Notes under the pieces: model-generated | Databases searched by the model: none | Told to the model about the DNA's origin: nothing | What the model saw: only the letters and a program-made list of their open reading frames with translations | Made by a program: the position numbers and the translations under genes | NCBI RefSeq assembly: GCF_012849555.1 | Contig: NZ_CP051685.1 | Coordinates: forward strand, 4,216,001-4,280,000 | From: Massilia forsythiae | GTDB lineage: Bacteria; Pseudomonadota; Gammaproteobacteria; Burkholderiales; Burkholderiaceae_D | Length of the DNA: 64,000 nucleotides | Direction: 5' to 3' | Shown here: one piece after another, positions 1 through 64,000 of the stretch | How the letters are laid out: each line of letters opens with the position of its first letter | How positions within the stretch are numbered: the first letter of the stretch is position 1

Positions 1-2008
<2,008 letters not shown>

Positions 2009-2403
2009 TGACGGGGGTTCCTTGGTGGCGCTTGGGCGCGAAGCACAGGGTCATGTAAGGCACGGCAAAAGCGGATGCGGTTCGGGGTGCGACACGGATG
2101 CAAAGAAACGAACGATACGCTTGTGCCCGCACAAGTCAAGTTTGCCTATCTGCAACAGCAAATAGATTACCAGAAATTATTTTGTGATTTAGCAATATAT
2201 GTGATGAAAAATATGTGATTTTAGTGATTTTATCGCGCGGAGCTGCGACGATCCTTCAACTCGTTTCACGGAATGATACTGTTGAGCTATCGAATGCTGC
2301 GATTCCAGCGATCGTGATTGAGTTTGGGTTTCATTTTTCGTGCTTTTTGGTTACAACTCATCTAGCATGTGGAATGTCATTACATTAACGACGCGAGGGA
2401 ATC
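2009..2403. promoter_or_regulatory. Divergent AT-rich intergenic region between the HAMP kinase and luxR-type gene
   Basis: No gene is visible in these 395 bases. The part from about 2160 to 2370 is much richer in A and T than its surroundings. It contains two direct copies of ATATGTGAT near 2198-2220. A dyad AATGT-CATT-ACATT spans 2373-2386, 17 bases before the luxR-type start codon, and could bind a regulator. It must hold promoters for both divergent genes, but no convincing -35/-10 pair could be assigned. Confidence 0.5.
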
Positions 2404-3135
2404 ATGAAGATCGCCCAGTTGGAGCAGCTGTTGCGTCGAGATAATCCGGATGCCTGGGGAGAAGCGCTGTTCGCGCTCGGCCGTGCGTACGGTTTCGACA
2501 AGATGTTGTTTCGCTTGACCGGGCCGCGCCATGCGCGCAAGGAATTTAGCTTGGTCCAGAGTAACTACCCGGCCGGCTGGCGCGAGCACTACGATGCCGC
2601 GCGCTATGTGTATATCGATCCGATCGTGAGCCATTGCCTGGCCAGCGTGCTGCCGCTGATCTGGGATGCGCAGGTATTTGCCGCTGCGGCGCACCAGGGG
2701 CTGTACCAGGAAGCGTGCTCGTACGGCATCCGCTCGGGCGTCAGCTTGCCGATGCACGGGCCGAACGGCGAATTCGGCATCGTGTGCTTTGCTTCGGGCT
2801 TGGCGCCGGACGCGGCGTTCGCACGCGATGTCGAGGCCATGCTGCCCGACCTGGCGCTGGTACGCGATTATGCGTTCGCGTCGGGCGTGCGCTTTTGCCC
2901 GACCACGCCGGCCGAGGCGGCGCCCAGGCTGACCCCGCGCGAGCTGGAGGTGCTCGGCTGGGTGATGGCGGGCAAATCGTCGTGGGAGATTTCGAAGATC
3001 ACCGGCTGCGCCGAGACGACGGTGAAATTCCACATGGGGAATATTCGGCAGAAATTCAACGTCAATACCCGGCAACAGGCGGTCGTGAAGGCGATTTCGC
3101 TGGGGCTGATCACTCCAGAAGATCACCGTCGCTGA
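2404..3135 (+). CDS. LuxR-family transcriptional regulator with autoinducer-binding domain
   Basis: This 243-residue protein has the two-domain layout of quorum-sensing regulators. The N-terminal domain keeps the residues used by LuxR/TraR proteins to hold acyl-homoserine lactones: W59, Y63, D72-P73, W87 and G112. The C-terminal helix-turn-helix begins at LTPRELEVLGW near residue 178 and includes the E, L and G positions typical of the LuxR HTH. A GAGGGA ribosome site precedes the ATG. No luxI-type synthase lies in the window, so it may be a LuxR solo answering its own synthase encoded elsewhere or foreign signals. It converges with, and overlaps by 26 bp, the small gene at 3110-3379. The family assignment is firm; the ligand is inferred. 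Confidence 0.92.
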   Translation: MKIAQLEQLLRRDNPDAWGEALFALGRAYGFDKMLFRLTGPRHARKEFSLVQSNYPAGWREHYDAARYVYIDPIVSHCLASVLPLIWDAQVFAAAAHQGLYQEACSYGIRSGVSLPMHGPNGEFGIVCFASGLAPDAAFARDVEAMLPDLALVRDYAFASGVRFCPTTPAEAAPRLTPRELEVLGWVMAGKSSWEISKITGCAETTVKFHMGNIRQKFNVNTRQQAVVKAISLGLITPEDHRR

Positions 3136-3379
3136 ATTTGCCGTTGACGTACAGTTTCAGCAGCAACGCGACCGGCGCCGGCACCGCCAGCCCGTTCTCG
3201 AAGCGGCTGCCGCTCGACTGGGTGACGCCGAAGCGGCCCCAGAATTTCTCCTGGCTCTCGCGTTTGCTGATCCGGAACTTTCGCAGATCGTTGAGGGAAG
3301 GCGTCAAGGACGCCAGCGGTTTGACACTCCCTGCAACAGGTTCCCACAGGGCTGCTTCGGTAACGAAATCATTAGCCAT
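3110..3379 (-). CDS. Small helix-turn-helix-like protein, function unknown
   Basis: An 89-residue protein is obtained from the ATG at 3379, which has a strong GAAGGA site six to nine bases upstream. The frame stays open to an ATG at 3484, but the extra 35 residues look non-coding and have no ribosome site. The central part (SKRESQEKFWGRFGVTQSSG) resembles a helix-turn-helix of XRE type: a glutamine-led helix, a turn, then a recognition helix followed by R-E-N-G. The ending (PAPVALLLKLYVNGKF) is also typical of small repressor-like proteins. Its 3' end overlaps the end of the luxR-type gene on the other strand, so the two transcripts can pair. It may be a small transcriptional regulator; no target is evident. 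Confidence 0.7.
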   Translation of the reverse strand: MANDFVTEAALWEPVAGSVKPLASLTPSLNDLRKFRISKRESQEKFWGRFGVTQSSGSRFENGLAVPAPVALLLKLYVNGKFSDGDLLE

Positions 3380-3585
3380 CGCCGTTCCTTCGAGGAAAAA
3401 TGAATGAGGTTGAACCGTCTCACCCAGGCCAGTCGGCGACTGATGCCTGCTGAGATCGAATTCAGTATGCCATGCATCATTCATTGCGCATCCTATCTAA
3501 ACGGCTAGTTCCCAACGGAATCGTGTGGTCATGCACGACGCCGTTATGGTAAATGCATGCCGCCTGGCTGCATATCGTCCCGGCC

Positions 3586-5631
3586 TCACGCGCGCCCGAG
3601 CTGGCGCAGCAGGAACACATAGGTCAGGGCCCACATGGTCGCGGTCTGCTCGTTGTTGGCCGCGCCGGCGTGGCCGCCCTCGGTGTTTTCCCAGTACAGC
3701 ACGTCATGCCCCTGTTCCTGCATCAGCGCCGCCATCTTGCGCGCGTGGCCGGGGTGGACGCGGTCGTCGCGGGTGGAGGTCGTGAACAGCACGCGCGGGT
3801 AGCGCTTGTGCGCCGACACGTTGTGGTAGGGCGAATACTTGCCGATGAAGGCCCATTGCGCCGGGTCGTCCGGGTCGCCGTATTCGCCCACCCAGGAGGC
3901 GCCGGCCAGCAGCTGGTGGTAGCGGCGCATGTCCAGCAGCGGCACCTGGCACACCACGGCGTTGAACAGGTCCGGGCGCTGGGTCAGCACGGCGCCGACC
4001 AGCAGGCCGCCGTTGCTGCCGCCCATGATGCCGAGGTGGCGCGGGCCGGTGAGCTTGCGCGCGACAATGTCTTCCGCCACGGCGATGAAGTCGTCGAAGG
4101 CGTGCTGGCGCCGTTCCTTCAGCGCGGCCTGGTGCCAGCGCGGGCCGAACTCGCCGCCGCCGCGGATGTTGGCCAGCACGTACACGCCGCCCTGTTCCAG
4201 CCAGGCGCTGCCGGTGACGCCGCTGTAGAACGGCGCCAGCGACACTTCGAAGCCGCCGTAGCCGTACAGCAGCGCCGGATTGGCGCCGTCGAAGACCGTG
4301 TCGCGGCGCCGCACCACGAAGTAGGGCACCTCGGTACCGTCCTGCGAGCGCGCCGTGAACTGGTCGACCGTGTACGGGTCGGCGTCGAAAAAGGCCGGCA
4401 TGGATTTCAGCAGCGTGCGCGTGTCGCTGCCGGCCCGGCCCAGGTACAGGCTGCTCGGCGTGAGGAAGTCGGTGACGGTCAGGAAGTAGTCGTCGGAGGC
4501 GAATTCGTCGACGCTGGAGACGTCGAGCGAACCCATGCTCGGCGCCGCCACGTCGCGCCGCTGCCAACCGTCCGCCGTGAGGCGCAGTTCGACGATGCGG
4601 CTCTTGACGTTGTCCAGCACCGTCAGCAGCAGCGCGTCGCGGGTGGCCGTCAAGCCGTCCATCGAGGTGGTGGGAGACGGCGCGAACAGCAGGTCGAAAT
4701 CGCGTTCGCCGGCCATGAAGCGGGTGAAGTCCATGGCCAGCAGCGCGCCCTGCGGCCAGGTGCGCCCGCCCGCGTCCCAGTCGGAACGCAGCTCGATCAC
4801 GACCTGGTCGCGCACCGTGAAGGCGTCGGCGTCGAACGGCTTGGGTACCGGAACCAGGGCGCCGGCCTCGCGCAGGAACAGCTCGCTGGTATAGAAATCG
4901 ACCTGGCGCCGCACGAACTGGTGTTCGAAACCTGGGGTCGGATCGTGCCAGGCCGAGGCCGACAAGTCGTCCGGCTGCGCCGCGTACACGAGCGTGGCCT
5001 GTTCCAGCGGCGTGCCGCGGCGCCATTCCTTGACGATGCGCGGGTAGCCGGATTCGGTCATCGAACCCTCGCCGAAGTCGGTGGCCACGAACAGCGTCTC
5101 GCGGTCGATCCAGCCGGCGCTGGCCTTGGCTTCCGGCAGCACGAAACCGTCGTCCACGAAGCGCAGCGTGGACAAGTCGAACTCGCGCACCACGTGGGCG
5201 TCGCCGCCGCCGCGCGACAGCGACACCAGGCAGCGTTCCCCGCGCGGCTTGAGGGTCGACACGCCGGCCCAGACCCAGTTCTCGTCTTCGTCGCGCGCCA
5301 GGGCGTCCAGGTCGAGCACCGTCTCCCATTGCGGCGTGGATTTCGCGTACTCGTCCGGCGTGGTGCGGCGCCAGATGCCGCGCTCGTGCTCGGCGTCGCG
5401 CCAGAAGTTGTAGTAGAAGTCGCCGTGGCGGCCGACGTAGGGAATGCGTTCTTTCGAATCGAGGATGGTCTTCAGGCGCGTGCGCAGCGCCGCGTAGCGC
5501 GGATCGCGCGCCAGTTCCTGCTCGCTGTGGGTGTTGCGCGCGCCGACCCAGTCGAGGGCGCGCGTGGAGGAGACCTCTTCCAGCCACAGGTAGGGATCGT
5601 GCGGAGAGGAGGGGATTGCCGGGTCGGACAT
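3586..5631 (-). CDS. Prolyl oligopeptidase family serine peptidase (S9A)
   Basis: The protein has 681 residues from the ATG at 5631, which has an AAGGAAG site; an upstream ATG at 5706 lacks one. The N-terminal DPYLWLEE motif opens the beta-propeller that gates access, and the C-terminal alpha/beta-hydrolase domain carries the triad. The nucleophile lies in GGSNGG (S539), the aspartate in TRDDRVHP (D623) and the histidine in EGGHAG (H654). The size and motifs fit prolyl oligopeptidase or oligopeptidase B, which cut after proline or basic residues in short peptides. No signal peptide is seen, so a cytosolic role in peptide turnover is likely. It is transcribed divergently from recC across 146 bp. 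Confidence 0.93.
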   Translation of the reverse strand: MSDPAIPSSPHDPYLWLEEVSSTRALDWVGARNTHSEQELARDPRYAALRTRLKTILDSKERIPYVGRHGDFYYNFWRDAEHERGIWRRTTPDEYAKSTPQWETVLDLDALARDEDENWVWAGVSTLKPRGERCLVSLSRGGGDAHVVREFDLSTLRFVDDGFVLPEAKASAGWIDRETLFVATDFGEGSMTESGYPRIVKEWRRGTPLEQATLVYAAQPDDLSASAWHDPTPGFEHQFVRRQVDFYTSELFLREAGALVPVPKPFDADAFTVRDQVVIELRSDWDAGGRTWPQGALLAMDFTRFMAGERDFDLLFAPSPTTSMDGLTATRDALLLTVLDNVKSRIVELRLTADGWQRRDVAAPSMGSLDVSSVDEFASDDYFLTVTDFLTPSSLYLGRAGSDTRTLLKSMPAFFDADPYTVDQFTARSQDGTEVPYFVVRRRDTVFDGANPALLYGYGGFEVSLAPFYSGVTGSAWLEQGGVYVLANIRGGGEFGPRWHQAALKERRQHAFDDFIAVAEDIVARKLTGPRHLGIMGGSNGGLLVGAVLTQRPDLFNAVVCQVPLLDMRRYHQLLAGASWVGEYGDPDDPAQWAFIGKYSPYHNVSAHKRYPRVLFTTSTRDDRVHPGHARKMAALMQEQGHDVLYWENTEGGHAGAANNEQTATMWALTYVFLLRQLGRA

Positions 5632-5777
5632 GGTGCTTCCTTGTAGTCGGGTTCGCCGATGGCGAAAACCCCATGGTAGCAACAATGGAAAACTGCCGCA
5701 GGTCAATGGAATTTCGAGCTCTACCGCAATATGGCCATAAGTAGTATGCTGCCGGCATCCCGTCCAATGCCCCCGTC

Positions 5778-8700
5778 ATGCCAGCCCCGATCACCCCCGG
5801 CCTCCTCATCCTGCACGGCAACCAGATGGAATTGCTGCGCGCCGCCGTTTTCGACTGGCTGCGCGACAATCCGCTCGGCCCGCTCGAGGAAGAGCTGATC
5901 CTGGTGCAGTCCAACGGCGTGGCCGAGTGGCTCAAGATCGCGCTGGCGGAAGACGTCGGCGTGTGCGCGGCCACGCGCGTGGCGCTGCCGGCGCGCTTCC
6001 TGTGGCAGGCCTACCGCGGCATGCTGGGGCCGGAGCGGGTACCGCGCCGCTCGCCCTTCGACAAGGATGCGCTGGTGTGGCGCCTGATGCGCCTGCTGCC
6101 CGAGGCGATCGAAAAGGAGAAGTTCGCGCCGCTGCGCCAGTTCCTGGCGGACGGCGACCCGGAACGCCGCCTGCAGCTGGCCGAGCGCCTGGCCGACCTG
6201 TACGACCAGTACCAGGTGTACCGCGCCGACTGGCTGAGCGACTGGGCCGACGGGCGCGATCAGTTGCGCCGTCCCGGCGGCGACGCCGTCGAGCTGGCGC
6301 ACGACCAGTGCTGGCAGGCCCAGCTCTGGCGCGAGATCCACGCCAGCCTGCCGCCCGAGCGGCGCTGGTCGGGGCGCGCCACCATCCACCAGCAATTCAT
6401 GGCGGCGGCCGAGGACGGCAAACCGCCGGCCGGCAAGCTGCCGCGCCGGGTGGTGTTGTTCGGCATGTCGACGCTGCCCTACCAGACCATCCAGGCCATG
6501 GCCGGCCTGTCGCGCTACACGCAGGTACTGCTGGCGGTGCCGAACCCGTGCCAGTTCTACTGGGGCGATATCATCGAAGGGCGCGAACTGCTGCGCGCCG
6601 CCTATCAACGCCACCAGCCGCGCAACGGCGCCAGCCTGGCCGACATTCCGCCCGAGCAGATGCACGCGCACTGCCATCCGCTGCTGGCCAGCTGGGGGCG
6701 GCAAGGGCGCGACTTCGTGCGCATGCTGGACGAATTCGACGGCGACCACGGCGCCCGGTTCGGCAGCCTGCGCGTGGACCTGTTCTCGGACGACGCGGGC
6801 GATTGCCTGCTGGCCCAGGCCCAGGCCGCCATCCGCGACCTGCTGCCGCTGGACGAGCATCCAAAGGCCCCGCCGGCCGCGAGCGACCGCTCGATCGAAT
6901 TCCACATCGCTCACAGCGCCCAGCGCGAGGTCGAGGTGCTGCACGACCAGCTGCTGTCCTGGTTCGCGGAAGAACGCGACGAACCCTTGCGTCCCCGCGA
7001 CGTGGTGGTCATGATGCCCGACATCGACACCTTCTCGGCCGCGATCCACGCGGTGTTCGACCAGCACAAGCGCAGCGATCCGCGTTATATCCCCTTCGAG
7101 ATCGGCGACGTCAAGGACCGCAGCGTGAACCCGCTGCTGGTGGCGCTGGAGTGGCTGTTGCGCCTGCCGCAGCAGCGCTGCCGCCAGAGCGAGGTGCGCG
7201 ACCTGCTCGACGTGCCGGCGCTGGCGGCGCGCTTCGGCGTGGGCGAGGACGACCTGCCGATCCTGGGCCACTGGATCGAGGGCGCCAGCGTGCGCTGGGG
7301 CCTGGACCGGCAGCACCGCGCCGGCCTCGGGCTGGGTTCCGCCGGCGAGCAGAATTCCTGGCTGTTCGGCCTGCGCCGCATGCTGCTCGGCTACGCCACC
7401 GGCGCCGGTCCCAGCTTCGGCGACATCGAGCCGTACGCCGAGGTCGGCGGGCTGGACGCGGCCCTGGCCGGCTCGCTGGCCGAACTGGTGGAAGCGCTGC
7501 TGGCCTGGCGCGAACAATTGGACGAACACCTGCGTCCGCTGGAGTGGGGCAAGCGCGTACGCGCCATGATGGCGCGCTTCTTCCGCGCCGCCGGCGAGGA
7601 AGACCGCCTGGTGCTGAACCAGCTCGACGAAGCGCTGCAATGCTGGCTGGAGATCTGCGCCAACGCATCGTTCGACGAGCCGGTGCCCCTGGCGGTGCTG
7701 CGCGAAGCCTGGCTGCGCGAACTCGACCAGCCGGCGCTGACCCACCAGTTCGTCTCCGGCGGCGTCACCTTCTGCACGCTGATGCCGATGCGCGCCGTGC
7801 CGTTCCGCGTGGTGTGCCTGATGGGGATGAACGACGGCGATTTCCCGCGCCGCGCCCAGCACGCCGACTTCGATCTGCTGGCCATGCCCGGCATGGGCCG
7901 CCCCGGCGACCGCTCGCGCCGCGACGACGACCGCTATCTGATGCTGGAAGCGCTGCTGGCGGCGCGCGACAAGTTCTACGTCAGCTGGGTCGGGCGCAAC
8001 GTGCGCGACAACACCGAACAGCCGGCCTCGGTGCTGGTGTCGCAGCTGCGCGACTACCTGGCGTCCGGCTGGAACATGGATGCGCAAGCGCTCACCACCG
8101 TGCACGCGCTGCAACCGTTCTCGCGCCGCTACTTCGAGCGCGGCGGGCTACTCACCTATGCCGGCGAATGGCGCGCGGCGCACGGGGCGGCGGCAGGCGC
8201 CGGCGATGGTGGCGACGCGCCTGCGTCCGCCGTACTCGAACCGTACGAGCTGGAACCGGACTACCGCTTGAAACTGGGCGAGCTGGCCAGCTTCCTGCGC
8301 CAGCCGGCGCGCTACTTCTTCCGCCGCCGCCTGGGCGTGCATTTCGACAGCCTGGAAGTGGTGGGCGAGGACGAGGAACCGTTCTCGCTGGATGCGCTCG
8401 AACGCTACTTCCTGGAAGACACGCTGCTGGACGACAGCGGCCTGCCCGAGCCGCAGGAAGACGTGCGCCGCGTGCTGGCGGCGCGCGCCGAGCGCCTGGC
8501 GCGCGAAGGGGTGCTGCCGATCGGCCTGATCGGGCGCCAGTGGCAGCAGCAGCTGGTCGACGAACTGGTGCCGGTGCGCACGGCCTGGCTGGCGCTGGGG
8601 GCGCGCTATCCGCATGAGGCGCCCAAGCTGGCGCTCGCGCTGGAGCTGGCGTGTGCGGACGGGTCCACGCTGCCGCTGGACGACTGGATCGACCGCCTGC

Positions 8701-9239
8701 GCAGCGACGGCGCGCGCAGCGTGTGGCTGATGCAGGTCTCCAGCAAGGTGCTCGACCGCAAGGGCGCGCCGCGCGGCGACAAGCTGATCGGGGCCTGGCT
8801 GCGCCAGCTGGCCGCCGGCGCCATGGGGCATGCGGTCACCGGCTACCTGGTCGGGCGCGACGCCACGGTCGAGATGGCGCCGCTCGACCCGGACGCGGCG
8901 CGCGCTGCCCTGTCGCGCCTGGCGGCGCTGTGGCGGGCCAACCTCGACCGGCCCCTGGAAGTGGCCTGCAAGACCGCGCTGGCGCACCTGCAGGGCGGCG
9001 ATGCGCGCGAGACCTACGACGGCGGCTTCGAGCTGGACGGCGAAGTGATCGACCCCTGCCTGGCGCGCCTGTGGCCGGAATTCGCGCTGCTGGCGGCGTC
9101 CGGCGGCTGGCCGGGCGTGGCCCAGGAACTGTACGGTCCGCTGGCCGACTGGCTGGCGGGCGGGGTGCGCGTGCTGCCGTTCGGTGCCGACGCCGACGCC
9201 GATGCCGATGCCGGCGCGCACGCGGGAGCGGCGGCATGA
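5778..9239 (+). CDS. recC: Exodeoxyribonuclease V subunit gamma (RecC)
   Basis: This 1153-residue protein is close in length to E. coli RecC (about 1120). Recognisable RecC segments include LILVQSNGVAEWLK near residue 40, CLMGMNDGDFPR near residue 680 and the stretch around RNVRDNTEQPASVLV. RecC is the inactive-helicase subunit of RecBCD that splits the duplex and reads Chi. The protein ends in an alternating Asp-Ala run (about residues 1137-1146), which is low-complexity and not typical. The stop codon overlaps the recB start in an ATGA, implying translational coupling. This is the first gene of a recC-recB-recD operon; E. coli has ptrA between recC and recB, and here there is none. Confidence 0.97.
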   Translation: MPAPITPGLLILHGNQMELLRAAVFDWLRDNPLGPLEEELILVQSNGVAEWLKIALAEDVGVCAATRVALPARFLWQAYRGMLGPERVPRRSPFDKDALVWRLMRLLPEAIEKEKFAPLRQFLADGDPERRLQLAERLADLYDQYQVYRADWLSDWADGRDQLRRPGGDAVELAHDQCWQAQLWREIHASLPPERRWSGRATIHQQFMAAAEDGKPPAGKLPRRVVLFGMSTLPYQTIQAMAGLSRYTQVLLAVPNPCQFYWGDIIEGRELLRAAYQRHQPRNGASLADIPPEQMHAHCHPLLASWGRQGRDFVRMLDEFDGDHGARFGSLRVDLFSDDAGDCLLAQAQAAIRDLLPLDEHPKAPPAASDRSIEFHIAHSAQREVEVLHDQLLSWFAEERDEPLRPRDVVVMMPDIDTFSAAIHAVFDQHKRSDPRYIPFEIGDVKDRSVNPLLVALEWLLRLPQQRCRQSEVRDLLDVPALAARFGVGEDDLPILGHWIEGASVRWGLDRQHRAGLGLGSAGEQNSWLFGLRRMLLGYATGAGPSFGDIEPYAEVGGLDAALAGSLAELVEALLAWREQLDEHLRPLEWGKRVRAMMARFFRAAGEEDRLVLNQLDEALQCWLEICANASFDEPVPLAVLREAWLRELDQPALTHQFVSGGVTFCTLMPMRAVPFRVVCLMGMNDGDFPRRAQHADFDLLAMPGMGRPGDRSRRDDDRYLMLEALLAARDKFYVSWVGRNVRDNTEQPASVLVSQLRDYLASGWNMDAQALTTVHALQPFSRRYFERGGLLTYAGEWRAAHGAAAGAGDGGDAPASAVLEPYELEPDYRLKLGELASFLRQPARYFFRRRLGVHFDSLEVVGEDEEPFSLDALERYFLEDTLLDDSGLPEPQEDVRRVLAARAERLAREGVLPIGLIGRQWQQQLVDELVPVRTAWLALGARYPHEAPKLALALELACADGSTLPLDDWIDRLRSDGARSVWLMQVSSKVLDRKGAPRGDKLIGAWLRQLAAGAMGHAVTGYLVGRDATVEMAPLDPDAARAALSRLAALWRANLDRPLEVACKTALAHLQGGDARETYDGGFELDGEVIDPCLARLWPEFALLAASGGWPGVAQELYGPLADWLAGGVRVLPFGADADADADAGAHAGAAA

Positions 9240-12200
9240 GCAACCTGGAACCGCTGGCGTTTCCGCTGCACGGCTCGCGCCTGATCGAGGCCAGCGCCGG
9301 CACCGGCAAGACCTACACCATCGCCGCGCTGTACCTGCGCCTGGTGCTGGGGCACGGCAGCAAGGGCGCGGACGGTTCCGCCGCGGCAGGAGACGACGGG
9401 CAGGGCGGCATGGGCATGGACGCCGAATTCGATCCCGACTTCGACCTGGCCTTCGACGCCGGCTTTGGCGATGCCGAAGCGGATTTCGCCGCGCGCTTCG
9501 ACGCCGGCGCCGGCCCGGATCTGGACGGCGCCCCCGCCTGGTCCCTGGACGATGCGGCGGGCGAACCTGCAAGCCACGGCGCGTACGGTGGCGCCCAGGG
9601 CGGCGGCGAGGCCGAGCCGAGCGCCTACCTGCGCCCGCTGATGCCGCCCGAAATCCTGGTGATGACCTTTACCCGCGCCGCCACGCGAGAGCTGTCGAAC
9701 CGCGTGCGCGAGCGTCTGGTGCAGGCGGCGGCGTACTTCCGCGGCGAGGCCCGCAGCGACGATCCCTACCTGGCGGCGCTGGCCGACAGCTATGCCGACG
9801 AAGGCGGGCGCGCGCTGGCCGCGCACCGCCTGGTGCTGGCCGCCGAGACCATGGACGAAGCGGCCATCTTCACCATCGACGCCTGGTGCCAGCGCATGCT
9901 GCGCGAGCATGCCTTCGATAGCGGCAGCCTGTTCGACGAGGAACTGGTCAGCGACGAGCGCGGCCTGTTCGAGGATGCCGCCCACGATTACTGGCGCCAG
10001 CACGTGTATCCGCTCGGCGGCGCGGCGCTGGCGGCGCTGCTGTCCTGCTTCAAGGACGTCGAGGCGCTGAAGCGCGCGGTGCGCGAACTGGTGCCGCGCG
10101 CCGACGGGCTGGACCAGGAAGGCGATGACGCCGCGGAGAGCCTGGGCGCGCTGATCGTGCGCATTGAACGCCGGCGCCAGGGCGAACTGGCGCGCATCAA
10201 GGCCGGCTGGGCCGAGCGCGCCGACGCCATGGAAAACTGGATCGCCGCCGAACGCGATCGCAATCCCAAGTGCTTCCACGGCAGCAAGATGCGCGCCGAC
10301 ACCCTGGCCAAGTGGTTCGATGCGCTGCGCGCCTGGGCGCTCGATCCGCAACTGCACACCCCGGCGCTGACCGAGGCGGCCTGGAACCGCCTGGCGCCGG
10401 ACGGCATCGTGGACGCCTTCAGCAAGGGTTTCAGCACCACGGTGCCGGCCTGCTTCGACGCCATGCGGGACCTGCGCGCGGCGCTGGACGCGGTGGCGCC
10501 GCTGGCGCATGCGCTGCTGCGCCACGCCGCCGGCCAGATCGCCCGGCGGGTGGCGGAACTCAAGCGGCGCAACCGCCAGTTCGGCTTCGCCGACATGCTG
10601 GCGCGCCTGAAGGAGGCGCTCGAAGGACCGAACGGCGCGGCGCTGCGCCAGCGCATCCTCGACCAGTTCCCGGTGGCGATGGTGGATGAATTCCAGGACA
10701 CCTCGCCCGACCAGTACCGCATCTTCGACCTGCTGTACCGGGTGGCCGACAACGATCCGGCGCGCGGCCTGTTCCTGATCGGCGACCCCAAGCAGTCGAT
10801 CTACGGCTTCCGCGGCGCCGACATCCACAGCTACCTGGCGGCGCGGCGCGCCACCGCCGGGCGCCACTACCAGCTCGGCACCAATTACCGCTCGACGGCG
10901 CAGCTGGTGCGGGCGGTCAACCGCCTGTTCCAGTACGCCGAGGGCGAGGCCGGCGATCCCGGGCAGCCGGGCTACGCCGCCGGCGCCTTCCGCTTCCGCA
11001 AGGATGGCGACAATCCGCTGCCGTTCGAGGCGGTGGCGGCGGCCGGGCGCCGCCAGCAGCTGGTCGGCGTGGACGGACCGTTCCAGGCGCTGGCGGTGTG
11101 CTCCACCGGGCGCGACGACCTGCGCACCGACGACTACCGCGCGTTCTTCGCCGAGCACTGCGCCGAGCACATCGTCACGCTGCTGAACGACGCCCGGGTC
11201 GGCTTCGGCGACCCCGGGGGCGGCTTCCAGCGCCTGGTGCCGGCGGATATCGCCATCCTGGTGCGCGACCGGCGCGAGGCGGCCGCGGTGCGCCATGCGC
11301 TGGCGCGGCGGCGCGTGGCCAGCGTCTACCTGTCCGACCAGGACTCCGTGCTGGACAGCGAAGAGGCGGCCGACATGCTGCGCTGGCTGCAGGCGGTCGC
11401 CAATCCGCTCGACGGCGCCCTGGCGCGCGCCGCCTTCGCCACCGCTACCTGCGCGCTGCCGCTGGCCGCGCTGGCGCGCCTGGCCAGCGACGAGCAGGCC
11501 TGGGAAAACCGCGTCGAGCAATTGAAGAACCTGCACCAGGCCTGGCAGCGCCAGGGCGTGCTGGCCATGCTGCGCCGCTTCATCCACGAACTCGGCCTGC
11601 CGTCGCAGCTGCTGGCGGCCGGCGGCGGCGAACGCCGGCTCACGAACCTGCTGCACCTGGCCGAGCTGCTGCAGGAAGCCAGCCGCGAGCTGGACGGCGA
11701 GCAGGCGCTGATCCGCTGGTTCGCCGAGCAGATCGACGGCATGGGCGAGGCCGGCGACGAGCGCGTGCTGCGCCTGGAGAGCGATGCCGAGCTGGTCAAG
11801 GTGGTCACGGTGCACAAGTCGAAGGGCCTGGAATACCCGCTGGTGTACCTGCCGTTCGCCGTCACCGCGAGGAAGACCGAGCGCAGGAACCGCGCCTTTT
11901 TCGAATACGTCGACGACGGCGGCGCGCGCCGCATCGACCTGGGCCTGGGCGACGCGGCATTGGAAGCGGTCGACCGCGCGCGCCTGGAGGAAGACCTGCG
12001 CCTGCTGTACGTGGCGCTCACGCGCGCGCGCCACTTCCTGTGGCTGGGCGTGGCCGCGGTGGCCGCCGGCAGGAAGGGCGAGAACCGCCTGCACGAATCG
12101 GCGCTCGGCTACCTGTTGACCGGCGGCGAGGCGATCCCGGCGGCGTCGATGGGCGCGCGCTGGCAGCGCCTGCGCGGCGACGTCGACGGCATCGCGCTGC

Positions 12201-13159
12201 ACGACCTGCAGCCGCTGGACGGCTTCACCGTGCTGGCGCGCCAGGATGCGCGCCCGGAACTGCTGCGCGCCGCCCCCTTCGAGCATGCCTTCGAGCGCAA
12301 CTGGTCGATCGGCTCGTTCACCTCGCTGACCCGGCACACGGTGGCGCCGCCGACGCGTCCGCAGGAAGAGAACCTGATGGAAGAGGCGGAAGCGGGCGCG
12401 GTCGAGCCTGTGCGCGTCGAGGACGCGCCCTGGCACCGCTTCCCGCGCGGCGCCACGCCGGGCAACTTCCTGCACGAGCAGCTCGAATGGATGGCGCAGG
12501 AAGGCTTCGATCGCATTGACGACGCGGAGCACGGCGCGCGCCTGGCCCAGCGCATCGAACGCGCCGGCTGGGCCAACCGCCTGGACGATGCCCTGGCGTG
12601 GCTGCGCGCGCTGGCGACGACGCCGCTGCCGCCGCTGGACGCCGCCCTGGCCGACCTGGCGCGCGAAGGCACGCTGCTGCCGGAGATGGAATTCTGGTTC
12701 CCCAGCCGCAGCCTCGACGTGGGCGCGCTGGACCGCCTGTGCCGCGCCCGCCTGCTGGGCGACGTGGCGCGCCCGACGCTGCCCGAGCGCCAGCTGCACG
12801 GCATGCTGAAGGGCTTCACCGACCTGGTATTCGAGCACCGGGGCCGCTACTGGGTGCTCGACTACAAGTCGAACGCGCTGGGGCCGGGCGACGCCGCCTA
12901 CACGCAGGCGGCGATGGCGGCCGGCATGGCCGGGCACCGCTACGACATCCAGGGCGCGATCTACCTGCTGGCGCTGCACCGCCTGCTGCGTGCGCGCCTG
13001 GGCGCCGCCTACGATCCCGCCACACAACTGGGCGGCGCGCTGTTCCTGTTCCTGCGCGGGATCGCCAGCCCGGCCACCCACGGCTGCTTCCTGCTGGCGC
13101 CGGACCTGGAATTGCTCGACGGGCTGGATGGCCTGTTGGGCGATGGAGAACGCACATGA
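9236..13159 (+). CDS. recB: Exodeoxyribonuclease V subunit beta (RecB)
   Basis: This 1307-residue protein starts at the ATG overlapping the recC stop. It is an SF1A helicase and nuclease. The Walker A motif is in EASAGTGKT (residues 19-27), helicase motif Ia in VMTFTRAATREL, motif II in MVDEFQDTSPDQ, motif III in GDPKQSIYGFRGAD, and motif V/VI in TVHKSKGLEYP and LLYVALTRARH. The C-terminal nuclease centre LDYKSN is present, so both activities should be intact. Residues about 40-130 are an acidic, glycine-rich insertion with FD repeats between motifs I and Ia; E. coli RecB has only about ten residues there. The stop overlaps the recD start by ATGA. Confidence 0.97.
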   Translation: MSNLEPLAFPLHGSRLIEASAGTGKTYTIAALYLRLVLGHGSKGADGSAAAGDDGQGGMGMDAEFDPDFDLAFDAGFGDAEADFAARFDAGAGPDLDGAPAWSLDDAAGEPASHGAYGGAQGGGEAEPSAYLRPLMPPEILVMTFTRAATRELSNRVRERLVQAAAYFRGEARSDDPYLAALADSYADEGGRALAAHRLVLAAETMDEAAIFTIDAWCQRMLREHAFDSGSLFDEELVSDERGLFEDAAHDYWRQHVYPLGGAALAALLSCFKDVEALKRAVRELVPRADGLDQEGDDAAESLGALIVRIERRRQGELARIKAGWAERADAMENWIAAERDRNPKCFHGSKMRADTLAKWFDALRAWALDPQLHTPALTEAAWNRLAPDGIVDAFSKGFSTTVPACFDAMRDLRAALDAVAPLAHALLRHAAGQIARRVAELKRRNRQFGFADMLARLKEALEGPNGAALRQRILDQFPVAMVDEFQDTSPDQYRIFDLLYRVADNDPARGLFLIGDPKQSIYGFRGADIHSYLAARRATAGRHYQLGTNYRSTAQLVRAVNRLFQYAEGEAGDPGQPGYAAGAFRFRKDGDNPLPFEAVAAAGRRQQLVGVDGPFQALAVCSTGRDDLRTDDYRAFFAEHCAEHIVTLLNDARVGFGDPGGGFQRLVPADIAILVRDRREAAAVRHALARRRVASVYLSDQDSVLDSEEAADMLRWLQAVANPLDGALARAAFATATCALPLAALARLASDEQAWENRVEQLKNLHQAWQRQGVLAMLRRFIHELGLPSQLLAAGGGERRLTNLLHLAELLQEASRELDGEQALIRWFAEQIDGMGEAGDERVLRLESDAELVKVVTVHKSKGLEYPLVYLPFAVTARKTERRNRAFFEYVDDGGARRIDLGLGDAALEAVDRARLEEDLRLLYVALTRARHFLWLGVAAVAAGRKGENRLHESALGYLLTGGEAIPAASMGARWQRLRGDVDGIALHDLQPLDGFTVLARQDARPELLRAAPFEHAFERNWSIGSFTSLTRHTVAPPTRPQEENLMEEAEAGAVEPVRVEDAPWHRFPRGATPGNFLHEQLEWMAQEGFDRIDDAEHGARLAQRIERAGWANRLDDALAWLRALATTPLPPLDAALADLAREGTLLPEMEFWFPSRSLDVGALDRLCRARLLGDVARPTLPERQLHGMLKGFTDLVFEHRGRYWVLDYKSNALGPGDAAYTQAAMAAGMAGHRYDIQGAIYLLALHRLLRARLGAAYDPATQLGGALFLFLRGIASPATHGCFLLAPDLELLDGLDGLLGDGERT

Positions 13160-15366
13160 ACCGACGAGCCCGACACGAGCCGCAGCAGGCCGGCCTGCCG
13201 GCGGATGACGCCCCGGCCGCAGCCGCAGTCGTAGCCGAAGGCGCCGGCGCGCCCGCGCCCGCGTCGTCACGCGCCAGCGGCGCCGTGGATGAAGGCAACG
13301 TCGACACCGGCGGCCCCCGCATCGACGGCATCGGCGGCAGCGACCTGGAGGGCGGCGCAGCCGGCGGCCCTTACGCCGCCTTCTGGCGCGAGACCGAACG
13401 GCTGACCGAGGCCGGCGCGCTGCGCCGCCTGTCCGGCGCCTTTGCCCGCTTCGTGGCGACGCTCGGCGCCGGCGAAGGCGCCAGCGGCGGGCGGGGCACA
13501 TCCGGCGACGGCGCGCTGCTGCTGGCGGCGCTGGTGCTGTCCGAACTGGAAGGGCGCGGCCACAGCTGCCTGCTGCTGTCCGACCTGGCCGGCGACCCGG
13601 CCGCGCTGCTCGGCTGGCTCGATGACGACTGGAAGGCGCTGGCGCGCGCGGCGCGTCCGCTGCCGCGCGGCGCCAAGGGCTGGAGCGCGCGCCTGGCGGC
13701 GTGCGAGCAGGTGTGGCAGGCGGGGAACCTGGACTATGGCCAGCCGCTGGTACTGGACACGGAGGCCGCCGGCGGCAGCGGCGCGCGCCTGTACCTGCGC
13801 CGCTACTGGCGCGACGAGACCCTGGTGGCCGCCAGCATCCGTGCGCGCGCGCTCGACCGGCGCCAGGTCGACACGGCGCGGGTGCATGCATGGCTCGACC
13901 AACTGTTCGGCGCGCGCCGTCCGGACGACGCGGCGCAGGGACCGGACTGGCAGAAGCTGGCCTGCGCGGTGGCGCTGCGCGGCGCGGTGGCGATCATCAC
14001 CGGCGGCCCCGGCACCGGCAAGACCTATACCGTGGCGCGCCTGCTGGCGCTGCTGTTCGCCACCGCGCCGGACGCCGCGCGCCAGCGCGTGGCCCTGGCC
14101 GCGCCCACCGGCAAGGCGGCGGCGCGCCTGAAGCAATCGATCGACAAGGCGCTGGGCGAGCTGGCCGAGCGTGTCGGCGCCGCGCTGCCGCTGCGCGAAC
14201 TGACGGCGCGCATGGGCGCGGCGCGCACGCTGCACTCGCTGCTGGGCGCGCGGCCGGACACGCGCGCCTTCGCCCACCACCGCGGCAACCCGCTCGACGT
14301 CGACGTGCTGATCGTCGACGAAGCCTCGATGGTGCATCTGGAGATGATGGCTTCGCTGCTCGATGCGCTGCCGCCGGGCGCCATCCTGATCCTGCTGGGC
14401 GACAAGGACCAGTTGGCGTCGGTGGAAGCGGGCGCGGTGCTGGGCGACTTGTGCCACGACGCCCAGGCCGGCAACTACGACGCCGCCACCCTGGACTACG
14501 TGAAGGCCGCCAGCGGCGAGGACGTGCCGGCCGCCTTCGCCGGCGCCGGCGGCGCGCTGGCCCAGCAGACCGTGATGCTGCGCCACAGCCGCCGCTTCGG
14601 CGGCCCGATCGGGCGCCTGGCGCTGGCCGTCAACCGCGGCGACGTCGAGGCGGCGATCGCCGAATTGCGCAGCGGCGCGCCGCTGCGCTGGATCGAGCGC
14701 GCCCAGCAGCAGCATGCGATCGCGCTGGCCGAGGACGGCTACCGGCCCTATCTGCAGCTGCTGCGCGCGACCCTGGCGCGCGCGGCGGACGGCTGCGCCG
14801 CGCACGACGACCACGAGCAGCGCGTGCGCGCCGTGCTGCAGCGCTTCGAAGCCTTCCGCATCCTGTGCGCGGTGCGCGAGGGGGAATGGGGCGTGCAGGG
14901 CCTTAACGGCGCCATCGAGGCGCGCCTGGAGCAGGCGGGCCTGGTGCGGCGCGGCGGCGACTGGTACGTCGGCCGCCCGGTGATGGTGACCCGCAACGAC
15001 TACGGCACCGGGGTGTTCAACGGCGACATCGGCCTGACGCTGGACGACCCGGCCCGCCCCGGCTCGCTGCGCGTGTACTTCCTGGAAGGCGACAAGGTGC
15101 GCAGCGTGCTGGCCACGCGCCTGCGCCACGTCGAGACCGCGTATGCGATGACGGTGCACAAGTCGCAGGGCTCGGAATTCGCGCACACGGTACTGGCGCT
15201 GCCGAAGGAGGGCGGGGCGGTGCTGGCGCGCGAGCTGGTGTACACCGGCATCACCCGCGCCAGCGCCGCCTTCACGCTGGTCACGCCGAGCGCGGCGGTG
15301 CTGGGCGAGGCGGTCGAGCGCCGCACCCACCGCGCCAGCGGCCTGCGCGCCATGGTCGAGCGCTAG
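13156..15366 (+). CDS. recD: Exodeoxyribonuclease V subunit alpha (RecD)
   Basis: The protein has 736 residues, longer than E. coli RecD (about 608). It is the 5'-3' SF1B helicase of RecBCD. The Walker A motif is IITGGPGTGKTYT (near residue 280), the Walker B is LIVDEASMV, and the C-terminal motifs TVHKSQGSEF and YTGITRAS complete the helicase core. The first 75 residues or so, rich in Ala, Gly and Pro, are a low-complexity extension before the usual RecD N-terminal domain begins at about YAAFWRETERL. The ATG overlaps the recB stop, so the three subunits are probably translated in coupling. It is the last gene of the operon. Confidence 0.96.
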   Translation: MNRRARHEPQQAGLPADDAPAAAAVVAEGAGAPAPASSRASGAVDEGNVDTGGPRIDGIGGSDLEGGAAGGPYAAFWRETERLTEAGALRRLSGAFARFVATLGAGEGASGGRGTSGDGALLLAALVLSELEGRGHSCLLLSDLAGDPAALLGWLDDDWKALARAARPLPRGAKGWSARLAACEQVWQAGNLDYGQPLVLDTEAAGGSGARLYLRRYWRDETLVAASIRARALDRRQVDTARVHAWLDQLFGARRPDDAAQGPDWQKLACAVALRGAVAIITGGPGTGKTYTVARLLALLFATAPDAARQRVALAAPTGKAAARLKQSIDKALGELAERVGAALPLRELTARMGAARTLHSLLGARPDTRAFAHHRGNPLDVDVLIVDEASMVHLEMMASLLDALPPGAILILLGDKDQLASVEAGAVLGDLCHDAQAGNYDAATLDYVKAASGEDVPAAFAGAGGALAQQTVMLRHSRRFGGPIGRLALAVNRGDVEAAIAELRSGAPLRWIERAQQQHAIALAEDGYRPYLQLLRATLARAADGCAAHDDHEQRVRAVLQRFEAFRILCAVREGEWGVQGLNGAIEARLEQAGLVRRGGDWYVGRPVMVTRNDYGTGVFNGDIGLTLDDPARPGSLRVYFLEGDKVRSVLATRLRHVETAYAMTVHKSQGSEFAHTVLALPKEGGAVLARELVYTGITRASAAFTLVTPSAAVLGEAVERRTHRASGLRAMVER

Positions 15367-15443
15367 CCCCGCAAGCCCCGCCCAGCGCAGCGCACGCCAG
15401 GCGTGAGCGTGGATTCATGCGCTTTGGGTAGAATGTGCAATCG

Positions 15444-16655
15444 ATGCGGCAAACCTTGGCAATGCACGCGACGTGCGGGGACGAAACCATCTTGGAAGAA
15501 GCAGGCGCACACTGGACAGCAGGGCAGGCCGAGGCGTTCACGCGGCTCATGCTCGGCGGTACGGAACAGTACGGCGTGGTGTTCTATGACGACGCGCTGC
15601 GCATCGGCGGCATCAACCATGGCGCCCACTACATCACCGGCTGGACCGCGCAGGAATTGCTCGGCCAGCCGTTCGCCACGCTGTTCGTGCCGGAAGACCG
15701 CGAGCGCAAGCTGCACGAGCACGAGGCCAACACCGCGCGCCTGACCGGCGTCGGCGAGGACGAACGCTGGCACCTGCGCAAGGACGGCTCGCGCTTCTGG
15801 TCCAGCGGCATGAGCGTGCGCCTGCCGGACGGCGGCTACGTCAAACTCTTCCGCGATGCCACCCACCTGCGCGCGCGCATGAAATACCTGGAAAACGTGC
15901 TGCAGGAATGCCACGTCCGGCAGGAAGAAAAGAACGTCTTCATCGGTACCATCGCCCACGAGATGCGCAATCCCCTGTCGCCGCTGAAGACGGCGGTCGA
16001 GCTGATGAAGCGCGTCCCGGACGCCGGCGCGCGCATGGAGCGCCCGCTCGGCGTTATGGAACGCCAGATCGGCGCGCTCGAACGCCTGGTCGAGGACTTG
16101 GTCGACCTGGTGCGCGTACAGGCCGGCAAGATGAGCATCGCCTACGAGCGCATCGGTCTGCAGGCGTGCATGAGCGAGGCCATCGACAGCTGCCGGCCGG
16201 CCGCGGACGGCAAGGGCATCGGCATCCACGGGGTGATGCCGTCGGTGCCGATCGACGTCGAGGCCGATCCGCTGCGGCTGCAGCAGGTGATGCTGAACCT
16301 GATCAACAACGCCATCAAGTACACGCCGGCCGGCGGCACGGTCTGGGTCAGCGCCACTACCGACCAGACCCATTTCATCTGCAGCGTGAAGGACGATGGC
16401 CAGGGCATCGGCGCCGACCTGCTGCCGCGCATCTTCGATGTCTTCACCCAGGCCGACGGCGCGCAGGGCGAGCGCGGCGCCGGACTCGGCATCGGACTGG
16501 CGGTGGTCAAGGAAATCGTGGCGCTGCACCAGGGCACGATCGAGGTGCGCAGCGAGGGGCCGGGCAAGGGCAGCGAATTCATGGTGCGCATTCCGCAGCG
16601 GCGTCCGCACGGCGGCGCGCCGGAACCCTTGCCGGCGCCGCAGGCGCCGCATTGA
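15444..16655 (+). CDS. PAS-domain sensor histidine kinase
   Basis: A PAS domain covers about residues 25-140 (HYITGWTAQELLGQPF, then the PAC-like RKDGSRFW segment). A short coiled segment leads to the kinase core. The H-box is IAHEMRNPLSPL, the N-box NLINNAIKYT, the G1 box DDGQGIG and the G2 box GAGLGIGLAVV. All catalytic boxes are intact. No transmembrane segment is seen, so it is a soluble sensor. The start is uncertain: a GTG at 15435, ATG 15444 and ATG 15462 are in frame and none has a good ribosome site. A single-domain response regulator faces it, 21 bp away on the other strand, and could be its partner. The signal is unknown. Confidence 0.92.
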   Translation: MRQTLAMHATCGDETILEEAGAHWTAGQAEAFTRLMLGGTEQYGVVFYDDALRIGGINHGAHYITGWTAQELLGQPFATLFVPEDRERKLHEHEANTARLTGVGEDERWHLRKDGSRFWSSGMSVRLPDGGYVKLFRDATHLRARMKYLENVLQECHVRQEEKNVFIGTIAHEMRNPLSPLKTAVELMKRVPDAGARMERPLGVMERQIGALERLVEDLVDLVRVQAGKMSIAYERIGLQACMSEAIDSCRPAADGKGIGIHGVMPSVPIDVEADPLRLQQVMLNLINNAIKYTPAGGTVWVSATTDQTHFICSVKDDGQGIGADLLPRIFDVFTQADGAQGERGAGLGIGLAVVKEIVALHQGTIEVRSEGPGKGSEFMVRIPQRRPHGGAPEPLPAPQAPH

Positions 16656-16676
16656 TTCAACCGCTGCGGGGCGAAG

Positions 16677-17078
16677 CTAGAGCGCGCAGGCCGGCGTGGC
16701 GTCGACCAGCTTCAGGACGGCCTGCACGTCGGCGGGCTTCACCAGGTGGTGGTTGAAGCCGGCGGCCACCACGCGCGCGCGCGTGCTCTGGTCGTTCCAG
16801 CCGGTCAGCGCCGAGATGTAGACGCCCGCCAGGCCGGGCAGGGCGCGCAGCGCCGGGGCCACTTCGTAGCCGCTCATGTGCGGCATGCCGAGGTCGAGGA
16901 ACACCACTTCGGGGCGGAACGAGACGGCCAGTTCGAGGCCTTCCCGGCCGCTGTTGGCCACCGCGGTGTCGTGGCCGTGCGCACTCACGAACATCGACAG
17001 CAGGTCCGCCGCATCCGCGTTGTCATCGATGATGAGGACCCGGCGCTTGGGCGCCGCGTGTCCGGAATTCGTAAACAT
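16677..17078 (-). CDS. Single-domain response regulator (CheY-like receiver)
   Basis: The 133-residue protein is just a receiver domain. The acidic pair is in LIIDDNAD (about residues 17-19), the phospho-acceptor aspartate in VVFLDLGMPHMSG (near residue 60), the conserved Thr/Ser position falls in ISALTGW and the lysine in HLVKPAD. There is no output domain, so it would act by protein contact or pass phosphate on, as in phosphorelays and CheY-like systems. It converges with the PAS histidine kinase at 15444-16655, and kinase-receiver pairing is the simplest reading. It is not in an operon with the kinase because they lie on opposite strands. Confidence 0.92.
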   Translation of the reverse strand: MFTNSGHAAPKRRVLIIDDNADAADLLSMFVSAHGHDTAVANSGREGLELAVSFRPEVVFLDLGMPHMSGYEVAPALRALPGLAGVYISALTGWNDQSTRARVVAAGFNHHLVKPADVQAVLKLVDATPACAL

Positions 17079-17227
17079 AGTTGCTCGCTGATCTTGCCGG
17101 AAGACTGGGTGGTTTGGCTGGGAAGGCTGTCGGCAGACGCCGCTTTGTTAAGCGAATTATACAGTGGCGTCACAAATTTGTGAGCATGAATCCGCTTGCG
17201 CCGCGTGCGCCGTCCCGGGTGCCGGTT

Positions 17228-17653
17228 TCAGGCGTCGGCGTACGCGGCTTCGAGTTCGTTCCTGCGCGGCGTGTCCGCGATGTGCAGGATCAGGGTGCGC
17301 TTGAGCGGCCCGGCCGGATGCGCGGCGCGGTGCTTCGAGAACCAGAACACTTCTTCCAGGTCATCGTCCTCGTGCGACGTCGTGATGAATACCTGCTCCG
17401 GCGTCACCTCGGCATAGCTGGCGGCTTCCTCGGCCGCTTCCTCGGCGGCTTCGCTCCAGGCGGCGCAGTCCTTGCCCCAGGTCATGAGGAGACGGCAGCC
17501 GGATGCGGCCAGCCAGCGCGCCGCCTCCCACTGCCACATCTGGGCGCTCTCGTCGTCGGCCACCAGGATGGCGGCGAAGGGCGTGGTGTCGCGCATCGCG
17601 GGCAGTCCGGCATCGGGCGCCAGGTGCAGGTAATCGACGGTGGTTCTTTGCAT
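17228..17653 (-). CDS. Hypothetical protein, 141 aa
   Basis: I do not recognise the family. The protein is soluble, acidic, and has no signal peptide. It alternates predicted strands and helices: an early FAAILVADDE strand-turn, a tryptophan-rich helix (MWQWEAARWL), a CRLLMTWGKDC strand, an alanine/glutamate helix (EEAAEEAASY), then VFITTSHEDDDLEEVFWF. The pattern suggests a small Rossmann-like alpha/beta fold. The coding strand is supported by third-position GC bias and by absence of competing genes. It sits alone between the response regulator and the PBP7-like gene, separated from the latter by a terminator. Confidence 0.75.
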   Translation of the reverse strand: MQRTTVDYLHLAPDAGLPAMRDTTPFAAILVADDESAQMWQWEAARWLAASGCRLLMTWGKDCAAWSEAAEEAAEEAASYAEVTPEQVFITTSHEDDDLEEVFWFSKHRAAHPAGPLKRTLILHIADTPRRNELEAAYADA

Positions 17654-17758
17654 GGCGGCTGGCGGAAAACGGGAAAGCCGGGATTATCGCATTGCTTGCC
17701 GGACGGCGGCGCCCGCATCGGCTGCCGTCGGCATGCGCGCCGATGCCGGCGCGCCAAA

Positions 17759-17789
17759 GAAAAAAGCCGGAACGGTCGCCCGTTCCGGC
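17759..17789 (-). terminator. Rho-independent terminator of the PBP7-like gene
   Basis: Read on the minus strand, a stem GCCGGAACGG / CCGTTCCGGC (17766-17789) closes a four-base loop and is followed by a run of T (17759-17765). It lies 24 bases beyond the stop of the gene at 17813-18784. Confidence 0.9.
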
Positions 17790-17812
17790 CTGGTCCTGTC
17801 ACCGCGCCGTGA

Positions 17813-18784
17813 TCAGCGGTGGCGGCGGTGGCGCGTCACCAGCGCGTGCTTGACGCGGGCGCGCGCGGCGACGGCCTTGGCACGCGCATTGCCGGCGGCC
17901 GCCTTGATGCGGGCGCCGGCGGTGGTGGCCTTGATGCGCGGACCGCCGGCGGCGGCGCGCAGGCGCGGCTTGGCGGGTTCCGGCGCCGGGGCGGCGTCGC
18001 CCAGCACGTGGCGGCGGATGTTCAGGGCGTCCAGCACGCGCACCGACGAGGCGCCGGCGTTGAGCAGCACCATGGTCGCGTTCTTGCCGGCGGCTTTTAC
18101 GCGCATGATCAGGCAGCGGCCGGCTTCCTGGGTATAGCCGGTCTTGGACAAACCGATGTCCCAGCCCTTGGCGCCCACCAGGCGGTTGGTGTTGTGGTAC
18201 TCGACGTCACGGCCCTTGATGTTGATCAGGTGCTCGGACGAGGTCGTGATGCGCGTGATTTCCGCATAGTTCGAGGCGGCGGTCGCCATCTTGACCAGGT
18301 CGGCCGCGGTCGAACGGTTGTTCGGGCTGAGGCCGGTCGGTTCCTCGATCACGGTCTGGTTCATGCCCAGCGCGGCGATCTTGCGCCTGACGGCGGCGGT
18401 AAACGCCGGCATGCCGCCCGGATAGGTGCGGCCCAGCGAGGCGGCGGCGCGGTTATCCGACGACATTAGCGCTAGCTGCAGCACGTCGCGGCGCGGGATG
18501 GTGGCGCCGACCGGCACGCGCGAGGTGCTGTGCTTGAGCATGTCGACGTCGCTCTTTTCGATTTCGATCGGCTCGTTCATGTCCTGGTGGGCGTCGAGCA
18601 CCACCATGGCGGTCATGAGCTTGGTCAGGGAAGCGATCGGCACCACGGTAGAGGCGTTCTTTTCGAACAGCACCTTGCCGGTACCGTCTTCCACCACCAG
18701 TACCGATTGCGATCCGAACGGCACGGCGAGGGCCGCCGCACTGGAAATCGTCAGCAGTGCGGCAGCGAGGAATTGTTTGATCAT
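17813..18784 (-). CDS. pbpG: D-alanyl-D-alanine endopeptidase/carboxypeptidase (PBP7-like, S11) with basic repeat tail
   Basis: The 323-residue protein has a cleavable signal peptide (about residues 1-20, ending AALA). It carries the three penicillin-binding motifs in order: SLTK (SxxK nucleophile), SDN (SxN) and KTG (LSKTGYTQ). Length and motifs up to residue about 260 fit the PBP7/PbpG endopeptidases that cut peptidoglycan cross-links in the periplasm. Beyond that, a Pro/Ala linker leads to a strongly basic tail of about 60 residues. The tail includes four consecutive nine-residue units of the form x-A/P-R-I/A/V-K-A-x-x-x (17837-17944) and ends in RHRRHR. Such a tail resembles histone H1-like or DNA-binding sequences and is not part of the known family. 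The gene is monocistronic with its own terminator. Confidence 0.92.
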   Translation of the reverse strand: MIKQFLAAALLTISSAAALAVPFGSQSVLVVEDGTGKVLFEKNASTVVPIASLTKLMTAMVVLDAHQDMNEPIEIEKSDVDMLKHSTSRVPVGATIPRRDVLQLALMSSDNRAAASLGRTYPGGMPAFTAAVRRKIAALGMNQTVIEEPTGLSPNNRSTAADLVKMATAASNYAEITRITTSSEHLINIKGRDVEYHNTNRLVGAKGWDIGLSKTGYTQEAGRCLIMRVKAAGKNATMVLLNAGASSVRVLDALNIRRHVLGDAAPAPEPAKPRLRAAAGGPRIKATTAGARIKAAAGNARAKAVAARARVKHALVTRHRRHR

Positions 18785-19145
18785 GGATGAGTAATTAGGT
18801 ACGGTTAATGGTCGGGCGCCGATAGACGCGGAGCATCAAAACGTCGGGGCAAGCCGTAGCGTCAAGCTACTTTGCCGATTTTCCATTGAGCCATAGCACC
18901 CGGATTGACATATCTCTATGCCTATCTCGGAAAATCAGACCCAATGGCAAGATTCTACAAGAAAAAAAAGCCTTGCGTTGTCGCAAGGCCTTAATTGTGA
19001 ACGGGAATTTTGAAGCGTACTGCCGCCAAAGCGTCGTCAAATGACCATAATTTGTAGGCAACGTGCATTTTGCTGTATATCCATACAGTTATATTGCCGA
19101 TTCACCCTGCATATTATTTCCATTTTGAATTAAATGGGCTCAAGA
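18785..19145. other. Intergenic region without a gene
   Basis: This 361-base stretch lies between the PBP7-like gene start and the sulfate-binding protein end. The only clear element is the minus-strand terminator at 18962-18989. The rest is AT-rich compared with its neighbours and includes promoter sequence for the PBP7-like gene, although no pair of boxes is convincing. Short open frames here have no coding signature. Confidence 0.6.
18962..18989 (-). terminator. Rho-independent terminator downstream of the sulfate-binding protein gene
   Basis: On the minus strand an eight-base-pair stem GCCTTGCG / CGCAAGGC with loop ACAA (18970-18989) is followed by eight T residues (18962-18969). It lies about 155 bases past the stop codon at 19146, leaving a long 3' untranslated region. 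Confidence 0.88.
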
Positions 19146-20159
19146 TTATTTTGACTGATAAATTTTGTCGAATTCGCCGCCATCGTCGAAGTGTCGCTTC
19201 TGCGCAGCACGCCAGCCGCCGAAAGCGTCGTCGACCGTGAACAACTGGATCGGCTTGTAGTTCGCGGCAAACTGCTTCATCACGCTTTCGTTACGCACGC
19301 GCATGTAGTGCTTGGCGCCGATCGCCTGTCCGGCATTCGAGTACAGGAAGTTCAGGTAGGCGGTGGCCTGCTTGCGCACGCCCTTGCGGTCGACCACCTT
19401 GTCGACCACGGCCACCGGCGATTCGGCCAGCACGGAAATCGACGGATACACGACCTCGAAGTTGTCGCCGAATTCGGCGCGCACCAGGTTGACTTCGTTT
19501 TCGAAGGTGACCAGGGCGTCGCCGATCTGGCGCTGCGTGAACGTGGTGGTGGCGGCGCGGCCGCCGCCGTCTAGCACCGGCACGTTCTTGAAGATGCGGC
19601 CGACCAGGTCGCGCGCCTGGGCTTCGCTGCCGCCCTTGCGGGTGACCGAGCCCCACGCCGCCAGGTAGGTGTAGCGGCCGTTGCCGGCGGTCTTCGGGTT
19701 CGGGATCACGACCTTGACGCCCGGCTTGGCCAGGTCGGCCCAGTCGCGGATCTGCTTCGGATTGCCCTTGCGCACCAGGAACACCATGGTCGAGTAGTAC
19801 GGCGCGGCATTGTTCGGGAACTTCCTGGCCCAGTCCTTCGCCACCAGGCCGCGGTCGGCCAGCATGTCGATGTCGTTGGCCTGGTTCATGGTGACGACCG
19901 AGGCTTCCAGGCCGTCCGCCACCGCGCGTGCCTGCTTGCTGGAACCGCCGTGCGACTGCTTGATGGTTAGGTCTTCGCCGCTGGCCTTTTTCCATTCGGC
20001 GACGAAGGCCGGGTTCACATCCTTGTACAGCTCGCGCGCCACGTCGTAGGACACGTTCAGCAGCTCGGGACCGGCGGCGTGCGCGGCCAGCGGCAGCAGG
20101 GCGCTGCCCATGCCGATGGCCAGTACCAGGCGGCGCAGGGCGGACATCTTGATCGTCAT
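19146..20159 (-). CDS. sbp: Sulfate/thiosulfate ABC transporter substrate-binding protein
   Basis: From the ATG at 20159, which has an AGGA site, the protein has 337 residues with a signal peptide ending at AAHAA near residue 28. Family features include LLNVSYDVARELY at the mature N-terminus, the KQSHGGSSKQARAVADGL segment that forms the sulfate-binding loop, and the ending YKPIQLFTVDDAFGGW. It binds sulfate or thiosulfate in the periplasm for uptake by CysTWA. None of the permease or ATPase genes is next to it, so it must deliver to a transporter encoded elsewhere. It is divergent from the acetyltransferase gene across a region with two inverted repeats. Sbp versus CysP cannot be decided here. 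Confidence 0.92.
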   Translation of the reverse strand: MTIKMSALRRLVLAIGMGSALLPLAAHAAGPELLNVSYDVARELYKDVNPAFVAEWKKASGEDLTIKQSHGGSSKQARAVADGLEASVVTMNQANDIDMLADRGLVAKDWARKFPNNAAPYYSTMVFLVRKGNPKQIRDWADLAKPGVKVVIPNPKTAGNGRYTYLAAWGSVTRKGGSEAQARDLVGRIFKNVPVLDGGGRAATTTFTQRQIGDALVTFENEVNLVRAEFGDNFEVVYPSISVLAESPVAVVDKVVDRKGVRKQATAYLNFLYSNAGQAIGAKHYMRVRNESVMKQFAANYKPIQLFTVDDAFGGWRAAQKRHFDDGGEFDKIYQSK

Positions 20160-20269
20160 ATCATTTTTCCTGTTAAAAATCATTGAGACACATGCATCAT
20201 CCATGAGCGAAATGCAAAACTAAAGTACATTTTTATCATATGCATAGACGGTCTTCCTGGATGGGTTCG

Positions 20270-20338
20270 CCCAAAGCAGAGATGCGGGCTTTGGGTTATA
20301 GTCCGGCCTTTGCCGTTAACGGCAACTTTGTCCGGACT
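20270..20338. promoter_or_regulatory. Two consecutive inverted repeats upstream of the GNAT gene
   Basis: The first repeat is CCCAAAGC (20270-20277) with GCTTTGGG (20288-20295). The second is nested: a perfect 16-base palindrome TTGCCGTTAACGGCAA (20310-20325) within outer arms AGTCCGG (20300-20306) and CCGGACT (20332-20338). A TATAGT box (20297-20302) lies between them. They may be operators or an RNA hairpin in the acetyltransferase leader; no poly-T follows, so it is not a simple terminator. Confidence 0.55.
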
Positions 20339-20355
20339 CTTTGCGAGCGCATGAA

Positions 20356-20871
20356 ATGAGCATTGACATTCGCCAGGCGACTCCCAGCGACGCGGCGGCA
20401 GCCTGCACGGTGCTGCGCAGGTCGATCGAAGAGGGCTGCAAGGCCGATCACGCGCAGCAGCCCGCCATCCTGCAAGCTTGGCTCGGCAACAAGACGCTGC
20501 AGAACGTGCTGGCCTGGTTTTCCTCGCCCAGCAATTATGCGGTGGTGGCCGAGCGCGACGGCGAGCTGGCCGGCCTGGCGCTGCTGACCCCGGCCGGCAA
20601 GCTGGCCCTGTGCTACGTGGTGCCGGAAGGCTTGCGCGCCGGCGTCGGGCGGCGCCTGCTGGAAGCGGTCGAGCGCGAGGCGCGCAGCCGCAACATCAGC
20701 AAGCTGCACATGCACAGCCCGGCCTCGGCCAGCCCGTTCTTCGAACGCCTCGGCTATGTCAATGCCGGCAAGGACAAGGCGTGCTTCGGCCTGGAATGCG
20801 ATTTCCTGTGGAAGCAGCTGGATGCGTCCACGCCTCCGCTATGCAAGCGTTTCTGTAAATGCGGTGAATAA
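20356..20871 (+). CDS. GNAT-family N-acetyltransferase
   Basis: The 171-residue protein has the GNAT core. A first strand-helix (IDIRQATPSDAAAA) is followed by the acetyl-CoA pyrophosphate loop GLRAGVGRRLLEAVE, which matches the Q/RxxGxG/A motif A, and by the C-terminal FFERLGYVNAG motif typical of the family. It would transfer an acetyl group to an amine; the substrate cannot be predicted. The ATG at 20356 was chosen over an in-frame TTG at 20341. The last 15 residues are cysteine-containing (PPLCKRFCKCG) and unusual. It has its own upstream palindromic region and is followed by a gap before the YcbK-like gene. Confidence 0.88.
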   Translation: MSIDIRQATPSDAAAACTVLRRSIEEGCKADHAQQPAILQAWLGNKTLQNVLAWFSSPSNYAVVAERDGELAGLALLTPAGKLALCYVVPEGLRAGVGRRLLEAVEREARSRNISKLHMHSPASASPFFERLGYVNAGKDKACFGLECDFLWKQLDASTPPLCKRFCKCGE

Positions 20872-20966
20872 GTTGTCTAATTGCATTAACGTTCTGTAAC
20901 ACGAACGCATCTTTTTTCCTGTTGTGCGTTGCGCTATAGTGTGCGCCCCACCATGATGAGTTCGTT

Positions 20967-21620
20967 ATGTCTTCCCGTAGAGAGTTTTTCAACCAAGGCC
21001 TGCGCCTGACCGCCCTCGGCCTGGTGGCCGTTCCCCTGCTGGATGCCGAGGCCGCACAGCGCGCCGCCCAGGCGAATGCGCCCAGCACCGACATGGAGCC
21101 GCCGCCCGACCTGTTCGATGCCCAGGTGGTCGACCGCGACTTCTGGGCCAAGCCGCGCACCCTGACCGTGGTGCGTCCCGCCAGCGGTGAGAAAGCCCAG
21201 GTGCTGTACTGGAAGGATGGCGAGATGATCGATTCCGCCTACCAGGAACTGTGCCACATGCTGCGCGACGTCAACGGCAAGGCGTCGATCCCGATCGATC
21301 CCAAGCTGCTGGAAACCCTGTGGGCGTCGCAAGCCTTCGTGGCGCGCTACGGCCTGGAAAAGCCGCTCGAGATCCTGTCCGGCTACCGTACCCCGGCGTC
21401 CAACAGCCGCCTGATCGAGCAGGGCGTGCCGGCCGCGCGCCAGTCGCTGCACATGTCCGGCAAGGCCGCCGACGTACGCATTGCCGGCCTCACCGAGGAA
21501 GTGCTCGGCGGCCTGGTGCGCAGTTTCCGCCACGGCGGCGTCGGCTTCTATTACCGTTCCGGCCCCAGGGGCGGCTGGATCCATGCGGATACCGGCCTGA
21601 ACCGGACCTGGAAGGGCTGA
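20967..21620 (+). CDS. YcbK-type (DUF882/M15-like) exported peptidase
   Basis: The 217-residue protein begins with a twin-arginine signal, SRREFF, followed by a hydrophobic stretch (LTALGLVAVPLL), so it should be exported folded by Tat. The C-terminal half carries the M15/DUF882 zinc peptidase motifs: SGYRTPASN, then SLHMSGKAADV (the HxxGxAxD zinc site) and GWIHADTG with the last zinc histidine. YcbK-like proteins are periplasmic and linked to peptidoglycan cleavage. A TATAGT box at 20935-20940 may be its -10 element. It stands alone as a transcription unit. Confidence 0.93.
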   Translation: MSSRREFFNQGLRLTALGLVAVPLLDAEAAQRAAQANAPSTDMEPPPDLFDAQVVDRDFWAKPRTLTVVRPASGEKAQVLYWKDGEMIDSAYQELCHMLRDVNGKASIPIDPKLLETLWASQAFVARYGLEKPLEILSGYRTPASNSRLIEQGVPAARQSLHMSGKAADVRIAGLTEEVLGGLVRSFRHGGVGFYYRSGPRGGWIHADTGLNRTWKG

Positions 21621-21792
21621 CCGCCATCCACGGCGCCGTCCCCCGTCCCGCGCGCATGCCGGGCGGATAGACGGCGCACGCTTCTTCGCGAATTTGCTAT
21701 CTTGAAGGGACGGCTCGCGCCGCGCCGGGAAATCGTCGGATTTTCCGTATCAACTTCCGTATCAATCTTCCGGTCACAACGAAAGGGAGGAC

Positions 21793-22104
21793 ATGATGGC
21801 AAGCGTGAATGCACCAACCATGGAACGGCGCCACCTGCCCGAGCGGCGCGCGTCCGTGCGCGAAGGACATGCAGCGATGTCGGCGGTCGACTACATCGCC
21901 ATGGCGCTGTTGATCATCGGCGGCCTGAACTGGGCCATGGTCGGCTTGTTCGACATCGACGTGGTGGCGACCCTGTTCGGCCTGGGCAGCCCGGCCAGCC
22001 GGGTGGTGTATGTGCTGGTCGGCATCGCCGCCCTGTATTCGATCTATACGGCGGCCAAGATGAGCCGCGCCGACAGGCTCGGATGGCACTCCGGATCGGC
22101 CTGA
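21793..22104 (+). CDS. DUF378 family small membrane protein
   Basis: The 103-residue protein carries a polar N-terminus of about 28 residues and then a DUF378 domain. The domain has two predicted transmembrane helices: one around DYIAMALLIIGGLNWAMVGL and another around SRVVYVLVGIAALYSIY. The GGLNWA motif is characteristic of DUF378 (YuzA-like) proteins, whose function is unknown. A GGGAGG ribosome site precedes the ATG at 21793; a second ATG follows directly. Its 3' end overlaps the phosphoesterase start by 22 bases, so the two are probably co-translated. Confidence 0.88.
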   Translation: MMASVNAPTMERRHLPERRASVREGHAAMSAVDYIAMALLIIGGLNWAMVGLFDIDVVATLFGLGSPASRVVYVLVGIAALYSIYTAAKMSRADRLGWHSGSA

Positions 22105-22547
22105 TCTCCGATACCCACGGACTGCTGCGTCCGGAGGCGCTCGATTACCTGGCCGGCTGCGACCATATCGTGCATGGCGGCGATATCGGCGGGCCGGACA
22201 TCCTCGAGCGTCTTGCAGGGCTGGCGCCGCTCACGGTCGTGCGCGGCAACAACGACATGGCGCCCTGGACTGCGGCGCTGCCGCTGACCGCGCGCCTCGA
22301 ATTCGGGGGCGTGGCGCTGTATGCCGTGCACGACATCGCCGACCTCGACATCGACCCGGCGGCGGCCGGCGTGCGCGTGGTGGTGTCCGGCCATTCGCAC
22401 CGCCCGGCCTGGGCCGAGCGCGGCGGGGTGCTGTACGTGAATCCCGGCAGCGCCGGGCGGCGCCGCTTCAGCCTGCCGATCGCGGCCGGCGAATTGCTGA
22501 TCGAGGAAGGCCGGGTGACGGTCAACCTGGCGACGCTGGCGGCGTAG
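22083..22547 (+). CDS. YfcE/MJ0936-type metallophosphoesterase
   Basis: The 154-residue protein has all metal-binding motifs of the calcineurin-like phosphoesterase superfamily: LISDTHG near the N-terminus, GGDIGGPD, RGNND and GHSHRP, followed by NPGSAGRRR typical of YfcE-like members. These small enzymes hydrolyse phosphodiesters or phosphomonoesters with two metal ions in the cytosol. The ATG at 22083 lies inside the end of the DUF378 gene, giving a 22-bp overlap. The physiological substrate is unknown. Confidence 0.93.
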   Translation: MALRIGLISDTHGLLRPEALDYLAGCDHIVHGGDIGGPDILERLAGLAPLTVVRGNNDMAPWTAALPLTARLEFGGVALYAVHDIADLDIDPAAAGVRVVVSGHSHRPAWAERGGVLYVNPGSAGRRRFSLPIAAGELLIEEGRVTVNLATLAA

Positions 22548-22682
22548 GGGCGACGCGCGTTCCGCTGCGGCATGGCTTGCGGCGCTCGACGGCGGCCAGG
22601 CAAGCCGTGCTGGCCCGGCGCGGCAAAATGCCTTAGCATACGCGCCGTTTCCACCATTCTTGCGCTTGCCGCGATCGCCCTC

Positions 22683-23099
22683 ATGAGCCAGCCACCCGCC
22701 AACGACAGCGCCGACCGTCCCCGTTTCCGTCCTGTGCCCTGGACCGCGCTGGAAACGCCGCAGGACGTCGAACTGTGGATCGCCGAGCACAACCAGACCA
22801 TGCAGGAAACCATCCGCCCGCAGGAAACCGGCGTCGGCGTGCGCTTTCGCCTGGCCGTCGGCGGCGACGTTTACATGCAGACCACGGCCGACGCCGTGCT
22901 CCTCGACATCGAGCCGGACGCGGCCTGGATCGCGCCGCTGGTGATGGCCGCCACCGGCGCCGAGCAGCCGGCCGGCCAGGTCTGGATCCTGTCCGACGAC
23001 AAGCTGGTGCAGCTGCTGCTGGGCCTGTCGAGCCTGGTGGAAAGTTCGCTGATCGTCACCGGCCACAATTTCGGCAAGCATGCGCGCCGCATGCTCTGA
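22683..23099 (+). CDS. Hypothetical protein, 138 aa
   Basis: I do not recognise the family. The protein is soluble, lacks a signal peptide and is rich in acidic residues. It starts at an ATG in a short AT-poor context without a clear ribosome site. Notable segments are DVELWIAEHNQTMQETIRP, a strand-rich middle (GVRFRLAVGGDVYMQTTADAV) and a helical end (DDKLVQLLLGLSSLVESSLIV). The reading frame has clear third-position GC bias. It lies between the phosphoesterase and the GGDEF-EAL gene with no sign of an operon. Confidence 0.75.
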   Translation: MSQPPANDSADRPRFRPVPWTALETPQDVELWIAEHNQTMQETIRPQETGVGVRFRLAVGGDVYMQTTADAVLLDIEPDAAWIAPLVMAATGAEQPAGQVWILSDDKLVQLLLGLSSLVESSLIVTGHNFGKHARRML

Positions 23100-23386
23100 C
23101 GTCATTTTCCACTGCTTGCGTCGAACAGGCACGAATTTGATGCCTGTGGATTGATCTTCTTCAAGCTCTGTTCATTCTGCTGCACCCTGTTGTGCATCGG
23201 CCGCGCTGCCGGCGCCGCCGTGCGCGCGAACGTTGCATGCCAACGCCGCTTGCCCCATAAAGCGGACGGCAGCGGCAACATGCGCTCGACATGCGCGGCA
23301 CGACCGTGCTAGGCTTTACCGTCAGGCAACATCATCGCGTCACCAATCCAGCGCAACGTCAATCGATAACCGCTTCGCGAGGTGAG

Positions 23387-25513
23387 ATGGACAAGGACGT
23401 GCACATGCCGGCCGCCATGGCCGGGCAGCTCGACAGCGGCATCGGCGCCGAACGGCTGCGCCACGAGCAGGAACAGGCGCGCTACAACGAACTTCACCTG
23501 CTGGCGCCGTTCGGCTATTTCGTGGTCGGCATCGACGGCCGCATCCTGCAGGCCAACCTGGCCGGCGCGCGCATGCTGGGCATCGTGCGCGCCGGGACCG
23601 AGCGCTGCCATTTCCGCGATTTCGTGCGGCGTGCCTGGCGCCCCGGCTTCGACGCCTTCTTCGAGGCTGCCTTGAACAGCCGCACGCCGCAGCGCCACCG
23701 GCTGGAAATGACCTGCGTCGACGGCGGCCTGCCGGCGCCGGTGAAGCTGCTGGCCAGCGCCGACGGCAGCGCCCAGGCCTGCCGCATCGTGGTCGAACCG
23801 GTCGAGCCGCAGGACCAGCTGGCCGCGCTGGAACGCAGCGAGGAACGCTTCCGCCGCATCGTGCATTGCGCCGGCGAGGGCATCTGGGAAATCGACGCCT
23901 TCGGCTTCATCACCTTCGTCAATCCGAAGATGGCGGCGCTGCTCGGCTGCGATATCGAAGACCTGATCGAGCAGCCGCTGGTGCGCTTCATGGACGAGGA
24001 GGGCCGCGCGCGCTTCGAGGCGCACGACGTGCGCCGCCCGCACGCGCAGGGCGAACGGGTCGAGCTGAAGTTCGTGCGCCGCGACGGCGCCGAGCTGTGG
24101 ACCAGCGCCGCCACCACGCCGCTGTTCGACGCCGCCGGCCACTACCTCGGCGCGCTGGCGCTGGTCAGCGACATCACGCGCCAGCGCGCCTCGGCCGAAC
24201 GCATCTGGCACCAGGCCAACTACGACGAACTGACCGGCCTGCCCAACCGCCACATGTTCCGCGACCGCCTGCGCCAGGAAATGCACAAGGCCGACCGCGG
24301 CGCCGGCTTCGCGGCGCTGCTGTTCATCGACCTGGACCACTTCAAGGAAGTCAATGACCGCCTCGGGCATGCGGTGGGCGACGCGCTGCTGGCCGAGGCG
24401 GCGCGCCGGGTCAAGGGCTGCGTGCGCGCTTCCGACACCCTGGCGCGCCTGGGCGGCGACGAGTTCACGGTGATCCTGGCCGGACTGGACCGGGTTGCCA
24501 GCGTCGACCGCATCGCCCAGGCCATCATCGACGCGCTGGCGCATCCGTTCGACCTGCAGGGTGAGTCGGCGTCGGTGTCGGCCTCGGTCGGCATCGCGTT
24601 GTATCCGGCCGACGCGCGCGGCCTGCCCGAACTGCTGTCGTACGCCGACCAGGCCATGTACGCGGCCAAGAACGCCGGCTGCAACCGCTACAGCTACTTC
24701 ACGCCCGACCTGCAGGAAGCGGCGCTGGCGCGCCAGGCCATCGCCCGCGAACTGCGCCAGGCGCTGGCCGAGGGCCAGTTCGAGATCCTGTACCAGCCGA
24801 TCGTCTCGCTGCGCAGCAACAGCGTGCACAAGGCCGAGGCGCTGCTGCGCTGGCGCCATCCGCAGCGCGGCCTGCTGGCGCCGGCGCAGTTCATCCCGTT
24901 CGCCGAGAGCAGCGGCCTGATCGTCGAGATCGGCGACTGGGTGTTCCGCGAAGCGGCGCGCCAGGCCCAGCGCTGGCAGCGCAGCATCGCGCCCGGCTTC
25001 CAGGTCAGCGTCAACAAGTCGCCGGTGCAGTTCCGGCGCGACGCCGCGCTGTACCAGGGTTGGGTGGAAGCGCTGCGCGAACTGGCGCTGCCGCCGCGCA
25101 GCCTGGTGATGGAGATCAGCGAGAGCACGCTGCTGGACGGCGCCGAGCGCGTGGTCGAGCGCCTCGGCAACTACCAGGCGCTCGGACTGCAGGTGGCGCT
25201 CGACCACTTCGGCACCGGGCATGCCTCGCTGGCGCACCTGAAGCGCTACGCGATCGACTTCGTCAAGATCGATTCTTCGCTGGCGGCGCTGGCGGAAAGC
25301 GACAACAGCGAACTGGCCCTGGTCGGCGCCATCGTCGCCATGGCGCACAAGCTGGGCCTGGAAGTGGTGGCGGAAGGGGTGGAGACGCCGGCCCAGCGCA
25401 TGCTGCTCAAGGAAGCCGGCTGCGATTACGCGCAAGGTTTTATATTCGGCAAGCCGATGACGGCGCTGGAACTCGAAACCCTGGCGGCGAACCGGATGGG
25501 CGGCGCCGCCTGA
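23387..25513 (+). CDS. PAS-PAS-GGDEF-EAL cyclic-di-GMP signalling protein
   Basis: From the ATG at 23387, preceded by GAGGTG, the protein has 708 residues. Two PAS domains lie at about residues 30-140 and 150-275. A GGDEF domain follows (about 285-440) with NYDELTGLPNR and the intact RLGGDEF active site. The EAL domain (about 455-700) keeps KAEALLRW, the asparagine in SVNKSPVQF, the glutamate in EISEST, KID and VAEGVET. The DDFGTG loop reads DHFGTG (D606-H607), replacing the second aspartate. The diguanylate cyclase should be active; phosphodiesterase activity is doubtful. No transmembrane segment is present, so it is cytosolic. It is followed by a bidirectional terminator. Confidence 0.95.
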   Translation: MDKDVHMPAAMAGQLDSGIGAERLRHEQEQARYNELHLLAPFGYFVVGIDGRILQANLAGARMLGIVRAGTERCHFRDFVRRAWRPGFDAFFEAALNSRTPQRHRLEMTCVDGGLPAPVKLLASADGSAQACRIVVEPVEPQDQLAALERSEERFRRIVHCAGEGIWEIDAFGFITFVNPKMAALLGCDIEDLIEQPLVRFMDEEGRARFEAHDVRRPHAQGERVELKFVRRDGAELWTSAATTPLFDAAGHYLGALALVSDITRQRASAERIWHQANYDELTGLPNRHMFRDRLRQEMHKADRGAGFAALLFIDLDHFKEVNDRLGHAVGDALLAEAARRVKGCVRASDTLARLGGDEFTVILAGLDRVASVDRIAQAIIDALAHPFDLQGESASVSASVGIALYPADARGLPELLSYADQAMYAAKNAGCNRYSYFTPDLQEAALARQAIARELRQALAEGQFEILYQPIVSLRSNSVHKAEALLRWRHPQRGLLAPAQFIPFAESSGLIVEIGDWVFREAARQAQRWQRSIAPGFQVSVNKSPVQFRRDAALYQGWVEALRELALPPRSLVMEISESTLLDGAERVVERLGNYQALGLQVALDHFGTGHASLAHLKRYAIDFVKIDSSLAALAESDNSELALVGAIVAMAHKLGLEVVAEGVETPAQRMLLKEAGCDYAQGFIFGKPMTALELETLAANRMGGAA

Positions 25514-25547
25514 CCCGGCCGCATCCGGCGCGGCGGCCGCGCCAATG

Positions 25548-25575
25548 AAAAACCGGCGCATCGTGCGCCGGTTTT
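25548..25575. terminator. Bidirectional rho-independent terminator
   Basis: A stem CCGGCGCA / TGCGCCGG with a three-base loop (25553-25571) is flanked by AAAAA on the left and TTTT on the right. It lies between two convergent genes that end at 25513 and 25579, so it can stop transcription from both sides. Confidence 0.9.
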
Positions 25576-25578
25576 CGA

Positions 25579-27255
25579 TCACATGTTCGGATAATTCGGT
25601 CCGCCGCCGCCTTCCGGCGTCACCCACACGATGTTCTGGGTCGGGTCCTTGATGTCGCAGGTCTTGCAGTGCACGCAGTTCTGGGCGTTGATCTGCAAAC
25701 GGTCGCGCCCTTCGTCGGTTTTTACATACTCGTACACCCCGGCCGGACAGTAGCGCTGTTCCGGACCGGCGTACTTGGCCAGGTTGACCTCGACCGGCAC
25801 GTTCGGGTTCTTCAGCGTCAGGTGTACCGGCTGGTCCTCGGCATGGTTGGTGTTCGAGATGAACACCGACGACAGGCGGTCGAAGGTCAGCTTGCCGTCC
25901 GGCTTCGGGTACACGATCGGCGTGTATTCCGCGGCCGGGCGCAGGCATTCGTGGTCGGCATGCTTGTGGTGCAGCGTCCACGGCGCCTTGCCCTTGAAGA
26001 CGATCTGGTCGATGCCGGTCATGATGGTGCCGACGTACAGGCCACGGCTCATCCACGGCTTGAAGTTGCGCGCCACGTGCAGTTCCTCGCGCAGCCAGGA
26101 TTGCTCGAACGCGGCCGGGTAGGCGGCCAGTTCGTCGTGCTGGCGGTTCTCGCCCAGCGCGGCGAAGGCGGCGTCGGCGGCCAGCATGCCGGTCTTGATG
26201 GCGGCGTGGCTGCCCTTGATGCGGCTGACGTTGAGGAAGCCGGCGTCGCAGCCGAGCAGGGCGCCGCCCGGGAACACGGTCTTCGGCAGCGATTGCAGGC
26301 CGCCCGCGGTGATCGCGCGCGCGCCGTAGGAGATGCGCTTGCCGCCCTCGAAGAAGTGGCGGATAGCCGGGTGCGTCTTGTAGCGCTGGAATTCCTCGTA
26401 CGGCGACAAGTACGGATTCTGGTAAGCCAGGCCGACCACGAAGCCGACCGCGACCTGGTTGTTTTCCAGGTGGTACATGAACGAGCCGCCGTAGGTATCG
26501 GAGGCCAGCGGCCAGCCGGCCGTATGGATCACCAGGCCAGGCTGGTGCTTGGCCGGGTCGATCTCCCACAGTTCCTTGATGCCCAGGCCGTAGGTCTGCG
26601 GATCGCGGCCCCTGGCCAGGTCGTACTTGGCGATCAATTGCCGGCCCAGGTGGCCGCGCGAGCCTTCCGCGAACAGCGTGTACTTGGCGTGCAGCTCCAT
26701 GCCGAGCTGGAAGGCGTCGGTCGGCTCGCCGTGGCGGTTCACGCCCATGTTGCCGGTGGCGACGCCTTTCACCGAACCGTCGTCGTTGTACAGCACCTCG
26801 GCCGCGGGGAAACCGGGGAAGATCTCGACGCCCAGCGCCTCGGCCTGCTGGCCCAGCCAGCGCACCAGGTTGGCCAGCGAGATCACGTAGTTGCCGTGGT
26901 TGTTGAGCGCCTTCGGGATCATGAAGGCCGGGGTGGCGTACGACTTGGTCTCGGTCAAGAACAGCACGCGGTCCTCGGTGACCGCGGTATTCAGCGGCGC
27001 GCCCAGTTCCTTCCAGTCGGGGAACAGCTCGGTCAGCGCGCGCGGATCGACCACCGCGCCCGACAAGATGTGCGCGCCCAGCTCGCCGCCTTTTTCCAGG
27101 ACACAGACCGACACCTCGCGGCCCTGCGCCGCCGCCAGCTGCTTCAGGCGGATCGCCGCCGCCAGGCCGCCGGGGCCGCCGCCGACGACGACCACGTCGT
27201 ATTCCATCGCTTCGCGCGGGCCGTATTGTTCGAGGAGTTCGTTGGTCTGAGTCAT
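25579..27255 (-). CDS. etfD: Electron transfer flavoprotein-ubiquinone oxidoreductase
   Basis: The 558-residue protein matches ETF-QO in length and motifs. The FAD-binding VVVVGGGPGGLAAAIRL lies near the N-terminus, and the C-terminal 4Fe-4S ferredoxin-like segment has CPAGVY and the cluster NCVHCKTCDIKDP. ETF-QO takes electrons from electron transfer flavoprotein during fatty-acid and amino-acid oxidation and passes them to ubiquinone at the membrane. It is monotopic; no transmembrane helix is needed. It diverges from the SDR operon across about 205 bp, and the neighbouring genes fit an acyl-CoA/ketone-body theme. No etfAB genes lie nearby. Confidence 0.97.
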   Translation of the reverse strand: MTQTNELLEQYGPREAMEYDVVVVGGGPGGLAAAIRLKQLAAAQGREVSVCVLEKGGELGAHILSGAVVDPRALTELFPDWKELGAPLNTAVTEDRVLFLTETKSYATPAFMIPKALNNHGNYVISLANLVRWLGQQAEALGVEIFPGFPAAEVLYNDDGSVKGVATGNMGVNRHGEPTDAFQLGMELHAKYTLFAEGSRGHLGRQLIAKYDLARGRDPQTYGLGIKELWEIDPAKHQPGLVIHTAGWPLASDTYGGSFMYHLENNQVAVGFVVGLAYQNPYLSPYEEFQRYKTHPAIRHFFEGGKRISYGARAITAGGLQSLPKTVFPGGALLGCDAGFLNVSRIKGSHAAIKTGMLAADAAFAALGENRQHDELAAYPAAFEQSWLREELHVARNFKPWMSRGLYVGTIMTGIDQIVFKGKAPWTLHHKHADHECLRPAAEYTPIVYPKPDGKLTFDRLSSVFISNTNHAEDQPVHLTLKNPNVPVEVNLAKYAGPEQRYCPAGVYEYVKTDEGRDRLQINAQNCVHCKTCDIKDPTQNIVWVTPEGGGGPNYPNM

Positions 27256-27460
27256 TGTCTTGTAGTCTTAAAAAAATTTAAGCACGAGTGTGCACTTTTT
27301 TACTTATGTTTGCAACGCCGAGCGCCATTTTAGGGCAAGTCGCCACCTCGGCAATCGAATGAGCGGTGAATTGTGTAATGATTATGCGTGCGCAACGCAG
27401 CGAACCGGGTGCCGGCGTCGCCGGACGTGTTCGCGGGAATCTGCAGAAGGGGAGCCGACC

Positions 27461-28237
27461 GTGGGTATTGAAGTCAATTTCGAAGGAAAGATCGCGATGG
27501 TGACCGGCGCGTCCAGCGGGCTGGGGGCGCGCTTCGCCAAGGCACTGGCCGGCGCCGGGGCCCAGGTGGTGCTGGCCTCGCGCCGCCTGGACCGGCTCAA
27601 GGAACTGCGCGCGGAAATCGAGGCCGAAGGCGGCGCCGCCCACGTGGTGACGCTCGACGTGACCGACCTGGCCAGCATCAAGTCGGCCATCGCCCACGCC
27701 GAGACCGAGGCCGGCCCGATCGATATCCTGGTCAACAATTCCGGCGTGTCGACCACCCAGCGCCTGCTCGACGTGACCGAGGACGACTACGGCTACGTGA
27801 TGGACACCAACCTGCGCGGTGCCTTCTTCATGGCCCAGCAGACGGCGAAACGCATGATCCAGCGCGCCAAGGGCGACCCCAGGAAGCAGCACCGCATCGT
27901 CAACATCGCCTCGGTGGCCGGCCTGCGCGTGCTGCCGCAGATCGGCGTGTACTGCATGAGCAAGGCCGGCGTGGTGCAGATGACCAAGGCCATGGCGGTC
28001 GAGTGGGGCAAGTACGGCATCAACGTCAACGCCATCTGCCCCGGCTACATCGCCACCGAGATGAACGAGGATTACTTCGACACCGAGCAGGGCCGGAAGC
28101 TGATCGAGATGCTGCCGCGCCGCCGCGCCGGCCGCCCGGAAGACCTGGACGGCCTGCTGCTGCTGCTGGCGGCCGAGGAAGCGCACTTCATCAACGGGGC
28201 CATCATCACCGCCGACGACGGCATGACCGCGCAATGA
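27461..28237 (+). CDS. Short-chain dehydrogenase/reductase (3-oxoacyl-ACP reductase-like)
   Basis: The 258-residue protein starts at a GTG with a strong GGGGAG site; the frame is open upstream but has no better start. The Rossmann motif is TGASSGLG, the NNSG motif follows as LVNNSGVS, and the catalytic residues are the serine of NIASVAGL and YCMSK. The C-terminal CPGYIATEM is typical of classical SDRs. The substrate is not evident, but clustering with a hydrolase and an acyl-CoA thioesterase suggests a fatty-acyl or hydroxyacyl substrate. Its stop overlaps the next start in an ATGA, so it heads a three-gene operon. Confidence 0.9.
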   Translation: MGIEVNFEGKIAMVTGASSGLGARFAKALAGAGAQVVLASRRLDRLKELRAEIEAEGGAAHVVTLDVTDLASIKSAIAHAETEAGPIDILVNNSGVSTTQRLLDVTEDDYGYVMDTNLRGAFFMAQQTAKRMIQRAKGDPRKQHRIVNIASVAGLRVLPQIGVYCMSKAGVVQMTKAMAVEWGKYGINVNAICPGYIATEMNEDYFDTEQGRKLIEMLPRRRAGRPEDLDGLLLLLAAEEAHFINGAIITADDGMTAQ

Positions 28238-29049
28238 GCGGCGCGGCGCCCGCACGGCGCACGCCGCTGTTGATGATCCATGGCCTGCTCGGACCGATCG
28301 ATTACTTCGATCCGGCCCGCGGCCTGCCGCAACTGGACATCCACACGCCCGACATGGCCGGCTACAGCTGCCGGCGCGTCGACACCGAGGGTATCGACCT
28401 GCCCGGCCAGGCGGCCGCGCTGGCGCGCTACCTGCGCGAGCGCATCGGCAGGCCGAGCTGGCTGCTCGGCCACAGCGTCGGCGGCGCGGTCGCGATGATG
28501 GTGGCCGACCTGGAGCCGGACCTGGTACGCGGCCTGGTCAGCGTGGAAGGCAACTTCACGCTGCGCGACGCGTTCTGGTGCGCACGCATCGCGCGGCTGG
28601 ACGAAGCCGAGTGGGCACTGGAGTACGGCGCCATGGAAGACGCGCCGGCCGCCTGGCTGGAAAAGAACGGCATCGAGGCCGGCGACGAGCGCCTCCGCTG
28701 GGCGCGCGAGATCCTCGCCAACCAGCCGTACACGACGGTGCAGTCGATGGCGCGCTCGGTGGTGAGCGCGACCGGTGCCCCGGACTGGCTCGATTTGGTG
28801 CGGCGCGTGCTGGTGCGCGGCACACCGCTGGTCCTGTTCGCCGGCGAGCTGTCCGCCGCCGGCTGGGATGTGCCGGAATGGGTGCTGGCGGCGGCGCGCC
28901 GGGTCGTGGCGCAGCCGAAGACCGGCCACATGATGATGCTCGAGGATCCGGCGAACTTCTGCCGGATGCTGGGGGCGATCGTCGAAGGGGAGGCCGGCGC
29001 CACGCCGCCTCCGGACATGGATGTTCTTAACGAAGCAAGGCAACGATGA
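28234..29049 (+). CDS. Alpha/beta-fold hydrolase
   Basis: The 271-residue protein has the alpha/beta-hydrolase signatures: the oxyanion-hole HGLLG near the N-terminus, the nucleophile elbow GHSVGG, and the C-terminal catalytic histidine in KTGHMMML. Where most relatives have an aspartate after strand 6, this one reads VLFAGELS, so a glutamate may be the catalytic acid. The ATG overlaps the SDR stop and the gene end overlaps the thioesterase start, both by four bases. An esterase or thioesterase-like role on small acyl substrates is likely, but the substrate is unknown. Confidence 0.87.
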   Translation: MSGAAPARRTPLLMIHGLLGPIDYFDPARGLPQLDIHTPDMAGYSCRRVDTEGIDLPGQAAALARYLRERIGRPSWLLGHSVGGAVAMMVADLEPDLVRGLVSVEGNFTLRDAFWCARIARLDEAEWALEYGAMEDAPAAWLEKNGIEAGDERLRWAREILANQPYTTVQSMARSVVSATGAPDWLDLVRRVLVRGTPLVLFAGELSAAGWDVPEWVLAAARRVVAQPKTGHMMMLEDPANFCRMLGAIVEGEAGATPPPDMDVLNEARQR

Positions 29050-29603
29050 GTCAGCAACAAGCAATCCGGCAACACGAGTCCCAGGACAATCCGCAGCAAG
29101 ACCAGCACCAAGATCCGCAGCAGACTGCGCGCCGGCAGAAAGCATTGCAGGACCTGCAGCACAATCTCAAGCAGGTTCCTTCCCAGGATGCCAGGCCGGT
29201 GCACGTGATGCGCCAGGCCATCCGCTGGGGCGACATGGATGCCTTCGGGCACGTCAACAATACTGTCTATTTCCGCTACATGGAAACGGCGCGCATCGCC
29301 TTCCTGGAACAGGCGGCGGGCGCCTTCGATGCGGCGGGCGAGGGGCCGGTGATCGTTACCGCCTACTGCAACTTCGGCAAGCAGCTGACCTATCCGGGCG
29401 AGATCGAGGTGCGCACCTTCGCCGGCCCGGCCGGCCGCTCCAGCTTCGAGGTGACCCACGAGATCCGCCTGGTGGACGCGGACGGCGAAGCCGGCGACGT
29501 GCATGCCGCCGGCGGCGGCAAGGTCGTCTGGGTCGACTACAAGGCGGAAAAATCGGTGCCGCTGCCGGCGGCGCTCAAGGCGATGCTGCCGGCGGCCGCC
29601 TGA
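29046..29603 (+). CDS. Acyl-CoA thioesterase, hotdog fold (4HBT type)
   Basis: The 185-residue protein has a glutamine/histidine-rich N-terminal leader of about 50 residues and then a single hotdog domain. The domain contains WGDMDAFGHVNNTVYFRYME, the YbgC/4HBT signature in which the aspartate is catalytic, and the later NFGKQLTYPGEIEVRTF strand region. It would hydrolyse acyl-CoA thioesters in the cytosol. The start codon overlaps the hydrolase stop (ATGA), completing the SDR-hydrolase-thioesterase operon. The polar leader is unusual and could be a poorly conserved extension; a start closer to the domain is possible but has no better ribosome site. Confidence 0.9.
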   Translation: MSQQQAIRQHESQDNPQQDQHQDPQQTARRQKALQDLQHNLKQVPSQDARPVHVMRQAIRWGDMDAFGHVNNTVYFRYMETARIAFLEQAAGAFDAAGEGPVIVTAYCNFGKQLTYPGEIEVRTFAGPAGRSSFEVTHEIRLVDADGEAGDVHAAGGGKVVWVDYKAEKSVPLPAALKAMLPAAA

Positions 29604-29615
29604 CGGCGGGTCCGG

Positions 29616-30173
29616 TCAGCGCGCCCCGACCAGCTTGTGCACCAGTTCCGACGAGGTCGACGCCGAGAACTTCTTCATCAGCTTGGCGCGGTGCATCTCG
29701 ACCGTGCGCGGCGACAGGCCGGTGTCGCGCGCGATGATCTTGCTGGTCTTGCCCTCGACCAGCAGGGCGGCGATCTCGCGCTCGCGCGGGGTCAGCTCGG
29801 CCGTCACCGGGCGCTTTTCGCTGACGTCCTCGAAGGTCCAGACGCCGGCGCCCAGCGGCGCGCGGGCGTCGAGGGCACGCCCGTTCACGTGGCACCAGAA
29901 CAGTTCGCCGTCGCCGCGGCGCATGATGCGCTCGTCCGAATAGCGGCCCTTCAGGTTCATGATCGGGACGATGCGGTCGCCGGTGCGCAGGAACTCGTCC
30001 ATGGTCGGATACAGCACCGAAAACGATCGGCCATGCAGTTGCGTGCGCTCATAACCGAACATGGCGGCCAGGGCATGGTTGCAGGACTGGATCACGCGGT
30101 CCACGGAGATGCACATGCCCACCGGCGCGTGCTGGAAAATCATCTCGTAATCGATGGCGTATGATGCGTTCAT
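29616..30173 (-). CDS. PAS-LuxR transcriptional regulator
   Basis: The 185-residue protein carries a PAS domain (about residues 5-115, starting with [11 protein letters not shown] and containing [14 protein letters not shown]) followed by a LuxR-type helix-turn-helix ([22 protein letters not shown] with recognition helix [17 protein letters not shown]). The layout resembles one-component sensors that read a ligand or redox signal through PAS and bind DNA directly. It converges with the thioesterase gene and diverges from the CoA-transferase genes, 159 bp away. Regulation of scoAB is a reasonable guess from position only. Confidence 0.92.
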
Positions 30174-30332
30174 GGGATGACGGTCCGACGTTTCCCGGCG
30201 AATTTGTTGCCGGTAGTTCTACGGTATTGTGCTTTCGAGGGCGGTATTTTAAGCTCGGATCCGACTCTGCGGTACATAAACAAGAGCGGCTTTGAATCGC
30301 TTTGCTTAACGCTTAACTATCAAGGGACGGGT

Positions 30333-31031
30333 ATGAACAAAGTTTATCCTGATGCGCGATCTGCGCTGGAGGGGGTGGTGCAGGATGGCCAGACGATCGC
30401 CGTCGGCGGTTTCGGCCTGTGCGGCATTCCCGAGGCGCTGATCCTGGCGCTGCGCGATTCCGGCGTCAAGGACTTGACCGCCATTTCGAACAACGCCGGC
30501 GTCGACGACTTCGGCCTGGGCCAGTTGCTGACCACGCGCCAGATCAAGAAGATGATCGCGTCCTACGTCGGCGAAAACAAGGAGTTCGCGCGCCAGTACC
30601 TGGCCGGCGAACTCGAGCTGGAGTTCACGCCGCAGGGCACGCTGGCCGAGAAACTGCGCGCCGGCGGCGCCGGCATCCCGGCCTTTTTTACGCGCACCGG
30701 CTACGGTACCATCGTGGCGGAAGGCAAGGAAACCCGCGAGTTCGACGGCGACATGTACGTGATGGAACACGCGCTGTTCCCGGACGTGTCGCTGGTCAAG
30801 GCCTGGAAGGCCGACCGCGCCGGCAACCTGGTGTTCCGCAAGACCGCGCGCAACTTCAACCCGAACGTCGCCACCGCGGGCAAGGTCTGCATCGTCGAAG
30901 TCGAGGAACTGGTCGAGATCGGCGACATCGATCCGGACCAGGTGCATACCCCGAGCATCTTCGTGCACCGCATCGTTCACAACCCCACGCCGGAAAAGCG
31001 CATCGAGCAGCGCACCGTGCGTCAAGCCTGA
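30333..31031 (+). CDS. scoA: 3-oxoacid CoA-transferase subunit A
   Basis: The 232-residue protein is full length for the alpha subunit. It begins [12 protein letters not shown] and contains the glycine-rich [13 protein letters not shown] and the [12 protein letters not shown] motif of class I CoA transferases. With subunit B it moves CoA from succinyl-CoA to acetoacetate (SCOT type), which allows ketone-body and polyhydroxybutyrate breakdown products to enter central metabolism. An AAGGGA site precedes the ATG; the frame is open upstream from 30177 but without a convincing start. The next gene follows after 17 bases. Confidence 0.95.
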
Positions 31032-31048
31032 CCAGGACGGAGACAAGC

Positions 31049-31699
31049 ATGGCATGGACTCGTGACCAAATGGCCGCACGCGCGGCGCAAGAACTGCAGG
31101 ACGGTTTTTATGTGAACCTGGGCATCGGCTTGCCGACCCTGGTGGCCAACTACGTTCCCGCCGATATCGAAGTGTTCCTGCAGTCGGAAAACGGCTTGCT
31201 CGGCATCGGCCCGTTCCCGATCGATGCCGAGGTGGACGCCGACCTGATCAACGCCGGCAAGCAGACCGTCACCGCGCTGCCGGGTTCGGCCTACTTCAGC
31301 TCGGCCGATTCCTTCGGTATGATCCGCGGCGGCAAGATCAACCTCGCCATCCTGGGCGCGATGCAGGTGTCGCAGCAGGGCGACCTGGCCAACTGGATGA
31401 TCCCGGGCAAGATGGTGAAGGGCATGGGCGGCGCCATGGACCTGGTGGCCGGCGTCAAGCGCGTGGTGGTGGTGATGGAGCACGTCGCCACCGCCAAGGA
31501 CGGCTCGACCAGCCACAAGATCCTGAAGCAATGCGACCTGCCGCTGACCGGTGTGGGCGTGGTCGATCGCATCATCACCGACCTCGGGGTGATCGACGTG
31601 ACCACGACCGGCCTCAAGCTGGTGGAGCTGGCGCCGGGTGTGACGGCCGGGGAGGTGGTGGCGGCCACGCAAGCGGAACTGGACGTGTCGGCGGTGTAG
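31049..31699 (+). CDS. scoB: 3-oxoacid CoA-transferase subunit B
   Basis: The 216-residue beta subunit carries the catalytic glutamate in [14 protein letters not shown] (about residue 50) and the glycine-rich NLGIGLPT near the start. The stretch [19 protein letters not shown] is typical of this subunit. It pairs with scoA, 17 bp upstream in the same operon. Together with 3-hydroxybutyrate dehydrogenase at 45887-46681 it would complete conversion of 3-hydroxybutyrate to acetoacetyl-CoA. A terminator lies about 30 bases downstream. Confidence 0.95.
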
Positions 31700-31728
31700 G
31701 CTTTCAGAGGCCGCTTGACGCCAACGTG

Positions 31729-31768
31729 AAAAGGAGCGGGGTGCCTGGCTGGCATCCCGCTCCTTTTT
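31729..31768. terminator. Bidirectional terminator between scoB and the M56 peptidase gene
   Basis: A long stem made of GGAGCGGGGTGCC (31733-31745) and GGCATCCCGCTCC (31751-31763), with one G-T/A-type mismatch, is flanked by AAAA on the left and TTTTT on the right. It separates the convergent genes ending at 31699 and 31795. Confidence 0.9.
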
Positions 31769-31794
31769 CAATGGTGCTGTTGTCCTGTCGCAGT

Positions 31795-33087
31795 TTATTG
31801 CGTGGTCCACACATATTTGACTGGTACCCACGAGCTGACTAGCTGTCCATCCGGCACGGCCGGCTTGAAGCGGCATTTTGCCAGCGCCGTCAGCGCGGCG
31901 TCGTCCAAGGATGGGAATCCACTGGATTTATCGACCCTGGAAGCGCTGATCGAACCGTCCGCCTCGGTGCGGAACGACATGGTCACCGTGCCCTGGTGGT
32001 TGGCAGCCAGTTCCGTTTGTGGATAGACCGGCTTGGCGCAGCTGTTGAAGTCGATGACCGCACGTGTGGTAGGAGCAGGTGCGTCGGCGTTTGCCATGGC
32101 CGGGGCACGGTCCGCTGGCGGCGCACTCGGCGCCTGGGCGCAAGCGCCGCAGATCGCCGCCAGGCCCAGCACGGGAATCGCCGCCTTCCAGTTCAGGGCC
32201 TGGGTGTCGGGACGCAACAGTCGTTTGATACGGGTCATGAGATCTCCTCCGTTGGCCGCTTGGGCCAGGTGGTGGGTTGAGAACTGGAGGCGTTCCAGTT
32301 CGGACAGGGCCAGCGCCAGGCGCCGGGGTTCGCCCAGCGTACGCGCGGCGATATCGTCGGCGATCAGTTCGCGCTCGCTGCGGATGCGGCGCGAGATCCA
32401 CCACACGGCCGGGTGGTAGAACAGCAGCGTCTCGATCACGTTCTGCAGCAGGTTGACCAGGTAGTCGTGGCGGCGCACGTGGCCCAGCTCGTGCGCCAGC
32501 AGCGCTTCCAGCAATTGCGGCGGCATGCCCGATACCAGCGCCGCCGGCACCAGCACCACCGGCCGCCACCAGCCGGCGGTCACCGGGCTGGACAGGTTGT
32601 CGACGATGCATAGCCGTACGGCGCGGCCGACGCCGCAGCGCGCCGCCAGCCCGGACAGGCGCGCCTGCCAGGCCGGGTCGCTGTGCCGGCCGCGTGCGGC
32701 CCTGCCGATCCACAGCAGGCCGAGTCCCATGCGCAGGGCCAGGGCGCCGCTGCAGGCGGCCCAGGCGCCGACCAGCAGCGTCAGGTGACTGCCCAGCCAG
32801 GCTGGGAGGCCGCCGCCGGCGCCGGCGCGGACATCCGCCGCCGCGCCGCGCAGCGCACTGCCGGCGACCGCGGTATCGGGTCCGGCCTGCAGCGCTAGGA
32901 TCAGCTGTGCCGCCGGCCAGGCCAGGCACAGCAGCAGGCCGGCGCAGGCCGCCGCGTAGCGCGTCTCGGGCCGGGCATTGCGCAGCAGCGTCAAGGCCAC
33001 GGCGGTGGCGCAGCCGATCAAGGCACCCTGCCAAACGAAGTCGAGCAGGGCCCAGCCGATGGCCGCCACCAGTGCGGGCGCGCTCAT
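31795..33087 (-). CDS. M56 (BlaR1/MecR1-like) membrane peptidase with C-terminal TonB-like domain
   Basis: The 430-residue protein begins with about four transmembrane helices, as in BlaR1/MecR1. The zinc peptidase site LLAHELGHVRRHDY follows near residue 215, with a downstream glutamate in SERELIADD. A further hydrophobic helix near residue 315 leads to a periplasmic part. That part is not the penicillin-binding sensor of BlaR1 but a TonB C-terminal-like domain: CAKPVYPQTELAANHQGTV, then RVDKSSGF and CRFKPAVPDGQ. The ATG overlaps the blaI-like stop by four bases. The protein probably senses an envelope signal and inactivates the repressor, but not beta-lactams through an acylated serine. The start was taken at the overlap; the longer open frame upstream is the shadow of blaI. 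Confidence 0.92.
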   Translation of the reverse strand: MSAPALVAAIGWALLDFVWQGALIGCATAVALTLLRNARPETRYAAACAGLLLCLAWPAAQLILALQAGPDTAVAGSALRGAAADVRAGAGGGLPAWLGSHLTLLVGAWAACSGALALRMGLGLLWIGRAARGRHSDPAWQARLSGLAARCGVGRAVRLCIVDNLSSPVTAGWWRPVVLVPAALVSGMPPQLLEALLAHELGHVRRHDYLVNLLQNVIETLLFYHPAVWWISRRIRSERELIADDIAARTLGEPRRLALALSELERLQFSTHHLAQAANGGDLMTRIKRLLRPDTQALNWKAAIPVLGLAAICGACAQAPSAPPADRAPAMANADAPAPTTRAVIDFNSCAKPVYPQTELAANHQGTVTMSFRTEADGSISASRVDKSSGFPSLDDAALTALAKCRFKPAVPDGQLVSSWVPVKYVWTTQ

Positions 33088-33470
33088 CGCTTGTCCTCGT
33101 CCCTCAAGAGCCGCTCGATTTCCTCGCGTTCCTTCTTCGAGATGCCGGTCTTCAGCGCCGCCAGCACCAGTGCCTTGGCCGAACCGGAAAAGGCGCGCTG
33201 CATCAGATCCTTCAACAGGTTGGTCTGCAGCGATTCGCGCGCCTGGGCCGGGGCGTACACGTGCGAGCGTTCGCTCTCGTCGCGGATCAGCAAGCCCTTG
33301 CCGTGCATGATCTGCATCAGGCGCAGCACGGTGGCGTAGGTGACGTCGGGACGCTCCGCCTGCATGGCTTCGTGCACCTGGCGCGCAGTGCCGGCGCCGA
33401 GCGGCCACAGCACCTGCAACAGGTCGAGTTCGGCCGCGGTGGGCTTGGGCAGCGGAGGGGATCTGGCCAT
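33084..33470 (-). CDS. BlaI/MecI/CopY-family transcriptional repressor
   Basis: The 128-residue protein has the winged-helix of the BlaI family: PTAAELDLLQVLWPLGAGTARQVHEAM followed by the recognition region DVTYATVLRLMQIM. The C-terminal part holds the dimerisation helix (TNLLKDLMQRAFSGSAKALV). Such repressors bind as dimers to palindromes and are cut after signalling by the membrane peptidase. Here the peptidase follows with an ATGA overlap. An AAGGAG-type site precedes the ATG. Three matching palindromes lie just upstream in the divergent promoter region, suggesting autoregulation and control of the divergent FtsX gene. Confidence 0.95.
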   Translation of the reverse strand: MARSPPLPKPTAAELDLLQVLWPLGAGTARQVHEAMQAERPDVTYATVLRLMQIMHGKGLLIRDESERSHVYAPAQARESLQTNLLKDLMQRAFSGSAKALVLAALKTGISKKEREEIERLLRDEDKR

Positions 33471-33502
33471 GGCAGGCTCCTTGGTGATCGTGTCGACGTT
33501 TC

Positions 33503-33518
33503 TAGACTAATATTTCTA
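33503..33518. promoter_or_regulatory. Putative BlaI-type operator 1 (TAGA-N8-TCTA)
   Basis: TAGACTAATATTTCTA fits the half-site pair of the perfect palindrome at 33584-33599. It lies 33 bases upstream of the blaI-like start codon. Confidence 0.65.
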
Positions 33519-33532
33519 GATTATCCTGTCTA
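33517..33532. promoter_or_regulatory. Putative BlaI-type operator 2 (TAGA-N8-TCTA)
   Basis: TAGATTATCCTGTCTA overlaps the end of operator 1 by two bases and shares the TAGA/TCTA half-sites and the inner TGTC of the perfect site. Confidence 0.65.
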
Positions 33533-33583
33533 CTGAATTTTTCATCGGGATGCTGTTGCGAAAATTAAGTGATTGAACGATTA

Positions 33584-33599
33584 TAGACAATATTGTCTA
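33584..33599. promoter_or_regulatory. Putative BlaI-type operator 3, perfect 16-bp palindrome
   Basis: TAGACAATATTGTCTA is a perfect palindrome. It contains ACA-TGT half-sites like those bound by BlaI, MecI and CopY. It lies 17 bases before the FtsX-permease start codon and overlaps a TATAGA -10-like box, so binding would block that gene. Confidence 0.75.
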
Positions 33600-33616
33600 G
33601 ATTATCGGAGGTGCAG

Positions 33617-36013
33617 ATGAACCTGCGCGACCTGCGCCTGGCCTGGCGCCAGCTGGCCGGGGAGCCCGTGTATTCCGCCGTCGCCATCCTGGGCCTTGCG
33701 GTGGCGCTGGCGGCCTGCTTCCTCCTGTTCGGCCTGGTCCAGCATGCCTGGACCTACAACGCGGCGCTGGCCGGCGCCGGCGAGATCGTCGTGGTCAAGG
33801 AACGCCGCAACCTGCTGCCGCGCCCGGACTGGGTCGAAGCCGGTCCGGGACCGCTGGGCGCGGCCGCCGTCGACGCCGGGCTGGTGCGGGCCGCCACCGG
33901 GGCGCGTCCGGCGCAGGTGGCGGCGCGCATCGGCGACAGCGGCGATCCGGGCGGCCGCGGCGCCCTGGTCAAGATCGAGCTGGCGGTGGTCGAACCCAAC
34001 TATCTGGATTTCTTCGGCGTGCACGCGCTGGCGGGCGATGCGCGCGCCGCGCTGGCGCGGCCGGATGCACTGGTGCTGTCGCGCAGCGAGGCGCTGCGCC
34101 TGTTCGGCGCCGCCGATCCGATCGGCCGCGTGCTGGCGATCGACGGCGTGCCGTTCGGCGTACGCGCCGTCATTCCCGACCTGCCGCCGAATACCAGTCC
34201 CGATTTCGGCATCCTGCTCGGGCGCGGTGCGCACCCCTGGGACCCGGTTCCGGCCACGGCGGACCAGGCCTGGTCGCAGCGCACGCGCACCTACCTGAAG
34301 CCGGCGCCGGGCGTAGACGGGCGCCGCCTCGCGGCCGCGCTGGAACGGATCGTCGCCGTGCGGCGCGACTACGTATTCCAGGGCGGCCTCGCCGCCGGCC
34401 ACCCGAAGCCATACACCAGCATCGCCGTGACGCCGCTCTCGGGCGTGTACGTCGATCCCGACCTGCTGGCCGGGCGCGCTGCCGAACGCTACGGCAGCCC
34501 GGCGGCGATCGCCGGCCTCGGCCTGCTGGCGCTGCTGATCCTGCTCTTGGCGGCCACGAATTACGTCAACCTGGCGGCGGTGCGCACCGCCGCGCGCCGG
34601 CGCGAGATCGGCCTGCGCAAGGCGCTCGGCGTCAAGGCGCCGCGCCTGGCCGCGCAATTCCTGGCCGAATCGCTGCTGGTGGCGGCGCTGTCGACGCTGG
34701 CCGGCGCGCTGCTGGCCCGGGCGGCGCTGCCGTGGTTCGCGCAACTGGTCGGGCAGCCCATTGGCGGCGCCTACGGGCCGGCCGCCTGGACCATGCTGGC
34801 CGGCGCCGGGCTGGGCACCGGCCTGCTGGCGGGCGCCTGGCCGGCCTGGATGGCGGCCAGGGTGCCGCCCAGCGTGGCGCTGTCCGGACGCAGCGGCGAC
34901 ACGCTCGAGGGTTTGCGCCTGCGCCGCGTGCTGACGGTGGCGCAGTTCGCCGCCGCCATCGCGCTGGTGGCCTGCACCCTGACGGTGGGCTGGCAGGCGC
35001 ACCATGCCGGCCGCGTCGACCTCGGCTTCGATCCGCGCCCGCAACTGGTGCTGCAATTGCCGGGCGACCCGGCCGCGGCGGCGGCGCACGCGTTCAAGGC
35101 CGCGGCGGCGCGCCTGCCGCAGGTGGCGGGCGTGGCGGCCATGCAGGACGCAGTCGGACGCGACGGCAACAAGGCGGTGATGCTGCTGGCGCGTCCGGGC
35201 GGGCCGCCGCTGCCGGTACCGGTCGAGCTGAAGGAGGTGGGCGCCGATTTCTTCGACGTGTTCGGCATGCGTCCGCTGGCCGGCCGGCTGTTCGCGCACC
35301 GGGAGCGCAACGCGGTGGTGCTCGATGCGCGCGCCGCACTGGCGCTGGGCTACGCGACGCCGCAGGCGGCGGTCGGCCGGATGCTCGACGCGGACAACCG
35401 CATCGTCGGCATCGCGCCCGACCTGCGCTACAACACGCTGCGCGAAAAGCCGGAGCCGATCGTGTACCGCCTGGAAGAAGACCAGCCGGTGCTGACGGTG
35501 CGCGTGCGCGGCAGCCTGCCCGAGGCGCGGGCGGCGCTGGAAGCGCTGTGGGCGCGCCATTTTCCCGACGATGCGCCGGACATCGAGACCGCCACCTCGG
35601 TATTCGCGGAAAACACTGCCGCCGACCGGCGCCAGGCGACGCTGCTGGCGCTGGCCAGCGGCGTCGCCACCGCGCTGGCCTGTTTCGGCATCTTCGTGCT
35701 GTCGGCCTACACCGTCCGTCGCCGCGCGCGCGAGATCGTGCTGCGCAAGCTGCACGGCGCCGGCGCGCGCCATGTCGGCCTGCTGGTGGCGCGCGAATGG
35801 CTGCTGCTGTTCGCGGCCGGCACGCTGCTGGCGGTGCCGCCGGCCTGGGTATGGAGCGAACGCTACCTGGCCGGCTTCGTCGAGCGCGCGCCGATGGGCG
35901 CCTGGCCGCTAGTGCTGGCCTGCCTCGGCGTCGGCGGCGTCGCCCTGGCCGCCTGCACGCGCCAGGCGCTGGCGGCGATGCGCATGGCGCCGGCGCTGGC
36001 CCTGCGCGACTGA
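33617..36013 (+). CDS. FtsX/MacB-type ABC transporter permease
   Basis: The 798-residue protein has the layout of two fused FtsX units. A helix at the N-terminus is followed by a periplasmic MacB-like domain (about residues 40-290) and three helices with the family signature RRREIGLRKALGVKAPRLAAQFLAESLL. A second periplasmic domain and a second set of helices follow, with RRRAREIVLRKLHGAGARH. Such permeases couple cytosolic ATPases to extrusion or mechanical signalling in the envelope and do not usually translocate across the membrane. A GGAGGTG site precedes the ATG. No ATPase gene is nearby. The operator-containing promoter region links it to the BlaI-type repressor. Confidence 0.92.
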   Translation: MNLRDLRLAWRQLAGEPVYSAVAILGLAVALAACFLLFGLVQHAWTYNAALAGAGEIVVVKERRNLLPRPDWVEAGPGPLGAAAVDAGLVRAATGARPAQVAARIGDSGDPGGRGALVKIELAVVEPNYLDFFGVHALAGDARAALARPDALVLSRSEALRLFGAADPIGRVLAIDGVPFGVRAVIPDLPPNTSPDFGILLGRGAHPWDPVPATADQAWSQRTRTYLKPAPGVDGRRLAAALERIVAVRRDYVFQGGLAAGHPKPYTSIAVTPLSGVYVDPDLLAGRAAERYGSPAAIAGLGLLALLILLLAATNYVNLAAVRTAARRREIGLRKALGVKAPRLAAQFLAESLLVAALSTLAGALLARAALPWFAQLVGQPIGGAYGPAAWTMLAGAGLGTGLLAGAWPAWMAARVPPSVALSGRSGDTLEGLRLRRVLTVAQFAAAIALVACTLTVGWQAHHAGRVDLGFDPRPQLVLQLPGDPAAAAAHAFKAAAARLPQVAGVAAMQDAVGRDGNKAVMLLARPGGPPLPVPVELKEVGADFFDVFGMRPLAGRLFAHRERNAVVLDARAALALGYATPQAAVGRMLDADNRIVGIAPDLRYNTLREKPEPIVYRLEEDQPVLTVRVRGSLPEARAALEALWARHFPDDAPDIETATSVFAENTAADRRQATLLALASGVATALACFGIFVLSAYTVRRRAREIVLRKLHGAGARHVGLLVAREWLLLFAAGTLLAVPPAWVWSERYLAGFVERAPMGAWPLVLACLGVGGVALAACTRQALAAMRMAPALALRD

Positions 36014-36040
36014 CTTGATTTCTACAACGATGGAGAACCG

Positions 36041-36841
36041 ATGCAGATGTCGACAACAAGCTTGAAACCGGCCCGCTGGGTGACGGCCCTGGCGCTGGCC
36101 ACCGCCACGTACGCCGGCGCCGCCGCCGCGCCGATCCCCGCGTATCCGTTCCTGCACGTGAGCGGCAGCGCTTACGTGGCGGCGATGCCGGACATCGGCG
36201 CCCTCGACGTCGAGATGCTGGCGCTGGATGCCGACCCGGCCGCGGGCCGCGCCACGCTGGAGGCGCGCGTGGGCGAGGTGCGCGACCTGATGCGCCGGCT
36301 CGGGCTGGACCCGGAAGACCTGCAGGTGCGCGAGGTACGCCAGAGCCTGCGCAAGGGGGCGGGCGGCGCGGGAGCGGATCCGGCCGGCGCGCCCGTGTAC
36401 GAACTGCGCTGCGACGTCCACATCAACGTACGCAATCTCACCGTGTGGCCGCAGCTGGCCGGCAGCCTGTTCGGCCAGCCGAACCTGGACGGCTTCGCCG
36501 CCACCTTCGACCTGAGCACGCGCGAACGGCTCGAGGACGAGCTGGTGACGCAGGCGCTGCAGGACGCGCGCCGCCGCGCCGAGGTGATGGCGGCCGGCGC
36601 CGGCCGCCGCCTGGGGCCGCTGATGGCGGCCACGCCGGACGCCATCAAGAACCTGGGCACGGCGCTGGGCCTGGAGCGCGCCGACTTCCGCCAGGCGCGC
36701 GACCCCGGCAACGTCCGGCCCCAGGCCGACCGCGAACAGCTGCTGATGATCCAGGCGATCCGGCTACGGCAGCCGGTCGACGCGGTCTTCCGCCTGGAAA
36801 ACCCGGCGCCGCCGGCGCGCGCGCGCAAGAAGCCGTCCTGA
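36041..36841 (+). CDS. SIMPL domain (DUF541) exported protein
   Basis: The 266-residue protein has a signal peptide (about residues 1-30, ending AGAAAA). The mature part starts with FLHVSGSAYVAAMPDIGALDVEM, the typical opening of SIMPL/BP26-like proteins. It continues through DLMRRLGLDPEDLQVREVRQS and the central segment with conserved QALQDARRRAEVMAAGAGRRLG. SIMPL proteins assemble into ring-like channels in the periplasm; their role is not settled. The gene follows the FtsX-type permease after 27 bases in the same orientation with a GGAG site and is probably in its operon. Confidence 0.9.
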   Translation: MQMSTTSLKPARWVTALALATATYAGAAAAPIPAYPFLHVSGSAYVAAMPDIGALDVEMLALDADPAAGRATLEARVGEVRDLMRRLGLDPEDLQVREVRQSLRKGAGGAGADPAGAPVYELRCDVHINVRNLTVWPQLAGSLFGQPNLDGFAATFDLSTRERLEDELVTQALQDARRRAEVMAAGAGRRLGPLMAATPDAIKNLGTALGLERADFRQARDPGNVRPQADREQLLMIQAIRLRQPVDAVFRLENPAPPARARKKPS

Positions 36842-36847
36842 ACGGGC

Positions 36848-38293
36848 TTACACGCCGACCATCGACACCGCCTTGGTGTTGAGGTAGGACTCCAGCGCTT
36901 CCGGACCGCCCTCGGAGCCGTAGCCGGAATCCTTGACGCCGCCGAACGGCAGCTCGGCGCTCGGCGTGGCCGGCTGGTTAATCCACAGCATGCCGACTTC
37001 CACGCGGTTCATCAGCAGCTGGGCATTCTTGATCGAGCGCGTGAAGGCGTAGCCGGCCAGGCCGTAGGGCAGGCGGTTGGCTTCCGTGATGGCTTCGTCC
37101 AGGGTGTCGAAGGCGCGGATGCCGGCCACCGGGCCGAACGGCTCGTCGTTGAAGATGCTGGCGTCCAGCGGCACGTCGGCCAGCACGGTCGGTGCGAAGA
37201 AGTTGCCGGCCTCGCCGACGCGCTCGCCGCCGGTGGCCACCAGCGCGCCGCGGGCGCGCGCATCCTCGACCACCTTGCGCATCGCATCCACGCGGCGCGC
37301 ATTGGCCAGCGGCCCCAGGGTCGTACCTTCGAGCAGGCCGTCGCCCAGCTTCAGGCTCTCGGCATGCTGCACCAGCGCACGCGTGAACTCGTCCTTGACC
37401 GCGCGGTGCACCAGGAAGCGGGTCGGCGAAATGCACACCTGGCCGGCGTTGCGGAACTTGGCGGCGCCGGCCGCCTTGACGGCCAGGGCGACATCGGCAT
37501 CCTCGGCGACGATCACCGGTGCGTGGCCGCCCAGCTCCATCGTCACGCGTTTCATGTGGGCGCCGGCCAGCGCCGCCAGCTGCTTGCCGACCGGGGTGGA
37601 GCCGGTGAAGGTGACCTTGCGGATGACCGGATGCGGGATCAGGTAGCCGGAAATCTCGGCCGGGTCGCCGAACACCAGGCCCACCGTGCCGGCCGGCATG
37701 CCGGCATCGACGAAGCACTGGAACAGCGCCGCCGGCGATGCCGGGGTCTCTTCCGGCGCCTTGCATAGGAACGAGCAGCCGGTCGCGAGCGCGGCGGCCA
37801 GCTTGCGGACGATCTGGTTGATCGGGAAGTTCCACGGCGTGAAGGCGGCCACCGGGCCGACCGGTTCCTTCAGCACCAGCTGCTGGGCGGCCGGGTTGCG
37901 CGCCGGGACCACGCGGCCGTACACGCGCATGCCCTCGAAGGCGAACCAGTCGATGATCTCGGCGCCGGCCATCACTTCCGCCTTGGCTTCGGCCAGCGGC
38001 TTGCCCTGTTCCTGGGTCAGTAGGCGGGCGATGTCGGCGGCGCGCTCGCGCAGCAGGCCGGCGGCGCGGCGCATGGTGGCGGCGCGTTCCGCCGCCGGCA
38101 CCGCGCGCCAGGCCTCGAAACCCTTCTGGGCCGCGGCCAGCGCCGCGTCGAGGTCGGCGATGGCGGCGTGGGCGACCGCGCCGATCGCCTGCCCGGTGGC
38201 CGGGTTGCGCACCGGGATCGTCTTGCCGCCGCTGGCGTCGCGCCATTCGTTGGCGATCAGGAGGCGGGTGTCGGGATAGCTGGAAGTGGTCAT
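36848..38293 (-). CDS. gabD: NAD(P)-dependent succinate-semialdehyde dehydrogenase
   Basis: The 481-residue protein is full length for GabD. The general-base glutamate is in [13 protein letters not shown], the catalytic cysteine in [12 protein letters not shown], and the cofactor loop in [14 protein letters not shown]. The C-terminal [26 protein letters not shown] is typical of this subfamily. It oxidises succinate semialdehyde to succinate in GABA and related pathways. The ATG at 38293 has an AAGGAA site. It converges with the SIMPL gene. A GABA transaminase is not in the window, so the substrate source is inferred. Confidence 0.94.
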
Positions 38294-38374
38294 CGGTGTC
38301 GGTTCCTTTGCGAGGTCAAGCGTGTCAACGAAGCCGACATCATCGCATCCCTGCGCATTCTTTGCCGGGAAGGC

Positions 38375-38402
38375 AAAAAAAACGCCGGGCGGACCCGGCG
38401 TT
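38375..38402 (-). terminator. Rho-independent terminator of dctA
   Basis: On the minus strand the stem ACGCCGGG / CCCGGCGT (38382-38401) is followed by a run of T (38375-38382). It lies about 40 bases beyond the dctA stop. Confidence 0.9.
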
Positions 38403-38440
38403 CGAACGAGGAGGAGGGCGGGGCACGTGGCCCCGAAAAC

Positions 38441-39739
38441 TCAGGCCGCTTCGCGCATCGGGCGCAGGTCGGTCTTGTCGTCCAGGCTCGGATTGGCCAG
38501 TTCGGCGGCCAGGCGCTGCTGGTCCAGTTCGCCTTCCCATTTCGACACGACGATGGTGGCGACGCCGTTGCCGATGATGTTGGTCAGGGCGCGGCATTCG
38601 CTCATGAACTTGTCGATGCCCAGGATCAGGGTCATGCCTGCCACCGGGATGGTCGGGACCACGGCCAGGGTCGCGGCCAGGGTGATGAAACCGGCGCCGG
38701 TGATGCCGGACGCACCCTTCGAAGTCAGCATCGCCACGAACAAGATGGTCAGTTCCTGGGTCAGGGTCAGCTCGGTGTTGGTCGCCTGGGCAACGAACAG
38801 GGCGGCCATGGTCATGTAGATGTTGGTGCCATCCAGGTTGAACGAGTAGCCGGTCGGTACCACCAGGCCCACCACCGATTTCGGGCAGCCCAGGCGTTCC
38901 AGCTTGCGCATGATGGCCGGCAGCGCGCTTTCCGACGAGCTGGTGCCCAGCACGATCAGCAATTCTTCCTTGATATAGGCGAGGAACTTGAAGATCGAGA
39001 AGCCGGTGAAGCGGGCGATGGTGCCCAGCACGATGGCCACGAACAGGAAGCAGGTCAGGTAGAACGAGCCGACCAGCGATGCCAGCGGAATCAGCGACTT
39101 GACGCCGTATTTGCCGATGGTGAAGGCCATGGCGCCGAAGGCGCCGATCGGGGCGGCCTTCATGATGATGTTCACCACGCCGAAGATGGCGTGCGACAGG
39201 TCTTCGATCAGGCGCGCCACCGGACGGCCGCGCTCGCCCAGCATCGACAGCGAAAAGCCGAACAGGATCGCGATCAAGAGCACCTGCAGGATCTCGCCCT
39301 TGGCGAACGCATCCACGAAGGTGTTCGGGATGATGTTCAGCAGGAAGTCGGTGGTCGTCAGCGACTTGGTCTTTTCGGTGTACTGGGCGATCGAGTGGGT
39401 GTCGATCGTCGCCGGGTTGACGTTGAAGCCGGCGCCCGGCTTGATCAGGTTGGCGACGATCAGGCCGATGGCCAGCGCGAAGGTCGAGACGACCTCGAAG
39501 TACAGCAGGGCCTTGCCGCCGACGCGGCCGATCTTCTTCATGTCCTGCATGCCGGCAATGCCGGCGACCACGGTACAGAAGATCACCGGCGCGATGATCA
39601 TCTTGATCAGTTTCACGAAGCCGTCTCCCAAGGGCTTCATGTCGGCACCCAGTTTCGGATCGAAGATGCCCAGCAGGACACCCAGGATGATCGCGAACAG
39701 TACCTGGATGTACAGGACTTTATAGAAAGGTTTTTTCAT
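38441..39739 (-). CDS. dctA: C4-dicarboxylate:proton/sodium symporter DctA
   Basis: The 432-residue membrane protein is full length for DctA, with eight or more hydrophobic helices. Diagnostic stretches include [21 protein letters not shown], the serine-rich hairpin [22 protein letters not shown] and the ending motif [12 protein letters not shown]. It imports succinate, fumarate, malate and aspartate-type acids. The ATG at 39739 corresponds to the usual family start; an upstream ATG at 39802 adds 21 unlikely residues. It has its own terminator and lies next to gabD, whose product succinate is a DctA substrate, though they are separate transcripts. Confidence 0.97.
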
Positions 39740-39892
39740 GGTTTGTTTAGCTTCATACGCTAATGATAGTGCCGTCATCATCACGCAAAATATCTGCGCC
39801 ATCTATTGTGGAAAACCGCAACACCAGGGGTGATAACCACACTGCAGTTACGTGAATATCTGTGAGGAAACATCAGCTTGGCGCGCCCGCCG

Positions 39893-41281
39893 TCACTGCC
39901 CGTTGCCGGCGCCGGTCTCACCCGTCGGCGGCTGGCGAAACACCACGCCGCCCTTCATCACGAAGCCGACCCGGCGCAACGCGGCGATATCCGCGGTCGG
40001 GTCGCCGTCGACCGCCACCAGATCGGCCAGCGCCTCGGGCCGGATCGCGCCCAGGTCGGGGCGTCCGAGGATGCCGGCCGCGACCACGGTGGCGGCGCGC
40101 AGCGCCTCGGCCGGGCGCATGCCCAGGCGCACCAGCCATTCCAGTTCGCGTTCGTTGGTGCCGTGCGCAAACACGCCGACGTCGCTGCCGTTGCCGATGG
40201 TCACGCCGAGGCGGCGCGCCAGCCGGAATGCGCGCTCGGCCTGCTGCATGGCCGGGGTCGGCGCGCCGCCGCGCACGTGCTTCTGGAAGTACTCGCCGAT
40301 GGCTTCGGGGGCGGTCAGGGTCGGCACGTAGGCGGTGCCGCGCTCGACCATCAGCCTGAAGGTGGCCTCGCTGGCGCCGTAGCCGTGCTCGATGGTGTCG
40401 ACCCCGGCCAGCACCGCCAGGCGGATGGCGTCGTCGCTGCTGGCATGGGCCGCCACCTTGCGTCCGCTCACGTGGGCGGCAGCCACGATCGCCTTCATTT
40501 CCTCCAGCGTGAAGGTGGGGCGGGTACTGCCGTCGACGCCGGTGCGGTAGTCGGCATAGAACTTGATCCAGTCGGCGCCGTGCGCGGCCTGTTCGCGCAC
40601 CGCCCTGGTGACCTCGTCGGTACCGGTGGCCTGCTGGGCGCCGTAGGGAATGTCCATGTCGGGGCGGTAGCTGCGCTCGGCCGGCCCGTAGCTGGCGCTG
40701 GCGACGATGGCGCGCGTGGCCACCAGCAGGCGCGGGCCCGGCACCTGCCCCTCGTCGATGGCGCGCCTGATGCCGACGTCGGCGTAGCCGGCGCCCTCGG
40801 TGCCGAGGTCGCGCAGCGTGGTGAAGCCGGCCTGCAGGGTGTCGGCCGCATGGCGCACCGCCAGCGCCACGCGGTAGGCGGGCGCTTCCTTGATCACCTG
40901 GTCGTCCCAGGTGGTCTCGTTGTACGGATGCAGCAGCACGTGCGAATGCAGGTCGATCAGGCCCGGGATCAGGGTCTTGCCGGGAAGGGCGATGCGCGCG
41001 ATCCCGGCCGGCAGCGTCATGCTCTGTGCCGGCCCCACGGCCTGCACCCGGCCGCGCGCCACCAGCACGCTCCAGCCGGGATGGGCGGCGCCGTCGCCGG
41101 TCCAGACACGGTCCGGAGTGAGCAGCAGCGGCTGCGCCGCGGCGGCGGTGCCGGGTGCGCCGGCCGGCGACTGGGCCTGCGCAGGCGCGCCGGCAGCGAG
41201 CGCAAGGGCGAGGGCGATGGGCGCCACGGCAGTGCGCAGGGAGCGCCGGGAAGGGGAGAGAGGATTGGTCCAGGTCGGCAT
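39893..41281 (-). CDS. Exported amidohydrolase (imidazolonepropionase-like family)
   Basis: From the ATG at 41281 the protein has 462 residues with a signal peptide (hydrophobic VAPIALALALAAGAPAQAQ near residues 18-36). The metal-dependent hydrolase signatures are IPGLIDLHSHVLLHP (metal-binding HxH), the later KVAAHASSDDAI, IEHGYGA and the aspartate in GNGSDVGVF. The family includes Xaa-Pro dipeptidases and aryl-acylamidases of the periplasm. The exact substrate cannot be read from sequence. Longer starts up to 41401 exist in frame but lack a leader advantage. It is divergent from the metalloprotease gene across a 369-bp AT-rich region. Confidence 0.9.
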   Translation of the reverse strand: MPTWTNPLSPSRRSLRTAVAPIALALALAAGAPAQAQSPAGAPGTAAAAQPLLLTPDRVWTGDGAAHPGWSVLVARGRVQAVGPAQSMTLPAGIARIALPGKTLIPGLIDLHSHVLLHPYNETTWDDQVIKEAPAYRVALAVRHAADTLQAGFTTLRDLGTEGAGYADVGIRRAIDEGQVPGPRLLVATRAIVASASYGPAERSYRPDMDIPYGAQQATGTDEVTRAVREQAAHGADWIKFYADYRTGVDGSTRPTFTLEEMKAIVAAAHVSGRKVAAHASSDDAIRLAVLAGVDTIEHGYGASEATFRLMVERGTAYVPTLTAPEAIGEYFQKHVRGGAPTPAMQQAERAFRLARRLGVTIGNGSDVGVFAHGTNERELEWLVRLGMRPAEALRAATVVAAGILGRPDLGAIRPEALADLVAVDGDPTADIAALRRVGFVMKGGVVFRQPPTGETGAGNGQ

Positions 41282-41650
41282 GCCGGTCTTCTTGTCGTTA
41301 TATAAATGGGAAGCCGCCATCATAGCGAAGCGCTTGCCGCATGTCTGCATGCGCAGCCCTTGTACGCCGGCATTGGCGATGCCAGGCGCATGCACATTCA
41401 TATTTTCATTGCAAGCTTATCGATAAGAAAATAGACAACTTTTTTTGTGTTTCTACAAATTTACTACATCCAACAAAATACCTTGTATTAATGCAAATCA
41501 ACCAATAGTATTAAAAAGTTGTATTGATTTAATTGCATCGAGGCAAGCAGTGCCTGCGCAGCATTTGCGGGCCGTAGGAAGTCCAGGTAGCACCGTACCA
41601 CGACACATAAGAGCTCATAACAGCATCACTAAGTCGAGAGAGGACACTGC
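41282..41650. promoter_or_regulatory. AT-rich divergent promoter region upstream of the metalloprotease gene
   Basis: No gene is seen. The part from about 41400 to 41545 is strikingly AT-rich in a GC-rich genome. It contains the palindrome CTTATCGATAAG (41416-41427), a T-tract, and several TATTAA/TTGTAT-like strings that could make promoters, but I could not assign one. Its composition would suit H-NS binding, and an H-NS-family gene lies at 53559-53951. A GAGAGGA site precedes the protease ATG. Confidence 0.5.
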
Positions 41651-44600
41651 ATGAAAACGAAGTCGTCGACCTCACGCCGTCAGCGCGTGCCGCAACAGGC
41701 GCAGCGCGCCCCGGGAATGACATCCATCGCCCTGTGCGTCGCCCTGGCCTTCGGCGCTGCCCTGCCGGCGGCGCAGGCCCAGGCGCAAGCCGCCAAGAGC
41801 GCGCTGAGCCAGCGCGCCGCACCGTTCTGGCAGAGCGCCGGCGTGGTGTCGGACGCGCAGGCCGGTGCCGCCAGGACCAGCGCCGCCGCCAAGACCCCGG
41901 CGCTGTCGCTCAAGCGCTACCATGCGGTCACCCTCGACATGCCGGGCATGCAGTCGCTCACCGCGGGCGCGCCGATGGAGCGCGCCGACGGCGCCGTGAC
42001 CGGCACCCTGACGATTTCGCTGCCGCATCCGGACGGCGGCTTCCAGCGCTTCGTGCTGTCCGAATCGCCGGTCATGGAAGCCGGCCTGGCCGCCAGGCAT
42101 CCGGAGATCAAGACCTATAAAGGCCGCGGCCTGGACGACCCGAGCGCCACGCTGCGCATGGACATCACCCCGCAAGGCTTGCACGCCTCGGTGCGCTCAC
42201 CCAACGGCGGCTGGTACGTCGACCCATACTATGTGCAGGACACCAGCGTGTATGCCGCCTATGCGCGCGGCGACCTGGACAACCAGCACGGACCCTTGAT
42301 CGAAGGCACCGTGGACGAATCGCAGCTGGTACTGTCGCGCAGCTTCTACAAGCCGGGCGATACGGTCGAGGTGCGCGGCTCTGGCTTCGCGCCGGGCGCC
42401 AGCGTCAGCCTGAGCGTGCGCGCCGAGACCGAAGGCGCCTCGCAACTGGCCGGCGTGCCGGCCGCCACCGCCACCGCCGACGGCAAGGGCAATATCGTCG
42501 CCACGCTGGCCGGTGCCGGCAACGGCACCGGCGCCTTCGAAGTGATTGCCAGCGACGGCAACCGCAGCAGCGCCGCCGCCTTCCACGTGCTGGACGCCAA
42601 TTCGGCCGACGTCGCCGTGGCCGGCCAGCTGCGCACCTACCGCCTGGCGCTGGTCAGCGATCCGTCCTACGCCGCCTATCGACCCAATGTCGGCAACGTC
42701 ACTGCGGCCAAGGTCACCCTGATCAACCGCGTTACCCAGGTGTATGAGGAAGAAACCTCGATCCGCCTGGTGCTGATCGACGGCACCGACGCGCTGAACC
42801 TGGACACCGCCGCCAAGATGACCGGTCCCGACGGACCGTGCGGCGGCTCGGCCTGTTTCGCGTCCGATATAAGCACTTCGTGCGGCCCCGACATCCTGGC
42901 CCGCAACCGTATCGTCGCCGGGTTGCTGGCAGGCGCCAGCAACTTCGACATCGGCCACATTGCTCTGGGCCTGAACGGCGGCGGCATCGCCAGCCTGGGC
43001 GTGGTGGGCCGCGCCAGCAAGGCGCAGGGCTGCACCGGCATCCCGACCCCGGTGGGCGACTTCTACGCGGTCGACTACGTGGCGCACGAGATGGGCCACC
43101 AGTTCTCCGGCAACCACACCTTCAACGGTGTGCAACTGAATTGCGCCGGCGGCAACCGCAACACCGGCACCTCGGTCGAGCCGGGCAGCGGCTCCTCGAT
43201 CATGGCCTATGCCGGCATCTGCACCACCGACAACCTGCAGACCCACAGCGACGCCTACTGGTCACAGCGCAGCTTCGACGAGATCGTCGCCTACACCTCG
43301 GGTGCAGAAAATAGCCTGAACGAAGTGCAGATGGGCGTGCTGACCGGCTTCGCCACCGACGGGCAACAATTTCAGCTCGCCTATAACGGCAACCTGTCGG
43401 CGCCGATCGTGCGCGGCGCCAACTTCACCACTGCCGGCATCAAGGCCGCTATCGAGGGCATCGCCGGCTGGCCGGCGGGCGCCATCGTCACCGTCAGCGC
43501 CGTGGGCGACACTGCGTTCACCGTCACCTTCGGCGGCACGCTGGGCGGCGTCAACACGAGTCAGCTGTTCCTGGCCAATGCCAGCGGCGGCGCCAGCGGC
43601 TACATCGGCGAGATCATCGCCGGCGGCCCCACCACGCGCCGCGGCACGGTCTCCACGACCGGCAACACCGCGCCCAACGTGACCGCGCCGGCCGGCTACA
43701 CGATCCCGGTGCGCACCCCGTTCGCCCTGACCGGCAGCGCCACCGACCCGGACGGCGATCCGCTCACCTACATGTGGGAACAGAACGACCGCGGCGCCGC
43801 CACCGGCACCGGCCTGATCAGCAACACCAAGCTCAACGGCCCGCTGTTCCGCCAGTTCGGCACCCGCGCCGTGGTCAGCGCCACCGATACCCTGATCTAC
43901 GATTCGCCGGGCGAGAACCACACCACCGCCGATCCGACCCGCGTGTTCCCGGACATGAAGCAGATCCTGTCCAACAACACCAACGCCGGGACCGGCGTGT
44001 GCCCGACCGCGGCCGCCACCCCGACCGCGGCCGACATCGAGTGCTTCTCGGAGTACCTGCCGACCGCCGCCTACGTCGGCGTTCCCAATGTCAATGCCAA
44101 TCCGGCCTCGCTCAACTTCCGCCTGACCGCGCGCGACGGCCGCGGCGGCGTCAACAGCGCCAACACGCGGCTGACACTGGCGCCGAACGCCGGTCCGTTC
44201 CTGGTCACCTACCCGAACACGGCGACGGTCGTGGATGCGGGCAGCGCCCAGACCGTGACCTGGAGCGTGGCCAATACCGACGTCGCCCCGGTGAACACCG
44301 CCAGCGTCAAGATCACCCTGTCGCTTGACGGCGGCACCACCTTCCCGATCGTGCTGGCCGAGAGCGTGCCGAACAACGGCAGCGCCAAGGTGACCCTGCC
44401 GGCGAACACCAGCAAGACCGCGCGCGTCAAGGTGGAGGCGGTCGGCAACGTGTTCTTCGACGTCTCCAACGCCGACTTTACCATCCGCCTGGCCGGCGAC
44501 GTGAACGGCGATGGCAGTGTGTCGTGCGCCGACCTGGCGGCCGTCAAGGCGGCCTTCGGCAAGCGCAGCGGACAGGCCGGCTTCGACGCGGCCGCCGACG

Positions 44601-44680
44601 TGGTCAAGGACAACGTGATCGACGCCCGCGACCTGGCCTACGTGTCGCAGCGCCTGCCGCAGGGCAGCAGCTGCAACTGA
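41651..44680 (+). CDS. Secreted reprolysin-like zinc metalloprotease with C-terminal dockerin-like module
   Basis: The 1009-residue protein has a signal peptide (hydrophobic core about residues 24-40, cleavage after AQAQA). A propeptide-like region is followed by an Ig-like module near 230-310. The metzincin catalytic domain has the zinc site HEMGHQFSGNH (H479, E480, H483, H489) and a downstream Met-turn SSIMAYAG, as in Reprolysin_4-type peptidases. Beta-sandwich modules follow (NTAPNVTAPAGYTIPVRTPF onward). The last 60 residues resemble a dockerin: a first calcium loop DVNGDGSVSCAD (D950, N952, D954, S956, D961), and a second, degenerate loop DVVKDNVIDARD. A GAGAGGA site precedes the ATG. 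The neighbour downstream encodes a cohesin-domain PEP-CTERM protein, so the two may dock. The fold assignment of the dockerin is by motif only. Confidence 0.9.
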   Translation: MKTKSSTSRRQRVPQQAQRAPGMTSIALCVALAFGAALPAAQAQAQAAKSALSQRAAPFWQSAGVVSDAQAGAARTSAAAKTPALSLKRYHAVTLDMPGMQSLTAGAPMERADGAVTGTLTISLPHPDGGFQRFVLSESPVMEAGLAARHPEIKTYKGRGLDDPSATLRMDITPQGLHASVRSPNGGWYVDPYYVQDTSVYAAYARGDLDNQHGPLIEGTVDESQLVLSRSFYKPGDTVEVRGSGFAPGASVSLSVRAETEGASQLAGVPAATATADGKGNIVATLAGAGNGTGAFEVIASDGNRSSAAAFHVLDANSADVAVAGQLRTYRLALVSDPSYAAYRPNVGNVTAAKVTLINRVTQVYEEETSIRLVLIDGTDALNLDTAAKMTGPDGPCGGSACFASDISTSCGPDILARNRIVAGLLAGASNFDIGHIALGLNGGGIASLGVVGRASKAQGCTGIPTPVGDFYAVDYVAHEMGHQFSGNHTFNGVQLNCAGGNRNTGTSVEPGSGSSIMAYAGICTTDNLQTHSDAYWSQRSFDEIVAYTSGAENSLNEVQMGVLTGFATDGQQFQLAYNGNLSAPIVRGANFTTAGIKAAIEGIAGWPAGAIVTVSAVGDTAFTVTFGGTLGGVNTSQLFLANASGGASGYIGEIIAGGPTTRRGTVSTTGNTAPNVTAPAGYTIPVRTPFALTGSATDPDGDPLTYMWEQNDRGAATGTGLISNTKLNGPLFRQFGTRAVVSATDTLIYDSPGENHTTADPTRVFPDMKQILSNNTNAGTGVCPTAAATPTAADIECFSEYLPTAAYVGVPNVNANPASLNFRLTARDGRGGVNSANTRLTLAPNAGPFLVTYPNTATVVDAGSAQTVTWSVANTDVAPVNTASVKITLSLDGGTTFPIVLAESVPNNGSAKVTLPANTSKTARVKVEAVGNVFFDVSNADFTIRLAGDVNGDGSVSCADLAAVKAAFGKRSGQAGFDAAADVVKDNVIDARDLAYVSQRLPQGSSCN

Positions 44681-44705
44681 CCACGTAACGGCGACAGGCA
44701 ATCCG

Positions 44706-44731
44706 GCTGCCGCGACCATCGTCGCGGCAGC
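44706..44731. other. Strong hairpin between the metalloprotease and cohesin genes
   Basis: GCTGCCGCGAC (44706-44716) and GTCGCGGCAGC (44721-44731) form a perfect 11-bp stem with a CATC loop. There is no poly-T after it, so it is not a standard terminator. It could slow decay of, or separate, the two parts of a bicistronic transcript. Confidence 0.6.
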
Positions 44732-44775
44732 ACCTCATAAGACATGCCCGAAGGGGCGACAAGGAGAATGACAAC

Positions 44776-45360
44776 ATGAAGCGATGGAAAACACTTTTCG
44801 GCGCCGTCGCGCTGAGCGCGGCCTGCGTACCGGCCTGGGCCGTGCCGACGCTGAGCTTCACCTCGCCCGGCAGCGTGCCGCCCGGTTCGTTCGTCGGCGT
44901 GGACGTCGTGATCTCGGACGTGAGCGACCTGTATGCCTACAACTTCTCGATCACCTTCGATCCGAAGGTGGTGGACGTGGGTGGCGTCAGCCAGCAGGGT
45001 TTCCTAAGCAGTGCCGGTCCGACCTTCGGCACCACGGGCGAGATCGACAACAGCACAGGCATCATCTCGTTCGCGGGCTATACGCTGGTCGGCCCGCAGG
45101 CAGGTGCATCCGGCAGCGGCAGCTTGCTGCACATCACGTTCAACGCGCTGGCGAACGGGGTGTCGTCGCTGAATTTCTCCGACCTCGTGTTCCTCGACAG
45201 TAATTTGAACGATATCGCGGTCACCGCGAATCCCGGGTCGGTGACGATCAGCACGATCGACGTGCCGGAGCCGGGCAGCTGGATGCTGGTGGGGATCGGC
45301 GCGGTTGCCGCAGCCGCGCTGCGCCGCCGTACCGGTGCCCGTTGCGCCGCCTGCGCCTGA
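44776..45360 (+). CDS. Cohesin-domain protein with PEP-CTERM sorting signal
   Basis: The 194-residue protein has a signal peptide (residues 1-22, ending AWA). A single cohesin-like beta-sandwich follows: VGVDVVISDVSDLYAYNFSI, then TFDPKVVDVGGV, the ISFAGYTL and GSLLHITFNALA strands, and SSLNFSDLVFLDS. This order is typical of type I cohesins and of cohesin-like modules in PEP-CTERM proteins. The C-terminus is a PEP-CTERM signal: VPEPGSWM, a hydrophobic helix, and RRR. Exosortase would cut it and attach the mature part to the cell surface or exopolysaccharide. No exosortase gene is in the window. An AAGGAG site precedes the ATG. The position right after a dockerin-bearing protease suggests it is the receptor for that enzyme. 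Confidence 0.92.
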   Translation: MKRWKTLFGAVALSAACVPAWAVPTLSFTSPGSVPPGSFVGVDVVISDVSDLYAYNFSITFDPKVVDVGGVSQQGFLSSAGPTFGTTGEIDNSTGIISFAGYTLVGPQAGASGSGSLLHITFNALANGVSSLNFSDLVFLDSNLNDIAVTANPGSVTISTIDVPEPGSWMLVGIGAVAAAALRRRTGARCAACA

Positions 45361-45378
45361 ACGCGCAGCGCCGGCTGC

Positions 45379-45413
45379 GCCGGACCGGCCGCCAGGCCGG
45401 CCCGGCTTTTTTT
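45379..45413 (+). terminator. Rho-independent terminator after the cohesin gene
   Basis: A stem of GCCGG-A-CCGGCC (45379-45390) with GGCCGG-C-CCGGC (45395-45406), closing a GCCA loop and with one mismatch, is followed by seven T residues (45407-45413). It lies 19 bases after the stop codon. Confidence 0.92.
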
Positions 45414-45820
45414 CATTCGTGGTCCTGGCGCGCCTGCTCGATGCCGAGCGCGAGGTCGCCGAGGAAGGCGGCGCCCTTGCCCGACAGCGCGATGTCCGGC
45501 ACCGCCAGCTCGACCAGGCAGGCCAGCGACTGGCGGAACCAGTCCATGTCGGTGCCCATCAGCGGCAGCGCGTGGGCGTCGTTCAGGTAGTGCACGGCGC
45601 GCGCCAGCAGGCCGGTATCGCGCCCGTGGCCGGCCACCAGCGGGGCGAAGTCGGCGGCTTCGCGCGCGAACTTCGCCGCCAGGGTTTCCAGGATGTCGCG
45701 CGAGACCTGCGGTTGCCCGGCGGCCAGCACGACGTGCGCCAGTTCCAGGCAGGCCTCGTGCAGGCCGGGGATGTCGACGCCATCGGCGTCGGAGTCGGAA
45801 TGGAAATCGGTATCTGTCAT
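45413..45820 (-). CDS. Hypothetical protein, 135 aa
   Basis: I do not recognise the family. The protein is soluble and acidic, with no signal peptide. After a polar start (TDTDFHSDSDADG) it appears all-helical: IPGLHEACLELAHVVLAAG, VSRDILETLAAKFAREA, DTGLLARAVHYLNDA, MDWFRQSLACLVELAVP and the last helix. This resembles small helical-bundle proteins, but no motif identifies it. Its stop codon lies at the edge of the T-run of the convergent terminator. It is separated from the 3-hydroxybutyrate dehydrogenase gene by 66 bases in the same orientation and may be co-transcribed. Confidence 0.75.
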   Translation of the reverse strand: MTDTDFHSDSDADGVDIPGLHEACLELAHVVLAAGQPQVSRDILETLAAKFAREAADFAPLVAGHGRDTGLLARAVHYLNDAHALPLMGTDMDWFRQSLACLVELAVPDIALSGKGAAFLGDLALGIEQARQDHE

Positions 45821-45886
45821 GGTGGCGCCATTCTAGACCAGACGCCGCTTGCAGGCGTCCGGTCGGGTGCGCGCTTCAGTGGCGCC

Positions 45887-46681
45887 TTACTGCGCAGTCC
45901 AGCCGCCATCCATGTTCCAGGCCGCGCCGCGCACCTGGTTGGCGGCCGCCGAGCACAGGAACACCGCCAGCGCGCCCAGCTCGTCCGGCGTGACGAACTC
46001 GCCCGACGGCTGCTTCTCGCCCAGCAGCGCCTTTTTCGCCTGCTCGTTGGGGATGCCTTCGCGCGCGGCGCGGTCGTCCACCTGCTTCTGCACCAGCGGC
46101 GTCAGCACCCAGCCCGGGCAGATCGCGTTGCAGGTGATGCCGCTGGCGGCGTTTTCCAGCGCCGTCACCTTGGTCAGGCCGACCAGGCCGTGCTTGGCGG
46201 CGACGTAGGCCGACTTCTGGCTCGATCCGACCAGGCCGTGCGCCGAGGCCAGGTTGATGATGCGGCCCCAGTTCTTCTTCTTCATGCCGGGCAGCGCCAG
46301 GCGCGTGGTGTGGAAGGCCGAGGACAGGTTGATGGCAATGATCGCATCCCATTTCTCGACCGGGAAATCCTCGACGTTGGCCACGTACTGGATGCCGGCG
46401 TTGTTGACCAGGATGTCGACGCCGCCGAACTTCTCCAGCGCGAAAGCCATCATGGCCTCGATCTCGGCCGGCTTCGACATGTCGGCATTGTGGTAGGCGG
46501 TCTGCACGCCGAATTCCTGGCCGACGTCGGTGTACAGCTTGTCGATCTGCTGGGCGTCGCCGAAACCATTGAACACGATGTTCGCGCCCTGCTCGGCGAG
46601 TGCGCGCGCGATGCCCAGGCCGATGCCCGAGGTCGAGCCGGTGACGAGGGCAGTCTTGCCGCTCAACATGGTGGATTTCAT
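45887..46681 (-). CDS. bdhA: 3-hydroxybutyrate dehydrogenase
   Basis: The 264-residue SDR from the ATG at 46681 (GAGG site upstream) matches bacterial D-3-hydroxybutyrate dehydrogenases. The NAD loop is TGSTSGIGLGIA, the NNAG motif is LVNNAGIQYV, and the catalytic residues lie in INLASAHGLVG and YVAAKHGLVG. The segment ICPGWVLTPLV with QKQVDDRA and the end MDGGWTAQ are specific for this subfamily. It oxidises 3-hydroxybutyrate to acetoacetate, a step in polyhydroxybutyrate use, and fits with scoAB in the window. Confidence 0.95.
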   Translation of the reverse strand: MKSTMLSGKTALVTGSTSGIGLGIARALAEQGANIVFNGFGDAQQIDKLYTDVGQEFGVQTAYHNADMSKPAEIEAMMAFALEKFGGVDILVNNAGIQYVANVEDFPVEKWDAIIAINLSSAFHTTRLALPGMKKKNWGRIINLASAHGLVGSSQKSAYVAAKHGLVGLTKVTALENAASGITCNAICPGWVLTPLVQKQVDDRAAREGIPNEQAKKALLGEKQPSGEFVTPDELGALAVFLCSAAANQVRGAAWNMDGGWTAQ

Positions 46682-46854
46682 TCGATCCTCATCTGTAAAA
46701 GGGGAGTGGAGCCGCATTGGCATGGCGGGCGGGCCGCCAGACTTGGTAGAATTCTAATCGCTGCGCCGAATAATATCTTGCAGGGCTGGGACGATATTGT
46801 CGGCGGCGTACGGAAGCGGCCTGGATCGCCGGGCCGGATCGCTGGGTTGGACCA

Positions 46855-47781
46855 ATGAGTCGGCAGATGGAAGAAATGTCAGTGGAACAGAATGTGAACG
46901 AAGCGCGGCGCAAGTCGGTGCTGTGCAGCTCGCCGGCCGGCCTGCACCGCATGGCCTACAAGGAATGGGGCGACCCCGCCAACCCGCGCGTGCTGGTGTG
47001 CGTACATGGCGTCACCCGCGTGGCCGACGATTTCGATGCGCTGGCGCGCGCCCTGTGCGACCGCTACCGGGTGGTGTGCCCGGACGTGGCCGGACGCGGC
47101 CGTTCCGGGCGCCTGCGCGATCCCGAGCTGTACACGGTGCCGCAGTACGTGGCCGACATGGTGACGCTGGTCGCGCGCGTGACCGCCGGCGCCGACGGCA
47201 ACGCCGATGAAGGCGTGCACTGGTTCGGCACCTCGATGGGCGGCCTGATCGGCATGATCCTGGCGTCGCTGGACGGCACGCCGGTGCGGCGCCTGGTGCT
47301 GAACGACATCGGCCCGGTGCTCGATCCGGTGGCGATGGCGCGCATCGGCGACTACATCGGCCAGGACCTGCGCTTTCCCAGCTTCGAGGCCGGCGCCGCC
47401 TTCGTGCGCGAGGTATCCGCCTCGTTCGGGCCGCATAGCGACGCCGAGTGGCGCAAGCTGGCCGCCGACGTGCTGGTGCAGGAACCGGATGGCCAATGGG
47501 CGCGCCACTACGACATCCGCCTGGCCAGGCCGTTCGCCGCCATCACACCGGAACGCGCGCGCAGCGACGAGGCCATGCTGTGGGCCGCCTTCGACGCGAT
47601 CCGCTGCCCGACGCTGCTGGTGCGCGGCGAACGCTCCGACCTGCTTTCGCGCGCCACCGCCGAGGAAATGACGCGGCGCGGACCGCGCCCCCGACTGGTC
47701 GAGATCGCGGGCGTCGGCCATGCGCCGACCTTCGTGCAGCCGGACCAGATCGCCATCGCGCGCGCCTTCCTGGCCGGCTGA
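46855..47781 (+). CDS. Alpha/beta-fold hydrolase
   Basis: The 308-residue protein has an alpha/beta-hydrolase core: the VHGVTR oxyanion strand, the nucleophile elbow WFGTSMGGLIG, the acidic residue in RGERSDLLS and the catalytic histidine in GVGHAPTF. The first 30 residues are polar and their start is uncertain, because ATGs at 46855, 46867 and 46876 are all in frame. The motif LVLNDIGP is common in esterases of the haloalkane dehalogenase/esterase branch. Substrate unknown. It precedes a RidA-family gene by 30 bases and may form an operon with it and relA. Confidence 0.9.
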   Translation: MSRQMEEMSVEQNVNEARRKSVLCSSPAGLHRMAYKEWGDPANPRVLVCVHGVTRVADDFDALARALCDRYRVVCPDVAGRGRSGRLRDPELYTVPQYVADMVTLVARVTAGADGNADEGVHWFGTSMGGLIGMILASLDGTPVRRLVLNDIGPVLDPVAMARIGDYIGQDLRFPSFEAGAAFVREVSASFGPHSDAEWRKLAADVLVQEPDGQWARHYDIRLARPFAAITPERARSDEAMLWAAFDAIRCPTLLVRGERSDLLSRATAEEMTRRGPRPRLVEIAGVGHAPTFVQPDQIAIARAFLAG

Positions 47782-47811
47782 AACATTTATCCACCCAAAC
47801 CCAAGGAAACC

Positions 47812-48162
47812 ATGGAAATCCAACGACTCCACGTCGGCAAGCGCTTGTCCGAAATCGCCATCCACAACGGCACCGTGTACCTGGCCGGCCAGATCGCCGA
47901 AGACACCGCGCAGGACATCGTCGGCCAGACCCGCGAAGTGCTGGGCCACGTCGACCGCCTGCTGGCCGAAGCCGGCAGCGGCAAGACGCGCATCCTCAGC
48001 TGCCAGATCTACATCGCCGACATGGCGTATTTCCCCGGCATGAACAGCGTGTGGGACGGCTGGGTCGTGCCCGGCCACACGCCGCCGCGCGCCACGGTCG
48101 AAGCGAAGCTGGCCAATCCCGCCTGCCTGGTCGAGATCGTGGTCGTCGCGGCCCAGGCCTGA
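47812..48162 (+). CDS. RidA family protein
   Basis: The 116-residue protein belongs to the YjgF/YER057c/UK114 (RidA) family: VYLAGQIAEDTAQDIVGQTREVLGHVDRLL near residues 21-50 and the end PACLVEIVVVAAQ. It lacks the canonical RidA arginine in the usual R-x-R-xxx-E pattern, because the segment here reads PGHTPPRATVEAKLANPACLVEIV with R at the middle. Members deaminate enamine/imine intermediates or serve other roles; the substrate is uncertain. It lies between the hydrolase and relA with short gaps. Confidence 0.9.
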   Translation: MEIQRLHVGKRLSEIAIHNGTVYLAGQIAEDTAQDIVGQTREVLGHVDRLLAEAGSGKTRILSCQIYIADMAYFPGMNSVWDGWVVPGHTPPRATVEAKLANPACLVEIVVVAAQA

Positions 48163-48174
48163 GAAGCGGCGCGT

Positions 48175-50415
48175 ATGGTATCGATCGTCGCGCTCGGCGA
48201 CGCCACCACCCAGCTGCTGCACGGCCTCGGCCATGAGGATTGCACGCGGGTCAAGGCCGCCCTCGATTTTGCCTCGGCCACCTACGGCGACAGCCTGGCC
48301 ACGTCCGGCCAGGGCGCCTTCGAGTTTTCGCTGGCGGTGGGCGGCACCCTGGCGCTGCTGCGCAGCGACGCCGAGACGCGCATGGCCGGCCTGCTGTTCG
48401 AGCTGGCCGTGGTCGATCCGGCGCACGCCGCCCAGATCGAGGATCGCTTCGGCAAGGACGTGGCGGCCATGGTGCATGGCGTGCAGCAGCTGATCCGCCT
48501 GCGCGACCTGACGGCCAACCAGGCCCCGGTCGGGCGCGGCAAGAACGCCGCCCAGGAAGCCAAGGCGCAGGTCGAAACCCTGCGCAAGATGCTGCTGGCG
48601 ATGGCATCCGACATGCGCGTGGTGCTGGTGCGCCTGGCTTCGTGCGTGACCAGCCTGCGCTGGTTCGCCGAGCAGAAGCGCTTCGATGCGGTCACCCACG
48701 ACTACGGGCGCGAGGTGCTGGATTTGTACGCGCCGCTGGCCAACCGCCTCGGCATCTTCCAGCTCAAATGGGAGCTGGAAGACCTGGCGTTCCGCATGAT
48801 GGAGCCGGAAACCTACAAGCGCATCGCCAAGATGCTGGAAGAAAAGCGCATGCTGCGCGAGAGCTTCGTGCAGTCTGCCATCACGCGATTGCAGGACGAA
48901 CTGGCGGCGGCCGGCATCAAGGCCGAGGTCAGCGGGCGGCCCAAGCACATCTACAGCATCTATAAAAAGATGCGCGGCAAGGAGCTGGACTTCACGGCGC
49001 TGTACGACGTGCGCGCCTTCCGCGTGATCGTGGCCGACGTCAAGACCTGCTACACGGTGCTGGGCCTGGTGCACAACATCTGGACCCCGATCCCGAAGGA
49101 ATTCGACGACTACATCTCGCGTCCCAAGCCGAACGGCTACCAGTCGCTGCATACCGTGGTCAACGCCGACGACGGTCGCCCGCTGGAAGTGCAGATCCGC
49201 ACCCAGGAGATGCACAACTTCGCCGAGTACGGGGTGGCGGCGCACTGGCGCTACAAGGAAGAGGGCGGGTCCAACTTCAAGAGCCAGCAGTACGACGAAA
49301 AGATCGCCTGGCTGCGCCAGCTGCTGGCCTGGAACAGCGACGTCGCCGGCGCCGTCGCCGGCCAGGAAGAGCTGCAGCGCGAATGGGTCGAGAAGCTCAA
49401 GTCGACCACGCTGGACGACCGCATCTTCGTACTGACGCCGCAGGCGCGCGTGCTGGAGCTGCCGGTCGGCGCCACGCCGATCGACTTCGCCTACCACCTG
49501 CACACCGACGTCGGCCACCGCTGCCGCGGCGCCAAGATCGACGGCACCATGGTGCCGCTGAACACGGCGCTGCACAACGGCCAGACCTGCGAGATCATCA
49601 CCGCCAAGGGCGCGCCGGGCAGCGCCGGGCCGTCGCGCGACTGGCTCAGCCCCGGCTATACCGTCAGCAGCCGCACGCGCACCAAGATCCGCGCCTGGTT
49701 CCACGCGCTGGAACTGGCCGAGACCCTGGCGCACGGCCGCGGCCAGGTGGAAAAATCGCTGCAGCGCGAAGGCAAGACCGCGGTCAACCTGGAAGCGCTG
49801 GCGCACAAGCTGGGCTTCGCCAAGCTGGACGACCTGTTCATCGCGGTCGGCAAGGACAAGTTCAGCCTGCGCCACGTGGAAGCGGCGCTGCACGAGCCGA
49901 GCGAGACGGCGCAGCAGGAAGACGCGGCGGTGGTCAACAAGAGCCGCGCCTCCAGCGTCGAGCAGGGCGCCAAGTCGGGCGTGCTGGTGGTCGGCACCGA
50001 GGGCCTGATGACGCAGCTGGCGCGCTGCTGCAAGCCGGCGCCGCCCGACCCGATCGTCGGCTTCGTCACGCGCGGCAAGGGCGTGTCGATCCACCGCGCC
50101 AGCTGCAAGAACTTCGGCGAGATGGCGGCCAAGGCGCCCGAGCGCGTGCTCGAGACGGAGTGGGGCCGCACCGGCAACGACACCGTCTACCCGATCGACA
50201 TCTTCATCCTGGCCAGCGACCGCCAGGGCCTGCTGCGCGACATCTCCGAGGTGCTCACGCGCGAGAAGATCAACGTCATCGGCGTCAATACGCAAAGCGC
50301 CAAGGGGACCGCGCGCATGGTGTTCACCGCTGAGATCGGCGCCACCGGGCAATTGCAGAAGGCCCTGGCGGCGATCGCCGAAGTGCCCGGCGTGCAGGAA
50401 GCGAAACGCACCTGA
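48175..50415 (+). CDS. relA: GTP pyrophosphokinase RelA
   Basis: The 746-residue protein has the long RSH layout. The N-terminal HD region is degenerate: where SpoT has a HD motif it reads AGLLFELAVVDPAHAAQI, so hydrolase activity should be absent. The synthetase domain starts near residue 240 (SGRPKHIYSIYKKMRGK) and has the EFDD sequence (E309-D312) of RelA-type EXDD synthetases, unlike the RXKD of SpoT. The TGS domain (RIFVLTPQARVLELPVGAT) and C-terminal ACT domain follow. RelA makes (p)ppGpp on stalled ribosomes. It follows the RidA gene by 12 bases. A SpoT would be expected elsewhere in the genome. Confidence 0.95.
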   Translation: MVSIVALGDATTQLLHGLGHEDCTRVKAALDFASATYGDSLATSGQGAFEFSLAVGGTLALLRSDAETRMAGLLFELAVVDPAHAAQIEDRFGKDVAAMVHGVQQLIRLRDLTANQAPVGRGKNAAQEAKAQVETLRKMLLAMASDMRVVLVRLASCVTSLRWFAEQKRFDAVTHDYGREVLDLYAPLANRLGIFQLKWELEDLAFRMMEPETYKRIAKMLEEKRMLRESFVQSAITRLQDELAAAGIKAEVSGRPKHIYSIYKKMRGKELDFTALYDVRAFRVIVADVKTCYTVLGLVHNIWTPIPKEFDDYISRPKPNGYQSLHTVVNADDGRPLEVQIRTQEMHNFAEYGVAAHWRYKEEGGSNFKSQQYDEKIAWLRQLLAWNSDVAGAVAGQEELQREWVEKLKSTTLDDRIFVLTPQARVLELPVGATPIDFAYHLHTDVGHRCRGAKIDGTMVPLNTALHNGQTCEIITAKGAPGSAGPSRDWLSPGYTVSSRTRTKIRAWFHALELAETLAHGRGQVEKSLQREGKTAVNLEALAHKLGFAKLDDLFIAVGKDKFSLRHVEAALHEPSETAQQEDAAVVNKSRASSVEQGAKSGVLVVGTEGLMTQLARCCKPAPPDPIVGFVTRGKGVSIHRASCKNFGEMAAKAPERVLETEWGRTGNDTVYPIDIFILASDRQGLLRDISEVLTREKINVIGVNTQSAKGTARMVFTAEIGATGQLQKALAAIAEVPGVQEAKRT

Positions 50416-50467
50416 CGTCGAACGAGCGGTGGTGGAGCCCATCCGCGCCACCCTGTATCATGTCAAT

Positions 50468-51274
50468 ATGCCGAACTCGACCCTATTGACCACCCCGCCG
50501 CGCCATTGGGGCAAGCTGGCCGCGCGCTGGCTCGGCAGCTGGTGGCGCATGCTGCACCTGGGCGCGGTGGCGCTGGTGCTGGCGGCGTCGACGTCCGGCT
50601 GGCACCGGGCCGAGCGCCTGGCGGTCTCGCGCCGCATCCACGCCGGCACCTGGCAGGTGCTGCCCTGGTTTACGCTGCTGACCGCGCTGGTCAGCCTGGT
50701 GATCATCCGCATCGTGCTGGTCACGGCGCAGAGCTACGGCCTGTCGCGCTATGCGCTGGAGATGGTGGTGCGCGTGCTGGTGCTGGAATTGATTCCGCTG
50801 TCGGCGGCGCTGTTCGCCGCGCTGCGCGCCGGCCTGGCCTTCGACGCCGCCGCCATCGGCCTGGACCGCATCGGCGTCGATCCGGCCGCCGTCACCGGCG
50901 CGGCCCTGCAGCGCTTGCGGCGCGATCTCGTGCCGCAGCTGGTGGCCGACGCCTTTTCGGTCCTCAGCCTGGCGATGGCCAGCAGCGTGACCGTGCTGGT
51001 GCTGGCCTACCTGAACGTGTACGGACTGTCGCCCTGGGGACTGTCCGACTACACGCGCACCGTCGGCCGCGTGTTCGACCCGGTGGTGACAGTCGGCTTC
51101 GTCCTCAAGACCGTGCTGTTCGGGCTGGCGGTGGCGGTGATCCCGAGCGCCGCCATCCTCGAACTGCTGCGCCGCCCGCGCCGCACCGGCTCCAGCGTGC
51201 AGCCGGGCGCGCTGCGCCTGCTGTTCGTGCTGTTGCTGATCGAGGCCGGTTCGCTGGCGGTGAAATACATCTGA
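50468..51274 (+). CDS. MlaE/YrbE-type ABC transporter permease (divergent)
   Basis: The 268-residue membrane protein has five or six hydrophobic helices and the family's central segment, here LSRYALEMVVRVLVLELIPLSA with the later GLDRIGVDPAA loop, which corresponds to the MGVDP-type loop of MlaE. It differs from standard MlaE in much of its length. The following genes encode an MCE protein and a lipoprotein, which supports a lipid-transport role in envelope maintenance. An ATPase (MlaF-like) is not present in the cluster. The start is uncertain: a GTG at 50429 is in frame, and no ATG has a strong ribosome site. It follows relA by about 50 bases. Confidence 0.78.
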   Translation: MPNSTLLTTPPRHWGKLAARWLGSWWRMLHLGAVALVLAASTSGWHRAERLAVSRRIHAGTWQVLPWFTLLTALVSLVIIRIVLVTAQSYGLSRYALEMVVRVLVLELIPLSAALFAALRAGLAFDAAAIGLDRIGVDPAAVTGAALQRLRRDLVPQLVADAFSVLSLAMASSVTVLVLAYLNVYGLSPWGLSDYTRTVGRVFDPVVTVGFVLKTVLFGLAVAVIPSAAILELLRRPRRTGSSVQPGALRLLFVLLLIEAGSLAVKYI

Positions 51275-51287
51275 TCCAAGGAAGCCC

Positions 51288-52241
51288 ATGGCCGAACCCG
51301 AATCCACTCCCCCGTCCGTATCCACCCCGGCCGAGCCGCGCCACGTCGAGGCCAAGGCGCTGATCCTGCTGGCCGTGATCGGCGCTCTCATCGTGGGCTT
51401 CTTCCTGTACGTGATGTACGCGCGCGGCGTGTTCGAGCAGACCCAGCGCCTGGTGCTGGTGGCCGACGATTCCGAAGGCGTGATCCCGGGCATGGACATG
51501 ACCTTCGCCGGCTTCCCGATCGGGCGCGTGCGCCAGGTCGACCTGGGCAACGACGGCAAGGTCAACATCGCGGTCGACATCGCGCGCGACGACGCCAGGT
51601 GGCTGCGTACCAGCAGCGTGTTCACGCTGGAGCGCAGCGTGGTCGGCGAAACGCGCCTGCGCGCCTACACCGGCATCCTGAGCGATCCGCCGCTGCCGGA
51701 CAAGTCGACCCGCCCGGTGCTGCGCGGCGACGCCACCGCCGAGATCCCGCGCCTGCTGGCGACGGCGCGCACGCTGATGGAGAACCTGGAAGCGATGACG
51801 CGCGCCGATTCGTCGATCGGCAACAGCCTGGCCAATGTCGAGACCATCACCGGCCGCATGACCGGCCGCTACGGCGTGCTCGGTACCGCGCTCGGCGGCG
51901 ACGAGGAAGCGAAACAGCTGCTGCAGACGCTGCGCCGCGTCGACGCCATCCTGGCCAAGGCCGACCGCCGCGTGTTCGGCGCCAACGGCGTGATGGACGA
52001 TACGCAGGCCGCGATCGGCGAGCTGAATGGCATGTTGAAAGATGCCCGCGTGACGCTGCAGAAGGTCGACGCGGTGCTGGCCGAGGCGCAGGCGGTGGGC
52101 GCCAACGCGCGCGTCGCCACGCAGGACCTGGGCAAGCTGCGCGGCGAGGTCGACGCCAGCCTGCGCAAGGTGAACCGGCTGGTCGACCAGATCGACCGCA
52201 AGTGGCCGTTCAAGCGCGACACGGAGATCAAGCTGCCATGA
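51288..52241 (+). CDS. MlaD/MCE-family protein
   Basis: The 317-residue protein has one N-terminal transmembrane helix (about residues 25-46) and an MCE domain starting at LVLVADDSEGVIPGMDMTFAGFPIGRV. The stretch after it is largely helical, with coiled-coil-like repeats (TLMENLEAMT, QTLRRVDAILAKADRR, DARVTLQKVDAVLAEAQ), which fits MCE proteins that form hexameric tubes across the periplasm. It is 13 bases after the permease gene and its stop overlaps the lipoprotein start by ATGA. It probably forms a lipid-transport module with its neighbours. Confidence 0.88.
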   Translation: MAEPESTPPSVSTPAEPRHVEAKALILLAVIGALIVGFFLYVMYARGVFEQTQRLVLVADDSEGVIPGMDMTFAGFPIGRVRQVDLGNDGKVNIAVDIARDDARWLRTSSVFTLERSVVGETRLRAYTGILSDPPLPDKSTRPVLRGDATAEIPRLLATARTLMENLEAMTRADSSIGNSLANVETITGRMTGRYGVLGTALGGDEEAKQLLQTLRRVDAILAKADRRVFGANGVMDDTQAAIGELNGMLKDARVTLQKVDAVLAEAQAVGANARVATQDLGKLRGEVDASLRKVNRLVDQIDRKWPFKRDTEIKLP

Positions 52242-52885
52242 CCATCGCATCCCTTCCGCGCAAGGCCGGCCTGGCGCTGCTGGCGATCGTGCTGGCCGGC
52301 TGCGCCGCCACGCCGAAGCCGCCGCCCTGGCAGAACGACGTGCGTGACGCGCTCGACGGCTTCACCGACGCCTGGCTGCACGGCGACGGCGGCGCCGCCG
52401 AGGCCGATTTCGCGCGCGCGCGCCGCGCCGCCGGCGCTACCGGCCGCTTCGACAACGTGGCCCAGGCCGAACTGGTGCGCTGCGGCGTGCGCGCGGCGGC
52501 GCTCGACTACGACTGTCCCGGCTTCGCCGCCATCGCCCAGGATGCCACGCCGGCCCAGCGCGCCTACGCGGCCTACCTGGACGGGCGCTGGCAGGGGTTG
52601 GATGCCGGCCTGCTGCCGGCGCAGCACCGGGCGGTGGTGGCGAGCGGCTCGCTGGCCGGCGTGGCCGATCCGCTGGCGCGCCTGGTGGCGGCCGGCGCGC
52701 TGCTCAAGGCCGGCCGCATCGCGCCCGGAGACGTCGGCGCCGCGGTCGACGCCGCGTCAAGCCAGGGCTGGCGCCGCCCCCTGCTGGCCTGGCTGGGCGT
52801 GCAGGAACGGCGCGCGCTGGCGGCCGGCGACGACGCGGCGGCGCGCGCCGTGCGGCGCCGCATCGAGCTGGCATCCGGGGAATGA
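52238..52885 (+). CDS. Putative lipoprotein of the MCE cluster
   Basis: The 215-residue protein has a type II signal peptide with the lipobox LAGC at C22. The mature part is alanine-rich and helical, without a recognised domain. The ATG overlaps the MCE gene stop. In Mla/Pqi/Let-type systems a lipoprotein or ABC_trans_aux protein is often the last gene, and this one fills that place, but sequence similarity to known ones was not recognisable. Probably outer-membrane or periplasmic. Confidence 0.82.
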   Translation: MTIASLPRKAGLALLAIVLAGCAATPKPPPWQNDVRDALDGFTDAWLHGDGGAAEADFARARRAAGATGRFDNVAQAELVRCGVRAAALDYDCPGFAAIAQDATPAQRAYAAYLDGRWQGLDAGLLPAQHRAVVASGSLAGVADPLARLVAAGALLKAGRIAPGDVGAAVDAASSQGWRRPLLAWLGVQERRALAAGDDAAARAVRRRIELASGE

Positions 52886-52986
52886 ACGCAATCTCTACAA
52901 ACGCTGGCACAGGCCCCAGGGCAAGGCGCATCGTCTAGTATGGCGAGAAGAATGCAACGCAGCCATGCGGCCCGGACCAGCGTCTG

Positions 52987-53460
52987 TCAGTCGCCGCGCG
53001 GGCGTTTCAGCAGGGCCAGGATGATCACCGTGAACAGCGCACTGGCCACCGCCGTCGCTTCCTTGCCCATGCCGGCGGCCACGCCGATGGCGGCGGTGAG
53101 CCAGACGCTGGCCGCGGTCGTCAGTCCGCGAATGTCGTTGCTTTCCTTTTGCTTGAGGATGGCGCCGGCACCGAGGAAGCCGATGCCGGCGGTAACGCCC
53201 TGCAGCACGCGCGACAGGTCTTCCACGCGCATGCCGGCCTGCAGCGGAATCAGCACGAACAACGCCGAGCCGAGCGAGACCAGCATATGCGTGCGCAGGC
53301 CGGCCGAGGCGCCGCTCGCTTCGCGTTCATAGCCGATCATCCCGCCCAGCAGCATCGCCACCAGCAGGCGCAGCACCAGGCGCGTGATGTCGTCGGCCTG
53401 GCCGAGGTCCGAGAATTCCTGCTGCACCGTCGCCCAACTTTGCTCCCACCACATCGGCAT
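52987..53460 (-). CDS. MgtC/SapB family membrane protein
   Basis: The 157-residue protein has four or five transmembrane helices and the MgtC signature GGMIGYEREASGASAGLRTHMLVSLGSALF, with the following ITAGIGFLGAGAIL-like segment (here VTAGIGFLGAGAIL) and the polar RGLTTAASVWLTAAIG stretch. MgtC proteins act in magnesium adaptation and inhibit or adjust F1Fo ATP synthase in some pathogens. The short length matches the domain without the C-terminal ACT-like part. It lies alone between the lipoprotein gene and the H-NS gene. Confidence 0.93.
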   Translation of the reverse strand: MPMWWEQSWATVQQEFSDLGQADDITRLVLRLLVAMLLGGMIGYEREASGASAGLRTHMLVSLGSALFVLIPLQAGMRVEDLSRVLQGVTAGIGFLGAGAILKQKESNDIRGLTTAASVWLTAAIGVAAGMGKEATAVASALFTVIILALLKRPRGD

Positions 53461-53558
53461 CCCTTCGCATGTCCATCATTCCATGCGCATGATGCCAGTC
53501 CGGGCCGCCTGGCGGCGCGCCGCTCGCCGCCGCGGCCGGGCAGGGCAGGCGAACGCGC

Positions 53559-53951
53559 TCAGGCGCCCTTGGCGTCGGCCACCTTGAAGGCATCCAGCGT
53601 GGTGCCGCCGGCCAGCGCCTCGGCGATCCATTTCGGCTGGCGTCCGCGCCCGCTCCAGGTCTGGGCGCCGTTGGCCGGGTTGCGGTAGCGCGCCGCCGCC
53701 TTCGGACCGCTGGCCCTGGCGCCGGCCGGTTCCAGTCCGTCCGCCTTCGGGCCGGCCAGCGCTTTCAGGCGGCCGCCGCCCTTCTTCATCAGGGATTCGA
53801 CCGAGATGCCGGCCTCGCTGGCGATCGCGCGGATCTGTTCGCGCGCCTTGCCCAGTTCCTGGCGCTGGCGTTCCTTGATTTCGTTTTCGACGTCGAACTG
53901 CAAGCCTTTCAGCTCGGCCAGGTTGTAGTCGGACAGGTTGATCGCGGCCAT
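53559..53951 (-). CDS. H-NS family nucleoid-associated protein
   Basis: The 130-residue protein from the ATG at 53951 has an N-terminal coiled-coil (LAELKGLQFDVENEIKERQR and onward) and the C-terminal H-NS DNA-binding motif near residues 90-120: YRNPANGAQTWSGRGRQPKW. The linker is rich in Ala, Gly and Pro. Such proteins silence AT-rich DNA and shape the nucleoid. It is a standalone gene with a GGAAAG-type site. AT-rich regions in this window, such as 41400-41545 and 2160-2370, are plausible targets. Confidence 0.94.
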   Translation of the reverse strand: MAAINLSDYNLAELKGLQFDVENEIKERQRQELGKAREQIRAIASEAGISVESLMKKGGGRLKALAGPKADGLEPAGARASGPKAAARYRNPANGAQTWSGRGRQPKWIAEALAGGTTLDAFKVADAKGA

Positions 53952-54018
53952 GGAGGATTCTTTCCGTATGCGTTGTGGGGATGGCCGCATCATGCCGGGT
54001 TTCCGGGCGCGGCGGCGC

Positions 54019-55041
54019 TCACCAGACCGTCTGCAGGGCGCGCGCCGCCGCGCTGCCAGGCGCCGCCGCCGGGCGCAGCGCCGGCGGCAGCAGGTTGTGG
54101 ATGTGGGTGGCGGCGCGCGCCGCCTGGCCGGTGGCCACCGCGATCTGGTTCAGGCCGACGACCACGTCGCCGATCGCGAACAGGCCGGGCACCGCGGTGG
54201 CGCCGTGGCCATCCACCACCAGCTCGCTGCACTGGGCGGTCTCGGCGCCGAGATTCACGGCCAGGCCGGAGCGCGCGTTCTCGCCCAGCATCGGGTAGAA
54301 CACGTCGGCTTCGAAGGCTTGCCCGTCCTCGGTGTGCATCACCGGCTTCATGGCGGCGTCCAGCGTCACCGACAGCAGCGGCGAATCGACGTAGCGCACG
54401 CCGGCCGCGTCCAGCTGGCGACGGTCGTCGTCGGTGAGGATGGAGGCCGAGCGCGGCCCGGCGGGGCCGCGCTCGAACAGGGTGACGTCGGCGCTGAAGG
54501 TGCGCATGAACATGGCGTGGCCCACCGGGTTCACCTCGGCGGTGGCGACCGCGATGCGCTTGTCCATGACGTCGAAGCCGTCGCACACCGGGCACAGGCG
54601 CACCGAGCCGACGGCGATCGCCTCGCGCCAGTGTTCGACCGGCAGGCCGACGTCGGCCACGCCGGTGGCCAGCAGCACGGTATGGGCGCGGATCGGCTGG
54701 ACGTCGCGCTGTTCGGACTCGTCCCCGGCCAGGTAGTCGGCCACGAACAGCCCGTCCTCGATGCGCAGGTCGGCGATCTCGCCGCTCATGACCGAGCCGC
54801 CGTAGCGCTCCAGCTGGGCGGTCAGGTTGCCGAGCAGCGTGTGGCCCGGTACCCCTTCCGGGAAGCCCGGATAGTTGTGCGAGACCGGGATCAGGCGCAG
54901 GCGGCTGTTGCCCTTGTCGACCAGGGCGATGTTGCGGGTGAAGCGGCGCAGGTAGATCGCCGCGGTCAGGCCGGCGGGGCCGCCGCCGACGATCAGCGTG
55001 TCGTAGACGGGCGCGCTCAACGGTTCGTGTGGAATGGTCAT
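54019..55041 (-). CDS. Thioredoxin-reductase-like NAD(P)/FAD-dependent oxidoreductase
   Basis: The 340-residue protein has the two-dinucleotide-binding layout: FAD motif LIVGGGPAGLTAAIYLRR at the N-terminus, a CPVCDGFD redox motif near residue 150 and the C-terminal FAIGDVVVGLNQIAVATGQAA typical of TrxR-like proteins. The second nucleotide-binding loop is less canonical (AVATAEVNPVGHAMFM), which may mean a changed reductant preference. It could act as a thioredoxin reductase homologue or a ferredoxin/flavodoxin-linked enzyme. It is monocistronic and precedes the cation-efflux gene by about 110 bases in the same orientation. Confidence 0.88.
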   Translation of the reverse strand: MTIPHEPLSAPVYDTLIVGGGPAGLTAAIYLRRFTRNIALVDKGNSRLRLIPVSHNYPGFPEGVPGHTLLGNLTAQLERYGGSVMSGEIADLRIEDGLFVADYLAGDESEQRDVQPIRAHTVLLATGVADVGLPVEHWREAIAVGSVRLCPVCDGFDVMDKRIAVATAEVNPVGHAMFMRTFSADVTLFERGPAGPRSASILTDDDRRQLDAAGVRYVDSPLLSVTLDAAMKPVMHTEDGQAFEADVFYPMLGENARSGLAVNLGAETAQCSELVVDGHGATAVPGLFAIGDVVVGLNQIAVATGQAARAATHIHNLLPPALRPAAAPGSAAARALQTVW

Positions 55042-55149
55042 GGCCCGATTATCGGCAAGGCGGGCGCCATCGGCCTATCGGCGCGCGCGCCGCAGCCGGG
55101 TCGGACCGTACTGACACGGCGCTGCGCGCGTGGCCGGCTCGCCGTCCGG

Positions 55150-56103
55150 TCACAGGTGGGGCAGGGCGTTGTGGGTTTCCGGTTGCAGCGTCACGTGGTC
55201 GATGCCGTGCCTTTCCAGCAGCATCGCCTTGACCGCGAACAGCACTTCCGGCCAGCACGCCAGGTCGACGATTTCCAGGTGGCCGATCAGGGCCGGCTCG
55301 CCCGGCGACATGTCCCACACGTGCAGGTCGTGCACCGACATCACGCCGTCCACCGCCGCCAGGTCGGCGCCCACCTTCAGGTAGTCGATCCCGGCCGGCA
55401 CGCTCTCCATCAGGAAGTGGTAGGACTCGCGCAGGATGCCGCTGGTGGACCGGAGGATCAGCAGCGAGACGAAGATCGACAGGATCGGGTCGATCCGCAC
55501 CCACTGCGTGAAATGGATGATGGCGCCGGCCGCGATCGCCGCCGCCGAGCCCATCAGGTCGCCCATCACGTTGACCAGCGCCGCGCGCGTGTTGATGCTC
55601 TGTTCGCCGCGCGACAGCACCCAGGCCACCAGGATGTTGATGGCGGCGCCGATCGAGGCCACCACGAACACGGTCGATCCGCCCACCGGCTCCGGATGCA
55701 GCAGGCGCTGCGCCGCCTCGTAGACGATCCAGGCCACCAGCAGCAGCATCGCCAGGCTGTTGACGAAGGCGGCCAGCGCCTCGGCGCGCACGAAGCCGAA
55801 CGAATGGCGCGCCGAGGGCGGGCGCTTGGCGATCACCTGCGCCATCAGGGCCAGGCCGAGGGCGGCGGCGTCGGTCACCATGTGGCCGGCGTCGGAAATC
55901 AGCGCCAGCGAGTTCGACATGACGCCGCTGACCGCCTCGATCAGCGCGAACAGCAGCGTCAGCGCCAGGGCCACGCCGAGCGTTTTCTGGCTCCTGCCCT
56001 CGATGGTGTGGCCGTGGACGGCGTCGCCGTCGAGGTGGGCGTGCAGGTGGGCGGAGTCGGACGGCGCGGTGTCGATGGAAGGGTGGGCGGGCTGCTGGGA
56101 CAT
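55150..56103 (-). CDS. Cation diffusion facilitator (zinc/cobalt efflux) transporter
   Basis: From the ATG at 56103 the protein has 317 residues. A histidine-rich N-terminus (HLHAHLDGDAVHGH) is followed by six transmembrane helices. The metal-binding motif SDAGHMVTD lies in helix 2 and the pair VMGDLMGS in helix 5. A cytosolic ferredoxin-like domain with VHDLHVWDM follows. This matches CzcD/ZitB-type exporters that move Zn, Co or Cd out by proton exchange. The start at 56103 has only a weak ribosome site; an upstream ATG at 56184 would add 27 residues without a known role. Confidence 0.93.
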   Translation of the reverse strand: MSQQPAHPSIDTAPSDSAHLHAHLDGDAVHGHTIEGRSQKTLGVALALTLLFALIEAVSGVMSNSLALISDAGHMVTDAAALGLALMAQVIAKRPPSARHSFGFVRAEALAAFVNSLAMLLLVAWIVYEAAQRLLHPEPVGGSTVFVVASIGAAINILVAWVLSRGEQSINTRAALVNVMGDLMGSAAAIAAGAIIHFTQWVRIDPILSIFVSLLILRSTSGILRESYHFLMESVPAGIDYLKVGADLAAVDGVMSVHDLHVWDMSPGEPALIGHLEIVDLACWPEVLFAVKAMLLERHGIDHVTLQPETHNALPHL

Positions 56104-56189
56104 GGTCTGGAGAAGATGAGCGAAGAGGATGAGCGGGCCGTCGCGCAGTGTACTGGATTCGCGCGGCGCGCACGATGCGGACATGAGCC

Positions 56190-56218
56190 TTGCGCATTGC
56201 GCCCCGACTCCCTATAAT
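56190..56218 (+). promoter_or_regulatory. Sigma-70 promoter of tRNA-Val
   Basis: TTGCGC (56190-56195) and TATAAT (56213-56218) are spaced by 17 bases. The tRNA gene begins 11 bases after the -10 box, as expected for a stable-RNA promoter. Confidence 0.9.
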
Positions 56219-56228
56219 GGCGGCACAC

Positions 56229-56305
56229 GGGCGGTTAGTTCAGCTGGTTAGAATACTTGGTCGACATCCAAGGGGTCGCAGATTCGAATTCTGCACCGCC
56301 CACCA
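56229..56305 (+). tRNA. tRNA-Val (anticodon GAC)
   Basis: The 77-base gene folds into a cloverleaf. The acceptor arm pairs GGGCGGT with ACCGCCC. The anticodon stem CTTGG / CCAAG holds loop TCGACAT with anticodon GAC, which reads GUC and GUU valine codons. The T arm is GCAGA-TTCGAAT-TCTGC. The discriminator A and an encoded CCA (56303-56305) complete it. Confidence 0.97.
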
Positions 56306-56444
56306 GAATCCTCAGCAGTAACGGTAAGAGCGAGAAAGGCACTGACGGTTATGACACCGCGAACTACAACCTGGTTGTGGGAGAATCGCTAGACGCGGTT
56401 CGGTGTGCTTTTGTCTTTCGCAAACGCTCGACAACACTGAAGAA
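56306..56444 (+). other. Untranslated region between tRNA-Val and the terminator before thrS
   Basis: About 139 bases with no protein gene. They lie between the encoded CCA end of the tRNA and a terminator at 56445-56469. They may be a tRNA trailer, or the leader of a separate transcript. Several short complementary segments are present, but no definite fold could be assigned by eye. Confidence 0.5.
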
Positions 56445-56469
56445 AACGCGCCTGGTGCGCGTTTTTTTT
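56445..56469 (+). terminator. Rho-independent terminator between tRNA-Val and thrS
   Basis: The stem AACGCGC / GCGCGTT (56445-56463) has a CTGGT loop and is followed by TTTTTTT (56462-56469). It may end the tRNA-Val transcript or act as an attenuator upstream of thrS, whose start lies 70 bases later. Confidence 0.9.
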
Positions 56470-56538
56470 CGTCCCGACTTTTCCAGTTTCAATTTTATTA
56501 ACATCAACGGGCGCAGCGGCGCCGACATGGAGATCACG

Positions 56539-58449
56539 ATGTTGAATGTTCGACTTCCAGACGGCTCGAGCCGTCAATTCGATGCACCGGTGACGGTCGC
56601 CCAGGTGGCGACCAGCATCGCGCCCAGCCTGGGCAAGGCGGCGCTGGCCGGCAAGGTCGACGGCAAGGTGGTCGATACCTCGTTCCTGATCGAGCACGAC
56701 GCCGACCTGGCGATCGTCACCGACAAGGATGCCGAAGGCCTGGACGTCATTCGCCACTCCACCGCCCACCTGCTGGCCTACGCCGTCAAGGAACTGTTCC
56801 CGGACGCCCAGGTCACCATCGGCCCGACCATCGAGAACGGCTTCTACTACGACTTTTCGTACAAGCGCCCGTTCACCCCGGACGACCTGAAGGCGATCGA
56901 GAAGAAGATGGCGGAACTGGTCAAGAAGGACGAGCCGGTCACCCGCAAGGTGTTGCCGCGCGACGAGGCGGTGACCTACTTCAAGTCGATCGGCGAAGAC
57001 TACAAGGCCGAGATCATCGCCTCGATCCCGGCGAACGAGGACGTGTCGCTGTACACGAAAGGCGCGTTCACCGACCTGTGCCGCGGCCCGCACGTGCCCT
57101 CGACCGGCAAGCTGAAAGTGTTCAAGCTGATGAAGCTGGCCGGCGCCTACTGGCGCGGCGACTCGAAGAACGAGATGCTGCAGCGCGTCTACGGCACGGC
57201 CTGGGCGAAAAAGGAAGACCAGGAACAGTACCTGCACATGCTGGAAGAAGCGGAAAAGCGCGACCACCGCAAGATCGGCAAGGCGCTCGACCTGTTCCAC
57301 TTCCAGGAAGAGGCGCCGGGCCTGATTTTCTGGCACCCGAAGGGCTGGACCGTCTGGCAGCAGGTCGAGCAGTACATGCGCAAGACCTACCAGGTCACCG
57401 GCTACAACGAAGTCAAGGCGCCGCAGATCCTGGACGTGACCCTGTGGAAGAAAACCGGCCACTGGGACAATTATCGTGAAAGCATGTTCACGACCGAATC
57501 GGAAAACCGCACCTATGCGCTGAAACCGATGAATTGCCCGGGCCACATCCAGATCTACAACGCCGGCCTGCGCTCGTACCGCGACCTGCCGCTGCGCTAC
57601 GGCGAGTTCGGCCAGTGCCACCGCAACGAATCCTCGGGCGCGCTGCACGGCCTGATGCGCGTGCGCGGCTTCACCCAGGACGACGGCCACGTATTCTGCA
57701 CCGAAGAGCAGATCGCCGGCGAAGTCACCGCCTTCCACGCCCAGGCGATGAAGGTGTACGACGATTTCGGCTTCGCCAACATCGACGTCAAGATCGCCCT
57801 GCGTCCGGACAACCGCATCGGCACCGATGAAGTCTGGGACCAGGCCGAGGAAGCGCTGCGTTCGGCGCTGCGCGGCTGCGGCGTGGAATGGACGGAACTG
57901 CCGGGCGAGGGCGCGTTCTACGGCCCGAAGATCGAGTACCACCTGAAGGACAGCCTGGGCCGTCCGTGGCAGGTCGGCACCATGCAGGTCGACTTCTCGA
58001 TGCCGGGCCGCCTGGGCGCCGAATACGTGGCGGAAGACAACACCCGCAAGGTGCCGGTCATGCTGCACCGCGCGATCGTCGGCTCGATGGAGCGCTTCAT
58101 CGGCATCCTGATCGAGAACTATGCCGGTGCGCTGCCGCTGTGGCTGGCGCCGGTACAGGTCGCCATCTTGAATATCTCGGATGCGCAAGCATCTTATGTG
58201 AAAGAGGTGGAAGCGCGCCTGAAAGCGGCCGGTCTGCGCGTTCACGCTGATTTGCGGAACGAGAAGATTACCTATAAAATTCGCGAGCATTCTGTCCAAA
58301 AACTGCCGTACATCCTTGTTGTCGGCGATAAAGAGCGGGACGCCAATACCGTGGCCGTTCGCGCACGTGGCAATGTCGACCTCGGCGTCATGTCGGTCGA
58401 CGCGCTGCTGGAGCGCCTCCTGGGTGAGGTCGCTTCCAAAACCAAGTGA
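56539..58449 (+). CDS. thrS: Threonyl-tRNA synthetase
   Basis: The 636-residue protein is full length for bacterial ThrRS. It starts at the ATG at 56539, which has a GGAG site eight bases upstream; an ATG at 56527 in the same frame is less well placed. The TGS domain begins [13 protein letters not shown], and the editing domain contains [16 protein letters not shown]. The class II core has [14 protein letters not shown] (zinc-binding cysteine), the [20 protein letters not shown] motif and [17 protein letters not shown]. The C-terminal anticodon-binding domain ends near residue 630. It charges tRNA-Thr. It heads a cluster with infC, rpmI and rplT, as in E. coli. Confidence 0.98.
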
Positions 58450-58504
58450 GGTTCGCCGCGCTTGAGGCAGCTGCCGGAATCATTTAACTTTCAAAGGAAA
58501 CAAC

Positions 58505-59029
58505 ATAGCTACTGACAAGTCGTCGCATCGCATCAATGGCGAAATCAACCACCCGGAAATGCGTCTGAACGGGGTGGACAACGAGCCGCTGGGCATCGTG
58601 AGCCTGGCGGACGCGTTCCGCATGGCCGAAGAAGCGAACGTGGACCTGGTGGAGATCGCGCCGAACGCGAATCCGCCGGTCTGCCGCCTGATGGACTACG
58701 GCAAGTTCAAGTATTCGGAGCAAAAGAAGGCGCACGAAGCGAAACTGAAGCAGAAGATCATCCAGGTCAAGGAAATCAAGTTCCGTCCGGGTACCGACGA
58801 AGGCGACTACAGCATCAAGCTGCGTAACCTGATCAAGTTCCTGGAAGAGGGCGACAAGACCAAGATCACGCTGCGCTTCCGCGGCCGCGAGATGGCCCAC
58901 CAGGACATCGGTGCGCGCATGCTGGAACGCCTGCGCGGCGACCTGGAGCCGTATGGCCAGGTCGAACAGTTTCCGAAGCTCGAAGGCCGCCAGATGATCA
59001 TGGTCGTCGCGCCGAAGAAGAAGAAGTAA
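58505..59029 (+). CDS. infC: Translation initiation factor IF-3, apparent ATA start
   Basis: Translation from the ATA at 58505 gives 174 residues: [13 protein letters not shown], then [14 protein letters not shown], the linker with [17 protein letters not shown], and the C-terminal domain [31 protein letters not shown] lies five bases before the ATA. The first ATG in frame, at 58559, would remove the N-terminal RINGEI segment, which is conserved in IF-3. Rare start codons such as AUU are a known feature of infC, allowing IF-3 to limit its own translation. IF-3 binds the 30S subunit and checks the initiation codon. ATA here is inferred from homology and the SD position. Confidence 0.93.
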
Positions 59030-59348
59030 GCTTCGTTCGCCGCGCCTCGGCGCCGTGACAGTCAAGCCGGGCCGGACCCGGGTTGTGGAGGGGACTCCGC
59101 GATCCGGGTCCGGCCGTTTGCGTCGGGGCGGTGCGCTCGCTGGTGCAATCATTCCCGCAACGGTAGCGTTACACGCGCCCGAATCTGTGCTAGAATCTGC
59201 GGTTCCCGCGTTTGCTAATGCGGGAAAGCAATACTGTAGTGGACTCGCTTCTGCTGCAGAAACAAGTGAAAGCAGGCATCCAAGAGCGGCGTTGCCGCCA
59301 CCTGCAATCCTGTTACATATGAGGCTGCCTCTAAGAGGGCAGATGACT
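59030..59348. promoter_or_regulatory. Long leader between infC and rpmI with hairpin and promoter
   Basis: A strong hairpin has arms GGCCGGACCCGG (59070-59081) and CCGGGTCCGGCC (59104-59115), but no T-run follows. A promoter-like pair TTACAC (59169-59174) and TAGAAT (59191-59196), spaced by 16 bases, follows. A second hairpin TTCCCGC / GCGGGAA lies around 59203-59226. The region could carry the L20-dependent control of rpmI-rplT known in E. coli, or a separate start site. No protein gene is visible. Confidence 0.55.
59169..59196 (+). promoter_or_regulatory. Putative sigma-70 promoter for rpmI-rplT
   Basis: TTACAC and TAGAAT are separated by 16 bases and preceded by a TGC extended -10-like context at 59188-59190. 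The position about 150 bases before rpmI would give a leader with a hairpin. Confidence 0.6.
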
Positions 59349-59549
59349 ATGCCGAAAATGAAAACCAAAAGCTCCGCGAAGAAGCGTTTTCGCGTGCGTC
59401 CGGGTGGTACCGTCAAATCGGGTATGGCGTTCAAGCGTCACATCCTGACCAAGAAGACCACCAAGAACAAGCGCCAGCTGCGTGGCACCCGCAACATCAA
59501 TGCGTCGGACGTCACGAGCGTCTACCGCATGATGCCGTCGGCCGTCTAA
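59349..59549 (+). CDS. rpmI: 50S ribosomal protein L35
   Basis: The 66-residue protein begins [16 protein letters not shown] and continues [27 protein letters not shown], the L35 signature. It is small, strongly basic and full length (65-66 residues is usual). ATG codons at 59343 and 59349 are both in frame; 59349 gives the usual family start and has GAGGG upstream. The frame is open far upstream as part of the leader, which should not be translated. rplT follows after 23 bases. Confidence 0.97.
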
Positions 59550-59572
59550 TCTCACATCACTAAGGAGCGAAT

Positions 59573-59935
59573 ATGCCTCGAGTAAAACGTGGGGTTACTG
59601 CACGTGCCCGTCACAAGAAGGTTCTTGCACTTGCCAAAGGCTACCGTGGCCGCCGCAGCAAGGTATTCCGTATTGCCAAGCAAGCAGTCATGCGCGCCGG
59701 CCAGTACGCCTACCGCGACCGCCGCAACAAGAAGCGCGTCTTCCGCGCACTGTGGATCACCCGTATCAACGCGGCTGCGCGTTCGCACGGCGTGACCTAC
59801 AGCGTGTTCATGAACGGCCTGAAGAAAGCCGCGATCGAACTGGACCGTAAAGTCCTGGCCGACATGGCTGTCAACGACAAGCCGGCTTTTGCCGCTATCG
59901 TGAACACCGTCAAGGCGCAAGCCGCCGCCGCGTAA
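59573..59935 (+). CDS. rplT: 50S ribosomal protein L20
   Basis: The 120-residue basic protein is full length for L20. It begins [30 protein letters not shown] and has the central [15 protein letters not shown]. It binds 23S rRNA early in 50S assembly and also represses its own operon in E. coli. TAAGGAG lies eight bases before the ATG. It follows rpmI in the same operon. Confidence 0.98.
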
Positions 59936-61102
<1,167 letters not shown>

Positions 61103-61157
61103 GCGTCGAGAACAACAAGAAAACCGACAAGTCCACGCAGCGACAAGGCAAACGATT

Positions 61158-63584
61158 ATGCAATTCTCTGAAAACTGGCTCCGTTCCATGGTCGATCCGA
61201 AGATGAATTCGGACGAACTGGCCCACCTGCTCACCATGTCCGGCCTCGAAGTCGAGGAAGTCGAGGCGGTCGCGCCGCCGTTCTCGAACGTGGTGGTGGC
61301 CGAGGTCAAGGAAGTGGCCAAGCACCCCAACGCCGACCGCCTCAACGTGTGCCAAGTCGACGTCGGCAGCGGCACGCTGCTCAACATCGTGTGCGGTGCG
61401 CCCAACGTGCGCGCCGGCATGAAGGCGATCTGCGCCAAGGCCGGCGCCGTGCTGCCGCCGGGCGCCGACGGCAAGCCCTTCGAAATCAAGGTCGGCAAGC
61501 TGCGCGGCGTCGAGTCGCAAGGCATGATGTGCTCGGCGAAGGAACTCAAGATTTCGGAAGAAAGCGCCGGCCTGATGGAACTGCCGGAAGACGCGCCGGT
61601 CGGCCAGAACATCCGCGACTACCTCGGCTTGAACGATCTCAAGTTCACCATCAAGCTGACTCCGAACAAGGCCGATTGCCTGTCCGTGCTGGGCGTGGCG
61701 CGTGAAGTGTCGGCGCTCACCGGCTCGCCCTTGAACCTGCCGGCCTTCCGTCCGGTGCCGGTCACCACCGACGAGACACTGCCGGTGAAAATCTCGGCGC
61801 CGGACCTGTGCGGCCGCTTCACCGGCCGCGTGATCCGCGGCCTGAACGCGCGCGCCGCCACCCCGGAATGGATGAAGCGCCGCCTGGAGCGTTCCGGCCA
61901 GCGTTCGCTGTCGGCGCTGGTCGACATCTCCAACTACGTGATGCTGGAAGTCGGCCGCCCGTCGCACGTGTTCGACCTGGACAAGATCCACGGTTCGCTG
62001 GACGTGCGCTGGGGCCGCAAGGGCGAGTCGCTCAAGCTGCTGAACGGTAATACCGTCGAGGTCGACGAATGGATCGGCGTGATCGCCGACGACCGGGAAA
62101 TCGAGTCGCTGGCCGGCATCATGGGCGGCGACGCCACCGCCGTGTCGCTGGACACCGCCGACATCTACCTGGAAGCAGCGTTCTGGTGGCCGAACGCCAT
62201 CCAGGGCCGCGCGCGCCGCTACAACTTCTCGACCGACGCCGCGCACCGCTTCGAGCGCGGCGTCGACTACGCGACCACGATCGAGCACATCGAGCGCCTC
62301 ACCGCGCTAATCGTCGAGATCTGCGGCACCGGCGAGACGCAGGTCGGCCCGATCGACGACCAAGTCGCCAACCTGCCGCAGCGCAAGCAGGTGGCCTTGC
62401 GCACCGCGCGCGCCGCCAAGGTGATCGGCGTGCCGCTCACCGACGACCAGGTGGCCGACATCTTCACGCGCCTGAACCTGTCCTTCACGCGCGAGCCGGG
62501 AGCGTTCCTCGTCACGGCGCCGTCGTACCGCTTCGACATCGAGATCGAGGAAGACCTGATCGAGGAAGTGGCGCGCGTGTACGGCTTCGAGAACATCCCG
62601 GCGCTGCCGCCGACCGCGCCCAGTGCCATGCTGGTCGAGCCGGAAGACACGCGCTCGCTGTTCGCGATCCGCCACCAGCTGGCCGACCTGGGCTACCAGG
62701 AAGTGGTCAACATGAGCTTCGTGGAGCAGGGCTGGGAAGCGGACTTCGCCGCGAATGCCGACCCGATCCGCCTGCAGAACCCGATCGCCAGCCAGTTGAG
62801 CGTGATGCGTTCGTCGCTGGTGGGCAGCCTGGTGGCCAACGTGCGCTACAACCTGAACCGCAAGGCCGGCCGGGTGCGCGTGTTCGAGGTCGGCGCCGTG
62901 TTCCTGCGCAACGCCCAGGCCGTCGACGGCGCGCTGAGCGTGGCCGGTTTCGACCAGCCCAAGCGGGTGGCGGCGATCGCCTACGGTGCGGCGCTGGACG
63001 AACAGTGGGGCGACAAGGCGCGCGCGGTCGACTTCTTCGACGTCAAGGGCGACCTGGAAGCAATGTACGCGCCGCGCAAGGTGCGTTTCAGTAAGATGGA
63101 ACACCCGGCCCTGCACCCGGGCCGCTGCGCCGCGGTCGAGGTGGATGGCGAGCCGGTCGGCTTCATCGGCGAGCTGCACCCGCGCTGGCTGCAGAAGTAC
63201 GACTTGCCGCAGGCGCCGGTGCTGTTCGAGGTGGACGCCGAGTCGCTGCGCCGCCGCGCCGTGCCGCGCCATGCCGAGATTTCCAAGTTCCCGGGCGCCA
63301 CGCGCGACCTGGCGCTGGTGGTCAAGCAAGACCTGCCGGCCCAGGCATTGCTGGACGCCTTCGAGACCGAGCTGGCGTCGAACGAGCTCGGCAAACTCGT
63401 GCAAGCCGTTGTTTTGTTTGATGAATACCGCGGGAAGGGCCTGCAGGCGGATGAAAAAAGCCTTGCTTTCCGCTTTAGCTTGCAAGATACTCAATCGACG
63501 CTGCAGGATGATGCGGTCGAGGCGATCATGACTGCATTGGCTGCCGCGGCACAACAAAATCACGGCGCTGCCTTGCGCGCTTGA
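61158..63584 (+). CDS. pheT: Phenylalanyl-tRNA synthetase beta subunit
   Basis: The 808-residue protein is full length for PheT. The N-terminal part is [14 protein letters not shown], then an EMAP-like tRNA-binding domain ([22 protein letters not shown]). The B3/B4 editing domain has [18 protein letters not shown] and B5 has [20 protein letters not shown]. The class II-like core starts at [17 protein letters not shown], and the ferredoxin-like anticodon-binding domain ends the protein at [14 protein letters not shown] onward. The last 180 bases are less GC-rich than the rest. It precedes ihfA, as in many proteobacteria. Confidence 0.98.
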
Positions 63585-63693
63585 TGAGAGGTCACGCGCC
63601 TTGACGGGCTTTGGCAGGCCGTCGCGCACATCTTGTGCGCGCATGCGGTCGGCCGGGGCCCCATCCAAAACGTTTGAGCTGAAGGTAATCAAA

Positions 63694-64000
63694 ATTAACA
63701 ACAACGACGTTGATTCCGCCGTATTCCAGGAGGCACTGGCCGCCGACCTGCATCGTGCGATGCATGTGGCCAGGGTACGGCAGGAAGCGGAAAAGGAATT
63801 GCCGACCCTGACCAAGGCCGAGCTGGCCGAACTGCTGTTCGAGCAGGTCGGCCTGAACAAGCGCGAAGCCAAGGACATGGTCGAGACGTTCTTCGACGAA
63901 ATCCGCAATGCCCTGGAGCGCGGCGAAGCGGTCAAGCTGTCCGGCTTCGGCAACTTCCAGTTGCGCGACAAGCCGCAGCGCCCCGGCCGCAATCCCAAAA
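63694..64000 (+). CDS. ihfA: Integration host factor subunit alpha, N-terminal part (cut by right edge)
   Basis: The frame encodes [37 protein letters not shown] and [12 protein letters not shown], the IHF-alpha/HU signature, and runs off the window. The start is uncertain. The HU-like core begins near 63820, with coding-like sequence upstream giving an N-terminal extension of about 35-40 residues ([20 protein letters not shown]). ATG 63760 and ATG 63643 are in frame but lack ribosome sites. An ATT at 63694 has GAAGG eight bases upstream and directly starts the coding-like part, so it was used here. IHF bends DNA as an alpha-beta heterodimer. Confidence 0.9.

What the first reader, a model, noticed from the sequence alone, without database searches (positions are those of the whole stretch)
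41651..45360. Dockerin-bearing secreted protease next to a PEP-CTERM cohesin protein: possible cell-surface docking pair
The protease gene ends in a dockerin-like module with one canonical calcium loop (D950, N952, D954, D961) and a degenerate second loop. The next gene encodes a protein whose only module is cohesin-like, flanked by a signal peptide and a PEP-CTERM signal. Cohesin-dockerin pairs are best known from clostridial cellulosomes, where they assemble enzymes on the cell surface. Here the arrangement would hold one protease on the surface of a Gram-negative cell through an exosortase-processed anchor. The gene order, same orientation and shared terminator after the second gene support a functional pair. 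The docking itself is inferred.
Basis: partly seen in the sequence, partly recalled or inferred. Interest (0 to 1): 0.75.

Follow-up and report, generated by a model that had tools for sequence, protein, structure and literature searches.

The report
Protease docked by exosortase-sorted cohesin
A Gram-negative bacterium appears to carry a two-gene kit in which a secreted protease ends in a plug (dockerin) and the next gene makes a matching socket (cohesin) bearing an envelope-sorting tag, so the cell can probably keep the protease at its surface or in its slime instead of losing it.

Summary
Protease 41651-44680 ends in a Pfam-significant type I dockerin; gene 44776-45360 is a cohesin with a PEP-CTERM tail. 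They are the only cohesin match and the only above-cut-off dockerin in a 6.37-Mb genome that also has two exosortase matches and 35 PEP-CTERM places. Of 80 protease homologues, 49 of 53 with a dockerin have a cohesin gene with a PEP-CTERM-like tail in the same locus; 0 of 27 without a dockerin do. In one group the cohesin gene lies upstream and divergent, yet the pair is kept. Five window flanking genes recur in only 2 of 48 other pair loci. Betaproteobacterial proteases lacking the dockerin stop just before it and lack the cohesin. AlphaFold2 on two tethered pairs from relatives gave pTM 0.76 and 0.70, above my estimate for undocked domains. Similar layouts, with weaker matches, occur with a GDSL hydrolase, a glucose/sorbosone-dehydrogenase-like protein and a multicopper oxidase. 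Best reading: one-enzyme docking to an exosortase-sorted cohesin. Binding and final location are unproven. New variant of a known kind.

The parts
41651..44680 (+). Secreted M12B/reprolysin-like metalloprotease gene, 1009 aa, with C-terminal dockerin (signal peptide judged by eye)
   Evidence: ORF; Pfam Reprolysin families E 2e-30 to 4e-13 and Dockerin_1 E 6.4e-11
42692..43234 (+). Catalytic domain (Reprolysin_2, residues 348-528)
43085..43117 (+). Zinc-binding motif HEMGHQFSGNH (residues 479-489)
   Evidence: H479, E480, H483, H489 invariant in 23 aligned sequences
44492..44656 (+). Type I dockerin (residues 948-1002); Cys959, and Cys1008 just after it, could form a disulfide clasp (inferred)
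   Evidence: nearest solved dockerin 2y3n_B, E 1.1e-13 for the profile of 21 dockerins
44706..44731 (+). Intergenic stem-loop (11-bp stem, 4-nt loop), no T-run
   Evidence: z -3.33 for 44681-44775; a comparable hairpin in 18 of 21 family loci by my reading
44776..45360 (+). Small cohesin protein gene, 194 aa: signal peptide (by eye), cohesin, PEP-CTERM
44851..45249 (+). Cohesin domain (residues 26-158)
   Evidence: E 4.2e-15; six-frame hit at the same place
45259..45330 (+). PEP-CTERM sorting signal (residues 162-185)
45387..45408 (+). Intrinsic-terminator-like hairpin(s) followed by T-run
   Evidence: number of sites in the region not above shuffles

Best explanation
The two genes form a one-enzyme docking system. 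The protease is secreted with a C-terminal calcium-loop dockerin. The small downstream protein is exported, and an exosortase is expected to recognise its PEP-CTERM tail and fix or sort it into the outer envelope or exopolysaccharide matrix. Its single cohesin then captures the dockerin and keeps the protease at the cell or in the matrix. Shown here: both modules, the sorting tag, exosortase matches in the genome, pairing kept across changed gene order and changed neighbours, and joint absence. Supported by prediction only: the dockerin packs against the cohesin. Inferred: exosortase processing, final location, stoichiometry control by the intergenic stem-loop, and the benefit (local proteolysis, less loss to neighbours).
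For: Module hits above curated cut-offs. One cohesin match and one above-cut-off dockerin in the whole genome, and they are neighbours. Two exosortase matches and 35 PEP-CTERM places. Of 80 protease homologues: dockerin with cohesin 49, dockerin without cohesin 4, neither 27, cohesin alone 0; 49 of 49 cohesin partners end in a PEP-CTERM-like tail by pattern. Cohesin downstream on the same strand in 35 (window included), on the opposite strand upstream in 14, one change on the tree. Five window flanking genes recur in 2 of 48 other pair loci, protease and cohesin in 48 of 48; 80 of 1128 genome pairs share a flank homologue (loci hold about 4 kb each side, some less). Dockerin-less copies, 3 of 24 protease-bearing family genomes, end just before the dockerin, and no cohesin lies beside them. 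Family survey of 294 genomes: short cohesin versus dockerin 21/1/17/255, Fisher p 9e-21, not corrected for kinship. Both profiles match partner chains of the same solved complexes, e.g. 2y3n, 1ohz, 2ccl, 2vn5, 5lxv. Tethered AlphaFold2 of relatives' pairs: pTM 0.76 (290 aa) and 0.70 (312 aa), both modules above pLDDT 90 over most of their length. [quoted passage not shown]
Against: Four dockerin-bearing homologues (records named Rubrivivax, all MAGs: L159, L163, L166, L168) have no cohesin in the locus, and PF00963 finds none in their genomes at E 0.01; a tentative unlinked one was found for L163 only. Joint presence and absence rests on three independent changes of the dockerin, too few for significance (sign test p 0.25-0.5); the Duganella/Pseudoduganella cases are one clade, probably one event. 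Correlated divergence of dockerin and cohesin (partial r 0.19, permutation p 0.004) is not specific: 11 control stretches of the protease range from -0.36 to 0.32. No interface coordinates or error matrix were available; tethering may favour docking. The window's own pair was not modelled, since its frames do not match. An orphan PEP-CTERM cohesin exists in G125.
Confidence: 0.8

Rival explanations
1. The pair binds as proposed, but the exosortase cleaves and releases the cohesin, so the complex is a co-secreted module in the exopolysaccharide matrix or medium and not a cell-surface anchor.
For: A PEP-CTERM protein of the floc former Aquincola tertiaricarbonis is proposed to become part of the extracellular polymer (PMC9850573, passages). 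Haft 2006 states that no localisation data existed then (PMC1569441, passages).
Against: A dedicated cohesin with a sorting tag makes most sense for retention; no direct evidence either way here.
Confidence: 0.3
2. The cohesin is a periplasmic partner, for example a chaperone or inhibitor that keeps the protease inactive during export, and anchoring is secondary.
For: Close pairing with one protease and a neighbouring gene are also typical of enzyme-inhibitor pairs (general knowledge).
Against: A similar layout recurs with a GDSL hydrolase and, with weaker matches, with a dehydrogenase and an oxidase, which should not need an inhibitor. 49 of 49 partners keep a sorting-tag-like tail.
Confidence: 0.1
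3. Dockerin and cohesin are inherited together without binding: the dockerin is a structural cap and the cohesin binds something else (linkage only).
For: Only three independent changes of the dockerin on the tree; non-specific distance correlation; four dockerins without a nearby cohesin.
Against: The pair survives a change of gene order and almost complete turnover of neighbours; the genome holds no other cohesin match or above-cut-off dockerin; AlphaFold2 pTM values.
Confidence: 0.08

Closest known systems
Single-cohesin surface anchors of Clostridium thermocellum such as OlpA and OlpC (complexes 3ul4 and 4dh2; their domain make-up is recalled)
   Same: A single cohesin on an envelope-attached protein captures one dockerin-bearing protein.
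   Different: Those use SLH domains on a Gram-positive wall within a cellulosome; here a PEP-CTERM/exosortase tag in a Gram-negative, no cellulosome, and the cargo is a protease.
Non-cellulosomal cohesins and dockerins, e.g. Archaeoglobus fulgidus cohesin 2xdh (best Foldseek hit)
   Same: Cohesin and dockerin outside cellulose degradation.
   Different: I know of no exosortase-tagged partner beside a protease there (recall only); [quoted passage not shown]
NCBIfam NF041540 GC-type dockerin domain-anchored protein
   Same: NCBI's name already supposes that a dockerin anchors proteins outside cellulosomes.
   Different: The window's dockerin scores 14.8 against a cut-off of 29; the G618 oxidase scores 29.5.
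Cellulosome cip-cel operon with intergenic stem-loops that set stoichiometry (PMC4423207, PMC10311766; search listing with titles and the start of their abstracts)
   Same: Stem-loop between genes of a cohesin-dockerin system.
   Different: Here only the predicted structure is seen; no RNA data.

Membership tests
Cohesin (PF00963) | Profile match above curated cut-off over the domain | tested here: met
   56.6 bits against 24.1, profile 3-139 of 139
Cohesin (PF00963) | Cohesin beta-sandwich fold | tested here: met
   Homologue L067 modelled: the 50 listed Foldseek matches are cohesin or cellulosome-scaffoldin entries by title (3kcp and 4fl4 by the chain names), best 2xdh E 2.1e-11; the window protein itself was not modelled
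Type I dockerin (PF00404) | Profile match above cut-off over both repeats | tested here: met
   42.7 bits against 22.9, profile 1-56 of 57
Type I dockerin (PF00404) | Two canonical calcium loops | tested here: inconclusive
   Loop 1 canonical; loop 2 keeps D at positions 1, 5 and 12 but not N at 3 or G at 6; 11 of 21 aligned dockerins keep D-x-N-x-D in loop 2 (my count)
Cognate cohesin-dockerin pair | High-affinity calcium-dependent binding | not testable with these tools
   Only indirect: pTM of tethered models of relatives and conserved pairing
PEP-CTERM/exosortase system | PEP-CTERM tail above cut-off | tested here: met
   TIGR02595 22.8 against 16, PF07589 29.0 against 20.7
PEP-CTERM/exosortase system | Exosortase in the same genome | tested here: met
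   Two PF09721 matches, E 6.6e-75 and 3.2e-69
M12B reprolysin-like metzincin | Profile match, HExxHxxxxxH and Met-turn | tested here: met
Cellulosome | Scaffoldin with several cohesins serving several dockerin enzymes | tested here: not met
   One cohesin match and one above-cut-off dockerin in the whole genome
GC-type dockerin NF041540 | Score above curated cut-off | tested here: not met
   14.8 bits against 29

The most novel reading that the evidence does not exclude
A general Gram-negative docking system: exosortase-sorted single-cohesin proteins act as surface or matrix sockets for dockerin-tagged exoenzymes. The same two-gene plan has been taken up by an M12B protease, a GDSL hydrolase, a glucose/sorbosone-type dehydrogenase and a multicopper oxidase, and possibly in fused form by a subtilase. 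An intergenic stem-loop may set enzyme-to-anchor ratios, as in cellulosome operons.
Probability: 0.5. Interest if true: 0.82.

Novelty: new variant of a known kind. Interest (0 to 1): 0.68.

Why it matters
The role of cohesins and dockerins outside cellulosomes is described as unknown (PMC5244752, passages). This is a minimal case, one plug and one socket with a sorting tag, in a genome rated 100% complete, and several relatives with the pair are named strains, so the question becomes directly testable. It would also give exosortase-sorted proteins a concrete job: holding exoenzymes. A natural Gram-negative docking pair could serve as a surface-display tool. My library searches found no paper holding both 'PEP-CTERM' and 'dockerin', both 'PEP-CTERM' and 'cohesin domain', or all of 'cohesin', 'dockerin' and 'PEP-CTERM'. 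One paper holds 'exosortase' and 'dockerin'; in its passages they are separate topics. Haft 2006 on the PEP-CTERM system holds neither 'dockerin' nor 'cohesin' in its main text. Two papers hold 'dockerin' and 'Massilia', 28 came up for non-cellulosomal cohesin or dockerin-like (20 listed) and 26 for five broader terms (15 listed); of these I saw only listings, apart from PMC5244752. The library holds open-licence papers only, and the 2009 review of non-cellulosomal modules (PMC3035643) and the 2012 exosortase paper (PMC3256604) are not in it, so prior mention there cannot be excluded.

Tried and rejected
Considered and rejected. (1) Chance module matches: rejected, since scores are far above cut-offs and the two modules are adjacent and alone in the genome. 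(2) A cellulosome: rejected, one cohesin only. (3) A secretin-borne cohesin as partner: three long cohesin ORFs of other family members that I checked are secretins, but the window genome has no second cohesin match. (4) A nitrogen-sigma promoter: the -24/-12 pattern (recalled) gave 32 window matches against 35.5 expected, none just upstream of the protease; no sigma-70-like site was found in 41380-45700 either. (5) Correlated divergence as proof of binding: not specific. (6) Sign test on joint gain and loss: only three changes, no power. (7) A first longest-ORF listing of loci was misled by antisense frames in GC-rich DNA, so coordinates from profile hits were used. (8) My automatic choice of cohesin start codons was wrong in some loci (very short intergenic stretches, e.g. 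L130), so its hairpin count (z below -2 in 19 of 35; longest stem at least 9 bp in 14 of 35) is rough; the 18 of 21 is my reading of the folds printed.

Rows dropped before counts: the short-cohesin set leaves out G117 (a 136-aa frame beside what looks to me like secretin pieces) and counts G210 once although it has two. G223's 479-aa and G159's 291-aa open frames were counted as short because the gene inside is. L076 (broken protease) was left out of protease alignment A1 but kept in A2 and A3. The tether alignments used 44 rows (A4) and 38 rows (A5) picked from the pairs at hand. Class counts leave out the window genome. The 79 loci (from the best 80 of 188 confirmed, found through two short peptide patterns) and the 294 family genomes overlap in part, so they are not independent samples.
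Full report
What is there. The two ORFs are as described: 41651-44680 (1009 aa) and 44776-45360 (194 aa), same strand, 95 bases apart. The first is a reprolysin-like M12B metalloprotease (PF13574, E 2e-30) ending in a type I dockerin (PF00404, E 6.4e-11). The second is a cohesin (PF00963, E 4.2e-15) followed by a PEP-CTERM tail. All score above Pfam's curated cut-offs. The genome (6.37 Mb, 3 contigs) holds one cohesin match and one dockerin above cut-off, namely these two; a second dockerin match at E 0.23 is below cut-off. It holds 35 PEP-CTERM places and two exosortase matches. The nearest protease homologues are from records named Herbaspirillum sp. SJZ107 and Massilia horti; family names used below are my own grouping of record titles.

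Conservation in the family. In 294 family genomes, 68 have a cohesin and 38 a dockerin. Many cohesin ORFs are long; three that I checked are secretins. The short cohesins are another class: 22 genomes by my sorting, of which 21 also have a dockerin (exception G125). In these 21 genomes, window included, a dockerin frame lies just upstream of the short cohesin on the same strand, with 21 to 147 bases between stop and chosen start. A search with residues 320-940 of the protease, without the dockerin, found it in 24 of 294 genomes: the 21 above, plus G067, G177 and G283, whose proteins stop at ...FFDVSNANF(T/I)IN, just before the dockerin, with no short cohesin matched in those genomes (G177 has two long ones).

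Conservation beyond. A scan of one genome per species kept the best 80 of 188 confirmed relatives, 79 distinct loci. Profiles made from my alignments classed 80 proteases (79 and the window): dockerin with cohesin 49, dockerin without 4, neither 27, cohesin alone 0. The tails of 49 of 49 partners fit a PEP-CTERM-like pattern. The 27 without are 22 actinomycetes, whose proteins carry a different C-terminus in those that I printed, four Duganella/Pseudoduganella in one clade (three of them the genomes just named) and one MAG labelled Acidobacteria. In the Massilia/Duganella/Rugamonas relatives the cohesin gene is downstream on the same strand (35 loci, window included); in the Roseateles/Paucibacter/Rubrivivax group it is upstream on the opposite strand (14 loci), a single change on the tree. 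The window's five neighbouring genes recur in 2 of 48 other pair loci, whereas protease and cohesin are in 48 of 48; 80 of 1128 genome pairs share any flank homologue (loci hold about 4 kb each side, some less). The pair therefore persists while gene order and neighbours change, which speaks for a functional tie rather than chance linkage.

Against. Four MAGs named Rubrivivax have a dockerin but no cohesin in the locus. PF00963 finds none in their genomes; my cohesin profile finds a tentative unlinked one for L163 (193-aa frame, E 1.9e-14), while its other hits cover mainly the tail. In these four the Lys-Arg after the first dockerin helix, nearly invariant in 21 paired dockerins, is missing; but paired L160 lacks the Arg too. 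The dockerin changed three times on the tree; the cohesin goes the same way in 2 to 3 of these and never the other way, but three changes cannot reach significance. Dockerin and cohesin distances correlate beyond the protease (partial r 0.19, p 0.004), but 11 control stretches of the protease do so from -0.36 to 0.32, so I give this no weight.

Structure. The dockerin profile best matches solved dockerin 2y3n_B (E 1.1e-13), and the cohesin profile matches the partner chain 2y3n_A and others; several solved complexes are matched on both sides. Because only single chains could be folded, I used loci in which the two genes share a frame and read through the stop between them. For L067 mean pLDDT was 86.9 and pTM 0.76 over 290 residues, with a disordered linker at 78-105. 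For L119, from the window's part of the tree, 82.5 and 0.70 over 312 residues. My arithmetic from the TM-score formula gives about 0.59 and 0.48 if the dockerin were placed at random, so both values imply a placed dockerin. This is an estimate: no coordinates or error matrix were seen, and no mismatched pair was run as a control. Foldseek placed the L067 model nearest to a non-cellulosomal archaeal cohesin, 2xdh (E 2.1e-11); the 50 listed of 116 matches at E 0.001 are cohesin or cellulosome-scaffoldin entries.

Other enzymes. G210 has a second pair: a 780-aa GDSL hydrolase with a half dockerin (16.6 bits, below cut-off 22.9) beside a cohesin (38.2 bits) whose VPAP-type tail is seen by eye only; neither Pfam nor NCBIfam reports a PEP-CTERM there. 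In 369 genomes of the class, 22 have cohesins and 42 dockerins. Without the window genome the overlap is 6 (Fisher p 0.02), and in each of the six at least one dockerin lies in the same frame as a cohesin or within about 3 kb. Two of the six show the same plan: G586, a glucose/sorbosone dehydrogenase-like protein with dockerin, then a cohesin with a VPLPA-like tail; and G618, a multicopper-oxidase-like protein with dockerin, then a cohesin with a VPLP-like tail. Many of these matches lie near or below cut-offs: G586 cohesin 20.9 of 24.1, dockerin 21.7 of 22.9; G618 cohesin 24.3 of 24.1, Dockerin_1 17.6 of 22.9 but GC-type dockerin 29.5 of 29; both tails below. The other four have different layouts.

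Stem-loop. Between the genes lies an 11-bp stem-loop at 44706-44731, without a T-run; the intergenic stretch folds at -35.6 kcal/mol, z -3.33. By my reading, comparable hairpins lie in 18 of 21 family loci, not in L064, L072 and L074; in 35 co-directional loci none has five T in the eight bases after its longest stem. Stem-loops set enzyme-scaffold ratios in a clostridial cellulosome operon (PMC4423207, PMC10311766; titles and starts of abstracts). A similar role here is a guess.

Mechanism. Secretion, capture of the dockerin by the cohesin, and exosortase-dependent fixing of the cohesin in envelope or matrix is the simplest account. A PEP-CTERM protein of Aquincola tertiaricarbonis is reported to help bind exopolysaccharide to cells in flocs (PMC9850573, passages), so the matrix may be the real place. 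Export routes were not tested and signal peptides were judged by eye.

Place among known things. It works like single-cohesin anchors of clostridia (recalled) but uses another anchor in another kind of cell, and it is not a cellulosome. Both modules are family members by tested profile; binding is not tested. Hence: new variant of a known kind.

Noticed in passing
window 44706-44731: G+C-rich stem-loop without T-run between protease and cohesin genes, comparable hairpins in 18 of 21 family loci by my reading
   Followed up: partly
window 44525-44527 and 44672-44674 (Cys959, Cys1008): The only two cysteines of the dockerin region, at loop-1 position 10 and near the C-terminus; the first is invariant and the second nearly so in 21 aligned dockerins. 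Possible disulfide clasp.
   Followed up: no
L083 (G210:C7:144000-152000): Second pair in one genome: GDSL hydrolase with half dockerin beside a cohesin
   Followed up: partly
L087:700-4320 (G231:C38): One 1207-aa frame that reads cohesin-like region (by eye), weak PEP-CTERM match (16.3 of 20.7), subtilase, dockerin: perhaps the same two genes fused, or an assembly error
   Followed up: partly
L247 (G586:C501) and L248 (G618:C112): Dehydrogenase-like and multicopper-oxidase-like dockerin proteins followed by VPLP-tailed cohesins
   Followed up: partly
L012, L013, L026: Secretins carrying a C-terminal cohesin in family genomes; their dockerin partners, if any, are unknown
   Followed up: no
L082:4160-4741: Orphan PEP-CTERM cohesin in G125, whose genome has no dockerin match at E 0.001
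   Followed up: no
L159, L163, L166, L168: Dockerins without adjacent cohesin lack the Lys-Arg that is nearly invariant in 21 paired ones
   Followed up: partly
L104 / L076 (G291): Protease copy with an internal stop while the dockerin frame and cohesin gene remain
   Followed up: no
L171: Protease from a MAG labelled Acidobacteria nests inside the Rubrivivax group: transfer or misbinned contig
   Followed up: no
G259:C18, G227:C13, G107:C5: Dockerin-like modules inside open frames of about 12,800 to 15,900 aa
   Followed up: no
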